From positions 1 through 55,166 of the IMG/VR virus record IMGVR_UViG_3300032954_000016: 55,166 nucleotides of DNA; one strand, written 5' to 3'. This document shows positions 1 through 55,166 of this stretch, piece after piece. Within the stretch, counting starts at the first letter, position 1. Each line of letters begins with the position of its first letter. The notes under the pieces were generated by a model. That model saw nothing but the letters and a program-made list of their open reading frames with translations, made no database searches and was not told where the DNA came from. The stretch is from a virus. A program made the position numbers and the translations under genes.

Positions 1-55
1 TCCCACGCAGCATCCAGCGCAGCAGCCCGCGCAGCAGCCCGCGCAGCAGCCCGCG
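1..55. repeat. 55-bp terminal direct repeat (copy 1)
   Basis: Positions 1-55 are identical to 55112-55166. A perfect overlap of a length typical of assembler k-mers is the usual sign of a circular molecule whose ends were not trimmed. Collapsing one copy makes the gene that spans the junction 642 nt, exactly 214 codons, whereas simple concatenation gives 697 nt, which is out of frame. The sequence lies inside a low-complexity alanine/arginine repeat, so a copy-number error here is possible. Confidence 0.9.
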
Positions 56-512
56 CAGCAGCCCGCGCAGCATCCCACGCAGCATCCAGCGCAGCAGCCC
101 GCGCAGCAGCCCGCGCAGCATCCCGCAACGATTCATCGCCTGTTTCCAGATACTTTTTAACCACATCTGGCGCTTTCCAAAGGTGGATGACTTGAAGCGC
201 ATTCCACCGTGCAAAATCACCCAGCAGCTTTTCAGCATTTATGCTTGCGATGATTCGCCGGTTGCTGCCGCACCACTTGTCCACGGTCTCTCCTTCATCG
301 CAATGCGACGCCATCCGGCCTGCCAGCTCGACTTTGTGCAGCATGTGTCCAGGCGCATATTTGAGCGCGTCGAACGGGTGTTCGCTCATATGAAGGCCGG
401 AGGAGCACGGCACAATGTCGCCTTTGTAAATGAGCCATTGGCCGATTGTCGGAATCGGTTCGCCGTTGCGAAGTTTGTCCCCGGTAAAGTGGTATCCTTT
501 TAGTGTTTTCAT
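1..512 (-). CDS. DUF7666-type protein with Ala/Arg/Asp repeats, N-terminal part
   Basis: The gene starts at ATG 512 and runs off the left end, continuing at 55166 down to 54982 on the circle, for about 213 residues in total. The first ~125 residues form a compact domain beginning MKTLKGYHFTGDKLRNGEP and containing CSSGLHMSEHPFDALKYAPG. This matches small phage proteins annotated as DUF7666, whose role is unknown. A tail of repeated DAAR, DAAW and AARA units follows, built from near-identical 12-nt modules, and probably forms a long helix. The start overlaps the end of the upstream gene by ATGA, so the two are probably co-translated from the promoter at 1254-1282. The family name is recalled from memory. 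Confidence 0.8.
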   Translation of the reverse strand, partial: MKTLKGYHFTGDKLRNGEPIPTIGQWLIYKGDIVPCSSGLHMSEHPFDALKYAPGHMLHKVELAGRMASHCDEGETVDKWCGSNRRIIASINAEKLLGDFARWNALQVIHLWKAPDVVKKYLETGDESLRDAARAAARAAALDAAWDAARAAARAAARAAARAAALDAAW

Positions 513-1162
513 CGTCCAGCCTCCGGCTCGACCTTGAACTTGATGTCCAGCGGCAGCCCCGGCTGCTCGCCCTTGTAGCCGGCCTGTGCCGCGCCGTAGA
601 GCATGGACGAGAACACGGCCGTGAAGGTCGCGTCGCTCATCGCCGCGTGCTTGGCCGCCTCGAACTCGCGCTTGGTGTGCCACGCCGCCTCGAGCGCCAC
701 GACCGTCAGCACGCGGTTGCGCGCCACGAACTCGCGGCAGGCCTTGAACATCGCCGAGTCGTGCGGCGCGGCGGTATCGTGCGGCGCCGGGCCGCGGCTC
801 GGTTGAGTCAGCGGTTGCGCCGGCGGTTTCGGTTGCGCGGCAGGTTGGTCCGCTGGCGCCGGCTGCCGCGGCGGCGGCTGCGCGACCTGCGAGCCGGGCT
901 GGCCCAACAGCAAAATGGTCGCGTCGTCGCGGCTGCCCTCGGCCTGGATGCAGATGGTGGTGCCGGCGCGCCCCTTGAAGAAGTCGGCGCACCGCTGGTT
1001 CTCGACGTTGTATCCCCAGTCCTCGCCCTTGATCGCCAGCCCCACGTAGTCGGGCTTGGGCGCATCGGGCTTGCTGAACTTGGATTTCTTCGCCTCGTGC
1101 TTGACGGTGACGGTGACCGGGCCGAGGTCCCGAAGGGCCGCGTGCCAGAGTGTCTTTGCCAT
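509..1162 (-). CDS. hypothetical protein with proline/glutamine-rich linker
   Basis: A 217-residue protein starting at ATG 1162, which has an AGAAAGG ribosome binding site 8-10 bases upstream; the longer open frame above it has no such site. Residues 1-90 look like a small beta-rich domain (YVGLAIKGEDWGYNVENQ). They are followed by a linker rich in Pro, Gln and Ala and then a C-terminal helical domain. The arrangement loosely resembles nucleic-acid-binding OB-fold proteins, but I see no diagnostic residues and make no functional call. It is the first gene after the promoter at 1254-1282 and overlaps the DUF7666-type gene by ATGA. Confidence 0.7.
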   Translation of the reverse strand: MAKTLWHAALRDLGPVTVTVKHEAKKSKFSKPDAPKPDYVGLAIKGEDWGYNVENQRCADFFKGRAGTTICIQAEGSRDDATILLLGQPGSQVAQPPPRQPAPADQPAAQPKPPAQPLTQPSRGPAPHDTAAPHDSAMFKACREFVARNRVLTVVALEAAWHTKREFEAAKHAAMSDATFTAVFSSMLYGAAQAGYKGEQPGLPLDIKFKVEPEAGR

Positions 1163-1253
1163 GTGAGATGCCTTTCTGTTGTCGGTTTTCCGCGCCCCGG
1201 CCGCCGCCGCTTCTTGTCCCCGCGGCGCCCGGCTCCCGGGCAGTTCGGCGCGC

Positions 1254-1282
1254 ATTGTAGCCAAAAGACCGGACCGGGTCAA
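1254..1282 (-). promoter_or_regulatory. sigma70-type promoter
   Basis: On the minus strand the -35 box is TTGACC (1277-1282) and the -10 box is TACAAT (1254-1259), separated by exactly 17 bases. A leader containing AACCGACAACAGAAAGG precedes the start at 1162. The same promoter-plus-leader design occurs at 51653 and 54957. Confidence 0.85.
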
Positions 1283-1292
1283 GCGTTATTTT

Positions 1293-2345
1293 TCAGGCCG
1301 CGGTCGGGAAGAACCCGAGGACGCCGTAGGCGCCGACGTTGGCCGCCACGTCGGCCGGCGAGAAGCTCGCCGTCCTCGGGTACGAGAGCGGCCGGGCGTA
1401 GCCCGGCGCATAGGAGACGGCGCCCATGGCGACCGACGCCGGGTTGTACGGCTGGGCGTAGAGCGTGCGGTAGTCGGGCGACGAGACGCCGAACTCGCCG
1501 AGGCCGTTGAGCACCCAGGTGCTCTTGCCGCAGGCGACCCCGTAGGCGGAGATCCCGTTCGCCGCCGGGGCCAAGTACCGGCGCGGGTATCCGGCGATGG
1601 AGGGGACGCACGGCTGCCCGCTGTTCGGGTAGCCGACGAGCTGCCAGCTCGCCGGGACGCCGACGAACGCCGCGGACACCGGCCAGAAGGGCGTCCAGGG
1701 CAGGAAGCCGCCGACCGTCAGGGAGCACACGACGGACACGTAGCCGGGCGCCGCCTGCGCCGCGCCGTAGACCGTGCAGTGGCTGGCCGGCGCCGACCCG
1801 GCGGGCACCGGGAACGCCGCCAGGAGCGCGGCCGCCTGCGAGACGAGCGAGGCCCACACGGCCGACGCGGTGCCGTCGAGCAGCCCCGAGAGCATGGCGG
1901 TGAAGACGCCCGGGTTCCCCGCGTAGGTGTAGCTGACGGTCATCACCGTGTTGCCGAGCGTGAACACCGGCGACCCCGCCGTCGCGCCGGCCGGGTAGTT
2001 GGCCGGGCTGCTGTCGGTGACGACCCGCGGGACATCCACGTAGTTCTGGCACGCGACGGTCTCGCTGCCAGGGTTGCCATCGGTGCCGTAGGTCCACGCG
2101 CAGGCGAGCGACTGATAGACCTTCGGCCAGGTGCCCTGGTAGGAGAGGTTGTCGGTCGGGGCCGACCCGCCCATGGTCGAGCCCGCCGCGAACGGGCCGA
2201 ACCCAACGATCGGGACATAGGCCTCGATGGCCTCGACGGTGGACCAGTTCGGCGTCGGCGGCTTGGAATACCGCCGCCGGGCGCCCCCGGACGACCGGGC
2301 GAACGCGCCCGCCGGCGATCGCTGGAATGACCCGCTCCAGCTCAC
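1293..2345 (-). CDS. probable tail protein of unknown function
   Basis: A 350-residue protein with a GTG start at 2345 that overlaps the stop of the upstream tail gene (GTGA). It is rich in Gly, Ala, Ser, Pro and aromatic residues, as is common in beta-rich tail or baseplate proteins. I recognise no catalytic motif. It is the last gene of the structural transcription unit and is followed directly by a new promoter. Its place after the tape measure and a 986-residue tail protein suggests a tail-tip or adsorption role, which is inference from order only. Confidence 0.65.
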   Translation of the reverse strand: MSWSGSFQRSPAGAFARSSGGARRRYSKPPTPNWSTVEAIEAYVPIVGFGPFAAGSTMGGSAPTDNLSYQGTWPKVYQSLACAWTYGTDGNPGSETVACQNYVDVPRVVTDSSPANYPAGATAGSPVFTLGNTVMTVSYTYAGNPGVFTAMLSGLLDGTASAVWASLVSQAAALLAAFPVPAGSAPASHCTVYGAAQAAPGYVSVVCSLTVGGFLPWTPFWPVSAAFVGVPASWQLVGYPNSGQPCVPSIAGYPRRYLAPAANGISAYGVACGKSTWVLNGLGEFGVSSPDYRTLYAQPYNPASVAMGAVSYAPGYARPLSYPRTASFSPADVAANVGAYGVLGFFPTAA

Positions 2346-5302
2346 GACGACGTCGCCGCCCACTCGCGGCCCTCGCCGGTCTCCATCATGGTCACCCCGG
2401 TCATGGTCAGGTCGAACATGGCGCCGGTGCCGCCGTTGCTGCTGACCGGGTTGGCGGCCAGCGGGCTCGGCGGCGACGAGTAGCTGCCGGCGTTGACGAC
2501 CTGCGCGGTGAGTATCTTGCCCGAGCCGTCCACGGTCAGGACCTTGATGTTGGCGTTGTTGCCGCCGATCGCCGTCCCGCCCGTCGGCACCACTATCTGG
2601 TTTTGTGAGTAGCCCGAGCCGCCGGCGCCGGCATGCACCGCCGCGGCGGCCAGGGACGACGGCGGAAGGTTGGTCAGCCCCGTCGGGACCGGGACCGCGT
2701 ATATCAGATCGTTGGCCAGGTAGTCGGGGGTCGCGAGCTGGGTCTCCGAGACCGTGCCGTCCGAGGAGAGCGCGCTGCGGGTGTAGAACGGCTGGCCGAC
2801 GTTGGCGACGACCAGCGGCGAGTAGGTGTAGTTCATCGTCTTGGCCCCGAGCGAGGTCTGCACGTTCAATTCCTGAGCGATGGAGCAGCGTATCTTCGCC
2901 GGCTTCCAGATGTAGACCAGCGTCGTCCCGAGGGTCGTGCCGTCCCATGACTTGGCGCTGACGTAGTCACCGAAGTCGGCGATGAACTTGAACTGCTGCG
3001 GCGCGCTCCCGGACCCGCCCCCGGCCGGCACGCCGGTGGCCACCACGTAGATGACCTTGCCGTTGGCGTCGGCCGTCCTCTGGAACTTGCACACGAGCTG
3101 CGCCGGGTCGGCCACCGAGAGGTCTATCTGCGAGAGGTCCAGCAGCAGCGAGGGCTGCGTCGTTCTCGGCGCCGGCGTCCCGTCGGCGGCCTTGCTCGTC
3201 CCGTCCCACTTGAACAGCGCGATGCCGCTGGACCGGGCGTCGGTCTGGACGACCGTGTAGAAGCCGTTGGCGTCGGCGGTGTTCGAGACGTGGCTGGTCA
3301 GCAGCTTGCCGGCCGCGCCGGGGTGCGCGTTCTCGACCGCCGTGTCGCCGCCCGAGGCGGTGGAGGCCCCGGCCGAGGCCCCGGTGATGCGCTCCCACGG
3401 GTCGATGCGGATGAGGTCGCGGTTGGCGAACAGGTTGAAGAGCTGGACGTACTGCGCCGGCTCCAGCGTCTCGACCGGGCCGCACCGCAGCGCCAGGTCG
3501 GCGAACACGTTGCCGGACGCGTCGGCCATCAGGGTGTACCGCGAGTCCTGGAGCACCGCGCCCATCGACGCCCACTCGGCCGCGCCGCCGGACAGGTTGA
3601 TGGAGTTGAGGCCGGGCTTGAGGAACGCGCCGGAGAACGGGACCTCCAGCAGCTTGTGCGAGAGGGTGTACTGGAGGTTCTGCAGCGCCGTCCAAAGGTA
3701 CTGGGCCAGGCCGGACGGGATCGCCTCGCCGGTCGTCAGGAACTGCGTGAACGCCTCCGTGACCGACGCGGTGTTGACCAGCTTGACCCGCACCGTCTGC
3801 GGGTGCGCCTTGGTCTGGTCGAGCAGCTCGCCGTTCGACCCGACGCCCTGGTAGGCGAAGTACGTCGAGACGCTGGCCACCGCCGAGGCGATGCCCGAGA
3901 ACCAGAACTCGACCGAGCCGCTGGCCAGCTCCCATCTGTACGTCCCGGCCCAGTCGAGCGCGTTGCCGTTGTCGTCGAGGACCCGCAGGCCGGAGGTGCC
4001 GGGCGTCTTGCCGTCCGCCGACACCATCGCCAGGGCGGTGACGCCCGGGTCGGCCAGGCCGCGGCACTTGCGGAGCCACCAGGCCATGCCGGCCGGCGAG
4101 TTGGTCGGGTCGAACGCGACGCTGCGGATGGACGCGAGCTGCTGCGAGATGCGCGGCCCCTGGAGGTCCAGGCTGTAGTCCATCGCCCGCAGGCCGTCCG
4201 GCGCGTTGGCCGGCCAGACGTCCTTCGGGAAGGCCAGCACGTAGCCGTTGACCAGGTATCGGTAGAAGATGCCCACCCGGGACGGCACCAGCTCCGGCCG
4301 CGGCTTGATGTCGGTCGCCTTGTGCTCGCGGCCGCCGGCCGTCGAGCGGTACGGCAGCGTCGCGGGGACCAGCGACTTGGGCCCGGCTTGCCAGGTCCGC
4401 ACGTGGAAGGTCGGCGGCGTGGTCGTGTAGTCGACCTCGGTCGTGCAGTCGGGGTGGAAGGCCAGGCACTTGCGGAGCGCCTCGGCGCACTTGGCGGCGC
4501 GCATCGGGTACCACGGCACCTTGACGGCGCAGTTGGCCGCCAGCTCGGCCGCGTCGTACTGGACCGCCACGCCGTTGGCCGCCGCGAAGTCGAGCACCTC
4601 CTTTATCTGGTCGCCGGTCGTGATGTAGAACTGGGTGACTTGGCCCGCGCTCTGGTACGGGTCGGTCGGCCGGTACTGGAACAGCACCACGTCCGGGTAG
4701 TTGTACAGCAGCGTCGCGTAGGCCACCGTCCCGGAGAACGAGCCGGACACGACCGCGTGGCTGGCGTCGGTCCAGCTCACGATGTTGACCACGGTGCCGG
4801 GCGTCGCCGGGGCGCCGCCGGACGCCGCGTAGAGCAGCATCTGCGTCGCCTGCGCCGACTGGCCGAGCTGCGGGCTGGCGAAGGCCACCGTCGTCCCGTC
4901 GAACGTGGCGGCCTGGTACGCGCCGCCGAACCACGCCTGCTTGAAGGTCATGTGCGCCAGGTCGTACCACAGGTCCTGGACGCAGTAGTCCACGAACGGC
5001 CCGGCCGCGGCCGCGGTCCCGGGGCGGTTGACGCGGCGCCCCTGGAAGATGGGCGAGCCGTTGAGCAGGAGTTGGACCGGCGACTCGAACGGGATGACCG
5101 CCGCGGTGTCCGGCGCGACCGCCGGCAGCCGCACCGTCAGCTCGCTCGCGGCGTGGCTCCTGAAGTCCAGCGTCGGCGTGCCGGTCACCAGGTCCGCCGA
5201 CCCGCCCTCGGACGCGCCGAGCGCCTCCAGCGCGACGGTGGTCCACGCGGAGCTGCCCGGGTAGCCGGCCTGGTACTTGAGGGTGAGCCCGGTCGCGGTC
5301 AT
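2342..5302 (-). CDS. large tail protein, candidate tail-tip or hub component
   Basis: A 986-residue protein starting at ATG 5302 and overlapping the tape-measure stop by ATGA. The first ~250 residues resemble a beta-sandwich followed by a segment like those of phage tail hub or distal-tail proteins (VQLLLNGSPIFQGRRVNRPG, then DYCVQDLWYDL). The C-terminal third is Gly/Ser/Thr-rich and repetitive. Immediately downstream of the tape measure, siphophages usually encode distal tail and tail-associated lysin proteins, and this large protein fits that position. I see no lysozyme or peptidase motif. The hub role is inferred from size and synteny. Confidence 0.65.
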   Translation of the reverse strand: MTATGLTLKYQAGYPGSSAWTTVALEALGASEGGSADLVTGTPTLDFRSHAASELTVRLPAVAPDTAAVIPFESPVQLLLNGSPIFQGRRVNRPGTAAAAGPFVDYCVQDLWYDLAHMTFKQAWFGGAYQAATFDGTTVAFASPQLGQSAQATQMLLYAASGGAPATPGTVVNIVSWTDASHAVVSGSFSGTVAYATLLYNYPDVVLFQYRPTDPYQSAGQVTQFYITTGDQIKEVLDFAAANGVAVQYDAAELAANCAVKVPWYPMRAAKCAEALRKCLAFHPDCTTEVDYTTTPPTFHVRTWQAGPKSLVPATLPYRSTAGGREHKATDIKPRPELVPSRVGIFYRYLVNGYVLAFPKDVWPANAPDGLRAMDYSLDLQGPRISQQLASIRSVAFDPTNSPAGMAWWLRKCRGLADPGVTALAMVSADGKTPGTSGLRVLDDNGNALDWAGTYRWELASGSVEFWFSGIASAVASVSTYFAYQGVGSNGELLDQTKAHPQTVRVKLVNTASVTEAFTQFLTTGEAIPSGLAQYLWTALQNLQYTLSHKLLEVPFSGAFLKPGLNSINLSGGAAEWASMGAVLQDSRYTLMADASGNVFADLALRCGPVETLEPAQYVQLFNLFANRDLIRIDPWERITGASAGASTASGGDTAVENAHPGAAGKLLTSHVSNTADANGFYTVVQTDARSSGIALFKWDGTSKAADGTPAPRTTQPSLLLDLSQIDLSVADPAQLVCKFQRTADANGKVIYVVATGVPAGGGSGSAPQQFKFIADFGDYVSAKSWDGTTLGTTLVYIWKPAKIRCSIAQELNVQTSLGAKTMNYTYSPLVVANVGQPFYTRSALSSDGTVSETQLATPDYLANDLIYAVPVPTGLTNLPPSSLAAAAVHAGAGGSGYSQNQIVVPTGGTAIGGNNANIKVLTVDGSGKILTAQVVNAGSYSSPPSPLAANPVSSNGGTGAMFDLTMTGVTMMETGEGREWAATSS

Positions 5303-6456
5303 CGGGAGCCGGTGGTCAGCGCGGCGAGCTGCGCCGTCAGGGTGGCGGCCTCCTGCTGCCTCGCCTGCGCCGAGGTCGTCAGCAGGTGCAGCGCCTTGAG
5401 AATCTCGTCGTTGCTCGCGCCGTGGTCGCGGGCGAAGTCCATGAAGGCGCGCAGCAGGTCCTTCTGTGAGTCGGTCATCTTCTTGCCGTGCTCGATCGCC
5501 GACTCGGCCGCGGCCACGCCCTCGACCACCGCGCCGGGCGTTCCCGCCTTGGCCAGCGCCGCGGCGTGCTCGGCCTTGGCCTGTATGGCGAGCGTGTTCG
5601 TCAGCGTGCGCGACTGCTGCTCCAGCTCGCCTAGGTACTTCTTGAGGTCCTCAAGCGTCTTCGCCGTCTCAGCGAACTGCTTGTTCTCGGCGGCGCGGTC
5701 GCGCCCGAACGCCTGGCCGGTCTGCCAGTCGGCACCGGCCCCGGCGCCGCCGTGGCGCATCTTCTCCTCCAGCGCGGCCTGCTGCTCCAGCAGCGGCTTC
5801 ATCTGCGCCGATACTGTGGCCATCGTGTTGTTTATCAGCGCGAGCTTCGCGGCCTGGTCGCCGGCCTCGGACTCGCCGCCCTTGATGCCCATCGCCTCGC
5901 GCAGCTCCTTGCGGGCCTTGATTTGGGCGTCGAGTATCGCCAGCGACTCGGTCAGTGCCTTCTTATCCCGCTCGACCGCGCTGGCGGCCTGATCCATGGC
6001 GGCCTTGAACTTCGAGATTTCGTCGACCGCGTCGTGGGTCGACTTGCGCACCTTGTCCATCGACTCCTCGTTCGCCTTGGCGGCCGCCTCGACGCCCTCC
6101 TTGTAGTACTTCCACCACGTCACCGCGGCCTGGATGGACAGCGCGACGATGGCGATGGGCCCCATCGCGGTCACCACACCGCGGAAAGCCAGGCCGAGGC
6201 CCGGCAGGATGTGGTTGAGCTGCTCGGCGACGATGCGCATCTCCCGGCTCTTGCCGGTGAACACGCCGGCCGAGTCGGACGTCTCACTGAGGATGCCCTT
6301 GTACTTTTTCCACAGCTCGGAGCCCTCGGGCAGGCTCTGGCTGAGGTCCCCGGTCTGCTCTTTCAGGCCGGCGAGATCCTTCGCGGCGGCCGCCGCCTCC
6401 TCCTTCCCAAGGTACTTGGTCAGGATTTCGATTATCAGTTGGTTGTCGCCGGCCAT
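5299..6456 (-). CDS. tail tape measure protein (short)
   Basis: A 385-residue mainly helical protein starting at ATG 6456. It has a hydrophobic central segment (LGLAFRGVVTAMGPIAIVAL, about residues 88-108) with long heptad-rich coiled coils on either side, the normal design of a tape measure that sets tail length and sits in the tube lumen. At about 1.5 angstrom per residue it would specify a tail near 55-60 nm, short for a siphovirus. It overlaps the next tail gene by ATGA. Its identity rests on composition, hydrophobic centre and position. A smaller coiled-coil tail assembly protein is the alternative. Confidence 0.65.
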   Translation of the reverse strand: MAGDNQLIIEILTKYLGKEEAAAAAKDLAGLKEQTGDLSQSLPEGSELWKKYKGILSETSDSAGVFTGKSREMRIVAEQLNHILPGLGLAFRGVVTAMGPIAIVALSIQAAVTWWKYYKEGVEAAAKANEESMDKVRKSTHDAVDEISKFKAAMDQAASAVERDKKALTESLAILDAQIKARKELREAMGIKGGESEAGDQAAKLALINNTMATVSAQMKPLLEQQAALEEKMRHGGAGAGADWQTGQAFGRDRAAENKQFAETAKTLEDLKKYLGELEQQSRTLTNTLAIQAKAEHAAALAKAGTPGAVVEGVAAAESAIEHGKKMTDSQKDLLRAFMDFARDHGASNDEILKALHLLTTSAQARQQEAATLTAQLAALTTGSR

Positions 6457-6459
6457 ATA

Positions 6460-6657
6460 TCAGTCCTCGCTGTCCGCCGCCGTGGCCGCGGCCGGCACCT
6501 GCTCGGCCGCCCGATCGACGATGAACTCGAACGCGTGCCGGTCACTCATGCCGGGCACCGCCGGCGCCGCCGTATTCGCCAGGAACCGGACCCGCTCGTT
6601 GCCCCTGGTCTCGTACACCTCGCAGTGGAGGTACACCGCCTTGGGCTTCTCGCTCAC
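6460..6657 (-). CDS. small hypothetical protein between hydrolase and tape measure
   Basis: A 65-residue protein with a GTG start at 6657 that overlaps the hydrolase stop (GTGA). It begins MSEKPKAVYLHCEVYETRG, has a short beta-rich core and ends in an acidic alanine-rich tail. Tail assembly chaperones usually sit just before the tape measure. This protein is in that position but is shorter than usual, and I see no slippery frameshift arrangement. Function unknown. Confidence 0.6.
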   Translation of the reverse strand: MSEKPKAVYLHCEVYETRGNERVRFLANTAAPAVPGMSDRHAFEFIVDRAAEQVPAAATAADSED

Positions 6658-7301
6658 GTCATGCTCCCGGCCTCGACGAGGCACATGGTCCGGTCCAGCT
6701 CGCGGCCGCGCCAGCAGCCGGAGTGGCCGTACGCCCGCCAGAACGCGTCGTCGTGCGACGAGACCGCGCCCGAGTCGAGCAGCGGCTTGCGCACGCGCAG
6801 CGGTCCGTAGAGCCCGAGCGGCTCGGACCGGACGCCGAACAGGCGCCGCCCGAGCAGCGTGTCCTCGACCCTCATCGCCAGGTCCCGGCCGGCCGCGTAG
6901 CAGACGACCCTGCCGACCCGGCCTGAGTCGACCGCCTGGTTGAGCCCGTTGCGCTCGAAGTCGGCGTCGACCGCGCCGCAAAGCAGGTGCAGCTCGGCCA
7001 CCGGTGGCCAGCCGGCGGCCCGCATCCCCTCGACGGCGATGCGCGTGCCGTTGCTGTGCGCGGCCACGACCACGCGCCACCGGGCGTCGGCGTAGGCCTT
7101 GAGCATGCGGCCGAACTGCCGGGCCAGCCGCCGGTGCAGGAAGTGCGCCAGCAGCGGCCCGGCGAAGTACTCCAGCGACTGCGCCGCGTGCGGCGTGTGC
7201 TGGTGGACGTGGAAGGCCCCGCGGTTGGTCCAGTCGCGCCAGTCGCTCGGCAGCGTGTTGATGCCGTGCTCCAGCAGGAAGACGGTGCGCTTGCGGTCCA
7301 T
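6654..7301 (-). CDS. alpha/beta-hydrolase fold protein
   Basis: A 215-residue protein starting at ATG 7301. An oxyanion-type HGIN segment sits near residues 12-15. The nucleophile elbow AHSNGT places the candidate serine at residue 83. A late histidine lies in SSHDDAFWRAYGHSGCW. This order fits a Ser-His-Asp hydrolase such as a lipase or esterase. Esterases in the late region of some phages cleave envelope lipids (LysB type), but the location just before the tape measure is unusual for a lysis gene. A virion-associated or cytoplasmic role is equally possible. The fold is fairly clear and the substrate is unknown. Confidence 0.65.
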   Translation of the reverse strand: MDRKRTVFLLEHGINTLPSDWRDWTNRGAFHVHQHTPHAAQSLEYFAGPLLAHFLHRRLARQFGRMLKAYADARWRVVVAAHSNGTRIAVEGMRAAGWPPVAELHLLCGAVDADFERNGLNQAVDSGRVGRVVCYAAGRDLAMRVEDTLLGRRLFGVRSEPLGLYGPLRVRKPLLDSGAVSSHDDAFWRAYGHSGCWRGRELDRTMCLVEAGSMT

Positions 7302-7302
7302 G

Positions 7303-7962
7303 TCAGAAGTGCAGCGCGCCGAGCGGCCCGAAGCACACCTCGTCGTAGTTGTCGCTGCCGTACACGACGTGCTCGTAGTCGCCGGCGGCGCCGGCGTCCA
7401 GGATGAATCCGTGGTTGAACAGCTTGAAGCTCCACGAGTGGAAGATGATGTAGCCTCCCACGCCGGCGCTGCCGTAGAGCTGGTCCTTGCCGATGCCGGT
7501 GGTCGCGATGACCGCGGGCGTGATGGACACGCCGTGCCAGACGATCGTCGCCTGGAGCTGCGCCGTGACGCCGGCCGTGACCGAGCGGCCGTCGAGGTAG
7601 TTGACCCGGGCGCCGATCCACAGGTTGAGCCCGTTGGTGTTCTTGGTGGCCTCGTAGAACACGGCCGCGCCGTAGCCCCACGTCTTGTTGTCGGTGCGGA
7701 AGATGCCGTACGGGACCACGGCCCAGTCGGTCGCCGCGGTTATCCCGGGCAGGTTCAGCCCGGCGAGGTTCGTGTCCGTGACCGTCGGCGGCGCGACGTC
7801 GTTGGCCGCCAGCAGCGGCCCCTCGTGCGCGGCCGGCAGCGTCAGGTCGCCGGACGGGATGTCGTTGCCGATTTTGAGTTGGTCGAGGCTCGACGCCCGG
7901 GCGGCGAGCGGAGCCGCGGCCGCCAGGGCGGCCAGCAGCAGGGTTGCGAGTGTTTTTTTCAT
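7303..7962 (-). CDS. outer-membrane beta-barrel-like protein with signal peptide
   Basis: A 220-residue protein starting at ATG 7962 with an AAAGGA site upstream. Residues 1-23 form a classic Sec signal (MKK, then an Ala/Leu core, then ARA-S). The rest alternates polar and aromatic residues in short strands (WGYGAAVFYEATKNTNGLNL) and ends in LHF, consistent with the C-terminal aromatic signature of outer-membrane barrels. Some phages encode such proteins to alter the host surface, for example to block superinfection. Here it lies downstream of the promoter at 8023-8051 and could be expressed separately from the virion genes. The barrel is predicted by pattern only. Confidence 0.6.
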   Translation of the reverse strand: MKKTLATLLLAALAAAAPLAARASSLDQLKIGNDIPSGDLTLPAAHEGPLLAANDVAPPTVTDTNLAGLNLPGITAATDWAVVPYGIFRTDNKTWGYGAAVFYEATKNTNGLNLWIGARVNYLDGRSVTAGVTAQLQATIVWHGVSITPAVIATTGIGKDQLYGSAGVGGYIIFHSWSFKLFNHGFILDAGAAGDYEHVVYGSDNYDEVCFGPLGALHF

Positions 7963-8237
7963 TGTGTTCCTTTGGTTGGTGTTGTCGGTTGTGCCGCCGT
8001 CGGGGGCGGCGTTGAGGGTGGAAGCGTAGCCGGGCCAGGCGCCGGCGTCAACGCCGAAGCCGGGGTCCAGAGGAAGTTGCGGACACCGCGCAGCAGGCCG
8101 CCGTTGGCCTTGGCCCATGGGGCGGCCTTGAGGACCATGTGCCAGGCGGCCGCGCCGAGAGGCGCCAGCGCCAAGTGCCAGAGGTTGAACTGCGCCGCGA
8201 CCGCGTCGGGCGTCAGGATGGGTGCCGAGTTTGTCAT
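7959..8237 (-). CDS. small protein with one hydrophobic segment
   Basis: A 92-residue protein starting at ATG 8237, overlapping its upstream neighbour by ATGA and the barrel gene downstream by ATGA. It has an Ala/Trp-rich hydrophobic stretch (LALAPLGAAAWHMVL, about residues 22-36), a basic patch and a Pro/Thr-rich tail. It lies in a run of three small membrane-type genes, where holin or spanin functions would be expected, but the hydrophobicity is modest. Its 3' end contains the promoter at 8023-8051. Function unassigned. Confidence 0.55.
   Translation of the reverse strand: MTNSAPILTPDAVAAQFNLWHLALAPLGAAAWHMVLKAAPWAKANGGLLRGVRNFLWTPASALTPAPGPATLPPSTPPPTAAQPTTPTKGTQ
8023..8051 (-). promoter_or_regulatory. 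sigma70-type promoter inside the preceding gene
   Basis: On the minus strand TTGACG (8046-8051) and TACGCT (8023-8028) are separated by 17 bases. It lies in the 3' part of the gene at 7959-8237. It would transcribe the barrel protein through an AACCGACAAC-containing leader like those after other promoters in this genome. Confidence 0.65.
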
Positions 8238-8515
8238 CGCTTGTCTCCTTTCTGCCTGCCGGCCTCGATGCCGGCGTTGTAGATGTTGGTCTTCTCCAGG
8301 GCGTCCACGCGCCCGTCCGTGAAAGTGAGGTGCTCGTCGACGGCCTTGATCTTCCGCCAGAGGGCCGAGCGGTCGCCGCTGCCCTGCCAGTGGCTGCCGA
8401 TGAGGCCGACTATGGCCAGTGCCACGGCGGCCCAGCTCGCCTTCCGCTCGTGGCGCCCGGCGCTCCTGCGCGCCTTGCCGGCGGCCTCGCGGATGAGGTG
8501 TATCGTGTCGCCCAT
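8234..8515 (-). CDS. small single-pass membrane protein
   Basis: A 93-residue protein starting at ATG 8515 just after the stop of the upstream gene. A basic N-terminal segment precedes one transmembrane stretch (WAAVALAIVGLIGSHW, about residues 28-43). A charged C-terminal helix ends in KGDKR. With the neighbouring membrane-anchored coiled-coil gene it could form a lysis cassette (holin or spanin partner), but no family signature is visible. Confidence 0.6.
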   Translation of the reverse strand: MGDTIHLIREAAGKARRSAGRHERKASWAAVALAIVGLIGSHWQGSGDRSALWRKIKAVDEHLTFTDGRVDALEKTNIYNAGIEAGRQKGDKR

Positions 8516-8517
8516 GG

Positions 8518-8886
8518 TCACTTCCTCGGGTCGGTCCGGCCGCGGTCGCCGTCCTGCCGCTGCGCCTCCCACAGGGCGAAGGCGTGGGTGTTCTGCTCTA
8601 TCACCGTGCGCACGTCCTGGAGCAGCTCGGTCATCGCCTTGTCCACGTGCGCCCGGTCGTCGGACATCTGCTGCTGGAGCGCCATGTGCTCGTCGCCGAG
8701 TTGGCGCTGGACACCCGCGTCGGCCTCGCGCCGCTCTGCGACCTCCATCGCCAGGCTCTTGTCGGTGTTCTGGATTTGGGTGTCGTGCCGGCTGACCATC
8801 ATGACGATGGTCGCCTCGGCCGCGGCGAACCCGAGCAGGGCGCCGATGATGAGGACGAGCGCGTTGATGACGAACTGGTTCTTCAT
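8518..8886 (-). CDS. membrane-anchored coiled-coil protein, spanin-like candidate
   Basis: A 122-residue protein starting at ATG 8886, ATGA-overlapping the upstream gene. Residues 5-27 form one transmembrane anchor (VINALVLIIGALLGFAAAE). The rest is a long Gln/Asp/Glu/Arg-rich helix with heptad character. This is the topology of an inner-membrane spanin, and its setting among small membrane genes after the tail fibres fits. No outer-membrane lipoprotein partner is obvious, although the 21-residue frame at 9921-9986 has a cysteine-bearing hydrophobic leader. Confidence 0.55.
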   Translation of the reverse strand: MKNQFVINALVLIIGALLGFAAAEATIVMMVSRHDTQIQNTDKSLAMEVAERREADAGVQRQLGDEHMALQQQMSDDRAHVDKAMTELLQDVRTVIEQNTHAFALWEAQRQDGDRGRTDPRK

Positions 8887-9899
8887 GGTATGGTGATGGT
8901 CAGGGTGGCCGGCTTGCCGGACGGCTGGACGGCCCGGAACAGGACCGCCACCTGCGCCTGCGAGGCGTGCGGCGTGCCGCCGACCTGGTTCGAGAGCGCC
9001 GACTCCGCGAGGACGCTGTAGGTGGTGGCGACGTAGTAGGTCGCGGCGGCGGTCAGGCCGGTCACGGTGCAGTTGGTCGCCGCCGGGTCGGGCACGTTGA
9101 CCCGGCCGCCGGCCGGGTAGTGGTTGGTCCAGGTCCCGCTGACCGTCGACCAGTAGATGTACTCGCCGACGACGGTCGGGTCGGTCACCGGGTTCCAGCC
9201 GAGCGTCTGCGAGTACGCGACCGGGTTGCTGAACAGGCGCACGAGCGCCGCGTTCGAGACGACCACGCTGCCGACGCAGTTCGTCGCCAGCGTCACCCAG
9301 TTGGTCGGGCCGCACGCGTTCCGCGCCTGGAGGGCGAACGGGTTGGTGTTGCCGGTGACGGTGATGAGCGCGTCGGGGAACGGCGGGAAGATGAACATTT
9401 GAATGCCAGCCGCCGTCGCCGCGCCTTTGGGGGATTGCGCTTTGATTATTGGCGGGGGTTGATTCGCTCGCGGGTCATAGATGCTGGCGCGGTTTGTCTG
9501 TGAGGCGCAAGCCATCGGCAGGAGCAATAACGCAAGACAGGAAGCGCGTTCGCAGAAGCCTCGAATCCTCGAAAGTAAATGCTCGCGTCGGAGCTGAGAA
9601 ATGACATTCGTGAGATTGCCGTCACGCACGAACTTTTCCGAATCGGCCTGGATGAGCAGTTTCATGTCCCGCGTTCTTATCGGATGACTATTAAGATTGG
9701 AAAGTAATCGGTCGCGTATCTCAGCCATTGGCATAATCTCGATTGGCGAAGATTCTAGCGTTGGAGTCAGCGGTGCTTCGTTGTGCCTCAGTGCCGCTCG
9801 CTCTGCAAGCCTGCGTTGCCGTTCGGCGCGCGGCAGCTTCAGCCATGCCTTGCATTTGGCAACTTGCTGGCAGTTGATTGCTTGCTCAGAAGTCATCAC
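8883..9899 (-). CDS. chimeric protein: winged-helix-like N-terminus plus fibronectin III-like C-terminus
   Basis: A 338-residue frame whose best starts are the adjacent ATGs at 9899 and 9896, neither with a good ribosome binding site. Residues ~50-110 are charged and helical, with a pattern like a winged helix (SEKFVRDGNLTNVISQLRRE). A hydrophobic LALLLLPMACAS stretch follows. The C-terminal ~200 residues contain a fibronectin type III-like repeat (GLTAAATYYVATTYSVLAES). The first half is AT-rich and the second half GC-rich, so the gene looks like a fusion at the edge of the acquired island at 9.4-13.4 kb. It may be a remodelled tail-fibre gene. Confidence 0.5.
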   Translation of the reverse strand: MMTSEQAINCQQVAKCKAWLKLPRAERQRRLAERAALRHNEAPLTPTLESSPIEIMPMAEIRDRLLSNLNSHPIRTRDMKLLIQADSEKFVRDGNLTNVISQLRREHLLSRIRGFCERASCLALLLLPMACASQTNRASIYDPRANQPPPIIKAQSPKGAATAAGIQMFIFPPFPDALITVTGNTNPFALQARNACGPTNWVTLATNCVGSVVVSNAALVRLFSNPVAYSQTLGWNPVTDPTVVGEYIYWSTVSGTWTNHYPAGGRVNVPDPAATNCTVTGLTAAATYYVATTYSVLAESALSNQVGGTPHASQAQVAVLFRAVQPSGKPATLTITIP

Positions 9900-9920
9900 T
9901 TATTTTGCAATGTTACATTG

Positions 9921-9986
9921 TTAATTAAATTGTTGGTGCTCGGCGCAGAGGCAGCACAGCAAAAGGATGGCGGCGAGGCGGGTCAT
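9921..9986 (-). CDS. 21-residue hydrophobic leader-like frame, possibly a relic
   Basis: ATG 9986 begins two bases after the stop of the esterase gene and encodes MTRLAAILLLCCLCAEHQQFN before a TAA. This is the profile of a Sec or lipoprotein signal peptide cut short. The DNA switches from GC-rich to AT-rich inside it. I read it as the orphaned signal peptide of the original version of the downstream fibronectin-like protein, but a real mini-lipoprotein cannot be excluded. Confidence 0.35.
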   Translation of the reverse strand: MTRLAAILLLCCLCAEHQQFN

Positions 9987-9988
9987 GG

Positions 9989-12289
9989 CTAGAATGGCAC
10001 CGGCAAATGGCCGGATGTTGAATTGGCATTGGTGTCGGCGAATGGAACCAACCAAGAAGTGATGTTCGATGTTGTAATGAAACCGGGAATTGTTGCGTTA
10101 TATCGGATGTTCCCCCGCGCCCCGCTATACCAGCCGGGATTACCGTTCGTGCCGTTCATGGCGTAATACTCGGTAGCCCAAGCCGCCGATGACGGGTCGC
10201 TATGCAAATGCAAGACAACCATGTTGCTGTTCGCCCCTTCAATCGTCACACTGTCAATCACGTTCGACCCAAGGCTGTTGGTGTAGGTGAATCCATAATT
10301 CGGAGTGCCAACCACCAGCGTTGTGTCGGTTGTGAGGTTGCCTTGAGACATGACGTTGGTGATGGCTGACCCGGCTCTGAAGATGTTTGTGGGCCGAACA
10401 CAATCCCAACCGCTGCCCCACACTTCGTTGTAAAAAGCGTAAGCTGCCTTCTCGCCCTGAAACTGATACATGGTCGGGCCGCCCAGATGAACATTGTCAG
10501 ACCTGAACGATTCCATGTAGCGCGAGTCAATGATTTTGTTGCTTGGCCAATAGTCTCGAACCGCGTTGAGCATCCCCATATCTGAGTAAGGAAATGAAGC
10601 TGTCGCGGGATAATAATAAGATGACTCCATGAAGGACAGCATGTGCGGAGTGTTGGTCTGGCCGGTGATGGCCATAATATCAGCGGCAATGTTCTGTTCC
10701 CATTGAATCAGGTTAGCTTCATAAGTCGTCGTTGCCCGGTTAGCCTCACCATGACAGACCACAATTGCCCGAATGTTCAGTCCTGCTCCGAAGATATTGC
10801 TGACCACAGATTGAGATTTGGCAAGGTCATTCAAACAATGCTGATAAACATTGGTGATAACATTTCCTCCGGGGCTGAGTAACATCAGCATGTTCGTGCT
10901 GTTCTTTTGCAGGGCTTCATAGGCCGCACCCGCCGCTGCCCAGTTGATGACAAAAATGCTGTTTGTGTCCATGCCGATGCCGTTAGTGAACGGGCCAGAT
11001 AAACCATTGGTTCTTAGATAGTGAAGTTCATCGGCGAAAGCACGCCATCCAGTGTCCGCCCCTGACTCTACGTAACCTGCAATCGTTGACCGCGCACTGA
11101 TTGTATTTGTGACGAAGGCCGACTGAGCACCCGGATTTCCTGTAACAGTTGCGGTCGGAACAGTCTCGCCGCCGCAATAAAGTGCCCACGGCACTTGATT
11201 GCTCCCATTGATTGCACCAAGGCTTTGAGTTCCGGTTCCACCTGCTACTGCTAATGATTGACCCAAAATCAGCACCGCATCTAACGGCTGTGGATAGTAG
11301 GCGGTTCTACCTAAACGCTGTTCGATGCCCTGAACCATTGTGTAATACGCCCCCAGCAAGTCAGTTGGAATACCTGAATCCCACATGGCCCATGCCACTG
11401 GAATGTTGGTAGATGGGTTGCTGACGCCGGAAAAGAAATTGTCGCGGGCAAGAACATAAGGGGACGCGGCGTAAAACACGCCAGACAACGAATTGGCACT
11501 GGTGTCATGTTGATGAATCAAGCCGTTCTGATAAATATATTCATTGTTGGTGGCCAACCGTGTGAATCCGAAGAGACCCGCACCAAGCATGTATTTGGGC
11601 GGGTTGGCTGGCGTAATAGACGAGAGATTTCCAACAACGGTTTTGACTGCAATATCGCCGCCAGCCCCACTCGGTAATATATTAAGGGTGCTACCGCCGT
11701 TGATACAGCCCATGATGCCTTCCGTGAGTGTGTAAAGAAGATTGGTGGTCGGGTAGGTCAGCCACAGAGCAAATCCGTTTGTTCCAATCCCCCAGTTTGT
11801 GTAGTTCATGCTCAGGGCACGGACAGTAGGATTGTTGAAGCCGGATTGCCGCGTGTAGTCTGAAGCAAGCAGCCCCCCGGCAGGACTGGCATTTGTGGCG
11901 ATGAAACTGACGTTGGTTCCCGGCACCAGATAGGTATAAGCAGCATTGGTCTGGTTCCCGGCGAACGGGCCACCGCATAGGAAGTATGACCACAAACTTT
12001 GGCCGGTAGATGCGCTATTGGTGTTCTTGGCAAAGTTCACGCCCCAATCCACGGCTTGCAAATCGCTGGCTGAAATCGTGCCGCCTTTGTTTGTGATGTT
12101 CGCGCCATAGACCAGTGTTTCAGTCTGGTAGCTGTAGCCGGAAGCAACTGTTGGCGGATACGGCCCGCCAACCCAAATCGCCTGCCCTACCCAAATTGGA
12201 TTTTGGGCCAGCGCAGTCAGCGAAACCAACAGCAGAAGTGCTATTGATTGGTATAGACGAGTTGTGCGAATACGTTTGTGGTTCCCCAT
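9989..12289 (-). CDS. secreted or virion SGNH/GDSL-type esterase domain protein
   Basis: A 766-residue protein starting at ATG 12289, inside the end of the upstream gene (49-nt overlap). Residues ~12-29 are a hydrophobic signal segment ending ALAQ. The centre carries a block I-like LILGQSLAVAGG motif, then VVCHGEANRATTTY, then DNVHLGG with a candidate catalytic Asp-x-x-His pair. This combination is typical of SGNH hydrolases of the sialate O-acetylesterase/CE6 type that deacetylate polysaccharides. The flanks are Thr/Asn-rich and beta-rich. The gene is clearly less GC-rich than the genome. A tail-spike-like capsule or polysaccharide deacetylase is likely, and the Sec signal is unexpected for a virion protein. 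Confidence 0.65.
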   Translation of the reverse strand: MGNHKRIRTTRLYQSIALLLLVSLTALAQNPIWVGQAIWVGGPYPPTVASGYSYQTETLVYGANITNKGGTISASDLQAVDWGVNFAKNTNSASTGQSLWSYFLCGGPFAGNQTNAAYTYLVPGTNVSFIATNASPAGGLLASDYTRQSGFNNPTVRALSMNYTNWGIGTNGFALWLTYPTTNLLYTLTEGIMGCINGGSTLNILPSGAGGDIAVKTVVGNLSSITPANPPKYMLGAGLFGFTRLATNNEYIYQNGLIHQHDTSANSLSGVFYAASPYVLARDNFFSGVSNPSTNIPVAWAMWDSGIPTDLLGAYYTMVQGIEQRLGRTAYYPQPLDAVLILGQSLAVAGGTGTQSLGAINGSNQVPWALYCGGETVPTATVTGNPGAQSAFVTNTISARSTIAGYVESGADTGWRAFADELHYLRTNGLSGPFTNGIGMDTNSIFVINWAAAGAAYEALQKNSTNMLMLLSPGGNVITNVYQHCLNDLAKSQSVVSNIFGAGLNIRAIVVCHGEANRATTTYEANLIQWEQNIAADIMAITGQTNTPHMLSFMESSYYYPATASFPYSDMGMLNAVRDYWPSNKIIDSRYMESFRSDNVHLGGPTMYQFQGEKAAYAFYNEVWGSGWDCVRPTNIFRAGSAITNVMSQGNLTTDTTLVVGTPNYGFTYTNSLGSNVIDSVTIEGANSNMVVLHLHSDPSSAAWATEYYAMNGTNGNPGWYSGARGNIRYNATIPGFITTSNITSWLVPFADTNANSTSGHLPVPF

Positions 12290-14448
12290 AACCCGGCTGG
12301 GATTAAGATTGGAGAAACGTGATTGGTTGGGAATGGGCTTACAAAAGCACCTGCCATATTTGCGCCATTCAGGTTCGTCAGCCCGGAGCCGTTGCCAGAA
12401 ATGGCATAACCATTTGAGACCGATAAATTCCCGGCGACCGTCACATCGCCGTTGATGGCGGGATAAGCCCACGGTCTGACAGTTGTTCCCGCAAGGTTTG
12501 TCCAGGTTACGGCGTTTCCGTCAGGTCGCGTGGGTTTTATTATTGCCAATGCGGACGCAGCGTTAAGCCCAATGTCCATTGACAGCGGGTTGGTGCAAGT
12601 TGTGGTATCAATCATCAAGTCGTCCTGTGCGATGAACTCGCCCGCAGCTATGGCTGAGGTAGAAGCGACACCATAAACGGTTGTGTTGGCTGAGTTGGTG
12701 ATGCCTTGTTCGTTCACATAAATGGTGCAGCCGCTGTGAACCTTAAATGTGCCCGCCGCCGCGCCTTTCAACCGGATTCCAGCACGGGTTTCGGTAAAGG
12801 TTGTGGTCTGATTGTTTGTGCCAACCATCCTTGTGCCCCAAAGGTCGTAAACGTATCCCGAAGATGGGACAGGAACAAAGGCATCCTCACCAAAATAAGC
12901 CGTGCAATCTCGAATGACAACTGACCCGCCGGGCTTACTCGCCGCGCCCATTCGCCAGCAGGATACGTTGTCCCAAGCTATGACGTCTTGAAAATACTCG
13001 TTCGTTCCGGCGCTGGCAGGATACGTGCCGAAAATGTTAGCAGAGTTCCCTTGGTTTGGATAATATACGCCAATCCAAGTGCCACCAATTATGGAGCAAC
13101 CGTCGTCGAGTTCGATTTGAGAAGCTGGTCCGCTGCTGACATTGTTTGATAATGAATAGATTACGCCAGGGTTGGCTATGATAGTTACGTGTGGAGGAAA
13201 ATATAATGCACCTGCAGTTGTGGTATTCGTTGGGTCGCACGGATCAACTGGATATGTTCCTGCGTTCACAATAATTGTGTCGCCGGGCTGTGTTATTTGG
13301 TTGGTAAAAATCTGACAGAGCAACCCGAACGGCTTGGTTTGGTTGCCGCGAACACCATTTAGAGTTCCAGATGGGTCAACCCAAATCGTCTGCGCGTTTG
13401 TAAACGTGAGTGTCCCGGCTGTGGTGGCGTAGGTGGCTGTGGATGCGTTGCCGGACGTGTTGTTGGTCAGGCTCCCGGTGACGTTCGTGGCCGTGCCGTT
13501 GAGCGGGCCGGCGAGCTGGCTGCTGGTTACCGCGCCGCCCATGAACGTGCCGCCGACGAAGCTGCCGGCGGTCACCGGGCCGCTGGCGGTCACACTGCTC
13601 ACACTGACGCCGTTGCCGCTCAGTGTGCCCGACCCGACGTTTATGTTGAGGTTGCCCGGGGCGCTCGGCCCGATGCTGTTGGCGGTGATGGCGTTGCCCG
13701 CCATCGTGTTGAACGCGAGCCCGTTCATCAGCACGTTGCTCCCGCCGCCGATGGCGAACGCGCCCGAGACGGTCGGGGCCAGCGACGAGACCGGGGCCGG
13801 CAGCAGGCCGTAGGTGGACTGCGCCCACGTCCCGACGAAGGTGCTCGCCAGGTTGTAGTGCTCCTGGCCGTTGGCCGCCAGGATGCGCCAGGCGTTGTTG
13901 TTGCTGACGACGAAGCTCTGCGCCACGTAGTTGGTGAACGCCAGCGGCGCGGTCTGCGTGTACCAGCCGAGCACGGAGTCGCCGCTGGAGCTCTGGAGCA
14001 GGAACTGGTTGCTGACGACCTGGATGGCCATGCCGCCGAGCGTCCACGACCCGAGCACGACCTGGTTGCTGGCGGTCAGCGTCCCGTTGTTGGTCTCCGG
14101 CCCGTTGTAGACATTGGTCCCGGTATAGGTGTTGAGGCCGTTGGTGGTCGCCACCTGCCCGGCGTGCAGCGTCGCGGCGGTGTCGGGCGGGATAAAGATG
14201 TTGGTGCCGGAGCTGTTGGTCGGGGCGGCGTTGAGGATGCCCTGCTGCTGCGGCGTCAGGGCGTTGGTGTTGCCGCCGGCCGACCCGAGGAGCGGGTTGG
14301 CCTGCGCGATCCCGTTGGCGTTGGTCGGCCCCGTTATGACCATGTTGGTGTCCACCATTATGGCGTAGAGCGGGCTGGAGGCGGCCCGGCAGACGGCCGC
14401 GGCGCCGAGCAGCGCGAGGGCGGCGGCGAGTAGTGTCTTGGTCTTCAT
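12241..14448 (-). CDS. tail spike/fibre with signal peptide and parallel beta-helix
   Basis: A 735-residue protein starting at ATG 14448 and overlapping the upstream stop by ATGA. Residues 1-22 form a Sec signal (MKTKTLLAAALALLG, ending CRA). A Thr/Asn/Gly-rich low-complexity region follows. From the middle onward there are pectate-lyase-style turns (GDTIIVNAGTYPVDP, TIIANPGVIYSLSNN, CSIIGGTWIG) that indicate a right-handed beta-helix. The C-terminus has GSGLTNLNGANM, a trimer-fibre type motif. GC falls sharply from about 13.4 kb downward, so the 3' half is probably acquired. It is the likely receptor-binding protein. No catalytic residues identified. Confidence 0.65.
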   Translation of the reverse strand: MKTKTLLAAALALLGAAAVCRAASSPLYAIMVDTNMVITGPTNANGIAQANPLLGSAGGNTNALTPQQQGILNAAPTNSSGTNIFIPPDTAATLHAGQVATTNGLNTYTGTNVYNGPETNNGTLTASNQVVLGSWTLGGMAIQVVSNQFLLQSSSGDSVLGWYTQTAPLAFTNYVAQSFVVSNNNAWRILAANGQEHYNLASTFVGTWAQSTYGLLPAPVSSLAPTVSGAFAIGGGSNVLMNGLAFNTMAGNAITANSIGPSAPGNLNINVGSGTLSGNGVSVSSVTASGPVTAGSFVGGTFMGGAVTSSQLAGPLNGTATNVTGSLTNNTSGNASTATYATTAGTLTFTNAQTIWVDPSGTLNGVRGNQTKPFGLLCQIFTNQITQPGDTIIVNAGTYPVDPCDPTNTTTAGALYFPPHVTIIANPGVIYSLSNNVSSGPASQIELDDGCSIIGGTWIGVYYPNQGNSANIFGTYPASAGTNEYFQDVIAWDNVSCWRMGAASKPGGSVVIRDCTAYFGEDAFVPVPSSGYVYDLWGTRMVGTNNQTTTFTETRAGIRLKGAAAGTFKVHSGCTIYVNEQGITNSANTTVYGVASTSAIAAGEFIAQDDLMIDTTTCTNPLSMDIGLNAASALAIIKPTRPDGNAVTWTNLAGTTVRPWAYPAINGDVTVAGNLSVSNGYAISGNGSGLTNLNGANMAGAFVSPFPTNHVSPILIPAGLWGTTNVFAQLVYTNQ

Positions 14449-15086
14449 GGCGATGTGCTCCCGTCCGGGTTCGGGCAGTAGCCGCCCCCGGCGTTGGTTA
14501 GGGCCCAGCGGCGGTACTTGCCGTCCGGGCAAAGGTACGACTGGTAGCCGAGCACGCTCGGCGAGGCCAGCGGGTTGGTGACCGGTATCCCGGTGTCGAA
14601 CAGCGACACCTGGAAGAAGGCCAGCGTGACGTACTTGGCCGTCGAGTCGTTGGTCACGCCGTAGATGCAGCACCAGAACTGGTTGCTGCCGGCGACGCTC
14701 AGCGTGTTCCAGACCGAGGCCGGCACGGCGAGGTTGACCTGCTGCTGGCTGCCGTTGGCCCAGTTGGCCGCGGTGAGCGCCGGGCTGCCGCCGCCCGGGG
14801 CCGTTATGTTGGCGTTGAGCACCGTCTGGCTCCAGTAGGTCGTGCCCTCGTGCGGCGTGCCGCTGGCCTGGAGCGCGACGACGATGGACGCGAGGTTGGT
14901 CGGGTCGATGATCGTGCCGTCGGCGAGCGTCCCGACGCTGAACACCATCTGCCACAGCAGGTCCGCGCCGGTCGCCAGCATGATGGTGGCGCCGGTCGTC
15001 GCGTCCTGCGGCGCGGTCCCGGTGAGCGCCTTGGTCACGTCGAACGCCGTCCGAATCGTCTGCGCTGTCCTTTGCGGGTTGGCCAT
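14445..15086 (-). CDS. probable tail or baseplate protein
   Basis: A 213-residue protein starting at ATG 15086. It is Thr/Ala/Asn-rich with aromatic clusters (QFWCCIYGVTNDSTAKYVTL) and a C-terminal LCPDGKYRRWALTNAGGGY, probably beta-sandwich. It lies between the tail-tube-like gene and the spike gene and shares ATGA coupling with the spike. Not assigned to a family. Confidence 0.6.
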   Translation of the reverse strand: MANPQRTAQTIRTAFDVTKALTGTAPQDATTGATIMLATGADLLWQMVFSVGTLADGTIIDPTNLASIVVALQASGTPHEGTTYWSQTVLNANITAPGGGSPALTAANWANGSQQQVNLAVPASVWNTLSVAGSNQFWCCIYGVTNDSTAKYVTLAFFQVSLFDTGIPVTNPLASPSVLGYQSYLCPDGKYRRWALTNAGGGYCPNPDGSTSP

Positions 15087-15089
15087 AGG

Positions 15090-15542
15090 TCAAGGGGATG
15101 TCGTGGTCACGGCCTGCGTCTTGAAGGTGAACGAGTGCACCACCCGGGCGCCGGCCACGTCGGCGTCGTAGGACTCCAGGCTGCCGTAGGGGTAGTACTC
15201 GGTCTCGTCGTCCTGCACCACCTGCAGGTGGACCTTGGCCCCGGCGAAGGTCGACTGCATGAGGCGCGTGCTCTTGACGGCCGCCGCCAGGGCCGACCCG
15301 CCGCCGGACGCGGAGTAGCTGGCCTCGAACCGCCACGAGAGCGTCACCGCGGCGTTGGCCTGCGGCTGCACCGTCTGCGACGGGGCGCCGAAGCCGGGCG
15401 CCGAGTAGTTGAGCATCCGCAGGGACACCTTGTACTCGGGCATCAGGTCCGGCACGCCGAGCAGCGCGCCCGCGGCCACGTCGAACAGCGTGGACCACTG
15501 CGCCTGCCCCGCGATTTTGTAGAGCACCTTCATGGCCGTCAC
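15090..15542 (-). CDS. small tail protein, possible tube or terminator component
   Basis: A 150-residue protein starting at ATG 15542 with an ATGA overlap to the tail-tube-like gene. It is beta-rich (AAVTLSWRFEASYSASGGG, KVHLQVVQDDETEYYPYG). In siphophages the genes next to the major tail tube encode tail completion or a second tube-domain protein. The sequence alone does not decide. Confidence 0.55.
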   Translation of the reverse strand: MTAMKVLYKIAGQAQWSTLFDVAAGALLGVPDLMPEYKVSLRMLNYSAPGFGAPSQTVQPQANAAVTLSWRFEASYSASGGGSALAAAVKSTRLMQSTFAGAKVHLQVVQDDETEYYPYGSLESYDADVAGARVVHSFTFKTQAVTTTSP

Positions 15543-16585
15543 GCGCTGAACACCAGGGCGGCGGCCGGCACCGCGCCGGACCCCGCCACGAGCTTGGGCA
15601 CGAACGCCACCTCGCCGGTGCCTAGCTTGGTCCCGCCGAACTCGAACCCGCCGGCCTCGATGACCGCCTCACAGTTCTTGAGCGTCAGGGTCTTGGAGGA
15701 CGGCCCGCTGAGCACCAGGTCGGCCGCGGAGCCCTCGGTCAGGACCGCGCCCTGCGCGAGCGCGGTGACCTTGGCCAGGAGCTGCGTGTGCGTCGGACCG
15801 GTCAGCCGCGCCTTGACCATGAACCGCACGCCGTCGAACGTGCAGTGGTAGGTCCGTCCCTGGCTCTGCTTCATCGAGTACCTGGCGTCGACGACCAGCT
15901 CCCAGCCGTCCTCGGCGTCGAGCGCCGTGAAGTTGGAGATGGCGCCCCACGCGCCGGTCCAGTGGCCGTTGATGAAGTCGGTCGTGCCGTAGGCCGGCAC
16001 CGTCCCCGAGCCGGACGGGTCGGAGGCCGAGGACTCGACGATCCCGGTCGTCCCGGCCGAGCCGGCGGCGTGCGCCGAGGTGTCGAACAGCTCGCCGCCC
16101 GCGCCGATCGCCAGGGCCGGGTCCATGAGCGCGCCGATGTCCATCGCGGTGAACAGCGGCTTGCCGACCCCGAGGTGCATCCCGGGCGGGCGGATGATGG
16201 CCGTGCGCACGGCGCGGTACGTGCGCCCGTCGGGCGTCCAGACCAGCGTCGGCGCGCAGCCGTTGGCGGCGCCGGCGGCCACGTCGAACGGCCGCGTGCC
16301 GCACAGCAGCGCCGCCGAGTTCGAGCCGGTCGTCACCCCGAGGTACGTCGGGTAGAGCACCGGCAGCAGCGCCCAGCAGTCGAACGGCGTCAGCGTTATC
16401 CTGCCGGTGACGTCGTCGATGGTCGACGCGGTGTAGCCGTAGCTCGCGTTGTAGCGCGGCGTGACCTTGGTGTTGACGTTGATGTTGACCATCCCCGCCT
16501 CGCCCTCGGCGTGGAGGATGTAGACCGTGCCCGCGAAGGTGTGCGCCACCTTGCCGGGGCCGTAGTAGAGTGTCGGTGCTGCCAT
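15539..16585 (-). CDS. major tail tube protein candidate
   Basis: A 348-residue protein starting at ATG 16585 with a GAAAGG ribosome binding site and a possible promoter upstream. It begins MAAPTLYYGPGKVAHTFAG and shows alternating beta-strand patterns, a typical tube-protein region (TGRITLTPFDCWALLPVLYP) and a C-terminal immunoglobulin-like stretch. Its own strong translation signal and place between head-completion genes and the tape measure fit an abundant virion protein. No homologue can be named with certainty. A decoration protein is the alternative. Confidence 0.55.
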   Translation of the reverse strand: MAAPTLYYGPGKVAHTFAGTVYILHAEGEAGMVNINVNTKVTPRYNASYGYTASTIDDVTGRITLTPFDCWALLPVLYPTYLGVTTGSNSAALLCGTRPFDVAAGAANGCAPTLVWTPDGRTYRAVRTAIIRPPGMHLGVGKPLFTAMDIGALMDPALAIGAGGELFDTSAHAAGSAGTTGIVESSASDPSGSGTVPAYGTTDFINGHWTGAWGAISNFTALDAEDGWELVVDARYSMKQSQGRTYHCTFDGVRFMVKARLTGPTHTQLLAKVTALAQGAVLTEGSAADLVLSGPSSKTLTLKNCEAVIEAGGFEFGGTKLGTGEVAFVPKLVAGSGAVPAAALVFSA

Positions 16586-16607
16586 AGTCGTTTACCTTTC
16601 GTCGTTC

Positions 16608-16637
16608 AGCCTATTTTTTGTCGCGCCGTCCATTCAA
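16608..16637 (-). promoter_or_regulatory. weak candidate promoter before tail-tube-like gene
   Basis: On the minus strand TTGAAT (16632-16637) is followed after 18 bases by TAGGCT (16608-16613). It lies in the only gap of this gene block, upstream of a good GAAAGG site. The boxes match the consensus less well than the other promoters, so this is tentative. Confidence 0.35.
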
Positions 16638-16646
16638 TGTTTTTCC

Positions 16647-17567
16647 TCAGGGCGGGTCGTCGCTCGTGGTCGCGACTCCGCCCTTGATGTACAGGTACTT
16701 CGCCAACCCGGTCAGCGAGTCCACCATCCGCCAGGACGGCATGCCGACCGAGTTGTAGTTGACCACGATGGTCCCGCCGTAGATCGAGATGGGCAGCGCC
16801 GTCGCCGGCGTCGAGTCCACCGGCGCGTATGCCGTGGCCGAGCCGAGCTTGCCGGCGCCGTAGGCCCGCGCCCGCACGACCTGGCCGGTGCCCGGCGCCG
16901 TCGCGACCGACGCCCCGGTGTAGAGCTGGGCCGTGGACGCCTCGCCGCTGCTGGTCGGCCCGGTGAAGTTGTACGGGAACGAGCCGTCGAGCGTGTACCA
17001 TATCGCCGCGCCCATGTCCGCGGCGCACACGAAGTCCGCGGTCCCGGCCCCGAGCACGACCGTCACCTGGCCGGTCCGCTGCGTCTGGACGTTCTTGGCC
17101 TTCTTGAGCTGGAACCGGAGCCGGTAGCCGAGCGCGACCGTGCCGAGCGGCGCGGCCACGTGCGACTGCGGCGCCGGCACGAACGTCGAGAGCCGGTCGT
17201 CCGCGTAGTGGTGGACCTCGTCGAAGATCATCTGCATCGTCGCCTCGCACGACCCGCCCGTCCCCTTGGCCGGCAGCCCCGGCTGCGCCAGCGCCGCGGA
17301 GAGCTGCGGCGACTCCAGCACCCACACCGGGAACACCCAGTCCATGATCGGGCCGGGCACGTTCTGCTCCTCGCAGGTCGACTCGGGCATCTCGACGATG
17401 ACGCACTGGCCGGCGCACCCGTTGCGCGGCGTCGTCAGGGCCGTGGCCACGTAGGTCTCGGAGACGAGCTGCTCCTTGCGCTGGAGCACGACGTTGTAGC
17501 TGGCGAGCTGCGCCGAGCTGGCGAGCACGCCGAACAGGTCCTTCTGCGCCTGGAGGAGGTCGAGCAT
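16647..17567 (-). CDS. structural protein with chitobiase-C-terminal-like domain
   Basis: A 306-residue protein starting at ATG 17567 and overlapping the upstream stop by TGATG. The N-terminal ~170 residues resemble phage tail-completion proteins (MLDLLQAQKDLFGVLASS; FDEVHHYADD). The C-terminal third contains AAIWYTLDGSFPYNFTGPTS, very close to the CHB_HEX_C type beta-sandwich ('xIYYTLDGSxPT') found as an accessory domain in glycosidases and surface proteins. A tail or neck protein carrying a carbohydrate-binding-type decoration is the best reading. Confidence 0.6.
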   Translation of the reverse strand: MLDLLQAQKDLFGVLASSAQLASYNVVLQRKEQLVSETYVATALTTPRNGCAGQCVIVEMPESTCEEQNVPGPIMDWVFPVWVLESPQLSAALAQPGLPAKGTGGSCEATMQMIFDEVHHYADDRLSTFVPAPQSHVAAPLGTVALGYRLRFQLKKAKNVQTQRTGQVTVVLGAGTADFVCAADMGAAIWYTLDGSFPYNFTGPTSSGEASTAQLYTGASVATAPGTGQVVRARAYGAGKLGSATAYAPVDSTPATALPISIYGGTIVVNYNSVGMPSWRMVDSLTGLAKYLYIKGGVATTSDDPP

Positions 17568-17845
17568 CAGCGGGCCTCCATTTCCACGGTGTTCGTCGCG
17601 CCGGGCAGGAACCTGGACGACTGGCAGAACCCGGCGACCTGCAGGCGCCCGTTGATGTCGAACAGCACCGGCTCGCCGCCCACCAGCGGCAGGCAGGACA
17701 GCTTGTCGTCGGCGGCCACCCGCGGCAGCTCGACGCAGAGCCACGGCAGCACCGGCCGCTGCGGCCGCAGCGCCTCGGCCCGCACGCACAGCGCCACGAA
17801 CGCCGCCAGGGCGAGCCACGCCAGGTTTGAAAGCCTCACGCTCAT
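17567..17845 (-). CDS. small secreted or membrane-anchored protein in head-tail region
   Basis: A 92-residue protein starting at ATG 17845 and overlapping its upstream neighbour by TGATG. Residues ~7-24 form a hydrophobic signal or anchor (LAWLALAAFVALCVRAEA). A short Cys-containing domain follows (LPWLCVELPRV ... KLSCLPLVGG ... VAGFCQSS). A signal peptide in the head-tail joining region is unusual. Function unknown. Confidence 0.55.
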   Translation of the reverse strand: MSVRLSNLAWLALAAFVALCVRAEALRPQRPVLPWLCVELPRVAADDKLSCLPLVGGEPVLFDINGRLQVAGFCQSSRFLPGATNTVEMEAR

Positions 17846-18498
17846 CAGTTGTTCATCCTCCCGCCCATGAGCTTCCGCACGCCGTCCTCCAGCGCGGCCT
17901 TGACCGCCGCCAGGTACGCCTCGCGGCTCGGCAGCACCTCGGGCTTGGCGTCCTGCTCGACCTCGGGCACCAGCCAGTAGGCGACCATCATCGCCGAGCG
18001 CGCCCCGATCCCCTTGGACCGCGAGCGCCCGGTCGAGAAGTCGACCAGCGACGCGCCGCCCTGCTGGATGTAGAGGAACTTGGCCCCGGAGCGGAACATG
18101 CCGAACCTGAGCCCCTCGAACTCGCCGGCGCGGTGGCCGTAGAACTCGGCGCGGGCCGGCACCGTCAGCAGCTTGTCGGTCGCGGCGATGCGCGTCTTGC
18201 CCGGGACGCCACCGTTGTACTGGTGCTTCATGGCGCCCGGCGCGTCCGGGTTGTCCACCAGCACCCGCACCCCGTCGAGCGTCGGCTCCCACGCCGTGCC
18301 GCGGGCCGCGCCATCGTAGAACCCCTGCGACGGCCAGCCCTGGCGGTTGGGCGGCAGCCCACGCAGCCAGCCCTGCGTCAACGAGGTCGCCGCGGCGCCC
18401 ACGTGGCGGCGCAGCGCCGACGAGGCCAGCGCCAGCATGAGCTGCGCGACCGCCGGCGAGGCGGCGTCCTTGGTGACGTCTATGGTCAGGTCGTTCAC
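17845..18498 (-). CDS. Mu gpG-like head-tail morphogenesis protein
   Basis: A 217-residue protein with a GTG start at 18498 that overlaps the gpF-like stop (GTGA). It directly follows the gpF-like gene, the usual location of gpG or 'phage virion morphogenesis' proteins needed for head completion. Supporting patterns are SSALRRHVGAAATSLTQG at the N-terminus and a later RHR-free core with AEFYGHRAGEFEGLRFGMF. Similarity is moderate and relies partly on position. Confidence 0.55.
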   Translation of the reverse strand: MNDLTIDVTKDAASPAVAQLMLALASSALRRHVGAAATSLTQGWLRGLPPNRQGWPSQGFYDGAARGTAWEPTLDGVRVLVDNPDAPGAMKHQYNGGVPGKTRIAATDKLLTVPARAEFYGHRAGEFEGLRFGMFRSGAKFLYIQQGGASLVDFSTGRSRSKGIGARSAMMVAYWLVPEVEQDAKPEVLPSREAYLAAVKAALEDGVRKLMGGRMNN

Positions 18499-19835
18499 GG
18501 CTTCACCCCCAGCTCCTCGGCGATGCGAGCCTGCCTCGCGGCCTCCATCGAACGGCCGGCCGCCTCGCCGCCCGCCTTGCCCATCGCCTCGTACTTGGCC
18601 GAGTCCAGCTCCAGCCGCGGCTCCATGCCGCGGAGCTGCTCCAGCGAAATCCTGTTGTCGCCCTGCCCCATGAGCGCCGCGGGTGTTATCTCGCCCTTGC
18701 GGTAGGCGTTGAGCGCGGCCTTGCCGAACGCCTGCTCCTGCTCGGACTGCGAGAACTGGTTGAGGTAGGACTCGAACCCGCCGCTCGGCAGCGGCTCGCC
18801 GAGGTCGCACGGCAGCAGCGAGCAGCGGCACCCGAAGTGCGCCGGGGGCTCGGTCTCCAGGTCGGGCGAGTCGCCGACCGGCTGCTTGTCCGCGTCCCAC
18901 GTCCCGCCGTCCATGAACTGGCAGAACTCGCACACGCGCACGTCCCCGGCCGAGACCCAGGTGAAGCCCATCTGGTCGCCCGCGCCCATGGCGTCGAACG
19001 AGAGCGCGTCGGCGTCCGAGGCGATGGCGGTCACGGCGGCCTGCAGTAGCTTGGCCACCGAGTTGTCGGTCGTGTCGAACAAGCGGACGCCGACCGAGAT
19101 GGCCTTGAGCGCGTCGTCCAGCCCGGCCGCGGCGTGGACTACCTCCCCGGCGTCGGTGACGTACCGGCGCGTCGAGGCGATGACCTCGGCCTCCGGCGTC
19201 AGCTCCAGCCCGAGCCGCTCGACGGCCTCGCGGGCGGTGCAGCCCGCGTCCGCCGCCTGCCGCAGCGCGGCCTTGAGCCGGAACAGCAGGTCGGACTGTA
19301 TCTTGTCGAGGTGGTCTGACAGCGGAGCGCCGAGCACCAGCTTTTGTGCTGATGGGTTCGAGCCGGCGGGACTTTGCCCGGAGCCGGCCGTGGTGGTGAA
19401 ATGCCCGGCGCCCGCTGAAATCGCCTGCTGCAAAAGTATCTTGTGGAGCTGGTCCGCGTCGTCGGCCAGCTCGCCCTTGAGCCAGTCGAAGGCCGCCGCG
19501 GCCTCGCGGTCGAGCTCCGTGAAGATGCTCGGCAGCGCGTCCGGCCCGAAGCCGCCCTTGTGCGACATGACGTCCTTGGCCATCTGCTTCTCCAGCTGCT
19601 GAAGCCGCGACCGGCACTTGGCCGCGAGCCAGTTGCCGACCGACACCAGCCGTGCGGCGCGCAGCACCGCGAACGCGGCGTGGCGCTGGTTCGGCGAGTC
19701 TGGCGCGGCCTTGGCCGCTGCAATCACATTCTCAACGCGCTCGGCGAGCGCGATCCGCTCGTCGAACGAAGCGAGCAAGCGCTCGGCGCGGCGGCCGAGC
19801 TGCTCGCGGCGGATGAGCGAGGAGAGCGTCAGCAC
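18495..19835 (-). CDS. Mu gpF/SPP1 gp7-like minor head protein
   Basis: A 446-residue protein with a GTG start at 19835 that overlaps the stop of the small gene upstream. The C-terminal part carries the family signature: VCEFCQFMDGG, then a spacer, then PPAHFGCRCSLLP (two Cys, then His and CRC). This defines the phage head morphogenesis domain. The protein sits inside the capsid and is sometimes ejected with DNA. The N-terminal half is helical. The next gene is gpG-like, as in Mu-type head modules. Confidence 0.75.
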   Translation of the reverse strand: MLTLSSLIRREQLGRRAERLLASFDERIALAERVENVIAAAKAAPDSPNQRHAAFAVLRAARLVSVGNWLAAKCRSRLQQLEKQMAKDVMSHKGGFGPDALPSIFTELDREAAAAFDWLKGELADDADQLHKILLQQAISAGAGHFTTTAGSGQSPAGSNPSAQKLVLGAPLSDHLDKIQSDLLFRLKAALRQAADAGCTAREAVERLGLELTPEAEVIASTRRYVTDAGEVVHAAAGLDDALKAISVGVRLFDTTDNSVAKLLQAAVTAIASDADALSFDAMGAGDQMGFTWVSAGDVRVCEFCQFMDGGTWDADKQPVGDSPDLETEPPAHFGCRCSLLPCDLGEPLPSGGFESYLNQFSQSEQEQAFGKAALNAYRKGEITPAALMGQGDNRISLEQLRGMEPRLELDSAKYEAMGKAGGEAAGRSMEAARQARIAEELGVKP

Positions 19836-20101
19836 GACACCAGCCTCCCTCCTCGGAGCCAGCCGTGCCACTGGCCGGGGGCCAGGATGCTCGGCGTCAG
19901 CGTCGGCTTGTCCTCGTTGCCGTCCCACGTCCAGATTCGGACCCCGGCCGCAGGCTGCCTCGAAATCGAGATTGCATCCGGGCCGCCGGTGCCTGGCAGC
20001 CAGAGAAAGATGTGCCGGCGGTCGTCGTCGTAGCAGAAGTCGCCCGGCTTGAGGATGGCGCCCATCTCGACGCGGCGGCAGTCTATAGACTCGGTGTTCA
20101 T
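19829..20101 (-). CDS. DUF6527-like small protein
   Basis: A 90-residue protein starting at ATG 20101, ATGA-coupled to the upstream gene. It shows the pattern FLWLPGTGGPDAISISRQ ... RIWTWDGNEDKPTLTPSIL ... WHGWLRGGRL, the arrangement of DUF6527 (LPG, W.WnGn..kPTl.PSi, then W.L..G). Role unknown; such genes are scattered in phages and prophages. It is inserted between head genes. Confidence 0.65.
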   Translation of the reverse strand: MNTESIDCRRVEMGAILKPGDFCYDDDRRHIFLWLPGTGGPDAISISRQPAAGVRIWTWDGNEDKPTLTPSILAPGQWHGWLRGGRLVSC

Positions 20102-20877
20102 AGCGTCCCGAGCTGGTTGACCTCGCGCTCCGGCGGCGACTCGTCCCACGGCGCCACGAACGGCCCGTAGGTCCGCAGGTCGTACTCCCCGCGCACCCGG
20201 CGCCCCTCGGCGACGTTGGCGGCCACGGCGGCGCGCTGCACGCGCCCGGTGAAGCCCGATCCGGCCGGCAGCCCGCCGACCCCGGTCACCTGGAACGAGG
20301 TCGCGGCGGCGTAGAAGTCGCCGGCGCCGGTCAGGGTGGTCGTCCCGCACACCAGCGTCGCCTCGTTCGGCCCCGGCCAGAAGTAGTAGTGCCCTCCGAG
20401 CTCCAGCACGTTGGTCATGGTGAACTGCGGCGCCCCGTCGTAGGTCTGGCCGCGGGCGATGTTCCAGCCTTTGCCGACATACGCGGGCGAGCTCGGCCAC
20501 GGGAAGTTCAGCCCCTTGCGGAGCCGCTCGACGTAGGCGCGGGCGTCCTTGACGATGTCGACCCACAGCCCGACCATCGTGCCCTGCATGGTCACCTGGA
20601 CGGCCGCCAGGTTCGGCGTGCCGGCCACCAGGTCGTTCACCGCCAGCACGTAGACGTGCCGCTCGGCGCCCGGCGGGACGGTCGCGCCGTCGCTGGACAG
20701 CGGCACCGCGCCGCCCTCGGACACGGCGGAGCGGACGTTGGCGACCCAGTTGGCGATGAGAGGCGCGGATTGGTCCGCGCCGCTGATGGTGGTCGCGGCG
20801 TTGCGGAGGAGCTGCGCCAGCAGCGCGGCGAACACCGGGCTGGTGTTGGTCGGCTTGACCCAAACGAACTCGGCCAT
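20098..20877 (-). CDS. virion or neck protein of unknown function
   Basis: A 259-residue protein starting at ATG 20877 with GAGAAAGG upstream. It is mainly Ala/Val/Gly-rich and predicted beta-rich, with a DSRG-free C-terminus ending in a charged tail. It begins MAEFVWVKPTNTSPVFAAL. It follows a capsid-region gene and starts a new overlapping gene run after the inverted repeat at 20898-20932. A head-decoration or connector role is plausible from position only. Confidence 0.55.
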   Translation of the reverse strand: MAEFVWVKPTNTSPVFAALLAQLLRNAATTISGADQSAPLIANWVANVRSAVSEGGAVPLSSDGATVPPGAERHVYVLAVNDLVAGTPNLAAVQVTMQGTMVGLWVDIVKDARAYVERLRKGLNFPWPSSPAYVGKGWNIARGQTYDGAPQFTMTNVLELGGHYYFWPGPNEATLVCGTTTLTGAGDFYAAATSFQVTGVGGLPAGSGFTGRVQRAAVAANVAEGRRVRGEYDLRTYGPFVAPWDESPPEREVNQLGTL

Positions 20878-20897
20878 CGGGCGGCCTTTCTCGGTTG

Positions 20898-20932
20898 CCC
20901 GGCGCGCCGTGCCTATACCGCGGCGCGCCGGG
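20898..20932. terminator. 12-bp perfect inverted repeat (hairpin or operator)
   Basis: Arms 20898-20909 and 20921-20932 are exact reverse complements (CCCGGCGCGCCG type) around an 11-base loop. No U-tract follows on the minus strand, so it is not a standard intrinsic terminator. The loop holds a TATAGG -10-like hexamer, so it could instead be an operator. It separates the gene at 20950-21600 from the next run. Confidence 0.5.
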
Positions 20933-20949
20933 ACGGGTTCAGCCGCCGG

Positions 20950-21600
20950 TCACTGGACCAGCGGGATGATCTGGTAGTTGGTCACCCACGCCGTGTTGGT
21001 CATGCCCACCGTCCCCAGGCTCAGCAGCCACACCTGCATCGGCGACGCGTACGCGGGCGTCGAGTACGGCGTGTAGAGCACGTTGGTGGACGAGTAGGTC
21101 CCCGAGGTGTACCCCAGCGGCAGCGAGACGGACGCGAACGTGCCGATGGGCGTCGACGTGCTGATGGTGTACCCCTGCAGGTTGGTCTTGACGATGGTCG
21201 GCGTGCCGACCGTCTCCAGCAGCGTGGCGATGACGTTGTTGGTCGTGTTGCCGGCCGCCATGGTCGCGGCGGTGCCGCCGAGCTGCGCGGTCATCTGGAG
21301 CGCGAAGTAGTTCCCGGAGCCGATGGAGCTCAGGAGCACGGCGTTGCTGACGGTGGTCGTGCCCCCGACGATGTAGCTCGGGTAGAGGCCGTTGGTGCCC
21401 CAGTTCCCGGTCGGGGTGTTGGTGCCCCACTGCGCGGAGCCGTTGGTCGCGGTGAGCGGCGAGCCGTACTGGCTGTTGATGAGCGGCGTCGGGCCGCCGT
21501 AGTAGCTGCCGGCGGTCGCCAGGGCTGCCAGGCCGACCAGCAGCGCGCCGGCGAGGAGCCGGCCTTTCCACTCGCGGGTGATTTTCGTGATTGTGTTCAT
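20950..21600 (-). CDS. secreted Thr/Gly/Asn-rich protein following the capsid gene
   Basis: A 216-residue protein starting at ATG 21600 with AGAAAG upstream. Residues ~14-33 form a signal or anchor (GRLLAGALLVGLAALATAGS). The mature part is low-complexity and rich in Gly, Thr, Asn, Ser and Tyr, like a fibrous surface protein. It lies between the major capsid gene and head-completion genes, where a decoration protein would be expected, but the Sec signal argues for export. Function unknown. Confidence 0.6.
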   Translation of the reverse strand: MNTITKITREWKGRLLAGALLVGLAALATAGSYYGGPTPLINSQYGSPLTATNGSAQWGTNTPTGNWGTNGLYPSYIVGGTTTVSNAVLLSSIGSGNYFALQMTAQLGGTAATMAAGNTTNNVIATLLETVGTPTIVKTNLQGYTISTSTPIGTFASVSLPLGYTSGTYSSTNVLYTPYSTPAYASPMQVWLLSLGTVGMTNTAWVTNYQIIPLVQ

Positions 21601-21679
21601 TGTCGTTCTTTCTCTTTTCGGTTTGCGATTGGTTGGTTGCGGGCGGCCCGGGCTGGCGCCGCCCACGTCGTCGTCCTGG

Positions 21680-23395
21680 TTACGGCAGCACCACGAAGCC
21701 CTGGCGCGGGTCGCCCTGCGCGAAGCTGTACATGAGGCCCGTGTCCACGATGGTCTGCTCCAGGTTGTGGTCGACCCGTTTCTTGACCAGCAGCGAGAGG
21801 CCGCTGTCGGGCTCGGTCACGATCTCCAGCGAGGCCGTCTGCGGGATGTCGCCGAGGATCTTGTTGTAGTCCTGCGGGATGCGCGCCACGAAGATGGCCG
21901 AGGCGCTGTTGCCGGCGAAGCCGACGCCGTTGGCCGCCGTGGTCGGGGCCTGGTTGGGGTCGGTGATGGTCACCAGCGCGCCCGCCGCGTAGGCCGAGAG
22001 CTGGGACTCGAGCACCTTGACGCCGAACAGGACCGGCAGCTCGCCGTCCTCGAACGCGCCGAGGTCCTTCTTGATGAGCGCCAGGATGGCCTTGGCCGAG
22101 AGCAGGTTGCCGTCGGCGAGGATGGCGTCGTGGTAGGCCGAGTTGAGGATGAGGAAGCGCCCGACGTCGGGCATCTTGTTCATCGAGAACTTGTTCTTGA
22201 CCGCGATCACGTTCGACAGGCCCATCGGGTTGGTCGAGGGCGGCCCGACCGGCGCCTTGCTGCCGCACAGGCTGAACGCCGCGGTGGAGACGCCGCTCCA
22301 GGTCGCGCCGAAGAGCGCGGTCAGCAGGTCTTTGTTGACCTGCTCGGTCAGGCTGTAGAGCTGCGCGTCGTACTGCTCGCCCGGCAGGTTGCGGAGCGTC
22401 GCGGACAGGGTCAGGTTGTTGAACAGGAGCGTGACGCCCTTGTAGTTGTTCAGCACGATGTTCACGTCGGTCGTCGAGGCCGTCGAGCGCGTCTGCGTCC
22501 CGGAGGTCTGGACCGTGCCGGCCGGGTTGGCGGCCGTGACGGTCGCCTTCCAGGTGGCGATGGTCGACGCGTCGGTGGTCATGCCGACGCCCGGCACGAA
22601 GGTCGCCACCGTCGGGGGCGTGACGTAGCGGGTGATGACGTTCTGGCCGAACAGGACCGCCTCGGCCCGCAGGTCGGTGGTGATCTTGTCCAGGAACGTC
22701 AGCTTGTTCTTGAGGAACCCGAAGGTCTTGGTGAGCATCACCAGCCCCGTGGCCAGCGTTCCGACCGCCGGGTTGTTGGTGTTGTCCACGTTGTCCGCCG
22801 CGGTGATGACGTCGCGGAACCGGAAGTTCTCGCCCTTGGTGTAGATGGGCATCACGTGCTCGGCCATGACGAGCCCGGTGTCGCGGGCCAGGACCATGGC
22901 CTCCTTCATGCGGCCGTCCCGGATGAGCCTGTCCATCGGCTCGCGGGCCTTGATGTAGCCGTTCTCCAGCGCGTCCTTGAGGCTGGTGCGGACGACCTGG
23001 AGGCCGCCGCGGGTCCCGTCGGTGCCGTCGGTCAGGCGACCGGTGTGGTTCGCGTTGGCGGTCGCCAGCGGCTTGTGCTCGGCCTCCAGCAGCCGGACCA
23101 CGATGTCGGCGCCGATGCCCTGCTCCTCGTACTGCTTGAGGCAGGCCGCCTGGACGACCTCGTCCTTGGGCGCGATGGCGCCGCTGTCCTTGAGCTTCTG
23201 GACGGCGGTGATGATGCTCTGTTTCCCGGCCTCGCGCTGCGCCTGGATCGTCTCCCACTCCCGTGCGGTGACGAACAGGCCGGCGTCGAGCCCGGCTTGT
23301 AGTTTGTCGGGTTCAACCTCGCCCGGGTCGCCGCGCTTGACTGAACCAGCCGCGGTCTTGCAGGCTTTGATGAACACGATTTTGATTTTGTTCAT
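21680..23395 (-). CDS. major capsid protein (HK97-fold, extended N-terminus)
   Basis: A 571-residue protein starting at ATG 23395; a leader with AAGAGAAAGAG precedes it. An N-terminal charged helical region (~1-150) precedes the shell domain, as in capsid proteins with a delta-domain or fused scaffold. Recognisable shell features include YTKGENFRFRDVITAADN, LFNNLTLSATLRNLPGEQYDAQLYSLTEQVNKDLLTALFG and a C-terminal IPQTASLEIVTEPDSGLSLLVKKRVDH stretch, the 'strongly acidic then basic' pattern near the end of HK97-type capsids. It follows the protease/scaffold gene, as expected. Confidence 0.8.
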   Translation of the reverse strand: MNKIKIVFIKACKTAAGSVKRGDPGEVEPDKLQAGLDAGLFVTAREWETIQAQREAGKQSIITAVQKLKDSGAIAPKDEVVQAACLKQYEEQGIGADIVVRLLEAEHKPLATANANHTGRLTDGTDGTRGGLQVVRTSLKDALENGYIKAREPMDRLIRDGRMKEAMVLARDTGLVMAEHVMPIYTKGENFRFRDVITAADNVDNTNNPAVGTLATGLVMLTKTFGFLKNKLTFLDKITTDLRAEAVLFGQNVITRYVTPPTVATFVPGVGMTTDASTIATWKATVTAANPAGTVQTSGTQTRSTASTTDVNIVLNNYKGVTLLFNNLTLSATLRNLPGEQYDAQLYSLTEQVNKDLLTALFGATWSGVSTAAFSLCGSKAPVGPPSTNPMGLSNVIAVKNKFSMNKMPDVGRFLILNSAYHDAILADGNLLSAKAILALIKKDLGAFEDGELPVLFGVKVLESQLSAYAAGALVTITDPNQAPTTAANGVGFAGNSASAIFVARIPQDYNKILGDIPQTASLEIVTEPDSGLSLLVKKRVDHNLEQTIVDTGLMYSFAQGDPRQGFVVLP

Positions 23396-23489
23396 TCGCT
23401 TGTCTCTTTCTCTTTTGGTTGTTGTCGTTGTTCCGCGTTCGGTTCGGCGGCGGTCGCCGTTCGCCCCCGAGGGCAAATCCTGAAAGTCG

Positions 23490-25862
23490 TCAGCCGGCCA
23501 CGCCGCTCACGGCGCGCATCAGCTCGGCGGCGGACTCGATGTCGTCCACGGCCGACTTGGGGCGCCCGGTCATGCCGGCCAGCACGGTCTCGGCGCTCGG
23601 CGGCAGCGTCACGGCCGCCAGCACGGAGTCGATCTCCGACTGAGTGTCCACGGCCCCGACCGCCGGCGTCTCCATCTTCTCGGACGCGTACAGCGCCTTG
23701 AGCTTGGCGATCGCCTTGGCCTTGTCCGGCCCCTCGTACTTGTTGCCGCGGTAGCCGCCGTGCAGCGCGGCCCACGCCGCGCCCATCAGGCGGTGGTCGG
23801 GCTTGCCGTTGGTGTGCGTCGGCAGGTGGTCCTCGCCGTCCTTCTTGACCAGGTGCCCGCCCTGCTTGTCCTCGGCCTTGACCAGCGAGGCGAAGACCGT
23901 GTCCAGCTCCTTGAGCCCGGCGGCGGACGTGACCTTCGCGTGCTGCGCGGCCATCTCGCCGTGGTACGCGGCCGCGTCCTGGTGGTACTGCTTGACCGCG
24001 GCGCCCTTGGCCCGGTAGCCGGCCTCCTGGTGCGAGTACATCGCGTCCCGGTGCGCGCCGCCCTTGGTGCCGTGGCCCTCGCCGTCGGGCAGGTGCTCGT
24101 CGGCCGCCTCGGCGACCGCGCTCTTGAAGTTGGCCTTGCGGTGCATGGCCTGGACGTCGTCGGACTCCTTGCCGACCGCCGCGTCGGACGGCTTATCGGG
24201 CATCTCGCACTCGTCCTCGGCGCCGTCCTCGGCGGCCACCGTGTTCGCGGCCTGGCGCGCCTTGACCGGCGGCATGGCCCGGAACGCGGGCTTGTTGGTC
24301 AGCGTGCCGAGGATGCGGTCGACGCCCGTGATGTGCGCCGGTGTCTCCTCGTGGCCGCGGACGCCCGGCGGAAAGTAGAACTGCGGCTTCTCGCACTCGC
24401 AGGCCTGGATTGTGTCGTCGCAGCGGCTGCACTTGCACTTGGTGTACTCCGCGTCGGTGGCGAAGCTCGGCGACCAGGACCGCCAGTTCCGCTTGTTCAC
24501 GTCCTCGGCGCCGTCGCCGCTCGGCTCGGCGGCCAGCAGGATGCAGGGCTCGCCGTACACCGGGTCGTCGCCCGCGGTGAAGATGCCCGCCTCGACCTTG
24601 CGCGCCCACACGCTGGCCTTCTTCTCGTCGTGCTCGTAGCAGCCGTACAGGTCTTGCTTGGGCGCCTCGCGCTTGAGCTCCTCGGCGCTGGCCTGGCAGA
24701 CCGCCGCGTCCCGGTCCGGGTCCACTTCCACCGTCAGGTGGATGGACGCCGGCCGCCCCTTGGTGATGGGGCCGCTGAACCCGGCGTCGATGGTGTGGAT
24801 GCCCGCCGGCATGTAGCAGAACTTGACCGGCTGGTCCTGCGCCCACTGCGGCGACGCGTCAGCCCGCAGCGCGGAGCCTGACGCCCGGCAGTGGACGAGG
24901 TCGTGGGAAGGTTGGTTGCTGCCTTTGAGGTGAGGTACGGTCGCGCCTTTGAAGCCGGTGTGCGTCGTGACATGGGACCTGCCTGGGTCGGCGTTCTCTT
25001 GGTCGTTCATTCCCTCGGTCCATTTCTCGGCATCCTCCTTCGTGTCGAAGTGGGACGAGTGCACTTCGGTCGCGCCGCCCAAAAGAAGCTTGTCGGGCTT
25101 GGCGAATATATGGCCGCGGTAGGTCTGCTTTCCGCCTCCCGGTCGGCGCCCGCTCCCGGGGACGCCCGCCTTGACCACGTCCTTGAGCGCCGCCAGGCTG
25201 GCGTCGACCGCCTCGCGCTGCGCCTCCTTGTCGTCCTCGCCGTGCGCCTCGGCGCAGGCGTCGTGCGCGGCCATCGCCCGGGCGTGCTTCGAGGCCTGGT
25301 CGGCGTTGCCGACCTTGGCGTGCGCCATCATCGCGCTCTTGTGCGCCTGCGCGGCCTTCTCGTGCAGGTTGCGCGCCTGCTCGTGGTCGGCCTCGTCCTG
25401 CGACTCGACCGCCTCCATGCTCGCCTGGTGCGCGGCCTGGCTCGCCGCGTCGGCGGCGCCGGTCTTGCGCGTGGCATGACCCGACGCGGCCCCGTCGCTG
25501 GTGCCGGCGGCCTTGACCACCGGAACGCCGTTGAAGCACAGCGTCGCCTCGACATAAACGGTCTTGCGCACCACCTCGGTCTCGCCTTCGCCGAGCTCGG
25601 TCACCTCGCCGTCCTCGACGGTCAACGGGACCTCGTAATACTTGCCGTCGGCGGCGCTGATAACCGCCTTGAACGCGGTGCCGTCCAACAATAGGTCGCA
25701 GCACCAGATGCCGCCGCACTTCATGTTGGTGTTGGCGCCGGTCGCCGGCTGGTTGAACCGGCTGTCCGAGTTGGCCAGCGCGCAGACTTGCTGGCGCAGG
25801 TCGTCGAGCGTTATCTCCGAGGCGTCCTGCGCCTTGACGATGGTCTTCAAAGTGTGCTTCAT
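23490..25862 (-). CDS. Mu gpI-like prohead protease/scaffold, large multidomain
   Basis: A 790-residue protein starting at ATG 25862 with a strong GAAAGGA site. In order it has a small N-terminal beta domain; an Ala/His-rich helical region with AHQA, AHKS and AHAK repeats; a middle GRPASIHLTVEVDPDRDAAV domain; a Cys cluster (CKCSRCDDTIQACECEK); then RSWSPSFATDAEY and ILGTLTNKPAFRAMPPVKAR. That last pair is the signature seen in Mu gpI-like proteases ('SPeF ... LTNnPAf'). The C-terminal helices may act as scaffold. It is longer than usual for the family (about 350-400 residues). It lies between portal and capsid, as expected. Confidence 0.65.
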   Translation of the reverse strand: MKHTLKTIVKAQDASEITLDDLRQQVCALANSDSRFNQPATGANTNMKCGGIWCCDLLLDGTAFKAVISAADGKYYEVPLTVEDGEVTELGEGETEVVRKTVYVEATLCFNGVPVVKAAGTSDGAASGHATRKTGAADAASQAAHQASMEAVESQDEADHEQARNLHEKAAQAHKSAMMAHAKVGNADQASKHARAMAAHDACAEAHGEDDKEAQREAVDASLAALKDVVKAGVPGSGRRPGGGKQTYRGHIFAKPDKLLLGGATEVHSSHFDTKEDAEKWTEGMNDQENADPGRSHVTTHTGFKGATVPHLKGSNQPSHDLVHCRASGSALRADASPQWAQDQPVKFCYMPAGIHTIDAGFSGPITKGRPASIHLTVEVDPDRDAAVCQASAEELKREAPKQDLYGCYEHDEKKASVWARKVEAGIFTAGDDPVYGEPCILLAAEPSGDGAEDVNKRNWRSWSPSFATDAEYTKCKCSRCDDTIQACECEKPQFYFPPGVRGHEETPAHITGVDRILGTLTNKPAFRAMPPVKARQAANTVAAEDGAEDECEMPDKPSDAAVGKESDDVQAMHRKANFKSAVAEAADEHLPDGEGHGTKGGAHRDAMYSHQEAGYRAKGAAVKQYHQDAAAYHGEMAAQHAKVTSAAGLKELDTVFASLVKAEDKQGGHLVKKDGEDHLPTHTNGKPDHRLMGAAWAALHGGYRGNKYEGPDKAKAIAKLKALYASEKMETPAVGAVDTQSEIDSVLAAVTLPPSAETVLAGMTGRPKSAVDDIESAAELMRAVSGVAG

Positions 25863-26015
25863 ATCGTTTCCTTTCGCTGTCTCAGGCGCGTTCGCGTACA
25901 GCGCCTGCAAATGTTTGACCGCCATCCTCTTCGTCTCCGACTCGCCCTCGTCGGCGCCGGTGTCCCGACGCACGACGTGCCACTTGCCGTTCATTTTCTT
26001 GAGCTTCCACGGCAT
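25863..26015 (-). CDS. small lysine-rich protein, in frame with the downstream protease
   Basis: Begins at ATG 26015, overlapping the portal stop by TGATG: MPWKLKKMNGKWHVVRRDTG, ending near LQALYANAPE. Similar ~45-residue proteins sit between portal and protease genes in other phages. No stop codon separates it from the protease, so as sequenced it is a 51-residue N-terminal extension of it. The GAAAGGA site before ATG 25862 shows the protease can start separately. A one-base error near the end would create a stop. Confidence 0.55.
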
Positions 26016-27937
26016 CAGCGGCCCCTCCGGTTCCGGGCGAGCTTGAGCAGGTGCTCCTTGAGCAGCGCGTGCTCGCCGTTCTGCGTCCCCGCCCGCTCGG
26101 CGGCCTCGACCACCGGCACCAGCCGCGCCAGCTCCTCGTCGGAGGCCGTCACGATGATGCGCCGGGCGACGCCTGTCCGCGTCAGCGCGGCCAGCGCCTT
26201 GTCCTTGTCCGCGCCCTGCAGCGGCGAATCGTCGTCCTCCTCGCCCTGGCCCTGCGGCGGCAGCGGCCGGCCGTCCGGCCCGGCCGTCGGCGGCGGCTGC
26301 GGCGCGGCCTGCGCCACGTCCATCTCCTCGTCGGTCGAGCCCATGACGCCGATCTCGCCCGTGCTCGGGTTGATGACCTTGTCGCCCTCCTGCGGCGTCG
26401 AGGTGCCGAGCATCGAGTAGAAGTCGTCCAGCGGGACCGGCGCCTTGCAGTTGGCGAACGCGGTGACCACCGCGCCCTTCTCCTGCGGCGTCAGCGGCTC
26501 GGTGAAGTCCGGCTCGATGGTCGGCCGCTCCTGAAGCGCCTTGGCGACCTGCTCGGGGTCGTAGGTCCCGTCCCGGTTGGGCGTCGCGTAGTTCTTGATG
26601 AGCACGGCCGCCACGAAGAAGGAGTGCGGCGAGGTGCAGCACCAGTTGGCCAGGCCCTGCACGTTGTCGCGCTTGGTCTTGGACTGCGGGTCGTTCTCGT
26701 TGGACCCGCCCAGCTTGCCCGGGACCGACTTGGTGGTCGCCTCGGTGCCGAGGAACAGCTCCATGCAGTGCTGGTCGGCCGTCTTCATCAGCTTCTCCTG
26801 CGGGTCGTTGGCCACCGACGCGGCCGCCAGCATGTTGACGGTCGTGCCGGTCTTGTGCGCGATGACCCGGTTGGAGAGGCCCTGCTCGATGAGCGCGAGC
26901 ATGTCGTCCAGCTCCTTGCGCCCCTGCGCGGTCTGGAGCAGGCCCGGCTCGAAGGAGAAGTCCACGTGCGGCGAGCCGTAGTTCTGCGCGGCGACGAACA
27001 TCCACTCCTGCGCGAACATGACCCGCGTCCAGTCCAGCATCAGCACCCGGATGTAGCCGTCGGCCAGGACCGGCCCGGTACCGCTCTGGAACTGCGCGCA
27101 GATGAACCGCGTCGGGTCCAGCAGCGTGCCGAAGGTCATGCTCCCGCCCGAGGGCGTGTTGGCCACCAGCGGCCAGGTGTAGAGCTGCGACCAGCCCGGG
27201 TTGGCCAGCGTCAGCACGCCGGCCTGGCTGAACGAGAAGTGGCGCGGGTGCGACCAGGCCCAGGCCCGCGGCAGGTACTCCTTGCCGGCGCCCCAGTCCA
27301 TCAGCGGGTGCCAGAGCAGCTCGCCGGTCGACATGGCCGAGAGCAGCGCGTCGGTGAAGTCGTAGACCATCCCGGCCCAGCCCTTCTCGTCGGTGAACGG
27401 CGCCGGGCAGAAGTTGGACATGGCGCGGCGGACCAGGTCGGCCTTCTCCTGCGCCAGTGGGCTCGCCTCGCCGCCCTTCTCTGTGGCGGGCGCCTCCTTG
27501 ACGACGAAGCGGGTGTTCGAGACCGGCTGCCGCAGCTCGTGGCTGCACTTGCGGAGCATCGGCCACGTCTCCTGCATCAGCCGCCCGAGCGCGAACATGC
27601 GGTAGGTGTCGCCGGCCAGCGCGGCCCGGGCGATCACCATGACCTGCTTGGGCGTGAGCTTGTCCGGCAGCGACCACATCCACGAGTCGCGTGGGTCGCT
27701 GGGAATCTGGCGGCCGTTGTTGGGTAGCGCCACCGTGGTGGTCGGAGTCGAGGACAGCGGCGAGGGCGGCCGGACCGCGACCGTCAGCGGCGTGACCTGC
27801 GCGGCGGTGCGCACCAGGCCCGAGGAGAGGCCTTTGGCGGCGGCCGCCTCGTTGACGGCGGCCTGCTCGGCGAAGGCGGTGCCGGCGACCCGGAGGCGGG
27901 GCGCGGCGCGCCTGAAATCGAAGCCCAAGAACCGCAT
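26015..27937 (-). CDS. portal protein, DUF935 (Mu gp29-like) family
   Basis: A 640-residue protein starting at ATG 27937. Family features include MLRKCSHELRQPVSNTRFVV, MVYDFTDALLSAMSTGELLW, HPRHFSFSQAGVL, FICAQFQSGTGPVLADGYIR and the conserved C-terminal core with NRVIAHKTGTTVNMLAAAS. The dodecameric portal forms the DNA gate at the capsid vertex. The C-terminal ~100 residues are acidic and Pro-rich, then basic. It follows a probable promoter at 27948-27976 and precedes the gpI-like protease, a standard head gene order. Confidence 0.85.
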   Translation of the reverse strand: MRFLGFDFRRAAPRLRVAGTAFAEQAAVNEAAAAKGLSSGLVRTAAQVTPLTVAVRPPSPLSSTPTTTVALPNNGRQIPSDPRDSWMWSLPDKLTPKQVMVIARAALAGDTYRMFALGRLMQETWPMLRKCSHELRQPVSNTRFVVKEAPATEKGGEASPLAQEKADLVRRAMSNFCPAPFTDEKGWAGMVYDFTDALLSAMSTGELLWHPLMDWGAGKEYLPRAWAWSHPRHFSFSQAGVLTLANPGWSQLYTWPLVANTPSGGSMTFGTLLDPTRFICAQFQSGTGPVLADGYIRVLMLDWTRVMFAQEWMFVAAQNYGSPHVDFSFEPGLLQTAQGRKELDDMLALIEQGLSNRVIAHKTGTTVNMLAAASVANDPQEKLMKTADQHCMELFLGTEATTKSVPGKLGGSNENDPQSKTKRDNVQGLANWCCTSPHSFFVAAVLIKNYATPNRDGTYDPEQVAKALQERPTIEPDFTEPLTPQEKGAVVTAFANCKAPVPLDDFYSMLGTSTPQEGDKVINPSTGEIGVMGSTDEEMDVAQAAPQPPPTAGPDGRPLPPQGQGEEDDDSPLQGADKDKALAALTRTGVARRIIVTASDEELARLVPVVEAAERAGTQNGEHALLKEHLLKLARNRRGR

Positions 27938-27947
27938 TTCAGTCGGG

Positions 27948-27976
27948 CTTTATTTTTTGACGGAGCGCCCGGTCAA
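27948..27976 (-). promoter_or_regulatory. probable promoter for the portal/capsid operon
   Basis: A good -35 box TTGACC (27971-27976, minus strand) is followed at 16-17 bases by AT-rich AATAAA/ATAAAG around 27948-27954. The -10 match is poor. Its position between a hairpin and the portal start supports a promoter. Confidence 0.5.
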
Positions 27977-28005
27977 CCCTTTTTTCAAGTATTTTCGAGG
28001 GGAGA

Positions 28006-28034
28006 GGGGCCGGCCCCTGTTGGAGGCCGGCCCC
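28006..28034. terminator. GC-rich hairpin upstream of portal
   Basis: A 10-bp perfect inverted repeat, 28006-28015 and 28025-28034 (GGGGCCGGCC type), with a 9-base loop. It follows the stop of the glycosyltransferase-like gene and precedes the portal promoter. No run of T follows on the minus strand, so termination may be inefficient or Rho-dependent. Confidence 0.5.
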
Positions 28035-28110
28035 GGCGGCGGACCCGATTCGTGGCGTTAAATAAGGCGTCCTGTGTCGCCCCCAGCCGCGCCGCAATAC
28101 CGCATCGGGC

Positions 28111-28887
28111 TCAGTTGTGCGGAAGCCGCCGCCGCGGCTCCGTGATAGTCGGCTGGCAAATCGCGTCGAGCGCTTCGAGGAACCTGCGCTGCGCCGCCGG
28201 CCACCCGAAGCGGGCGCCGACTCGCGACGACTCGCCGGCGGTCGGCGGCTGTAGCCAACCGAGCGCGTGGGCGCGTGCGAAGTCCTCGAACTCGGTGAGG
28301 TCGGTGGCGTAGGTCACGAGGCGTCCGAACGACTGCTCGAACACCGGCAGGCGGTAGGCCACGACCGGCGTGCCGGCGCACAGCGCCTCGGCCACCACGT
28401 TGCCGAACGACTCGAACCGGCTCGGCATCAGGAACACGCGGCTGGCCTTGAGCAGCCGGAACTTCTCGGGCTCGGAGACGCTCAGGAGGTGGTGCGCGCC
28501 GGCCGCCGCGCAGGCCGCCAGCGCCGCGGGCTCCAGCCGCCCGACCACGACGGCGCGGAAACCGGGCACGCGCCTCTGGAGGTGGCGCAGCGTGGCGACC
28601 AGGTCCCCGGCCCTTCTGCCGATGCTGGCGCTTTGCACGTAGCCGGTCGCGTGGTACACGAGGTCGAACGCGCCCAACGGAATGCCGTCGGAGTCCAGCG
28701 GCGTGACTGACGAGGGCCATATCGTGCCAACGGTGGTCCAGTTAGTCACCACCTCGACGTGCAGTTGCGCGTGCAGCACGACCGACTGATCGACGTTGGT
28801 TGACGGCTCGATGTTCGTAGGTTGCGCTTGTATGCTGGCGGCCGCACACAGCGTGGCGGCTATCAACAGGTATTTCATTGTGTTCAT
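28111..28887 (-). CDS. GT4-type glycosyltransferase C-terminal domain behind a signal peptide
   Basis: A 258-residue protein starting at ATG 28887 with a GAAAGGA site. Residues 1-22 form a Sec signal (MNTMKYLLIAATLCAAAS, ending QA) and the next ~45 residues are Thr/Asn-rich. The remaining ~180 residues are the nucleotide-sugar-binding half of a GT-B glycosyltransferase: VPGFRAVVVGRL, LLKASRVFLMPSRFESFGNVVAEAL, then GTPVVAYRLP. The N-terminal acceptor half is missing. A secreted half-glycosyltransferase is not a known functional class, so this is probably a chimera of two genes. It may modify capsid or host glycans, or be degenerate. Confidence 0.6.
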   Translation of the reverse strand: MNTMKYLLIAATLCAAASIQAQPTNIEPSTNVDQSVVLHAQLHVEVVTNWTTVGTIWPSSVTPLDSDGIPLGAFDLVYHATGYVQSASIGRRAGDLVATLRHLQRRVPGFRAVVVGRLEPAALAACAAAGAHHLLSVSEPEKFRLLKASRVFLMPSRFESFGNVVAEALCAGTPVVAYRLPVFEQSFGRLVTYATDLTEFEDFARAHALGWLQPPTAGESSRVGARFGWPAAQRRFLEALDAICQPTITEPRRRLPHN

Positions 28888-29127
28888 GGTTTTTTTTCCT
28901 TTCTCGGCCCGCGCCGCCTTGGCGGCCGCGCCGGGTGTGTCGGGCTGCTTCTTCTCCTTGGGCTCAGGCGCGCCCTCCTCGTGGCGGCCGCACCACTCGG
29001 TCGCGTGCACCGGCGGCCGGCCCCGGCCCTTGTCGTGGAACAGCACCGGCGGGTTGAACCAGCACTCGCCCTTCGGCTCGCCCGGATGCGGACGGTAGTG
29101 GCGGCAGGTGGAGCAGGTCGCGGTCAT
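28888..29127 (-). CDS. small Cys-rich (zinc-binding type) protein
   Basis: An 80-codon segment starting at ATG 29127 with AGAAGGAAA upstream. It begins MTATCSTCRHYRPHPGEPKG and has further Cys/His residues (ECWFNPPV, WCGRHEEG), a pattern common in short phage proteins that probably bind one zinc. It reads in frame into the downstream signal-peptide gene only because of a run of eight A (complement of 28890-28897). With seven A it would stop in an ATGA overlap with the next start, the arrangement used throughout this genome. Confidence 0.6.
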
Positions 29128-29312
29128 GATTTCCTTCTTTTCTCAGGCCGCACGCGCCGGCGGCCGCGGCCGTTGCCGAGGTAGCGCCCGACCGGCGAGT
29201 AGGGCGCGTCGCTCCAGTTGGCGCACGCGCCCTTGGCCTTCTCGACCTGCGGCGCGATCTGCGCCCGCAGCTCCGCGACCCGGCGCCGCATGGCCTTGGC
29301 GGAGGCGGTCAT
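29124..29312 (-). CDS. small basic protein
   Basis: A 62-residue protein starting at ATG 29312 and overlapping the downstream gene by ATGA. The N-terminal helix is charged (MTASAKAMRRRVAELRAQ) and the C-terminus is Arg-rich (RGRRRVRPEKRR). It is preceded by a six-codon frame (29312-29332, MNHNDL) that stops within its start codon (TGATG), possibly a leader peptide that couples translation. Function unknown. Confidence 0.5.
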   Translation of the reverse strand: MTASAKAMRRRVAELRAQIAPQVEKAKGACANWSDAPYSPVGRYLGNGRGRRRVRPEKRRKS

Positions 29313-29362
29313 CAGAGGTCGTTGTGATTCATGTGTCGGTTCTTGGTCTCAGGTCGCGGCGG

Positions 29363-29391
29363 ATTGTAGCCGGGCACCGCCTCAGGGTCAA
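29363..29391 (-). promoter_or_regulatory. sigma70-type promoter
   Basis: TTGACC (29386-29391) and TACAAT (29363-29368) on the minus strand with 17 bases between. It follows the stop of the 31-residue membrane gene and drives the small basic, Cys-rich and glycosyltransferase-like genes. Confidence 0.85.
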
Positions 29392-29398
29392 GCGTTTT

Positions 29399-29494
29399 TC
29401 ACCGGCGCTTTGCGCCGAAGAACACGATGCCGCACAATAGGCCGGCTCCGAAGCTGGCGACGACCAGCGCCGCGAGGTTCAACACAGTGTCCAT
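29399..29494 (-). CDS. 31-residue single-pass membrane peptide
   Basis: ATG 29494 follows a good GAAAGGA site and encodes a 31-residue peptide beginning MDTVLNLAALVVASFGAGL. Nearly all of it is a transmembrane helix ending in a basic KRR tail. It lies directly after the large terminase gene and ends at the next promoter. The size is too small for a classical holin. The strong ribosome binding site and clean topology support a real gene. Confidence 0.6.
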   Translation of the reverse strand: MDTVLNLAALVVASFGAGLLCGIVFFGAKRR

Positions 29495-29510
29495 GTCGTT
29501 CCTTTCTCAG

Positions 29511-30923
29511 TCACGTGACCCTCTCCACCTTGAACCGCTCGCCGGCCGAGAACCGCTCGGCGCCGCCGCCCGCCGACCGCAGCTCGCCCAATCCGGAGAA
29601 CGCGCCGGTGCCGGCATGGAGGTGGTCGAACAGGTAGCGCAGCGCGTCCATGCTGTGGTCGTTCTCCTTCTTGGGCGCGTCCTTGGCCGCCTTGTCGTTC
29701 CACACATAGGACTCGAACTCATTGACATGGTCCACGCAGGACGGGTCGGTCGAGTAGCGCGCCCTGCCGTCGCCGGCCACCTTGAGAGCGTTGCGCACCA
29801 GGTCGCAGCCGTCCAGCACCCGCCCCTTGGCGCCGATCGCGTAGACGCCGGCGTTGTTCAGGTCGGCGATGAGGCCGGCCGCCGCCTCGTCCACGACCGC
29901 GACCTCGCACCTCGTCTCGGCCGGCGGCAGCACGGTGACACCCTCGCCGTCGGGCGGCAAGGCGGCGTAACCGGCCGGGTTCTGGAACCAAAGCCGGGCG
30001 CGAGCGACCACGTCGGCCTGGAGCACGCCGCGCCGGAAGAAGCACCGGAAGCAGTGCAGGCGGCCGTCCCCGTCGGCACCGACCAGCAGGACCACCGCCG
30101 GGTTGGTGTAGCCCTCGTCCAACGCCAGGAACCAGCGCCGCATCTCCTTGTGGTCGCGGACCCGGACGTGCGGGCCGCCGGGCGTCGAGTCGAAGTTGTC
30201 GTACACGGCGCCCTCGGCCGTGGCCCACTGGCCCTCCAGCAGCCTCTTGCGGCGCACGCCGGTCAGGGTGGACTCCAGCAGCCCGATGCGCCGCCGGCCC
30301 TCGGCGGTGATGTTCCCGGCGTCGTCGTAAAGCGCCGGGTTGTCCTTGTGGGTCGACAGCAGCCGCGTCAGCGAGGCCCGGCTCCGAATCCAGTGGCTCG
30401 CGCCGGCCGGGTTGCAGTCGCCGAACACCTGCGGCCACGCCACCACCGCGCCGCGGCCGGTCACGCGGCCGGCGACCATCTCCCACTCGGCCTCGGTGAG
30501 CTGCTCGGCCTGAACCATGTGCGCGAAGTCCCACTCGCTGGAGAGCAGCTTGTCGGCCTTGTCCAGCCCGGCGCACACCAGCTCCGACCCATTCGGGAAC
30601 ACCCACTTCTCGGTGAACTTCTCGCCGCCGTACCGCTTGATGGGCAGGCCGGCGGTGATGGTGTTGAAGGTCCGGGCGCACGAGTCGTTGATGGAGTTGA
30701 ACAGCTTGCGCACCATGATGCCGTGCGCCTTGGGGCGCCTGGCGTCAGAGCAGAGCAGGAAGTCCTTGACGCATCCGGCCCACGTTTTGGAGGTGTCCGA
30801 CGGGCCGCAGAGGATGGCCTCGTGGTCGTGGCAGGTCAGGAGCTGGAGCGAGCCGCCGCGGAACTTGGGGAGCTCCACCGTGACGGTGCGCGCCCGCTTC
30901 GGCTTGGCGGTCAGCTTCGTCAC
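29511..30923 (-). CDS. terL: terminase large subunit
   Basis: A 470-residue protein with a GTG start at 30923 that overlaps the small-subunit stop (GTGA). The N-terminal ATPase has an atypical Walker A, GPSDTSKT (residues 40-47), and a following KDFLLCSDARRPKAHGIMVR segment. The C-terminal nuclease shows LALDEGYTNPAVVL, VAVVDEAAAGLIADLNNAGV and NDHSMDALRYLFDHL, matching the RNase H-like metal-binding acidic residues of phage terminases. It packages DNA into proheads with the small subunit. The Walker A lacks the usual glycine before Lys-Thr, but the overall layout is clear. Confidence 0.85.
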   Translation of the reverse strand: MTKLTAKPKRARTVTVELPKFRGGSLQLLTCHDHEAILCGPSDTSKTWAGCVKDFLLCSDARRPKAHGIMVRKLFNSINDSCARTFNTITAGLPIKRYGGEKFTEKWVFPNGSELVCAGLDKADKLLSSEWDFAHMVQAEQLTEAEWEMVAGRVTGRGAVVAWPQVFGDCNPAGASHWIRSRASLTRLLSTHKDNPALYDDAGNITAEGRRRIGLLESTLTGVRRKRLLEGQWATAEGAVYDNFDSTPGGPHVRVRDHKEMRRWFLALDEGYTNPAVVLLVGADGDGRLHCFRCFFRRGVLQADVVARARLWFQNPAGYAALPPDGEGVTVLPPAETRCEVAVVDEAAAGLIADLNNAGVYAIGAKGRVLDGCDLVRNALKVAGDGRARYSTDPSCVDHVNEFESYVWNDKAAKDAPKKENDHSMDALRYLFDHLHAGTGAFSGLGELRSAGGGAERFSAGERFKVERVT

Positions 30924-31462
30924 TTGGCCGGCGCCGGGCCGGTCACGGCCTCGGGGTCGACGCTGGACTTGACCACCACCATCAGCGGGCCGCCGCCCTC
31001 GCCGACCAGCTCCTGCCGCTCGCGCCACTCGTCCGGCTGCCGGTTCTTGAGCCAGAAGATGCACGCCGTGGTGTCCGGCGGGTAGTGCTTGACGATGTCG
31101 GTCTTGATGATGCGACCCTCGTACGACTTGATGTCCACGTCGGGATGGCTGTACCCGGTGGCGCGCTGGTAGAGCGACTTGATGACGGCCTCGTCCGCCT
31201 CCCGTTTTCCGAGCTTTAAGGCTTTGCCAACTTCGGGGTGGCGGTGGCGAAGATTGAACACAGCGATGCCGCTTATCCCGAACGCCTCGCCTATCTGCGC
31301 ATCGGTCGCGCCGAGCCTCGCCAATACCTTGGCGATCCGCAGCCGGTCCAGCTTCACCGGTTTGCGCCCGCCGCCTTCGCCCTGGCGGCCGCGCTTAACC
31401 TTGCCGGTGCGCTTGGAGACGGTGCTCGGCTTGCGGGGTTTTCGGCGGCGGGTCGCGCTCAT
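30920..31462 (-). CDS. terS: terminase small subunit
   Basis: A 180-residue protein starting at ATG 31462, immediately after the promoter at 31471-31499. It has a basic N-terminal tail, a helix-turn-helix (IAKVLARLGATDAQIGEAFG), a KALKLGKREADEAVIKSLYQ helix and the conserved YPPDTTACIFWLKNRQPDEW near the end, typical of small terminase subunits that recognise packaging DNA. It precedes the large subunit with a GTGA overlap. Confidence 0.85.
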   Translation of the reverse strand: MSATRRRKPRKPSTVSKRTGKVKRGRQGEGGGRKPVKLDRLRIAKVLARLGATDAQIGEAFGISGIAVFNLRHRHPEVGKALKLGKREADEAVIKSLYQRATGYSHPDVDIKSYEGRIIKTDIVKHYPPDTTACIFWLKNRQPDEWRERQELVGEGGGPLMVVVKSSVDPEAVTGPAPAK

Positions 31463-31470
31463 CTGACGGG

Positions 31471-31499
31471 GGTATAGCCGGTCGCCGGTTGAATGTCAA
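31471..31499 (-). promoter_or_regulatory. sigma70-type promoter for terminase genes
   Basis: TTGACA (31494-31499) and TATACC (31471-31476) on the minus strand with a 17-base spacer. The -35 overlaps the stop of the upstream cassette gene. It would re-start transcription at the border between the cassette array and the structural genes. Confidence 0.8.
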
Positions 31500-32002
31500 C
31501 GCTTTTCCGGCGACGTCGCCGAACCGGCCGCTGCAGCGGACGCCGAGGCGCCGCTGAGCTTGTTGTTCGGCGGATACAGTTCCACCGGCTCCACACCCTC
31601 GCGCAGAGGCTTCGCCCGCTCGAACACGCACTGAATGTCAGACTCCGCCAGTATGCGCCCGACTTCCATTTTGACCGCGCAGTATCCGAAGCGGTGGAGC
31701 GTCGCGTATTCTGTTGGCGTGAACCAGCGGCGGAGTTGTTCCAGCGTGCGGCAGCCGCAGCCGAGATTCATGCCGACGATAGAGAGGCGCAGCACGTTTC
31801 CAAATTGCATCGGCCACGGGACGAGAGCGGCGTATTCTTCCTCCGGTTTGTCCTCGACCCACCGTTGCGAGAACCCTGGTTTCCACGGGCCTCGACCCGC
31901 GGCGTCTTGCACTCGATACACAATCGCCGAACAAGGCGCTGGAGCGAATGAGTGCCCCGCCACGCTGTTTGGCAATTCGGGAGTCTGGGATGGGGCACTC
32001 AT
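31496..32002 (-). CDS. conserved phage hypothetical protein, last gene of the cassette array
   Basis: An open frame of 168 residues from ATG 32002, which lies inside attC-like site 1. The first ~25 residues are read from the palindrome. The conserved part starts near YRVQDAAGRGPWKPGFSQRW, a pattern I associate with small phage/prophage proteins of unknown function, and continues with LRRWFTPTEYATLHRFGYCAV. A GTG just before YRVQD is an alternative start. The C-terminus is Ala/Ser-rich. It ends in the terminase promoter. Confidence 0.6.
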   Translation of the reverse strand: MSAPSQTPELPNSVAGHSFAPAPCSAIVYRVQDAAGRGPWKPGFSQRWVEDKPEEEYAALVPWPMQFGNVLRLSIVGMNLGCGCRTLEQLRRWFTPTEYATLHRFGYCAVKMEVGRILAESDIQCVFERAKPLREGVEPVELYPPNNKLSGASASAAAAGSATSPEKR

Positions 32003-32023
32003 CGCTCAGCTTGGTCGTTAGGC
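31926..32023 (+). other. attC-like site 1
   Basis: A 98-bp imperfect palindrome running from GCCGAAC to GTTAGGC. The arms AAGGCGCTGGAGCG and CGCTCAGCTTGGTC pair with extra G and A on the left arm. These are integron attC features: RYYYAAC/GTTRRRY cores and unpaired bases in one arm. The strand given is the polarity implied by that asymmetry. Confidence 0.8.
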
Positions 32024-32241
32024 TACAAGGCATCCTCGCCACCGGGCAGCATGTCCGATTCGATGGTTGGGAAGTTGAGTTTGTCCAGGACGCGATTCAC
32101 GTCCTCCTTTTTTCCGCCGGTCAGTTCGCGGATGATTTTGAAGCATTCATCGAGTGCTTCTTGGGCGTCTCCGAGGTTTTCGATTCCTTCCATTCGGAAT
32201 CGGCCATCCTCGCCGACGATATGATTTAGTGATCCAGCCAT
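32023..32241 (-). CDS. cassette protein, small acidic helical
   Basis: A 72-residue protein from ATG 32241, nine bases from attC-like site 2, to a TAG that overlaps the right core of site 1, so the gene fills its cassette exactly. It begins MAGSLNHIVGEDGRFRMEG and contains a helical ALDECFKIIRELTGGKKEDVN core. No family recognised. Confidence 0.65.
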   Translation of the reverse strand: MAGSLNHIVGEDGRFRMEGIENLGDAQEALDECFKIIRELTGGKKEDVNRVLDKLNFPTIESDMLPGGEDAL

Positions 32242-32249
32242 AAGTTGTA

Positions 32250-32339
32250 GCCTAACCCGGCGCTGGAGAGAACGCCGGGATTGCGTTTCAGTGTTATTCG
32301 ACGCCGCTCTCCCCGGCGTCTCTCAGCTTTGCGTTAGAC
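32250..32339 (+). other. attC-like site 2
   Basis: A 90-bp palindrome from GCCTAAC to GTTAGAC. The left arm CCGGCGCTGGAGAGAACGCCGG pairs with the right arm CCGGCGTCTCTCAGC, with extra bases on the left. The right core supplies the TAA stop of the gene on its right. Confidence 0.8.
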
Positions 32340-32558
32340 AGCTTTGGGAATCTCAGCTTGTTCCAATTTGTAAATGTGTTTTTGAAGCTCGTAGGTCACA
32401 TCAATTCCTACGCCTTGGGTTTTAACTGCCGGTGCTGTATGGAGAACGCACATAAAGTTGTCCATGACTTCGACCTTCGCGGCTAGTACTTCGTTCTGGT
32501 GGCGCAGAGCACGTATCTCGTTCTGCGCTTCCTTGAGCGTTTCAATCAGTTCGTTCAT
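32334..32558 (-). CDS. cassette protein, coiled coil
   Basis: A 74-residue protein from ATG 32558 to a TAA provided by the core of site 2. The first 30 residues form a heptad helix (MNELIETLKEAQNEIRALRH). The second half (VGIDVTYELQKHIYKLEQAE) is also helical. It looks like the small coiled-coil proteins often found in phage early regions. Function unknown. Confidence 0.65.
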   Translation of the reverse strand: MNELIETLKEAQNEIRALRHQNEVLAAKVEVMDNFMCVLHTAPAVKTQGVGIDVTYELQKHIYKLEQAEIPKAV

Positions 32559-32562
32559 AGCT

Positions 32563-32654
32563 GTCTAACCAATCAGTGCAGCGAATGGCGCGGAGTCGCT
32601 GCGGGTTCAATTCGGTTGGTCAGCGATGCGCCATCGCTGACTTCTGCGTTAGGA
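32563..32654 (+). other. attC-like site 3
   Basis: A 92-bp palindrome from GTCTAAC to GTTAGGA. Arms CAGTGCAGCGAATGGCGC and GCGCCATCGCTGACTT, with extra G and A on the left. The last core base deviates from GTTRRRY. Confidence 0.7.
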
Positions 32655-32669
32655 CCACCAGTCATCGTC

Positions 32670-32999
32670 CTAGTCGCCATGCTCCGATACAGGGCCTCCA
32701 TCATCCTGCGTCTCGACCTTGTCCGCGATCTGTGGCAGGTCGAAGCGGCTCACCGGTTCATTGCGATAGCGTTGGAGCATTCCGAGCGCGATTTCCTCCG
32801 TCACTGGGTTGATGCTGTAGATTGCTCCCGGCCCATAGAAGCGGGTATATGCCTTGTTCTCGGCCTGGGCCGGCACGTCCACGCGCAGGAACGCACCGCC
32901 GGCGAGTGTGGCCTCACTCACCTTGCCCACGATCTTCTGGTGGCCGAACAGTTCGACCAGTGCCCATTCATTGAAGCTGCTTCCGTTGTCTTTGCTCAT
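32670..32999 (-). CDS. conserved protein of the WALVEL(F/M)GH type
   Basis: A 109-residue protein from ATG 32999. It contains WALVELFGHQKIVGKVSE, AFLRVDVP and FYGPGAIYSINPVTEEIA, a pattern I recognise from small proteins of unknown function widespread in phages and prophages. Probably a beta-rich single domain. It fills the cassette between attC-like sites 3 and 4, starting five bases from site 4. Confidence 0.7.
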   Translation of the reverse strand: MSKDNGSSFNEWALVELFGHQKIVGKVSEATLAGGAFLRVDVPAQAENKAYTRFYGPGAIYSINPVTEEIALGMLQRYRNEPVSRFDLPQIADKVETQDDGGPVSEHGD

Positions 33000-33003
33000 A
33001 AGG

Positions 33004-33127
33004 TCCTAACAAGCGGATGCACACGAACAGCCGCCCCGCTTGGCAGTTCGGGCGCATCAGGTTTTACTATGGTTTCGGGGCTTTCAAAGTCTCGGTCGGC
33101 GGCTGTCGGTGATCCGCAGCGTTAAGC
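33004..33127 (+). other. attC-like site 4
   Basis: A 124-bp palindrome from TCCTAAC to GTTAAGC. Arms GCGGATGCACACGAACAGCC and GGCTGTCGGTGATCCGC pair with extra G on the left. The right core gives the TAA stop of the next gene. Confidence 0.8.
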
Positions 33128-33421
33128 GGCTAAATATGATGCCACTTCCTTTCCTTCGGTTGTCAGTTCCCATGCCCAGCCATATCGCTTCGTGGCCAGC
33201 CCTTTATTTTGTAGGGCGTAAAAACTTTGCACGCTAGCGGGTTTATGGTCATCCCAAGCTTGGCATTGGGGGTAGTTGGTGGTGTGAGGCAGTCCCATCA
33301 TTTTGGCATCTTTTAGCCATCGGATAGCAGCCACCTGTCCAGCCGTTAGCCGCTTAACCACTCCATTCAGCGAACCGCGAGTGGCACTTTCGGTTTGTTC
33401 GGTAACGTATTTTACGCTCAT
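33122..33421 (-). CDS. cassette protein, winged-helix-like
   Basis: The open frame has 99 residues from ATG 33421, within the loop of site 5, to the TAA of site 4's core. The first ~28 residues are read from the palindrome and include GVVKR. The likely native protein starts near AGQVAAIRWLKDAK and ends WELTTEGKEVASYL, a pattern like a short winged helix. GTG in front of AAIRWL is an alternative start. Confidence 0.55.
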   Translation of the reverse strand: MSVKYVTEQTESATRGSLNGVVKRLTAGQVAAIRWLKDAKMMGLPHTTNYPQCQAWDDHKPASVQSFYALQNKGLATKRYGWAWELTTEGKEVASYLAA

Positions 33422-33459
33422 AGTTTTGTTATTCGCGGTCGCTGATGTCGGCGTTAGAA
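33352..33459 (+). other. attC-like site 5
   Basis: A 108-bp palindrome from GCTTAAC to GTTAGAA. Arms CTCCATTCAGCGAACCGCG and CGCGGTCGCTGATGTCGG, with extra T and A on the left. It contains the apparent start of the gene to its left. Confidence 0.7.
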
Positions 33460-33852
33460 CATTGAGTCATCGTCGTCATCGTCCAGGTCTGGCTCTTGCC
33501 AATCGTCCTCGTAGTTGTAGCGGCGACGATTGAAGTGCGCCCGGTCTTCGATGGCTTTCACGAGCGCCTTTTCTTCCGGCGTGCGTTCGCCTTCCGGTTT
33601 TTCGAGCACGTCGCGATGGCGATAGCGGATTCTTTCGAGTTTCGATTTGTCGTTGAGCGCGAGTTCGGCGTTCTCCTTCGCCACCTTGTATTGCTCGACT
33701 GCCTTGTCCGCGAGTCGCGCTGCTGTCTTGCGGAGTTCATCTACGGCTTCGGGTGTTGTCGCCGAGCTTGAGGACAGACACACCTCGAAGTGGCAGTAGT
33801 CATGTGAGCGCATCACTTTCACGCTTCCGATTTGGATGTCAGGAATTTGCAT
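33454..33852 (-). CDS. cassette protein with acidic tail
   Basis: A 132-residue protein from ATG 33852, seven bases from site 6, to a TAA in site 5's core. The N-terminus is MQIPDIQIGSVKVMRSHDYC, followed by CHFEVCLSS and a long charged helix. The C-terminus is strongly acidic (DLDDDDDDSMF), like proteins that bind basic partners or mimic DNA. Function unknown. Confidence 0.65.
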   Translation of the reverse strand: MQIPDIQIGSVKVMRSHDYCHFEVCLSSSSATTPEAVDELRKTAARLADKAVEQYKVAKENAELALNDKSKLERIRYRHRDVLEKPEGERTPEEKALVKAIEDRAHFNRRRYNYEDDWQEPDLDDDDDDSMF

Positions 33853-33858
33853 ACGATG

Positions 33859-33983
33859 TTCTAACAAATCGGTGCAGACCAACAGCCGCCGCCCTCGGCA
33901 TTGGCTGCACCATTGGTTGTTTGATTGGCGGTTTGCATTTCAAAGTTCACTTCCGGCGGCTGTGGCTGACCTCATCGTTAGGT
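33859..33983 (+). other. attC-like site 6
   Basis: A 125-bp palindrome from TTCTAAC to GTTAGGT. Arms AAATCGGTGCAGACCAACAG and CTGTGGCTGACCTCAT, with extra bases on the left. Confidence 0.75.
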
Positions 33984-33985
33984 GC

Positions 33986-34138
33986 TTAAGGCTCCGAGCA
34001 TACGGTTTTCAATGCATCCCAAGCCGTAGTGCATCCTGGGATGTATTCCTGATTCCATAGCAGGAATATCCACAAAATCATTCCCGGCATCCAAAGTGGG
34101 AAGGCGGCTATAAACAAAACGAGTTTTATCATTTTCAT
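33986..34138 (-). CDS. 50-residue membrane peptide in a two-gene cassette
   Basis: ATG 34138 overlaps the stop of the preceding small gene by ATGA. The product begins MKMIKLVLFIAAFPLWMPG and its first ~28 residues form a transmembrane hairpin or helix. The TAA stop lies three bases from site 6. AT-richer than the phage average. Confidence 0.6.
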   Translation of the reverse strand: MKMIKLVLFIAAFPLWMPGMILWIFLLWNQEYIPGCTTAWDALKTVCSEP

Positions 34139-34242
34139 CTTGGTCCTTCGGTTGCGATTACTTCAGTCAAACACCACCACGCGAGCGGTTCTTCATCAGC
34201 GGCGTCGTGAGGTTTTTCACCCCAGGATTTCTTTTTACCCAT
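34135..34242 (-). CDS. small cassette protein, coupled to a membrane peptide
   Basis: A frame of 35 residues from ATG 34242 (MGKKKSWGEKPHDAADEEPL), ending with ATGA into the next gene. In-frame GTG codons further upstream could add a few residues. The frame also stays open back through attC-like site 7 to 34389, so read-through is possible. Function unknown. Confidence 0.45.
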   Translation of the reverse strand: MGKKKSWGEKPHDAADEEPLAWWCLTEVIATEGPR

Positions 34243-34289
34243 AGCGACACGCGCCACATCCGCCGCCCACAAATAGCGTTCGGTCGAGC

Positions 34290-34416
34290 ACCTAACAAAT
34301 CGCTGGACCGAATGGCTATTACGCCGGTCAGTTCCAACGCTGTCTTTGCGCTCAATCGTTTCTTGTTGCATCGTGCTCATTTTACGCACCCGCCATCGGT
34401 CAGTTTTCCGTTAGCT
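34290..34416 (+). other. attC-like site 7
   Basis: A 127-bp palindrome from ACCTAAC to GTTAGCT. Arms AAATCGCTGGACCGAATGGC and GCCATCGGTCAGTTTT, with extra G and A on the left. Confidence 0.75.
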
Positions 34417-34638
34417 GGCTTTGAGGCGTAGCTTACATTCATGGCACTTGAGAGCGTCTTGCATTGGTGTGACCCACTCGCCGCCGCCATCGTCTCCGCA
34501 TAGCGCGATGCCGTCCTTTACCGCATGGACTACTCGCCCCGCACGCAGGAATGTTGACGGGAGTAGCCAGCTAACAACGCGCTTCAGCGAACGGCCTTTG
34601 GCCGTTCTGCTTCGCGCTCGCCGCAATTTGGTTGTCAT
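34411..34638 (-). CDS. cassette protein with CxxC motif, started inside attC-like site 8
   Basis: A 75-residue frame from ATG 34638 to the TAA of site 7's core. The ATG lies in the loop of site 8 behind GAGAAAGGA and overlaps the upstream frame's stop by ATGA. About 20 basic residues from the palindrome precede the native part (LRAGRVVHAVKDGIALCGDD ... ALKCHECKLRL), which has a CHEC motif suggesting a metal or redox site. Confidence 0.6.
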   Translation of the reverse strand: MTTKLRRARSRTAKGRSLKRVVSWLLPSTFLRAGRVVHAVKDGIALCGDDGGGEWVTPMQDALKCHECKLRLKAS

Positions 34639-34689
34639 GGTTGCATTCCTTTCTCGTGCTCAGGCCGTCGCTGAGCTCGGTCGTTAGCC
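34569..34689 (+). other. attC-like site 8
   Basis: A 121-bp palindrome from AGCTAAC to GTTAGCC. Arms GCGCTTCAGCGAACGGCC and GGCCGTCGCTGAGCTC, with extra bases on the left. Its loop holds a ribosome binding site, a stop and a start codon (34635-34638). Confidence 0.75.
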
Positions 34690-35066
34690 GCGCCTCGCTC
34701 GCTGGCCCTCGCGGGGCCAGCGTCGGCGGCTTCGATGATTTGCACGATCCTTCGCCTACAATGTTTGTTTCCGTTAAATATGAATTTCGCACTTTCGAGC
34801 GCCATCGGGCTTGTAATATCTCTCCAATCCCAAGGAGCATCACCGAACATTTCGGCCCCGACTTGCACCACGAATGCCGCCGAATCGCTTTTCGGCGCGG
34901 CTAACGGCGAAGCTGCCAGCGCCTTGTTGCCGCTCGGCGCGGCTAACAAGTCGCTGGAGGCGGACATCGCCTGCGGCGACCCTTCAGGGAGCAAGCAACC
35001 ACATGAACCGCAGTAGTGCTGCTCCAACCTTGACGTTTCAAATCCGCATTGATTACATATTTTCAT
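34635..35066 (-). CDS. zinc-ribbon-type cassette protein crossing two palindromes
   Basis: A 143-residue frame from ATG 35066, with AAGGGAG six bases upstream inside site 9. The first ~30 residues hold a CxxC...CxxC ribbon (MKICNQCGFETSR, HYCGSCGCLLPEG). The middle includes FVVQVGAEMFGDAPWDWRDI. The C-terminus reads through site 8 and ends ATGA with the next gene. It may be a fusion produced by cassette rearrangement. Confidence 0.55.
   Translation of the reverse strand: MKICNQCGFETSRLEQHYCGSCGCLLPEGSPQAMSASSDLLAAPSGNKALAASPLAAPKSDSAAFVVQVGAEMFGDAPWDWRDITSPMALESAKFIFNGNKHCRRRIVQIIEAADAGPARASERGAANDRAQRRPEHEKGMQP
34899..34933 (-). other. inverted minimal attC-like remnant
   Basis: GGCTAACGGCGAAGCTG abuts CCAGCGCCTTGTTGCCG. 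The first half is the reverse complement of the right arm of site 9. The second half is close to the reverse complement of the left arms of sites 1 and 13. Together they form a loopless attC in opposite polarity, inside the zinc-ribbon frame. Confidence 0.45.
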
Positions 35067-35107
35067 TGCTTGCTCCCTTCAGTTGCCGCTCAGCTTCGCC
35101 GTTAGCC
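34941..35107 (+). other. attC-like site 9
   Basis: A 167-bp site from GGCTAAC to GTTAGCC. Arms AAGTCGCTGGAGGCGG and CCGCTCAGCTTCGCC, with extra bases on the left. The long loop carries the start of the zinc-ribbon gene and the stop of the gene to its right. Confidence 0.7.
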
Positions 35108-35241
35108 GCCTTGCGTTTGCGTTTCAGGGCGACTGTTGCTTTCTTCCAGTTTTCGCGGGCGGCGCGGCGCTTGGCCTCCGAGGTTGCCTTGCCACCGAGC
35201 CGTCCGAGAGTTTGCGCGGCCTTATTGACATGACCACTCAT
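35053..35241 (-). CDS. small GG(K)-AAREN-type basic protein
   Basis: A 62-residue protein from ATG 35241. LGRLGGKATSEAKRRAAREN followed by WKKATVALKRKRK resembles the short basic 'GGK...AARENGKKGG' proteins common in phages and mobile elements. The last ~18 residues are translated from site 9. It overlaps the zinc-ribbon start by 14 bases and the upstream gene by 20. Confidence 0.65.
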   Translation of the reverse strand: MSGHVNKAAQTLGRLGGKATSEAKRRAARENWKKATVALKRKRKAANGEAERQLKGASNENM

Positions 35242-35425
35242 AGTCGGAGTCTTGTTTCTCGCCGCTCGCCAGCGCCTCGGCGATTTCGTGCGCGTCTTGG
35301 TCGGCGGCCACTATCATCCGGCTGCCATCGCCGCGGCGAATCGTTGTCTGGCCACCGCGCTCGCTCACCACATACTCGCTGTCATCCGTGTAGTATCCGT
35401 TTCCGCTTACTGTTACTTTTTTCAT
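35222..35425 (-). CDS. cassette protein, small beta-rich
   Basis: A 67-residue protein from ATG 35425: MKKVTVSGNGYYTDDSEYVV, then TTIRRGDGSRMIVAADQDAH. Probably a small beta-sheet domain. It shares its cassette with the gene at 35053-35241 and lies 20-50 bases downstream of a promoter-like sequence. No family recognised. Confidence 0.6.
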   Translation of the reverse strand: MKKVTVSGNGYYTDDSEYVVSERGGQTTIRRGDGSRMIVAADQDAHEIAEALASGEKQDSDYEWSCQ

Positions 35426-35444
35426 TTTCGTTTTTCGGCTCGGC

Positions 35445-35516
35445 TTACTGGGCCTCGCTCATCTTTCTGCGCTCAATATACCAAGCGGTTAGTATATCGT
35501 CAACATTTATTTTCAC
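35445..35516 (-). CDS. possible 23-residue peptide overlapping a promoter
   Basis: GTG 35516 opens a frame reading MKINVDDILTAWYIERRKMSEAQ. The frame is open further upstream (KIIKKPNKTGSKK) but has no standard start there. The sequence looks protein-like yet coincides with the promoter at 35475-35503, so only one reading may be functional. Confidence 0.3.
   Translation of the reverse strand: MKINVDDILTAWYIERRKMSEAQ
35475..35503 (-). promoter_or_regulatory. promoter inside the cassette array
   Basis: TTGACG (35498-35503) and TATATT (35475-35480) on the minus strand with 17 bases between, in an AT-rich stretch. It would transcribe the cassettes from 35425 downward independently. Confidence 0.65.
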
Positions 35517-35561
35517 TTTTTTTGACCCTGTTTTATTGGGCTTTTTGATGATTTTGACGGC

Positions 35562-35694
35562 GGCTAACCCGGCGCTGCACAGAACTGGAGCTACGCTCCT
35601 CCAGTTGCGGCAGCGCCGGGTGCATCAATGCCAGTTTTGTAGTGGGACGCGAAATCACGATTTGCCGCTCCAGTCTGTGAGCTTGTCGTTAAGC
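35562..35694 (+). other. attC-like site 10
   Basis: A 133-bp palindrome from GGCTAAC to GTTAAGC. Arms CCGGCGCTGCACAGAACTGG and CCAGTCTGTGAGCTTGTC, with extra G and A on the left. A nested AACTGGAG hairpin lies in the loop. The right core provides the TAA of the next gene. Confidence 0.8.
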
Positions 35695-35997
35695 GATGCG
35701 TTCTAGTTCGAGCACCTTTTTTACAGTTGGTCGCCACCGCTTTTTAGACTTTGGTTTCGTCCACTCATGGTCATCCCCGTAACGCTCGAAATCGGCCTTT
35801 GAGATTTCGCCAAATGCCAGCACTTGATCTTCGCAGGCTGCATGAAGGAGTATGTCATCGCCGCCGCCCACGTCCTGACAGACGCCGATTACACCTATGT
35901 CGCAAATGATTTCGTAAAACTTCGGACGGCATCGCTTAACAACTCCATGCAGGCGACGTGGAGAACAGCTTCGGGTTTGCGTTGGTTTCGATTTCAT
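35689..35997 (-). CDS. cassette protein, started inside attC-like site 11
   Basis: A 102-residue frame from ATG 35997, two bases after the upstream stop in the loop of site 11. The first ~20 residues come from the palindrome (including GVVKR, as in the gene at 33122). The native part has KFYEIICDIGVIGVCQDVGG and FGEISKADFERYGDDHEW, an alpha/beta domain of unknown function. It ends at site 10's core. Confidence 0.55.
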   Translation of the reverse strand: MKSKPTQTRSCSPRRLHGVVKRCRPKFYEIICDIGVIGVCQDVGGGDDILLHAACEDQVLAFGEISKADFERYGDDHEWTKPKSKKRWRPTVKKVLELERIA

Positions 35998-36054
35998 ATT
36001 TACAGTTTTGGTTGTGCCGAGTCAGGTGACACGCGCCTGATGTCGGCGTTCGGC
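35934..36054 (+). other. attC-like site 11
   Basis: A 121-bp palindrome from GCTTAAC to GTTCGGC. Arms CTCCATGCAGGCG and CGCCTGATGTCGG, with extra G on the left. A stop (36000-36002) and a start (35995-35997) lie in the loop. Confidence 0.7.
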
Positions 36055-36257
36055 AACAGGTGCATTTCGTGCCGCCCAAAGATGTCCACGAACCACGCTT
36101 CACGGTGGCCGAATGGTCCGTTTGGTCCGGTGCAGTCGAGCGCCCTGCCACGCTCTGCCATCCTTTCCTCTGTTGTCAGTGTTGGCTTGTTGTTTGGCCA
36201 GCGTTGCCGAACCAATCGGTCCAGCGAACCCGGCGATTGCGTCTCAGTTGTATTCAT
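36000..36257 (-). CDS. cassette protein between attC-like sites 11 and 12
   Basis: An 85-residue frame from ATG 36257, ATGA-coupled to the methyltransferase stop within site 12. It reads MNTTETQSPGSLDRLVRQRW, then TEERMAERGRALDCTGPNGP and REAWFVDIFGRHEMHLLPN. The last ~20 residues come from site 11. No family recognised. Confidence 0.5.
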   Translation of the reverse strand: MNTTETQSPGSLDRLVRQRWPNNKPTLTTEERMAERGRALDCTGPNGPFGHREAWFVDIFGRHEMHLLPNADIRRVSPDSAQPKL

Positions 36258-36296
36258 GGCGTTTTGGTCGCCGGGTCGCTGACCTCGGCGTTCGGC
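36206..36296 (+). other. attC-like site 12
   Basis: A 91-bp palindrome from GCCGAAC to GTTCGGC. Arms TCGGTCCAGCGAACCCGGCG and CGCCGGGTCGCTGACCTC, with extra bases on the left. It contains an ATGA junction at 36254-36257. Confidence 0.8.
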
Positions 36297-36847
36297 TTCT
36301 GGAACACGATCCAATGTGATTTGAAGTGCTTCCCGTAGCGGCTGCCGTAGAGCGGCTTTTCGGGAGTTAGCGCGAGGATTTCTTTCACGCTCACCTCGTC
36401 CTCGTTCCACTTGAAAACCAGCGTGCCATTCGGCCGCAGGACGCGGAAGCATTCAGCGAATCCTTTGGCGATCATTTCGCGCCAGTTGCCCCGGAGCACT
36501 CCATACTTTTTTAGTATCCAGCTCGTGTCGCCGTTCCGCTGGATGTGTGGCGGGTCGAAGATGACGTGCCAAAAGTGATTGTCTGGGAATGGCAGCGCCG
36601 TAAAGTCGGCCACGATGTCAGGATTGACCACGATTTCGCGCTCACCGTTTTTTACCGAGCAGTCAGCGGCCAGATGAGTTTCGCGGCGGATGTCCACGAA
36701 CAGCGCACGCGGGTCTTTGCGGTCGAACCAGAACATCCGGCTTCCACAAGCGGCGTCCAGCACAGAAGCCGAACAAGGCGCTGCACCCGCAATGACTGCC
36801 GCGGCGGGCGGTTCAGGCGAGGCGATAGATTTTGACGCGGCAGTCAT
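36254..36847 (-). CDS. SAM-dependent methyltransferase (cassette gene)
   Basis: A 197-residue frame from ATG 36847, in the loop of site 13. The first ~27 residues come from the palindrome. The native enzyme shows VLDAACGSRMFWFDRKDPRA (residues 30-49, SAM binding), ALFVDIR, then PDIVADFTALPFPDNHFW and a catalytic-loop-type FDPPH (97-101). This is a phage-associated class I methyltransferase whose substrate is not established to my knowledge; a DPPH motif suggests a nucleobase amino group. The C-terminal ~12 residues come from site 12. Confidence 0.75.
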   Translation of the reverse strand: MTAASKSIASPEPPAAAVIAGAAPCSASVLDAACGSRMFWFDRKDPRALFVDIRRETHLAADCSVKNGEREIVVNPDIVADFTALPFPDNHFWHVIFDPPHIQRNGDTSWILKKYGVLRGNWREMIAKGFAECFRVLRPNGTLVFKWNEDEVSVKEILALTPEKPLYGSRYGKHFKSHWIVFQKPNAEVSDPATKTP

Positions 36848-36868
36848 GGGGTGAGCTTGTCGTTCGGC
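36768..36868 (+). other. attC-like site 13
   Basis: A 101-bp palindrome from GCCGAAC to GTTCGGC. Arms GCGCTGCACCCGCAATGACT and AGTCATGGGGTGAGCTT, with extra G and A on the left. It contains the ATGA junction at 36844-36847. This is the right-hand limit of the array. Confidence 0.8.
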
Positions 36869-37059
36869 GCCGTCACTGGTGGTTGAGGTTGACCAGCGAG
36901 AAGAACTCGGCCCGGGTGGCCGGCGTCCCACGACACCGCCCCGTCGCGGCTCGCGTGCCTTCCGGGGTGCCCGGCTGCGAGCCCGCAGCGGACGGGCGCA
37001 GCGCCGGCCGGCACCGGCGCCAAACTCCCGCAGCGATTGATGATTCGTTCGGCTCTCAC
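36844..37059 (-). CDS. small Cys/His protein with GHPGRH motif
   Basis: A 71-residue protein with a GTG start at 37059 that overlaps the upstream stop (GTGA). The core VRCGLAAGHPGRHASRDGAVSW resembles short 'C...GH.GrH' motifs that may bind metal, known in small actinobacterial and phage proteins. The C-terminus (APNDKLTP) is encoded by site 13 and ends ATGA with the methyltransferase frame. Confidence 0.55.
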   Translation of the reverse strand: MRAERIINRCGSLAPVPAGAAPVRCGLAAGHPGRHASRDGAVSWDAGHPGRVLLAGQPQPPVTAPNDKLTP

Positions 37060-37340
37060 GCGAACAGCTCCGGCTGCGGCTTGTGCCAGTTGGCCAGCCT
37101 CTCGAACGACAGCACGGTCTCGCCCTTGCGCCGGCCGCCCCTCCTGCGCACGTGCAGCCCGTCGCGGCGCAGCTCGAACACGTGCAGCTTGAGGACCGGC
37201 TCGTGCGCCGTCGGGCTGACCGCCGGCGAGCCGACGTCGACCGCCTTGACGACCCGGCCGCGCACCCGGTCGGCCGGCCTGCGCCACTGGTCGCGGGGCT
37301 TGATGGTGGCGAACGGCTTGCGCTTGGCGGTCTTGTTCAT
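37056..37340 (-). CDS. hypothetical protein
   Basis: A 94-residue basic protein from ATG 37340, ATGA-coupled to the Dam-type gene upstream. LKLHVFELRRDGLHVRRRGG, then KGETVLSFERLANWHKPQ, suggests a small beta domain that may bind nucleic acid. Such proteins occur in phage early regions; no role assigned. Confidence 0.6.
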   Translation of the reverse strand: MNKTAKRKPFATIKPRDQWRRPADRVRGRVVKAVDVGSPAVSPTAHEPVLKLHVFELRRDGLHVRRRGGRRKGETVLSFERLANWHKPQPELFA

Positions 37341-38518
37341 GGTTTGGGCGATGTACAGTCGGCTTTGTGCTGGCCAAGGCCAGCATATCGGTCAATCCAC
37401 TTTTGATCGAGCTGTCCTTTAGCTGATGGTTTCGGGGGCGGCGCGGCGGCTGCCGGTGTCGGTTTGGGCGGCTTTGGAGCCTTGGACCGGGCCGTTGGGG
37501 CGGCGACCAGCACCGGCGCGTCCTGCGCCAACGTAGGCGTTTTGGCCTTTAAAATACAGTCCCACTCCGGCTGGAGCGGCTTCAGACAATGCGGGCTGAA
37601 CCAGATCCGCTCCCGGGCTGAGTTTTCGCTGTTTCCTGCGGCGGCAGCGTATCCGCCGCTCGCTTTCCATGCAACACAATCCCACTCTTGAGGCATTTGA
37701 TGCTCTCCTTCGTACCCGCAGAGAGCTATTCGCAACAGCGGATTAGTTCCGTTTTCAACCGCCCACTGTTTGACTTTGTCTGAAACTCCGCGAGAGAAGT
37801 CTCCATACACATCATCGTGTCCGTCGGCATCGTAGGGCGGGTCCAAGAGAATGCCTGTCAGCCCTTGACCGAACGTCGCAGCCTTCGTAAGTACACGCGA
37901 CCAATCGCCGCAGCATACTTTGGTATGGCGCATCCGTTCAGCAATCGCCCGGAACCAAGCAACTATATTTTCAGTGTTACTTTCCGAGCCACCCCCTGAC
38001 CACCCGTCAGGTGCGGAACTTGCCGAATCAGCCACCCCCTGACCACCCGTCAGGTGCGGAACTTTCCGAGCCACCCCCTGACCACCCGTCAGGTGCGGTG
38101 CTGAATTTTGTTCCGTCGGATGACAAAAGTTGTCACCAATCCAACATGAGACCCCCCACATCCACCAGCCGGCTATTTTCGTGTCGTAGTAGTCGGGGTC
38201 GTTCTCCATTCGCTTGCGGAACTCCAACCGCTTGTGAAGCCACCGATGCCTGGCGTGTAAATCCGCCTCGTTAATTGGCCAGTCAGCGTGGAGTGCAGTT
38301 TCCTCCGGGGCGAACTTCATCGCACGCCAAGTATTAGCCACATAGCAATCAATATCATTCACAATCTCATTTTTGGGCTTGTGTGGTCGCCGTAGCAGCA
38401 CCGCCAACGAGCCAGCGAACGGTTCGACATAATTACCAACGTCGCCGAGCCGGGACCATATAAGGTCTGCGGCTCGTGACTTTCCCCCAAACCAGACAAA
38501 TGGCGTTTTCAGTTCCAT
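37337..38518 (-). CDS. Dam-like N6-adenine DNA methyltransferase (D12 class) with repeat insertion
   Basis: A 393-residue protein from ATG 38518 (TGATG overlap). PFVWFGGKSRAADLIWSRL (6-24) is the SAM-binding motif, VEPFAGSLAVLL follows, and LLDPPYDADG (DPPY 226-229) is the catalytic motif IV of D12 methylases. Residues ~139-182 are a Gly/Ser-rich insertion encoded by three copies of a 29-bp repeat. The C-terminal ~60 residues are Ala/Pro/Lys-rich. It probably methylates phage DNA against host restriction. GC is lower than in neighbouring phage genes. Confidence 0.8.
   Translation of the reverse strand: MELKTPFVWFGGKSRAADLIWSRLGDVGNYVEPFAGSLAVLLRRPHKPKNEIVNDIDCYVANTWRAMKFAPEETALHADWPINEADLHARHRWLHKRLEFRKRMENDPDYYDTKIAGWWMWGVSCWIGDNFCHPTEQNSAPHLTGGQGVARKVPHLTGGQGVADSASSAPDGWSGGGSESNTENIVAWFRAIAERMRHTKVCCGDWSRVLTKAATFGQGLTGILLDPPYDADGHDDVYGDFSRGVSDKVKQWAVENGTNPLLRIALCGYEGEHQMPQEWDCVAWKASGGYAAAAGNSENSARERIWFSPHCLKPLQPEWDCILKAKTPTLAQDAPVLVAAPTARSKAPKPPKPTPAAAAPPPKPSAKGQLDQKWIDRYAGLGQHKADCTSPKP
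37988..38098. repeat. three 29-bp palindromic repeats inside the methylase gene
   Basis: Copies at 37988-38016, 38031-38059 and 38070-38098 are identical (GCCACCCCCTGACC..., with a CTGAC/GTCAG stem). Starts are 43 and 39 bases apart, so two copies are read in one frame (PHLTGGQGVA) and one in another (APDGWSGGG) without breaking the gene. Confidence 0.85.
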
Positions 38519-39108
38519 CAGGCCAGCGCCTTCAACTCCTTGACCTGTTCAGCGGTCAACGGTGCCGGTTCGCCCCGATTGAATCCGCCTGTTCCTGAAT
38601 CAATGTTGACCGAGATTGTGATTTGGGATGACTTGATGCCTTTGGCTGCAAGGATTTTTGCGGCGTCCTGCTTGCTGATGCCCTCCTTGCCCATCCTGCG
38701 AAGCACAGCCCCAATTGAATATCCGAACACCTTTCCAGTGACGCGACCGTTAGCACTGGCTGTTGGTTTTGTGGCTCGCGTCTTCTTGACCTTGTCGGCC
38801 TTCGGCTTCACCTTGGTTTTCTTGCTTTTGTTTTTTTTGCTCATGGTTTGTCTCTCCTCGGCGGTCAGTGGTCCGGTTAGTCTGCTGGCGTCGGCCGCCG
38901 GGAACGCCAACAAGTCCTTGAGCCGCTGCGCGAGCTGGGGCTCGGTCAGCGGCGGCTTGTCTATCAACAAGAAGTCGTTTATGCTCGCGGGCATGACGGT
39001 CGTCGCGTAGTCCGCGGTCTTGGCGATCCTGGCCAGCCCGTCCTCCACGTGGAAGACGACCTGCGCCATCCCGCCCCACATGATGCAGTCTCCGGGTCTC
39101 AGTGTCAT
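38518..39108 (-). CDS. hypothetical protein with basic linker and C-terminal helical domain
   Basis: A 196-residue frame from ATG 39108. The first ~85 residues look like a small beta domain (LRPGDCIMWGGMAQVVFHVE). A Lys-rich linker follows, then a C-terminal domain (GYSIGAVLRRMGKEGISKQD ... RGEPAPLTAEQVKELKALA) of a type seen in other phage proteins. ATG 38844 has a strong GAGGAGAG site and could start a 108-residue protein containing only the linker and C-terminal domain. The N-terminal domain may continue the gene upstream across a frameshift. Confidence 0.55.
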   Translation of the reverse strand: MTLRPGDCIMWGGMAQVVFHVEDGLARIAKTADYATTVMPASINDFLLIDKPPLTEPQLAQRLKDLLAFPAADASRLTGPLTAEERQTMSKKNKSKKTKVKPKADKVKKTRATKPTASANGRVTGKVFGYSIGAVLRRMGKEGISKQDAAKILAAKGIKSSQITISVNIDSGTGGFNRGEPAPLTAEQVKELKALA

Positions 39109-39159
39109 GTTCGGCTTTTGGTTGCGCTGCTTTTGGTTGAGGAACTCCCTGAGGCCGGC

Positions 39160-39445
39160 CGCCCCGCGCCACGGCGTCCCGCTCCGCGTGGCTGGCCACG
39201 CTCACCGGGTCGGCGCGCTTGGTGAATATCGCCGCCTCGCCGGTCAGCTTGTTCTCCACCGCCACGGTCTTGCGGGCCAGCGGCCAGCAGAGGGCGCGGG
39301 ACGATGTGGACTTCTCGACGATGTGCGGGCGCCCCTCGATGCTCAGGACGTCGCTGGGACGGAGGCGGACCAGGCCCAGCGTCGCGGCGCGGGCGTCGTG
39401 CTCGCGCTCCTCGGCGGCGGCCTCGTCGGACAGTGGCGGTCTCAT
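39160..39445 (-). CDS. N-terminal part of a hypothetical protein, probably frameshifted
   Basis: Starts at ATG 39445, overlapping its upstream neighbour by ATGA. It reads MRPPLSDEAAAEEREHDARA, then LRPSDVLSIEGRPHIVEKST and VAVENKLTGEAAIFTKRAD, coding-like until about 39160-39190. Beyond that this frame stays open to 38750 but loses GC-rich third positions, while the frame of the downstream gene gains them (LREFLNQKQRNQKPN). The coordinates given cover only the convincing part. Confidence 0.5.
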
Positions 39446-40140
39446 TTGGTTCTCGGTTTTCGGTCGTTGTCGCCGGACTCTTTTCCTACCGGCGGTGGAA
39501 GTGTAGCAGGGAGGCGGTTCTTGGTCAACTCCATTCTGAGGTAAATTTTCTGCACATCCACCCACCAGTTGGTATCGGCGGCGTACACGCGGTTGAGCGC
39601 GGCCAGGTAGGGGCCACGGCGGCCGCCCGCCGTCCAGGAGGACCAGGCGCGCTCGCAGAGCGCCAGGCACCTCTCCCGGGCGACGGGGGCCGGAAAGCCG
39701 ACCAGCCTGCCGTGGACGCGGTGCTCACACCCGTAGGGAAAGCGCACAGAGTGCTCGTGGACACGTATCGCTTCGCACAAAACAGGCCAGTCAAAATTGG
39801 TTTGCGCCGTAACGGAGATCGCGGCGATCAGCAAGGGCACGACGCCGGCTTTCAATAGGCGCGCCCGCCATTTGCGGCCGGCGTAGTAAGCCGACCACAG
39901 CTCGGGTCGGCCCATCGGCATCAGCGGACTCGGCGTATAAACGGAGTTGCGGAAAGCGTAGTCGCAGTCATTGCACATTCCGGCCGTCATCGTGGTCGCC
40001 TTGGGCATTTCCTCGGGCCTTATGGCGTCATCGCTGTTATATTCGGCGTCGCGCAGCGCGGCGAGCCTCGCTTGAACCCACTCCTCGTAGTTGCGCGAAT
40101 CGCTCCTCCATCCTGAACGGTTGAGGCTTCTCGCACTCAC
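39442..40140 (-). CDS. membrane-anchored protein, possibly lysozyme-like
   Basis: A 232-residue protein with a GTG start at 40140 that overlaps the upstream stop (GTGA). An N-terminal charged region with CNDCDY precedes a hydrophobic segment (LKAGVVPLLIAAISVTAQ, ~100-117) and an exported-type domain: LCEAIRVHEHSVRFPYGCEH, then RERCLALCERAWSSW and LAALNRVYAADTNWWVDVQK. That last pattern resembles short phage transglycosylase-like proteins (Glu followed by PYG, then W..W, then a final Asn-Trp block). Endolysin function is plausible but unproven. Confidence 0.5.
   Translation of the reverse strand: MSARSLNRSGWRSDSRNYEEWVQARLAALRDAEYNSDDAIRPEEMPKATTMTAGMCNDCDYAFRNSVYTPSPLMPMGRPELWSAYYAGRKWRARLLKAGVVPLLIAAISVTAQTNFDWPVLCEAIRVHEHSVRFPYGCEHRVHGRLVGFPAPVARERCLALCERAWSSWTAGGRRGPYLAALNRVYAADTNWWVDVQKIYLRMELTKNRLPATLPPPVGKESGDNDRKPRTK
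39500..39528 (-). promoter_or_regulatory. sigma70-type promoter inside the preceding gene
   Basis: TTGACC (39523-39528) and TACACT (39500-39505) on the minus strand, spacer 17. It lies in the 3' end of the gene at 39442-40140 and would transcribe the methylase and the cassette array. Confidence 0.7.
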
Positions 40141-40541
40141 AGCGTCAGCTCCTGCTGCGGGTCCTCGGCCCGGCCGCCGAGCCTGCGCACCAGCGCGGCG
40201 GCCAGCCCGCGCCGCTCCAGCGTGTAGGCGAAAATGGTCCGGCCGTTGGCGGCCGGCGCCTTCTCGCGGTCGGCGCGGCGGAAGGTCGCGGTGCGCCGGA
40301 TGATGCCGCCGGCCCGCTTCGAAGCCAGGAACCGGAACAGGCTCCCGACGCAGTTGCGGTCCGCGGCCGGAAGGTCGGCGTGGTCTATCTCGTCGGGGTA
40401 GAACTCGCCGGCCGCCAGCGCCCGGCTCAGGATGCGCACGCCGACCTTGGCGCAGCTCGGGTTCTTCCAGATGAGCTGGTTGACCAGCACGTCGTCCAGC
40501 GCCGCGTCGGTGGCCTTGGCGGCCATGCCCTGCTCGGTCAT
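40137..40541 (-). CDS. hypothetical protein, winged-helix-like
   Basis: A 134-residue protein from ATG 40541, just past the upstream stop; GTG 40547 is an alternative start. It is basic and helical (LVNQLIWKNPSCAKVGVRIL; RNCVGSLFRFLASKRAGGII) with pattern IRRTATFRRADREKAPAANG near the end, as in small DNA-binding domains. No family recognised. Confidence 0.55.
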   Translation of the reverse strand: MTEQGMAAKATDAALDDVLVNQLIWKNPSCAKVGVRILSRALAAGEFYPDEIDHADLPAADRNCVGSLFRFLASKRAGGIIRRTATFRRADREKAPAANGRTIFAYTLERRGLAAALVRRLGGRAEDPQQELTL

Positions 40542-40543
40542 AC

Positions 40544-40834
40544 TCACGACGACCACCTCCCGTTCGGGAACCGGTTGTGCTCCCCGGCGGCCGGAGCCGG
40601 CGCGGCCAGGACGCCGATGAGGTGCTTGTGCGCCTCCTTGGGCGCGTCGCACAGGTGGATGAGGTTGGCGGCCTTGGCGGCCGCGGCGGCCAGCGGCGAT
40701 CCCCAAGCCGCATCCTTGACCGCATTGACCAAGCGCAAGTGTGCCGCCTCGACGTGGCCCAGCCCGAGCAGCTCCGCCGCCCGGCGCAGCTCGGCCACCA
40801 TCTCGGCCTCGGTCAGTTTGGTGTCCGGTCTCAT
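40544..40834 (-). CDS. hypothetical helical protein
   Basis: A 96-residue protein from ATG 40834, ATGA-coupled to the Spo11-like gene. It is mostly helical and Ala-rich: MVAELRRAAELLGLGHVEAA, then AAKAANLIHLCDAPKEAHKH. Function unknown. Confidence 0.6.
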   Translation of the reverse strand: MRPDTKLTEAEMVAELRRAAELLGLGHVEAAHLRLVNAVKDAAWGSPLAAAAAKAANLIHLCDAPKEAHKHLIGVLAAPAPAAGEHNRFPNGRWSS

Positions 40835-41721
40835 TGCTTTCCTTTCCCGTAGTTGTCGGAGAACCTGAGCAGCTCGGCGCGCATTAGCTCCTCGTCGGCG
40901 TGCGTCCGCTTCCACTCGTCCTGGTCGATGAGGTTGGTCACCGCTTTGGTCACCAGCGCGGCGAGCACCTTGGGCTCCAGCGCGTCCAGCTCCCACGACG
41001 AGGTGCCGAACCTGGCCACGTACGAGCCGGCCCGTGAGTCGGTCAGCTTGGCCGGGTTCTCCGGCGGCCCGTACTTCTCGACCTGGTCCATGTTCAGCGC
41101 CAGCCGCTTGACCTCGATGCCGCGGCCGGCCAGGAACAGCGCCAGCCGGTCGTCCACGTCCCGCGTCATGTCGATGCCCGAGGGGTCATGGTCGCCGAGG
41201 TACAGGATGAACAGGCCTTTGCCGTCCTCCTGCCGGCGCAGGTAGCGCTTGGACGCCTCGTACATGGCCGAGGACGACGAGTAGCCCTTGTTGGCGGTGA
41301 ACGGCACGTCCAGCTTGCGGCAGACCGGCTGAAGCACGCCCTCCAGCGCCTGCTTCTCGACCATCACCTCGACGTAGCTGGGCTGGTTGACCCAGTGGTC
41401 GATGCGGAACGAGTAGGCCGCGCTACGGACGATGTCGGCCGGCGAGTCCCAGTGGGGGTTGACCACGCACTCGCGCCCGCGGTCCTCGATGATGTCCCAG
41501 TCGATGAGCCCGGCGTAGCGGGCGTCGGACACCAGCCCGACGATGTTCTTGTAGCTGCGCTCGTTGTTGGGAATGACGGCGCGGCTCACGAGTTGGTAGT
41601 AGAGCTGCCGCACGGTCAGCTGAAAGCCGGCGGCCGCGTACTCGGCCAGGATGCCGGTGATGTGGTTGATCTTCGCCAGCGCCTCGGCGCCGAAGTTCTT
41701 CTCGATGAATTGTTCCTTCAT
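40831..41721 (-). CDS. Spo11/topoisomerase VI A-like protein
   Basis: A 296-residue protein from ATG 41721. A winged-helix region has LTVRQLYYQLVS (35-46), matching the catalytic-tyrosine motif of TopVI-A/Spo11 (R-[ED]-[IL]-YY). EVMVEKQALEGVL (118-130) and LYLGDHDPSGIDM (173-185) supply the glutamate and DxD of a TOPRIM domain. The protein is shorter than archaeal TopVI-A, like the stand-alone 'Mini-A' forms known from mobile elements. No TopVI-B ATPase subunit is seen. It may cut or remodel DNA during replication or recombination. Confidence 0.7.
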   Translation of the reverse strand: MKEQFIEKNFGAEALAKINHITGILAEYAAAGFQLTVRQLYYQLVSRAVIPNNERSYKNIVGLVSDARYAGLIDWDIIEDRGRECVVNPHWDSPADIVRSAAYSFRIDHWVNQPSYVEVMVEKQALEGVLQPVCRKLDVPFTANKGYSSSSAMYEASKRYLRRQEDGKGLFILYLGDHDPSGIDMTRDVDDRLALFLAGRGIEVKRLALNMDQVEKYGPPENPAKLTDSRAGSYVARFGTSSWELDALEPKVLAALVTKAVTNLIDQDEWKRTHADEELMRAELLRFSDNYGKGKQ

Positions 41722-41891
41722 GGTCTGTGGTGGTTGCGGTCGTGGGTTTCGAGCAGCTCGTCCTCGCGGCGGCGGTCGCGGCGGTCCTCCTCCGCCTCGG
41801 CCAGCCGCTCGGCGCGGCGCTCCAGGTCCTCGTAGTCGATGTCCGTCAGCAGGCAGCCTGGCGGAAGGTTGAAGGCGGCCATGAGGTTCAT
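41718..41891 (-). CDS. 57-residue protein, very charged coiled coil
   Basis: ATG 41891 follows AGGAGGCC and the gene ends ATGA with the Spo11-like gene. It begins MNLMAAFNLPPGCLLTDIDY and continues as an Arg/Glu/Asp-rich helix ending HDRNHHRP. Small proteins with an NLPPGC start occur in phage recombination regions; role unknown. Confidence 0.6.
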   Translation of the reverse strand: MNLMAAFNLPPGCLLTDIDYEDLERRAERLAEAEEDRRDRRREDELLETHDRNHHRP

Positions 41892-41965
41892 GCGGCCTCC
41901 TTCTGGCCGCGGACGGCAGCGAGCTTGTCAAGGTCGTCCTGCAACTTGGCTGCGATGTTGAGCAA
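41888..41965 (-). CDS. possible tiny helical peptide with TTG start
   Basis: A frame ending in an ATGA overlap with the next gene reads LLNIAAKLQDDLDKLAAVRG and fits a coiled coil. No ATG or GTG is available; TTG 41965 is the best start. It is offered because ATGA overlaps are the rule here. Confidence 0.3.
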   Translation of the reverse strand: MLNIAAKLQDDLDKLAAVRGQKEAA

Positions 41966-41991
41966 CTTTATCTCTGCTTCTTTGCGGTCGG

Positions 41992-42180
41992 TTAAACGGC
42001 GCGCAGTTCATAGTCCGCCGCGATCGCATCGGCTTGTTTCCGCGTCTTGCCCCATCTCTTCAGGTCCGCGTCGGTCAGCGCCCGTACTCCGGCGGCGGAC
42101 CGCTTGAGCCCGTCCTTGGCTTGCTCAACTGTGCAGCCCAGTGTTTTGGCCACGATTTCAGGTGTATATTTCGTTTTCAT
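41992..42180 (-). CDS. small helical protein
   Basis: A 62-residue protein from ATG 42180 behind an A/C-rich leader (repeated CGAAAACCGAAAACC). MKTKYTPEIVAKTLGCTVEQ and later LTDADLKRWGKTRKQADAI suggest a helix-turn-helix-like fold. The 116-base gap upstream (42181-42296) is AT-rich and holds a 9-bp inverted repeat (42199-42207/42239-42247) and a TATACT sequence, so a promoter is possible, but I find no convincing -35. Confidence 0.55.
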   Translation of the reverse strand: MKTKYTPEIVAKTLGCTVEQAKDGLKRSAAGVRALTDADLKRWGKTRKQADAIAADYELRAV

Positions 42181-42296
42181 TTTCGGTTTTCGGTTTTCGG
42201 GGTCGTGCTTGATTGCCCGACCTGCAATTAAGATACTCCACGACCCCAGTATACTCAATGAAAAAGAACCATTTTATTCATTTCAGTATCAAAGGT

Positions 42297-42682
42297 TTAC
42301 GCCAGCCTCGTCAGAATTGCCACGGTTTTCTGCTGGTTTTTGTGCGCCACCTTGACGGCCTTGGCCGACCCCTCCAGCTCGCGCCAGCCGTCGCCGGGCA
42401 GCCAGCCCTCGGTCACCAGCGCGTCCTGGACCGCCTTGATCGCGGAGGCCGCGTTGTCCCAGTCGTAGGGGTTGCAGCAGTGGAGCGTGAACTCGACGCG
42501 GTAGCGGCGGCCACCGCCGCCCGCGCCAGCTCGTTCTCGCGCACGACCGCGCTCCAGTGCCGGCGCTGGTTGCGAGCCGACAGCGGCAGGAACGGGATGG
42601 TCAGCGTGATAATCTCGCCGGGCTCGGGCGGCCTCGGCCGGAACCTGGAGGCGGGCGCGGAAACTGGCGCTGGTCTTTTCAA
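42297..42682 (-). pseudogene. rusA: RusA-like Holliday junction resolvase with a frameshift
   Basis: Two overlapping frames together give a RusA-type protein. The frame starting at TTG 42682 reads IITLTIPFLPLSARNQRRHW, the usual RusA N-terminus. A second frame, entered near 42506-42530, reads RYRVEFTLHCCNPYDWDNAA followed by IKAVQDALVTEGWLPGDGW, the catalytic D-x-DN...DaL..G...D core. The shift is -1 (or +2) in a GC-rich GGCGGCGGTGGCC run. A sequencing error, a pseudogene or programmed frameshifting could explain it. Resolvases of this family cut recombination junctions during phage replication. Confidence 0.6.
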
Positions 42683-43194
42683 GGTCGATGCCCATTTGCG
42701 ATGTCGCGCATCAGCGCCCGCAGCCGGCGCGTCTCGGCGTCCTCGGGCGCGTGGTTCCACTGCCCCCGCGGGCACAGCAGCCCGGCGCGCCTCGCGGCGG
42801 CGGGCTCGTCCTGTATGAACGCGTGGCCGCCGGCGCAGACGCCCTTGAAGAACCGCTTGTCGAGCATCAGCGTACCGGCCTTGCCGTGGGTGTGGTGTAT
42901 CTGGTCGGCGGGGTGGTGGTGGTCGTAGTGCACCGCGCACAGCGGGTTGGCCTCCAGGTACTCGGGCTTGACGACCTCGTTGTAGTAGGCCATCAGCCGC
43001 GACATGCGGCGCGAGCGGCGGCGGGGGCGCGAGCGGCGCGCCGCTGCTAGTTTGAACTTGGCGAGAGGGTCGCCGATGTAAGTCTCGTAGAGGACTCCGT
43101 CGCGCAGCACGCTGGTCACCGGCTTGCCTCCCAGCGCCGGCTCGGTCGCCCATGGCGCCGGCGCCGACTTCCGCTTGTAACCACGCAGGCTCAT
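42679..43194 (-). CDS. HNH-type endonuclease
   Basis: A 171-residue protein from ATG 43194 (ATGA overlap). After an Arg-rich N-terminus comes NPLCAVHYDHHHPADQIHHT, then HGKAGTLMLDKRFFKGVC and GGHAFIQDEPAAARRAGLLC. This matches compact phage HNH nucleases (vHH..g, then L.d..n...C..CH..i...p..A...G), although the second CxxC is replaced. It may nick or process DNA. Confidence 0.65.
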   Translation of the reverse strand: MSLRGYKRKSAPAPWATEPALGGKPVTSVLRDGVLYETYIGDPLAKFKLAAARRSRPRRRSRRMSRLMAYYNEVVKPEYLEANPLCAVHYDHHHPADQIHHTHGKAGTLMLDKRFFKGVCAGGHAFIQDEPAAARRAGLLCPRGQWNHAPEDAETRRLRALMRDIANGHRP

Positions 43195-43394
43195 TGTTTT
43201 GTCCAACCTCTTCTTTCCTTGAGGTCGCGTTCAAGTGACTCGTTTATCAGTTTCGCGTGCATCCTCGCCGATTCTTCGGACCGCGCCTCAAACATAACAT
43301 CTACTCCTTGCTGGCTTCCAAATCGGAGATACCACTTATCAACACCCGGACAATAAATGGCCCGGGCGAACTTGAACTCGCGATATAGGTTCAT
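43191..43394 (-). CDS. hypothetical protein
   Basis: A 67-residue protein from ATG 43394 (ATGA overlap at both ends). MNLYREFKFARAIYCPGVDK then WYLRFGSQQGVDVMFEARS suggests two strands and a C-terminal helix (EESARMHAKLINESLERDLK). Slightly lower GC than its neighbours. Confidence 0.6.
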   Translation of the reverse strand: MNLYREFKFARAIYCPGVDKWYLRFGSQQGVDVMFEARSEESARMHAKLINESLERDLKERRGWTKQ

Positions 43395-43783
43395 GTCTGC
43401 TCCTCCTGGTTGGGCAGCGCGGCCAGCAGCTCGTCGAAGTTGTCGTCCTCCTTGGCCGCGGCCCGCGCCGCCTTGATGTGCTTGCACCGGCGCCGGAACA
43501 GCCGCTGGTCGGCCGGCGACATGGCCGCCAGCTTTGGGCCGAGCCGCTTCTCGAAGTGCCAGCAGCCGCAGCCGCCGTTGCGCTCGTAGGTCATCAGGTC
43601 GACCTGGTAGGTGCTCCGCTCCAGCCTCCCGGGCGGCTGGCGGCCGTTGACCTCGCAGCGCCGGCACGGGTCGCCGACGCGGTAGCGCAGCGCCCGGGTC
43701 ACGAAGCCGCAGCCGGGCCGGTCGCACGAGAGGGACTCGGCCTCGACGGCGAACGTGGTCAGGGAGAGGCGGGTCGCCTTCAC
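43391..43783 (-). CDS. Cys-rich protein, probable zinc-binding
   Basis: A 130-residue protein with a GTG start at 43783 (GTGA). Cys clusters CDRPGCGFVTRAL, DPCRRCEVNG and NGGCGCWHFEKRL suggest one or two zinc sites. The C-terminus is a basic then acidic helix. It sits in a chain of coupled early genes; role unknown. Confidence 0.6.
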   Translation of the reverse strand: MKATRLSLTTFAVEAESLSCDRPGCGFVTRALRYRVGDPCRRCEVNGRQPPGRLERSTYQVDLMTYERNGGCGCWHFEKRLGPKLAAMSPADQRLFRRRCKHIKAARAAAKEDDNFDELLAALPNQEEQT

Positions 43784-44172
43784 GCCATCGCCTCCGCGAT
43801 TGCGCGGCAGCTCTCCGGCAGCCTGCCGTCGTCGGTCTCCCGCTCGATGCGCGCCAGGAGCGCCCTGATGAGCTCGTCCTCGTTGCCGGCGGCGCCGACG
43901 CAGACGAACCCGTCGGACGGGGTGAACAAGCCGGCCAGCCAGCCGTTGAACCAGACCGCCATCTCGAACGGCCTGAGGTCGGCGGCCATGCAGCCGTCGG
44001 GCTCGGCGCGCACCGGCTCGCGGTGGCCGTTGGCGGCCACGACCCATAGGCGGTCGACCTGGCACACCCACGCGCCTGGGAGCTGGTTGATTTTCGAGAC
44101 CTTGAGCTGTCCGGCCAGCTCGGCCACGAGCGAGTACACCACCGGCAGCCGCTTGACGTCCGGGGCGCTCAC
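43780..44172 (-). CDS. hypothetical protein
   Basis: A 130-residue protein with a GTG start at 44172 (GTGA). LPGAWVCQVDRLWVVAANGH and AVWFNGWLAGLFTPSDGFVC look like a compact alpha/beta domain with many Trp. No family recognised. Confidence 0.6.
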   Translation of the reverse strand: MSAPDVKRLPVVYSLVAELAGQLKVSKINQLPGAWVCQVDRLWVVAANGHREPVRAEPDGCMAADLRPFEMAVWFNGWLAGLFTPSDGFVCVGAAGNEDELIRALLARIERETDDGRLPESCRAIAEAMA

Positions 44173-44723
44173 GCGACCAGCTCCACGAGTATGCGACGGC
44201 CCTGCATGGCGCCGACGCAGTTGAACACGGCCTCCAGCGCCCGCTCGACCCGCGGGCGATCCTCCTCCCGGAACGGCGGGTCCTCCTGGAGGGTAATCGT
44301 CAGCCGGCTCGCCTCGCTGGACACCCGGCGCACGTCGAACTGGAACTCGTCGAAGATGGACTCCAGCGCCCGGCCGACCGCGGCCTCGAACGGCGCCTGG
44401 TCCCACGGCTCGGCCGCGGCCTGGCGCCGGCGCACCGCCCCGTTGGCGGGCGCGGAGTGCCGCTTGTCGAGGATGACCTCCACGCCGGACAGGCCCCGCC
44501 GCGCCCCGGCCAGGGCGGCCAGGAGCTGGAGCGCCTCCAGCATCGAGCGGTGCTTGCCGAGGACCGCGCCGTAGTCGACCTGGTTGACCGAGACGGTCAG
44601 GACCGGCCGGCGCTCGGACGGCGCCAGCTCGACCCGCACGTCGCCGGGCCGCTCGCACATGGCCCCGAGCAGCCGCTCGACCGCCTGGCGGACCTCCTCC
44701 TGTGAGTCGGTGGTGGTTATCAT
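44169..44723 (-). CDS. KH-domain-like nucleic-acid-binding protein
   Basis: A 184-residue protein from ATG 44723 (ATGA). LTVSVNQVDYGAVLGKHRSM followed by LEALQLLAALAG has the GxxG-type loop and following helix of a KH domain, as in small RNA-binding KhpA-like proteins. A second alpha/beta half (LTITLQEDPPF; FNCVGAMQGRRILVELV) follows. RNA or ssDNA binding is inferred. Confidence 0.5.
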   Translation of the reverse strand: MITTTDSQEEVRQAVERLLGAMCERPGDVRVELAPSERRPVLTVSVNQVDYGAVLGKHRSMLEALQLLAALAGARRGLSGVEVILDKRHSAPANGAVRRRQAAAEPWDQAPFEAAVGRALESIFDEFQFDVRRVSSEASRLTITLQEDPPFREEDRPRVERALEAVFNCVGAMQGRRILVELVA

Positions 44724-44917
44724 TTCGGCAGCACCATTTTCTTTCCGTAGCGGCCCTTGATGAACTCCAGCACGTCGGTGTAGGCCTTCACCTTGCCGGC
44801 TAGCATGGCCTTCTGCCGGCCGGCCTCCTCGGTGTTCCGGGCGGCGCGGCACCGCCGCTGGTTCTTGAGCGTCCAGAGGTAGACCGCGCCGACCACTTCC
44901 TGTGATTGAATGGTCAT
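44720..44917 (-). CDS. small hypothetical protein
   Basis: A 65-residue protein from ATG 44917 (ATGA with both neighbours). MTIQSQEVVGAVYLWTLKNQ, then a basic helical core and YTDVLEFIKGRYGKKMVL. Function unknown. Confidence 0.6.
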   Translation of the reverse strand: MTIQSQEVVGAVYLWTLKNQRRCRAARNTEEAGRQKAMLAGKVKAYTDVLEFIKGRYGKKMVLPK

Positions 44918-45573
44918 TGCTGCCTCGCCTTCATCTTCGCCGTCATGTTCTTGAGGCCGGCCAGTGTCGTCTCGACGGCCTCGCCGCCGGCGCTGATGGT
45001 CACCTTGGTCTCGTCCTCGCCGCCGTAGGCCGCGGCCGCCGGCTCCAGTATCTCCGGCCACAGCATCTGCGCCGAGGCCTGCATTATCTGGCGCGCCTGC
45101 TGGCGCTCGATGGAGTGCTCGCCGTGCCGGGCGGCCACCGCCGTGAACCAGCCGAACTCGTGGTCGTGCGGCCGCAGCTCCACCACCGGGCGGCCGCAGG
45201 CGTCCTTGACCGGCGTCTTGCCGTCGTCCTCGAAGCCGACGCAGAAGTGCATCAGCTCGTGGTCCAGCAGCGCCCGCTGCTCCGCGGCCTTGGCCTCGGC
45301 CCACCAGTCGCCGTCGAGCGCCACCTCGCAGTCGGCGCGCCCGAGCGCCCGGTCCTTGAGGCTGGTCTTGCGGGCGATGCCGTAGGCGCGCCGGCCGTGC
45401 TTGGTCAGCGCGTGGCCGGTCTTGTCGCCCGCCTCGTCGGTCCCCGCGAACGCGAAGACCAGGTCGAAGGTGACGCGGGCGTCCAGCAGCGGCCGGTGCT
45501 CGGGGTACTTGACCAGCACCTCGTTGGCCAGGCTCCGCACGTCGGAGCCGCACTTCTTCCAGGTGGTTCCCAT
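44914..45573 (-). CDS. putative phage metallopeptidase
   Basis: A 219-residue protein from ATG 45573 with AAAAAGGAG upstream. DHELMHF (HELMH 105-109) is an HExxH zinc motif and HDHEFGWFTA further on may provide a third ligand, as in the 'phage metallopeptidase' domain. Function in phage biology is unknown; host protein cleavage is possible. It is the second gene after the promoter at 45876-45904. Confidence 0.7.
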   Translation of the reverse strand: MGTTWKKCGSDVRSLANEVLVKYPEHRPLLDARVTFDLVFAFAGTDEAGDKTGHALTKHGRRAYGIARKTSLKDRALGRADCEVALDGDWWAEAKAAEQRALLDHELMHFCVGFEDDGKTPVKDACGRPVVELRPHDHEFGWFTAVAARHGEHSIERQQARQIMQASAQMLWPEILEPAAAAYGGEDETKVTISAGGEAVETTLAGLKNMTAKMKARQQ

Positions 45574-45586
45574 GGGTTCTCCTTTT

Positions 45587-45829
45587 TCAGTCGAGTTGCG
45601 GTTTGTCCACGCCCAGCCACTGCGGCTGGAGCGGGTGGTTGAAAGTCAGGACCTGGTGCCAGAGCGCGCCGCGCCAGAGCAGCTTGAGCCGCTCGCGCCA
45701 CGTCAGCCTCCAGCAGAACGTCGCCGTCCCGGTCTCGTCGTGCTCCGAGCGGTGCGCCGGCGCCGCCAGGTACTCGGGCTGGTTTTCGGCGTAGGTCACG
45801 GTCGCCTCGGGGAATTTCACCATCTTCAT
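45587..45829 (-). CDS. conserved small phage protein
   Basis: An 80-residue protein from ATG 45829 with a CCGAAAGGC leader. FCWRLTWRERLKLLWRGALW followed by HQVLTFNHPLQPQWLGVD is a pattern I know from many Proteobacterial prophage proteins of unknown function. First gene of its transcription unit. Confidence 0.65.
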   Translation of the reverse strand: MKMVKFPEATVTYAENQPEYLAAPAHRSEHDETGTATFCWRLTWRERLKLLWRGALWHQVLTFNHPLQPQWLGVDKPQLD

Positions 45830-45875
45830 GGGTTGCCTTTCGGTTGTTCGTTGTCGGTCTCAGCTAACGCGGCGC

Positions 45876-45904
45876 ATTCTACGCGGCGCGGCGCCGAGGG
45901 TCAA
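45876..45904 (-). promoter_or_regulatory. sigma70-type promoter
   Basis: TTGACC (45899-45904) and TAGAAT (45876-45881) on the minus strand with 17 bases between. The leader contains ACCGACAACGAACAACCGAAAGG before the start at 45829. Confidence 0.85.
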
Positions 45905-45919
45905 GCGTTTTTTCGCCGG

Positions 45920-46375
45920 TCAAAACGGGACGTCGTCGCCCTCGTCCGGCAAGGCGCCGTCGTTGTCGCTCGGCTCCGGCGCCGGCTGCGCGGTTCGCGG
46001 CGGCGTCTCGGCGCCTTGGCCCTTCGGCGCCGCCCCCTCAGGCGCCCCGCCGAGGAACAGCACGCGCTCGCACACCACGCCGAGCCGGCTCTTCTTCTGG
46101 TGGGTCTGCTTGTCCTCCCACTGGTCCAGCTTGAGCCGGCCCTCGACCATCGCCTGCCGGCCCTTCTTGAGGTACTGGGCGACGTTCTCGGCGGTCTTGC
46201 CCCAGCAGTCCACGTCCACGAACACCACCTCCTCGCGCTTCTCGCCGGTGTCGGTCGTCCAGACGCGGTTCATCGCCAGGCCGAACTTGGCCACCGCGCT
46301 GCCCTTCGGGGTGTAGCGCAGCTCGGGGTCGCGGGTCAGGTTTCCCAGCAGTATCACTTTGTTCATGCTTGCCAT
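45920..46375 (-). CDS. ssb: single-stranded DNA-binding protein
   Basis: A 151-residue protein from ATG 46375 with AGAAAGGA upstream; the longer open frame lacks such a site. MNKVILLGNLTRDPELRYTP, then FVDVDCWGKTAENVAQYLKK and GRLKLDQWED are classic bacterial-type SSB OB-fold motifs. The Pro/Ala-rich linker ends in DDVPF, the acidic tip that recruits partner proteins. It coats ssDNA at the phage fork with the DnaB-like helicase encoded upstream. Confidence 0.93.
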   Translation of the reverse strand: MASMNKVILLGNLTRDPELRYTPKGSAVAKFGLAMNRVWTTDTGEKREEVVFVDVDCWGKTAENVAQYLKKGRQAMVEGRLKLDQWEDKQTHQKKSRLGVVCERVLFLGGAPEGAAPKGQGAETPPRTAQPAPEPSDNDGALPDEGDDVPF

Positions 46376-46404
46376 ACGTTTTTCCTTTCTTGGTTGTCGG
46401 TTGC

Positions 46405-46812
46405 TCAGTCCGCGGCGGTGCGCCGCATCAAGTCCAGTATCCTCGGCGGCGTCTCCTGCGCGCCGGCCCGGTGGCCGCCGTTGTTGTCCGACCGCTCCAC
46501 CGACCAGTAGTGCCAGCACCCGCACGCCCGGCAGCGCCACAGCTCCTTGATCGGCGGGTGGCTGTTGGCCTCGTTGAAGGCCTTGGCCTCCGCCTCGCCA
46601 TCGAAGCCCGGCAGGTTGGCCTCGTCGCATATCGGCGGGCAGCCGCGGAACCGCCTCTCCAGCGGCAGCGGCGGGCCCGGGCGGTAGCCGGTGTTCACGC
46701 GCCGGACCGGCGGCTGCGGGCGCTCGCGGCGCGGCAGGGGCGGCAGCGGCGCGTAGTCGGCGGGCTCGCGGGCCGCCGGCGTGGCGAACAGGTCCAGCTG
46801 GGTGGCTTTCAT
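46405..46812 (-). CDS. hypothetical protein with C-terminal zinc motif
   Basis: A 135-residue protein from ATG 46812, ATGA-coupled to the helicase. The N-terminal half is Pro/Arg-rich (MKATQLDLFATPAAREPADY). The C-terminal part has WRCRACGCWHYWSVERSDN, a CxxCxC-type site. QLDLF near the N-terminus resembles a clamp-binding motif. Role unknown. Confidence 0.6.
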   Translation of the reverse strand: MKATQLDLFATPAAREPADYAPLPPLPRRERPQPPVRRVNTGYRPGPPLPLERRFRGCPPICDEANLPGFDGEAEAKAFNEANSHPPIKELWRCRACGCWHYWSVERSDNNGGHRAGAQETPPRILDLMRRTAAD

Positions 46813-48113
46813 CGCTCGGCCGGCTCCTCCCCGCCGTCGGCCTTGGCGGCGCTGACGATCCTCGTGTACTCCTTGAGGAACGTCAGCGGCACCTGGCCGG
46901 TCGCGCCGTCGCGGCACTTCTCGACCCGCAGCCGGACCGGCTGGATGCTCGGCTGCCACTCGCCCTCGTTCTCCACCTTCCAGACCGTGTCGGCATCCTG
47001 GCCGATGGCCCGCGACTCGCGCAGCTTGCCGTCGTCGGTGAGCTGCGAGAGCGCCACCACCGGGATGTCCAGCTCCAGCGCCATCGCCTTGAGCCCTTTG
47101 GACACCGACGATATCTCCTGCTCGCGGTTGTCGCCGACGCCGGTCAGGAGCTGGATGTAGTCCACGACCACCAGCCGGACGCCGTGCCGCTGCCGGAGCC
47201 GACGGGCGGCGGCGCAGACCTGGCCGATGGACAGGCGGCTGGCCTGCTCGATGTGCAGCGGCGCCGACGCGAGCGAGGCGGCGGCCTTGCCCATCAGTCC
47301 GAGGTGCTTCTCGCAGACCTTGTGGAAGTTGACCCGCGCTTCTGAGCAGATGGACCGGACCACGAGCTGGACCGGCCGCATCTCGGCCGAGAACACCGCG
47401 GCCGGGACCGACTGGAGCGCGTTGTGGACCGCGATGTTGACCGCCAGCGCCGTTTTGCCGGTCGACGGGAACCCGGCCAGCACGACCATTTCGCCGGGGT
47501 GCAGCCCGTCGGTCAGCCGATCCAAGTCAGGCAGCCCGGTCGGCAGCCCGGTCAGCGCGCCGCCGAGCCGGATGCGGGTCTCTATCCGCTCGATGGCGGC
47601 CTGCACCAGCTCGCGGATGCCGGCCCCGTCGCGGCCCTGCGGCTGTATCGCCAGCACGCGGCGCTCGCAGCGGTCCAGCACGTCCTCGGCCGCGTCGGCC
47701 GAGCCATAGGCGTCCTGGATGGCCTCGGTGCAGACCGCGATTATCCGGCGCAGCACGAACTTCTCGCGCACCTGGTCCAGGTAGTAGGGCAGGTTGGCCG
47801 CGCTCGGGACCGAGTCGAGGCACTTGTCCAAGAACAGGGCCAGCGCGTCGACGTCGGCGACGTCCCGGTCCTTGAGCCACTGGCGCACCGAGACGACGTC
47901 CGTCTCCTCGGGGACCTGCGACTGGATGGCCTGCCACGCCACCTGGCAGCGGGCGTCGTAGAAGAAGTCCTTGGTGGTCACCACCTCCTGCACCGCCGGC
48001 ACGCAGTCCAGCGGCGCCAGCAGGCAGCACCCGATGACCGCGGCCTCGGCGTCCGCCGCGTGCGGCGGCAGCCGGTCGAGCCGGGCCGGCCTGATGGTTC
48101 CGTTGCGGGTCAT
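46809..48113 (-). CDS. dnaB: replicative DNA helicase, DnaB family
   Basis: A 434-residue protein from ATG 48113 (TGATG overlap with the initiator). The N-terminal helical domain starts DAEAAVIGCCLLAP. The RecA-like C-terminal domain has Walker A GFPSTGKT (214-221), FSAEMRPVQLVVRS, Walker B VVVDYIQLL (315-323) and QLTDDGKLRESRAIGQDAD. It unwinds DNA at the phage fork, and the initiator just upstream probably loads it at the iterons. Confidence 0.92.
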   Translation of the reverse strand: MTRNGTIRPARLDRLPPHAADAEAAVIGCCLLAPLDCVPAVQEVVTTKDFFYDARCQVAWQAIQSQVPEETDVVSVRQWLKDRDVADVDALALFLDKCLDSVPSAANLPYYLDQVREKFVLRRIIAVCTEAIQDAYGSADAAEDVLDRCERRVLAIQPQGRDGAGIRELVQAAIERIETRIRLGGALTGLPTGLPDLDRLTDGLHPGEMVVLAGFPSTGKTALAVNIAVHNALQSVPAAVFSAEMRPVQLVVRSICSEARVNFHKVCEKHLGLMGKAAASLASAPLHIEQASRLSIGQVCAAARRLRQRHGVRLVVVDYIQLLTGVGDNREQEISSVSKGLKAMALELDIPVVALSQLTDDGKLRESRAIGQDADTVWKVENEGEWQPSIQPVRLRVEKCRDGATGQVPLTFLKEYTRIVSAAKADGGEEPAER

Positions 48114-48832
48114 CAGAAGTTCCCTCCCACCGGGCGGTCGGCCGCCGGCCGCCGGCTCCGGGCCGCCGTCTCGTCATTGAGCTCGAACTGTATCTCGTTG
48201 AAGTGCGTGGCGAGCTGGTGGATGTCCGTCAGGCGCTGGCACCAGTAGCCGGCGGTGTTCCTCCACGCCCGCGCCACGACGTCCATCAGGTCGTCGGCCG
48301 TCGCGCCCGGCTCGTCGAGCAGCTCCTTGACGGCTTTGCCGTCGCGGCCGCCGTTGAACTTGTAGGCGCGCTTGAACTTCTTCTCATAGCCAGCTTGCCA
48401 GAGCCGCATGAAGCACTGGTGCTCGGACTCGGGCGCCGCTTGCGGCGCAAAAGTTGACGGTTCAATTGACGGTTCCTTATGGTTAGGCCCAACGGCGTTG
48501 GGGGTTGGACCCAACGGCGTTGGGGGTTTACCCTCAACGTTATTGGGGGTTGGAGCCATCCGTGAACCCTCAACGGAGTTGGGGGTTACGGTATATCGGT
48601 TCGACTTCCTGCCGGCGCTGCGCTCGACCTCGATATGGCCGGCCTTGACCAGCTTTTTGACCTGGTTTCGGACGCCTTGGTCGGTCAAGTCGCACTTCGC
48701 GGCCAGGGTCTCCATTGATGGCCAGCAGAGTCCTTGATCGTTGGCGTTGTCGGCGAGGGCCAAGAGGACGAGTTTCTCAGTGCAATTTCCGCAAGGTGTT
48801 TCCCACACACGAGCCATTATCTTGATGCTCAT
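48113..48832 (-). CDS. replication initiator/helicase-loader-like protein containing origin-like repeats
   Basis: A 239-residue protein; I choose ATG 48832 because MSIKIMARVWETPCGNCTEK matches the usual start of phage O/DnaD-like initiators. The N-terminal winged helix (LLALADNANDQGLCWPSMET, TLAAKCDLTDQGVRNQVKKL) binds DNA. The middle (TPNSVEG, TPNNVEG, TPLGPTPNAVG) is encoded by four iteron-like repeats. The C-terminal helical domain (DDLMDVVARAWRNTAGYWCQ) fits a DnaB-interacting role. It is TGATG-coupled to the helicase, the same order as lambda O and P. Confidence 0.8.
   Translation of the reverse strand: MSIKIMARVWETPCGNCTEKLVLLALADNANDQGLCWPSMETLAAKCDLTDQGVRNQVKKLVKAGHIEVERSAGRKSNRYTVTPNSVEGSRMAPTPNNVEGKPPTPLGPTPNAVGPNHKEPSIEPSTFAPQAAPESEHQCFMRLWQAGYEKKFKRAYKFNGGRDGKAVKELLDEPGATADDLMDVVARAWRNTAGYWCQRLTDIHQLATHFNEIQFELNDETAARSRRPAADRPVGGNF
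48488..48587. repeat. four iteron-like 19-bp repeats, candidate replication origin
   Basis: Units at 48488-48506, 48510-48528, 48533-48551 and 48569-48587 share the form (on plus) C(C/T)CAACGGCGTTGGGGGTT, with variants TTAT and GAGT at the centre. Each contains a CAACG-N-CGTTG-like dyad. Start spacings are 22, 23 and 36 bases. Location inside the initiator gene parallels the lambda origin within O. Confidence 0.7.
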
Positions 48833-48968
48833 AGTCCCCAAAAAATCGGCCGCTGGGTTCGTGGTCAAAACTTGGGGCGGCGCCCTGCAGCCTTTCGGCT
48901 CACGAAATCCAACGGCCAAATCAAACTTGAGTCTTCCGCATTTGAGGTTTTGACGCCTCAACGCGCCG

Positions 48969-48997
48969 AAATTATTTGATGCCTTTCGCAACGTCAA
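48969..48997 (-). promoter_or_regulatory. sigma70-type promoter for replication genes
   Basis: TTGACG (48992-48997) and TAATTT (48969-48974) on the minus strand with a 17-base spacer. A ~130-base leader precedes the initiator start at 48832. Confidence 0.7.
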
Positions 48998-49012
48998 GCC
49001 TTTTTTTTGGGC

Positions 49013-49225
49013 TCACCACCACGCCGGCTGCGGCGCCTGCTTGTATTCGACCGAGACCGTCCAGCCGGCGGGGTCGCGCCGCGTCTTGGCCCGGCCGCGC
49101 TTATCGCGCCCGACCACGACCGCCTGGCCGGCCTCCATCCCGAGGATGACCAGCTCGCCGCGTCGGCGGCGGGCATCCAGCTCCAGGAGGCCGTCGCCGG
49201 TCACGTGGAAAGTGGTCGCGCTCAC
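49013..49225 (-). CDS. small hypothetical protein
   Basis: A 70-residue protein from ATG 49225 (ATGA). MSATTFHVTGDGLLELDARR, then ELVILGMEAGQAVVVGRDKR and GWTVSVEYKQ, suggests a compact beta-barrel. Its stop lies just before the replication promoter. Function unknown. Confidence 0.6.
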   Translation of the reverse strand: MSATTFHVTGDGLLELDARRRRGELVILGMEAGQAVVVGRDKRGRAKTRRDPAGWTVSVEYKQAPQPAWW

Positions 49226-49404
49226 TTGAGAACTCCGAGCGCCTTGAAGCCGATCATGATAGAGTCGGGTGTCGGTATCGGTTTATCCAGCGGCCGCCAC
49301 AGGTGCAGGCATCCGGGGTGGTTGTTCACGTACTCCTTGGCCGGCGGATGGAACTGGACCACCCAGTCGTCCGGCTCGAAGAACAGGTCACGCACGGCGC
49401 ACAT
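49222..49404 (-). CDS. DUF7694-like small protein
   Basis: A 60-residue protein from ATG 49404, starting inside the end of the upstream gene. VRDLFFEPDDWVVQFHPPAK then EYVNNHPGCLHLWRPLDKP resembles a widespread phage family that I recall as DUF7694. Function unknown; the Trp/His/Pro-rich core is the family's feature. Confidence 0.65.
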   Translation of the reverse strand: MCAVRDLFFEPDDWVVQFHPPAKEYVNNHPGCLHLWRPLDKPIPTPDSIMIGFKALGVLK

Positions 49405-49570
49405 GACCGGCCTTGACGGCCATACAGACCTTGATAAACACATTCTGCGCCATGTGCGCGGGCGGTGGCTGAGCTGATTTATGTAATGGGAACGACATGC
49501 GCCAAGCGAACAGCGCGGCCGCTACCAGCAACGCGAGCACAAATATAATTTCGAGTATCTTTACTTTCAT
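49388..49570 (-). CDS. small single-pass membrane protein
   Basis: A 60-residue protein from ATG 49570 with GAAAGGAG upstream. Residues 3-24 form a transmembrane helix (VKILEIIFVLALLVAAALFAW truncated here), followed by a short Pro/Gln/Lys-rich external or cytoplasmic part. Paired with the next membrane gene. Confidence 0.6.
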   Translation of the reverse strand: MKVKILEIIFVLALLVAAALFAWRMSFPLHKSAQPPPAHMAQNVFIKVCMAVKAGHVRRA

Positions 49571-49580
49571 TGGTCTCCTT

Positions 49581-49769
49581 TCAATTGTAGAGCAACCAAG
49601 CCAGCCATATACCCAGCAGTAAGCAGCCGACCAGGACATGCGCCCAAAAGGCGCCGCGCAGGAACGGCTTGAACTGGTGTAGGTTGATGGCGGCCACGGC
49701 CACGAACACCATGATGGTGATGTAGAACCAGGCCACCATGAACCAGACCGACGCCTCGTGGTGGCTCAT
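49581..49769 (-). CDS. small two-pass membrane protein
   Basis: A 62-residue protein from ATG 49769, ATGA-coupled to the UvrD-like helicase. Two hydrophobic helices (WFMVAWFYITIMVFVAVAA and WAHVLVGCLLLGIWLAWLL) are joined by a basic loop. Small membrane proteins in early regions often act on the host envelope or on superinfection; nothing specific can be said. Confidence 0.6.
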   Translation of the reverse strand: MSHHEASVWFMVAWFYITIMVFVAVAAINLHQFKPFLRGAFWAHVLVGCLLLGIWLAWLLYN

Positions 49770-51610
49770 GCTTTCCTCCTCGCCGCCGGGTCGAGCGGCA
49801 CGCTGTCCGAGTCGCGGTCGTTATCCTCTGGCGTCCCGGCCGCCGCGACGGCGAACCGGCTCGGCGTGCGCTTGTTGAGCTTCCACGCGGCGAAGTCGCC
49901 GGGGCGCTCGGCGCACCAGCTCATGTGGACCTCCAGCCGCGCCCGGGTGACCGCGACGTAGGCCAGCCGCAGCTCCTCGTCCAGCGCCGCGCCGGCCTTG
50001 GCGCCCGGCCACGACTCGTCCTCGAACGCGGGCAGGAACACGTGGTCGAACTCCAGCCCCTTGGCCGAGTGGACCGTGCCGAGGTGGACCCGGCCCCGCG
50101 GCGGCTCGGGCTCGCGGGCCTGCGCGGCCAGCAGCAGGTCCGGCAGCGAGCATGGGAGCGGGACGCGCTCCGCCAGCCTCTTGAGCCAGTCCTGCGCCAT
50201 GCGGAAGTCGATGCGGCCGCGCAGCGCGTTGCACGGGCCGCCGCCGAGGAAGTTGTGCGCCAGGTGCCGGATGTTTTCCGGCTCGGTGACGAGCTGGACG
50301 CAGTCGAGGTCGAAATTGAGCAGCGAGGAGACGCTGGTCAGCTTCTTGGCGGCCTCGGCCATCAGCCCGGCGGCGTTGCCGCCTGCCACCTTCACCAGGT
50401 TGAGCGTGATCCGGTCGTTGTGCGGCGCGCACATGGCGCGCAGCAGCGCCAGGGCCAGCCGCTCGTCGTCGCCCGGCTTCTCCGGCCGCGCCTCCAGCTT
50501 GACGCCGAACGGAAGCAGGGCGGCGCGGAACAGCTCGACCTGCCGGTTGTAGCGCAGCAGGACCGCCGTGGTGGCCTCCGGCGGCAGCGCGGCGATGGCG
50601 CACGCCACCGCGCTCACCTCGCTCGCGGCGTCAGGCATGGCCGTCAGCCGCACCGCGCCCTCGGGGGCGCCTGTGGCGCAATCCTGGCGCGGTAGCAGGC
50701 GGTTGGCGGCGGCGACCACGGCCTGCGAGGACCGGAAGTTGACCGACACCGGCGCCTGGACGAAGCCGGGGTCCATGGCAGCCCGGTCGAAACCGGCCAC
50801 CGAGGAGCCGCGGAAGCCGTAGATGGCCTGCCGCCGGTCCCCGACGTAGAACCGGGTCTGGACGGCCAGCGCCCCGTAGAGGCGCTCGTCGGCCGGCGCC
50901 GAGTCCTGGTACTCGTCCACCAGCAGGTGCTTGAACGGCGCGACCTCAGGGTGCATGGCCAACAACCGGCAGCCCATCGCCAGCAGCGCGTCGTAGGACA
51001 GCTCGCCGGACTGGAGCATCTGACGGATGAACTCATGGGCGACGATGTGGCCGGTCGAGACCGGGTAGTTGTCAACCTCGAGCAGCATCGAGACGAACCC
51101 CTTGATGGCTTTCATGCTGGCCTTGACCTTGAACGACTTGGCGAGCGCCTCCAGCGCCGCGTCGGACTCCTCCTCGGACATGACCGTCACCTCGGGCGGC
51201 AGGCCGACCAGGTGGCCGTGCCGGCGCAGCAGCTTGAGGCACAACGCATGAATTGTTCCACAATGACCGAGGCGCACAGGATGCGTCTCGCAGGTCAGCG
51301 AGTGAAACGCGCCCGGTTCAACCATAGTTCCGTGCGGCGTCTGGTAGGATGACGGTGGCAGGAACTCGGCAGTTGCGGTCATGTGAGCGCGCTTGCTCTC
51401 CTCGACACTGGCGAGGCGGTCTTGAAGCTCCTTGGCGGCGGCATTGGTGAACGTAACGACGCAGAGGTCGTCGGCACTCGCTCCTTGATCCATCAGCCAT
51501 ATGGCGCGCTCGACGAGCACACGGGTCTTGCCGCTGCCTGCTGCTGCGGCGCACAGCGTCCGCGGCGCTGAACTGTGGGCGGCGGCGAGCTGCTGGGAGG
51601 TTAAATTCAT
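49766..51610 (-). CDS. UvrD/PcrA-like superfamily 1 helicase
   Basis: A 614-residue protein from ATG 51610 with a CCGAAAGG leader. Motifs in order: Q-region LTSQQLAAAH, Walker A AAGSGKT (23-29), VTFTNAAAKELQDRL, LLVDEYQDSAPADERLY, FYVGDRRQAIYGFRGSS, LGTVHSAKGLEFDHVFLPAF and LAYVAVTRARLEVHMSW. This is a complete set for a 3'-5' DNA helicase. It likely acts in phage recombination or replication. First gene after the promoter at 51653-51681. Confidence 0.9.
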   Translation of the reverse strand: MNLTSQQLAAAHSSAPRTLCAAAAGSGKTRVLVERAIWLMDQGASADDLCVVTFTNAAAKELQDRLASVEESKRAHMTATAEFLPPSSYQTPHGTMVEPGAFHSLTCETHPVRLGHCGTIHALCLKLLRRHGHLVGLPPEVTVMSEEESDAALEALAKSFKVKASMKAIKGFVSMLLEVDNYPVSTGHIVAHEFIRQMLQSGELSYDALLAMGCRLLAMHPEVAPFKHLLVDEYQDSAPADERLYGALAVQTRFYVGDRRQAIYGFRGSSVAGFDRAAMDPGFVQAPVSVNFRSSQAVVAAANRLLPRQDCATGAPEGAVRLTAMPDAASEVSAVACAIAALPPEATTAVLLRYNRQVELFRAALLPFGVKLEARPEKPGDDERLALALLRAMCAPHNDRITLNLVKVAGGNAAGLMAEAAKKLTSVSSLLNFDLDCVQLVTEPENIRHLAHNFLGGGPCNALRGRIDFRMAQDWLKRLAERVPLPCSLPDLLLAAQAREPEPPRGRVHLGTVHSAKGLEFDHVFLPAFEDESWPGAKAGAALDEELRLAYVAVTRARLEVHMSWCAERPGDFAAWKLNKRTPSRFAVAAAGTPEDNDRDSDSVPLDPAARRKA

Positions 51611-51652
51611 ATCTTGCCTTTCGGTTGTCGGTTTTCGGTTGTTTCGCGGCGC

Positions 51653-51681
51653 ATTGTAGCCGGCCCCGCGGCGGCGGTCAA
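51653..51681 (-). promoter_or_regulatory. sigma70-type promoter for the UvrD-like operon
   Basis: TTGACC (51676-51681) and TACAAT (51653-51658) on the minus strand with 17 bases between. The leader holds ACCGAAAACCGACAACCGAAAGG. Confidence 0.88.
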
Positions 51682-51691
51682 GCGTTTTTTC

Positions 51692-52324
51692 TCAGGTCGA
51701 AGTGAAGCTGAACCACCCGGCGCTCCCGCCGGCCATCTGCCGCACGGTCAACCCGCCGGGCATCCTGTGCTCGACCGGCTCGACCTCGTAGCCCGCCAGC
51801 AGCGCGAGCATGCGCTCGCCCTTCTCCAGCGCGGCCTCGGAGGCGGCGGCCTGCCGGCGGTGGTCGGCCGCGAGGTTCCGCAGCGCCTCGGCGAGCACGT
51901 TCGGACCGGCCTTGGCCTTGACGCGCCCGGCCAGCTTGTCCAGCCGCGCCGCTTCGGCCCTCGCCGCCCGCGCCTGCTCCTTGAGCTGGCGCATCTGCGA
52001 CGCCACGCTGGCCCTCGCGGCGTCCAGCGGATCCATGTGGTCGGCGCAGTTCGCCGCGCACTGGAGGAACAGGGTCACCACCTCGCGCACCAGGTCGTCG
52101 GGCCGCGGCGGGGAGGCGTCGCCGGTCTCGTCGTACCGCTTCCGGCGCGCCGGGTCGCTCAGCACCATGTAGGCGCCGTTGACCCGGCGGAACTCCTCGG
52201 GGTCGCCGCCCGCGTCCGGGTGCGTGCGCTTGGCCGCCCGGCGGTGCGCTTTGCGGACCTGCTCTGGCGTCGCGTCACGCGCCACGCCGAGCGCCGCGTA
52301 GGGGTCGTCACTTGGCTTTGTCAT
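51692..52324 (-). CDS. J-domain (DnaJ-like) protein
   Basis: A 210-residue protein from ATG 52324. Residues 6-70 form a J-domain: DPYAALGVARDATPEQVRKA, with the HPD tripeptide at 35-37 and a FRRVNGAYMVLSDPARRKRY helix. The rest is a long Ala-rich helix. J-domains stimulate Hsp70 ATPase, so the phage may direct host DnaK to a client, for example replication complexes. No zinc or client-binding domain of DnaJ is present. Confidence 0.82.
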   Translation of the reverse strand: MTKPSDDPYAALGVARDATPEQVRKAHRRAAKRTHPDAGGDPEEFRRVNGAYMVLSDPARRKRYDETGDASPPRPDDLVREVVTLFLQCAANCADHMDPLDAARASVASQMRQLKEQARAARAEAARLDKLAGRVKAKAGPNVLAEALRNLAADHRRQAAASEAALEKGERMLALLAGYEVEPVEHRMPGGLTVRQMAGGSAGWFSFTST

Positions 52325-52568
52325 GGCGGAGTCGGTGATGAAAGAATATCTGCTCAGCGACGTGCCTGGCGAAGGCGTCCACGGCCGCCATGTCGTCGGC
52401 CAGCAGCACGAGCTCGTCCACCTCGAACACGACCTTGTAGTGGTGCGCGGCTCGCAGGTGGCCGCATTGGACGCGCATCAGCGCGACCGCGGCCTTCTGG
52501 TAGCGCTCGCGCTCCTCCTCAAGCGCCGCGGTCGCCGCCACCCTCGCGGCCAGCGCCTCGGCCCGCAC
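52308..52568 (-). CDS. small hypothetical protein
   Basis: An 86-residue frame from GTG 52568, overlapping the J-domain start by 17 bases. It is helical with many Ala/Glu at the N-terminus, then MRVQCGHLRAAHHYKVVFEV and DDMAAVDAFARHVAEQIFF. The frame is open further upstream (LLQSLSRLRRRRLFVLPSE), but no good start is present there. The upstream stop AAGTGA is followed by seven A. Confidence 0.5.
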   Translation of the reverse strand: MRAEALAARVAATAALEEERERYQKAAVALMRVQCGHLRAAHHYKVVFEVDELVLLADDMAAVDAFARHVAEQIFFHHRLRHDKAK

Positions 52569-52631
52569 CTCGGACGGCAGTACGAACAGCCGCCGGCGGC
52601 GGAGGCGGGAGAGGGATTGAAGCAGTTTTTT

Positions 52632-52970
52632 TCACTTGGCGAGGTCTCCTTCCCAATGCGCGCCGGCCGGCAGTTTTATTTTGAGCAGTCTTGGCCTCCA
52701 GTCTGGCAAGTAGCCGACTGTCATTTTCTGAACCCAGCCAGGCTCGTCGGCCTGCTCGGCGGGTATTATACCGGCGACCATACCACTCGACTTTCCTGGC
52801 AGCTCCAGCGAGTGGATAATGCCCTCCAGGCCGTTGGCGAAGCACAGGCCGTTCTTCAGCGCCCACTCTTTGCAGGCGGCGTAGTTCTCAAGCGCGGTGG
52901 CGTAGCTGCCGGACTCGAACACGACGGTCGACAGCAACGCACCATCCACGGCTTCGATATCGTTGTTCAT
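52632..52970 (-). CDS. hypothetical protein
   Basis: A 112-residue protein from ATG 52970, ATGA-coupled to the ATPase gene, whose end encodes the AAAGGAG ribosome binding site. MNNDIEAVDGALLSTVVFES and CKEWALKNGLCFANGLEGII suggest an alpha/beta domain. GC is lower than in its neighbours. Function unknown. Confidence 0.6.
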   Translation of the reverse strand: MNNDIEAVDGALLSTVVFESGSYATALENYAACKEWALKNGLCFANGLEGIIHSLELPGKSSGMVAGIIPAEQADEPGWVQKMTVGYLPDWRPRLLKIKLPAGAHWEGDLAK

Positions 52971-54916
52971 CGGTCTCCTTTCACCTCAACCTCCAGCACA
53001 TCCGGCGGCGCGTCTTTGAAGTAGGCGCCCATCGGCTCCACGTCCACGAGGATGGCCTGGTCGAGTTTGTTTTGTTTTATCAGATCGTCGAGCCGGCACA
53101 GCAGCGCGACCTTGTTGGCGCGGTCCAGCCGCGAGAGCTCGTCGAGCACTACCAGCCGCAGCGGCGCCTTGGCGGCCAGCCCGACCGACAGCGCGCAGTA
53201 GAGCAGCGCCTTCTCGGTGCCGCTCATCGTCCGGTGGCTGGGCCCCTTCCCGCGCAGCACCACCTCGCCGTCCACGAACTCGACCGGCGCGGGCAGGATG
53301 CCGCCGCACAGGTCGTTGCATAGGTCGAGCAGCGGCCCGACCGACCGCTTGACGCACTCGGCCAGCAGGTCGCCGAGCAGGTCCCGGAGCGCCTGGCCGA
53401 CCTCGGCCTTGGCGTCCAGCTCCTCGGCCCTCTCCCTGGCCTGCTGCGCCTGCCGGGCGCTCGCGGCGTCGGCCACGGCCGCCCGGTGCGCCTCGTCGGC
53501 CTCGCCCAGCGCCTTCGCCGCGGCCTCCCGCCTCGCCTTGGCGGCGTTGTGCGCGTTCCCCGCGGCCATGGAGGCGGTCTCCAGCGCCGGGAGCCTGGAG
53601 TCGGCCTCCCGCGCCGGCGCGGCCCTGTCCTCGCGCTCCTTGAGCGCCGCTAGCTCGCGGTCCACCGCCGCCAGCCGATCGCGGTGGCTGCGGACGCCCT
53701 GCCGATGAAGCGCCTGGTCCTCCACGCGCTTGTCGGCCTCGCGCTTGGCCTTCAGCGCCGCGTCGTAGAGCGGCTTGAGCCTGGCGGCTTCGGCCTCCGC
53801 CGCGTCCCGGTCCTTGGTCAGTGACGCCAGTACGGCGTCCTTCCAACCCTTGGCCCTGGCCTTGCAGGTCGGGCAGCACTCCAGCCGGTCGAACTCTTCG
53901 ACGGCCCTGCGGGCGCGGTCCAGCGCCTGCTTGGCGGCTGCCAGCTTCGAGTTGGCGTCGGCCAGCGCCGCGGCCTCCCTGGTGTTCGACTCCTCAGGCC
54001 GCTCGACGTCCTCGCGCTGGAGCCACTCGGCCAGTTCGGCCCGCTCGGCCGCCAGCCTGGTGCGCGCCGACTGCTCTTGAGCCGTCAGCGGCGTGTAGCC
54101 GGCCGCCTGCGCCTTGGCCTGCTGGAACAGCCGCTCGGCCACGGTGAAGTCGTCGAACGCCGACCGCTCGGCGGCCACGGCCGCGGTGTGGTCCTCCATC
54201 GCCTTGCGCTTCCTGGCTTCCACCAGCCCGAGCGCGGGCGCGTCCTGCCGCAGCGCCGTCGTCCCCAACGCGGTCTGCCGCATGGTCTTCGCGGAGGCCT
54301 TCGCCTCCTTGGTGGTGGTAGCGACCTGCTCGACGAGAGCCTCCAACCACTCCTGCACCGTCAACTTGCAGTCGCCACCATCGAGGCCGGCGTCGCCCCA
54401 CGACTGGCGAACATTATCGGCAAGCTCGTTGACCGCCTTCTCGTGCGCCTCGGTGTGTGGGTCGCACTTGACGTTCTTGAGCGCGGCCACCACGACGTCC
54501 GGCCTGACCTTGTCCAGCGGCGGCGGCGGCAGGGCCTTGAACAGGAACCTGGTCCGCTCCCGGGCGCTCAGCTCCAGGAACTCGTTCGTGCAGAACAGCA
54601 GCGCGGGCGCCTCCAGCCCGCCCTCGAACGTGGTGGAGACCTTACCCTTCCTGTCCCGCGCCCACTCGGCGCCGGCGAACGATCCGTCGTCGGCCTCGCA
54701 CTGCACCGTCAGCGGGTTGCCCGACGCCAGCCCCTCGAACACGTCGCGTGGCGCCTCGAACGCGCCGGGCACCTTGTGCGTCAGGGCCAGGGCCAGCGCC
54801 TCGACGCGGGTGGATTTTCCAACAAAGTTTTTGCCGTGCAGCAGGGTCACGGCAGCCAGCGGCTGCTCGAATGATGAGCCCTTCAAACTAACAGCGGATA
54901 TACTGCGAAGTTTCAT
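52967..54916 (-). CDS. SbcC/Rad50-like SMC-type ATPase
   Basis: A 649-residue protein from ATG 54916 with CCGAAAGGAA upstream. Walker A is GKNFVGKST (28-36). A long coiled coil with a central zinc-hook CPTC (348-351) follows. The C-terminal half has the ABC signature region (HRTMSGTEKALLYCALSVGL) and Walker B LRLVVLDELSRLD. It resembles the ATPase partner of SbcD/Mre11 nucleases or T4 gp46, acting in recombination-dependent replication. No Mre11-type nuclease is seen nearby, so it may use a host nuclease. Confidence 0.85.
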   Translation of the reverse strand: MKLRSISAVSLKGSSFEQPLAAVTLLHGKNFVGKSTRVEALALALTHKVPGAFEAPRDVFEGLASGNPLTVQCEADDGSFAGAEWARDRKGKVSTTFEGGLEAPALLFCTNEFLELSARERTRFLFKALPPPPLDKVRPDVVVAALKNVKCDPHTEAHEKAVNELADNVRQSWGDAGLDGGDCKLTVQEWLEALVEQVATTTKEAKASAKTMRQTALGTTALRQDAPALGLVEARKRKAMEDHTAAVAAERSAFDDFTVAERLFQQAKAQAAGYTPLTAQEQSARTRLAAERAELAEWLQREDVERPEESNTREAAALADANSKLAAAKQALDRARRAVEEFDRLECCPTCKARAKGWKDAVLASLTKDRDAAEAEAARLKPLYDAALKAKREADKRVEDQALHRQGVRSHRDRLAAVDRELAALKEREDRAAPAREADSRLPALETASMAAGNAHNAAKARREAAAKALGEADEAHRAAVADAASARQAQQARERAEELDAKAEVGQALRDLLGDLLAECVKRSVGPLLDLCNDLCGGILPAPVEFVDGEVVLRGKGPSHRTMSGTEKALLYCALSVGLAAKAPLRLVVLDELSRLDRANKVALLCRLDDLIKQNKLDQAILVDVEPMGAYFKDAPPDVLEVEVKGDR

Positions 54917-54956
54917 GTTTCCTTTCGGTTGTCGGTTTCAGTTTCCAGCGGGCGGA

Positions 54957-54985
54957 ATGGTAGCGTACGCCGCACGCCGGGTCAA
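54957..54985 (-). promoter_or_regulatory. sigma70-type promoter, start of the early region
   Basis: TTGACC (54980-54985) and TACCAT (54957-54962) on the minus strand with a 17-base spacer. The -35 overlaps the stop of the DUF7666-type gene. The leader contains GAAACCGACAACCGAAAGG before ATG 54916. Confidence 0.85.
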
Positions 54986-55166
54986 TGTTGTTTTTGAAAT
55001 GATTCGTTCACCATATCGGCGAAGTGGTCGCGTGACTTTTTAATGAAGGCATCCCGCGCAGCAGCCCGCGCAGCAGCCCGCGCAGCATCCCACGCAGCAT
55101 CCAGCGCAGCATCCCACGCAGCATCCAGCGCAGCAGCCCGCGCAGCAGCCCGCGCAGCAGCCCGCG
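54982..55166 (-). CDS. DUF7666-type protein, C-terminal part (continues from position 1)
   Basis: Reading inward from the right end, the repeats (AAR, LDAAW, AARDA units) continue and end in AARDAFIKKSRDHFADMVNE followed by a short tail and TGA at 54982. This completes the gene that begins at 512. Counting one 55-bp overlap gives an uninterrupted 214-codon frame. The repeat number may vary or be misassembled. Confidence 0.8.
   Translation of the reverse strand, partial: RAAARAAARAAALDAAWDAALDAAWDAARAAARAAARDAFIKKSRDHFADMVNESFQKQH
55112..55166. repeat. 55-bp terminal direct repeat (copy 2)
   Basis: Identical to positions 1-55; see that entry. It lies inside the repeat-encoding part of the DUF7666-type gene. 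Confidence 0.9.

Follow-up and report, generated by a model that had tools for sequence, protein, structure and literature searches.

In the usual description, integrons shuffle promoterless genes that have their own starts and rely on a platform promoter, and attC hairpins hinder translation. In phages, integron arrays and CALINs have been described as attC arrays, often without intI, that include methyltransferase cassettes, and IntI1 worked on five of the six phage attC sites that were tested (Qi et al. 2023, PMC9892861). That study describes its TJE1 and PH101 arrays as co-directional and typical and does not discuss start codons or translation, whereas the genes analyzed here are antisense to attC and their junctions sit in attC loops. 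In class 1 integrons, a recombination core is known to provide the stop of an upstream ORF, the attI1-associated ORF-11, and to couple it to the next cassette gene (PMC8876359). The arrays described here are similar in that the core also supplies the stop of the upstream ORF, but ORF-11 is one short leader at attI while the phage arrangement is array-wide, lies between cassette genes and involves attC in a fixed phase. Additionally, attC hairpins affect translation of the next gene, and a short ORF within attC can relieve this block by termination-reinitiation (Jacquier et al. 2009, reviewed in PMC8876359). There attC mainly impedes downstream translation, whereas here the upstream gene enters the stem and the downstream start lies in the loop.

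The window that we analyzed is the whole 55,166-nucleotide stretch of viral DNA in IMG/VR record IMGVR_UViG_3300032954_000016. Its array and those of related contigs resemble sedentary and mobile bacterial integrons in attC architecture, in R'/R'' cassette ends and, in two contigs (L155 and L150), in intI geometry. Bacterial integron genes mostly follow the direction of attC and rarely overlap it, and in this the phage arrays differ. We consider the junction system to be a variant on known integron arrays, set apart by its array-wide loop junctions and fixed phase, with translation being inferred. The reading that we favor, with a probability of roughly 0.7, is that these are inverted phage integron cassettes in which the attC loop is a translational junction and the frame is standardized at the crossover; both translation and coupling are inferences from sequence.

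An inverted integron cassette array

Fourteen integron attC sites, all on the plus strand, span positions 31518-36868 of the window, and each has the R''/R' cores and complementary L''/L' arms required of an integron cassette array or CALIN. Site 1 (31518..31571) is short at 54 nt, site 2 (31926..32023) has a DNA fold z of -3.9, and these are followed by sites 3 (32250..32339), 4 (32563..32654) and 7 (33859..33983), by further sites described with their genes below, and by an attC remnant, numbered 10, at 34898-34930. In 12 of 13 cassettes the R' of one site is complementary to the R'' of the next over runs of 6-10 nt, as opposed to only 0-6 nt within single sites. Because the ends match across each cassette and not inside each site, the units of the window are real cassettes. 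The canonical attC asymmetry, extra unpaired bases on the L'' arm, is present at 75 of 80 phage sites. When folded as single-stranded DNA, some sites do no better than shuffles.

No integron integrase was found in the window by a PF00589 match, so the intI requirement of a complete integron is not met; the record is possibly a fragment. Twelve further IMG/VR contigs have the same architecture, and L155 and L150 carry an integron integrase beside their reversed arrays (TIGR02249 scores of 473 and 272 bits, respectively, with a cut-off of 265) in canonical intI-attC geometry. This contig sample is not random, since the contigs were found by arm patterns. A search for relatives by terminase protein gave no match in IMG/VR, a joint left-plus-right arm pattern gave none in viral or genome collections, and the matches to a right-arm pattern were mostly chance. 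The sequence establishes a phage-borne integron cassette array, while recombination by IntI and present mobility of the cassettes are inferred.

All supported cassette genes of the window are on the minus strand, antisense to the canonical attC orientation, a feature that the initial annotation had overlooked. Across the 13 contigs (the window and its 12 relatives) coding sequence antisense to attC totals 32 kb, against 1 kb in the sense direction. This orientation is directly evident, and a usual though not strictly defining CALIN trait, that gene and attC point in the same direction, is not met in these contigs. We rejected reversal as a general rule of phage arrays, since TJE1, L054, L083 and Rctr41k have the canonical orientation wholly or for the most part. 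A prior account of reversed phage arrays was not found in the literature searched, which did not cover bioRxiv, so that absence is not proven.

Gene junctions and reading phase

Cassette genes, all minus-strand, mainly end in one of two ways. In the first, the stop TAA lies within the core, as it does for gene 4 (32334..32558, in the R' core), gene 6 (33122..33421, in site 5 at 33004..33127), gene 7 (33454..33852, in site 6 at 33352..33459), gene 9 (34411..34638, in site 8 at 34290..34416) and gene 13 (35689..35997, in site 12 at 35562..35694). In the second, the gene reads through. Gene 2 (31496..32005, phrog_1106) has a tail that crosses all of site 1; gene 11 (34635..35066) crosses the R' of site 9 (34569..34689); the second gene of cassette 12 (35053..35241), whose first gene is at 35222..35425, crosses the R' of site 11 (34941..35107); gene 14 (36000..36257) crosses the R' of site 13 (35934..36054); and gene 15, a DNA methyltransferase (36254..36847, phrog_954, E 5e-70), has a tail that crosses the R' of site 14 (36206..36296). 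These are the five credible read-through genes of the window, and all cross in AAC phase. Genes 6, 9, 11, 13 and 14 start in the loops of sites 6, 9, 11, 13 and 14, respectively. Site 15 (36768..36868) holds the methyltransferase ATG and encodes the first 27 amino acids of that protein, and it has no credible upstream coding frame. Gene 3 (32023..32241) starts immediately past R''; gene 5 (phrog_29525) is at 32670..32999. The loop sequence of site 14 is also present in other phages.

The initial annotation had placed a stop and a start in the loops of five sites, which it numbered 8, 9, 11, 12 and 13 and which are sites 9, 11, 13, 14 and 15 here. All of its coordinates proved exact on re-checking, and the claim held for four of the five, with the junctions at 34635, 35053-35066, 35997-36002 and 36254 plausible. 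These comprise minus-strand ATGA at 34635-34638 and 36254-36257, a 14-base overlap between ORFs 35053-35241 and 34635-35066, and minus-strand TAA at 36000-36002 followed by ATG at 35995-35997. The fifth, at 36844, failed as a coding junction. Its frame (36844-37395; stop to stop, 36844-37548) is low-complexity Arg/Pro and is overlapped by gene 37056-37340, which has a caller score of 17.7 versus 4.3 for that frame. ATGA is present at 36844 and in the usual phase despite the doubtful frame, and the ORF ending there is probably a shadow frame.

Several other claims held. Ribosome binding sites had been reported at two of these sites, and AAAGGA (site 9) and AAGGGAG (site 11) do precede the ATG; a Shine-Dalgarno sequence is absent at many junctions of the window. 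Shared palindrome-encoded C-terminal tails were confirmed (PNAEVSDPATKTP, PNADIRRVSP.., AANGEAERQ.., AANDRAQRR.. and PPNNKLSGA.., the last through site 1), as were two N-terminal GVVKR leaders, in the genes starting at 33421 and 35997. The junction types needed correction: there are two of them, a TAA inside the core (25 sites over 13 arrays) and read-through in AAC phase (28). That a recombination site supplies both stop and start with translational coupling is supported by the sequence, as a stop and a start only a few bases apart occur in the window as ATGA, TAAATATG and the 14-nt overlap, with translation and coupling themselves inferred. That this would operate without host promoters remains inference only, there being no transcription data.

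The initial annotation had named conservation of the frame in homologous arrays as a test of its claim, and the frame is indeed kept across the 13 contigs at R', where recombination exchanges cassettes, in AAC phase. Among read-through genes of these arrays, 28 of 30 cross the R' core in phase xxx-AAC and none in ACG phase. The doubtful 36844 frame is among the 28; it falls out under stricter gene scores, with which 15 of 15 genes cross in AAC phase. Above-chance phase bias is thus weak from the window alone and evident over the 13 arrays. In the same cassettes no one phase is fixed at R'' (21/11/10), and an entry convention at R'' is not supported as a rule. Where ATGA or GTGA starts occur inside sites, the TGA is in AAC phase at 26 of 42 (p = 1.4e-4), and the spacing from the first AAC-phase stop to the start is exactly -1 (ATGA) at 16 of the 42 sites with in-frame loop starts in all arrays. 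Canonical arrays, used as a control, show read-through in 2 of 46 cases (p = 1.3e-6) and starts inside attC in 5 of 45 (p = 0.004). Related attC sites keep the same AAC-phase stop beneath dissimilar upstream genes. The counts rely on a home-made gene caller and are not fully independent, as the arrays share attC families. Fixed phase and loop starts are plain in the sequence, and that selection maintains the phase is inferred.

Methyltransferase cassettes of the relatives bear on the loop starts. The C5-methyltransferases L144 8520 and L148 8314 have no in-frame start from residue 5 to the catalytic motif near residue 31, and these two and L144 11728 have none between attC and the conserved catalytic region. 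A loop start is therefore effectively forced in several such cassettes. Two methyltransferases that are unrelated to each other carry the same attC leader, MSAP(M/T)TSD(C/S)NQDAARAHGSSLQRLV, joined to them in frame, which is evidence of a swap.

Proposed arrangement and alternatives

In the arrangement that we propose, the inverted cassette genes point the same way as the phage operon, and every attC site also acts as a translational junction between neighboring genes. In many cassettes the attC loop, which precedes the gene body, holds the gene's own start codon and in some cases a Shine-Dalgarno sequence too. A gene mainly ends either at the TAA of its own core or by crossing the core in xxx-AAC, entering the attC arm of its neighbor and stopping there, often at ATGA. 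The crossover splits the AAC codon as AA|C on the gene strand, and with the phase fixed at this point any cassette could therefore follow any other, the downstream one providing the stop and often a coupled restart. It appears that the hairpin belongs to the translation unit, with the frame constant exactly where cassettes are swapped. That the junctions are translated and coupled and that cassettes still move is inferred, without translation, transcription or recombination data. A bolder reading, to which we lean only slightly, is that phages evolved an inverted-cassette integron variant that is a natural frame-compatible standard for gene assembly, in which attC may be at once the recombination site, a stop codon for any upstream neighbor and the start signal of its own gene. 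A hairpin that belongs to the translation unit, with the frame constant at the swap point, would explain how a virus swaps small genes within a compact operon with expression retained, cassettes being exchangeable without disrupting protein production, and it predicts hybrid protein ends. The phage cassette pool would also be partly separate from the bacterial pool, because the genes face the opposite way.

An unlikely alternative is ordinary gene compaction, with ATGA overlaps occurring everywhere in the phage and palindromes falling at gene ends by chance because cassettes are compact. In its favor, -4 overlaps are common across this genome, occurring in 17 of 61 same-strand pairs, which makes ATGA by itself unremarkable, and a stop inside a 100-nt site is expected once a frame is open. 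However, compaction does not predict a single R' phase alongside a free R'' phase, nor does it explain the contrast with canonical arrays or the AAC-phase stop shared by related attC sites below dissimilar genes. Less tenable still is an annotation artefact, in which attC leaders and tails are untranslated and proteins start after R'' and end before or at R'. No proteomic data exclude this, and the methyltransferase of the window has an alternative GTG just past R'' (residue 29); against it, the three methyltransferases of the relatives lack any such in-frame start, and read-through frames are open in one phase only. That the palindromes are instead RNA hairpins, terminators or regulators resembling attC by chance, draws on the poorly folding sites and the lack of an integrase in the window, but is all but ruled out by the complementarity of cassette ends, the canonical L'' asymmetry and the integron integrases that adjoin two such arrays.

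Cassette genes antisense to their attC sites

An array of 14 attC sites occupies positions 31518-36868 of the window, flanked by the small terminase gene (30920-31462; phrog_309) on one side and a methyltransferase region on the other. No tyrosine recombinase match was found in the window, a 55,166-base IMG/VR virus record. In integrons, attC is whole only while the cassette is circular, which is why the two ends of a given cassette match. In the window, 12 of 13 comparisons between the R' core of a site and the R'' core of the next site gave matches of 6-10 bases and the thirteenth gave one of 5 bases, and the cores within a single site match over just 0-6 bases. The L'' side carries the extra unpaired bases in 75 of 80 sites from 13 phage arrays and in 48/59 from canonical arrays, which fixes the orientation, with the window plus strand as the canonical top one. 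The coding strand of the array is the minus strand, where frames match phage families (a methyltransferase, phrog_954, E 5e-70; others phrog_1106 and phrog_29525). The window genes are therefore antisense to their attC sites, and they are co-directional with the phage genes flanking the array on both sides.

Further arrays were gathered from IMG/VR with left-arm attC patterns, so that the contig sample is selected by arm pattern; larger stretches were then retrieved, arrays were built by chaining sites according to their score and the match between cassette ends, and genes were called with a simple codon-usage caller. Called genes oppose attC in 12 contigs besides the window, and the 13 reversed arrays together hold ~32.1 kb of coding antisense to attC versus 1.07 kb sense. 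In nine bacterial arrays (Verrucomicrobiota, Planctomycetota, Gammaproteobacteria and Sulfurimonas among their sources) genes run mostly in the attC direction. Viral arrays are not all reversed, with TJE1, L054, L083 and Rctr41k being exceptions.

An integron integrase adjoins the reversed arrays of two of these contigs, L155 (11670-12692; 473 bits to TIGR02249, with IntI4, 2a3v, as the best relative among solved structures) and L150 (7879-8967; 272 bits, cut-off 265). Both are phage contigs with a full integron integrase, that is, integrons within phage genomes. In both, integrase and attC sites keep the divergent arrangement of an ordinary integron; the inversion therefore lies in the cassette genes. 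The deposited phage record of Virus Rctr41k (KX853513.1, L283; 4680-5678 and 8418-8818) includes an integrase of the integron type, under the annotation xerD, together with two attC-like sites that have the canonical orientation.

A fixed reading phase at R'

The initial annotation proposed that the stop of one gene and the start of the next fall inside attC loops. Its sites 8, 9, 11, 12 and 13 are numbered 9, 11, 13, 14 and 15 here. From the sequence, the proposal is plausible for two ATGA junctions (34635 and 36254), for TAAATATG at 35995-36002 and for the genes that overlap by 14 bases (35053-35066). It was rejected at 36844: the frame ending there lacks credibility as a gene, given that 37056-37340 fills the same stretch in another frame. 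A less likely alternative is that ATGA junctions are ordinary -4 overlaps, which are frequent in the window genome anyway.

Upstream genes in the window end before the core, at a TAA within it, or by read-through; over 13 arrays these number 12, 25 and 30. All five window read-through genes (minus strand: 31496-32005, 34635-35066, 35053-35241, 36000-36257 and 36254-36847) cross the core as xxx-AAC, hence their (P/A)N tails. The suggestion that related arrays would conserve the loop frame held at R': 28 of 30 read-through genes use the AAC phase and none the ACG phase, with the doubtful frame ending at 36844 counted among the 28. Concerning the two exceptions, the boundary at L144 9461 was judged mis-set (the true core, 7 bases upstream, gives the AAC phase) and L156 13412 was judged a false site; both judgements were post hoc, with the phase already known. 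With these set aside, the G-core sites, where all three phases are open, give 18 AAC and 0 other. Under a stricter gene score, 15/15 are in AAC phase (11 G-core, 4 T-core), a chance value of ~3.5e-7 assuming full independence; true significance is weaker because arrays share attC families. Canonical arrays show read-through in 2/46, both ACG (Fisher p = 1.3e-6). On the gene strand, the crossover point falls within the AAC codon (AA|C).

Phage CALINs and functional phage attC sites are already known (PMC9892861), as are, in class 1 integrons, translational coupling from the attI1 ORF-11 and attC hairpin effects on translation (PMC8876359). The literature searched held no account of systematic cassette-gene inversion, loop-borne starts as a rule, or a fixed crossover phase.

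Starts inside attC and a putative coupling mechanism

Downstream genes starting inside a site show no fixed phase at R'' (21/11/10), as cassette exchange predicts, since start and gene body move together in one cassette. On the same prediction the R' phase would have to agree, since an upstream gene comes from one cassette and the attC into which it runs from another. Where an ATGA or GTGA start lies inside the site, its TGA is in AAC phase in 26/42 (p = 1.4e-4 versus one third), including sites where the current upstream gene has already ended and has no need of this stop. Relatives of the window site 14 attC lie at L144 11406 and L154 6789 (77-79% identity); the upstream genes, without detectable similarity among the three on comparison, all stop at the same TGA, offset 40. 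At L144 8520 and L148 8314 a C5-methyltransferase motif begins near residue 31; residue 5 falls in the attC loop, and no further in-frame ATG, GTG or TTG appears before residue 43. L144 11728 is similar. A single attC leader, MSAP(M/T)TSD(C/S)NQDAARAHGSSLQRLV, precedes in frame two methyltransferases that are unrelated to each other.

A phage promoter likely transcribes the array as a single operon. Ribosomes would then either terminate at the core TAA, the following gene beginning in the loop or immediately past R'', or enter the first side of the hairpin, open it and terminate at the following start codon or close by. Strong Shine-Dalgarno sequences precede 44/46 L156 genes, whose junctions are mostly TAA plus Shine-Dalgarno; AAC-phase read-through is more frequent in arrays of Shine-Dalgarno-poor genomes such as L144 and L148. 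Translational coupling, hairpin opening and present-day cassette mobility are inferred, without expression data.

Recurrent cargo consists of DNA methyltransferases of several unrelated families (window 36254-36847; L144, L145, L148, L154 and L036 arrays). In L145, near-identical attC copies (90-96%) are repeated within one array at 9275-9563 and 9831-10125, and the shortest cassettes span only ~200 bases. Inside window gene 34635-35066 lies a short attC-like remnant in inverted orientation (34898-34930, counted as number 10), one arm of which matches the site 11 right arm perfectly as a 19-nt inverted repeat. Lastly, a 39-43 nt repeat (AGCCACCCCCTGACCACCCGTCAGGTGCGGAACTT) occurs in three tandem copies at 37987-38111, within a D12-type methyltransferase frame (37337-38518).
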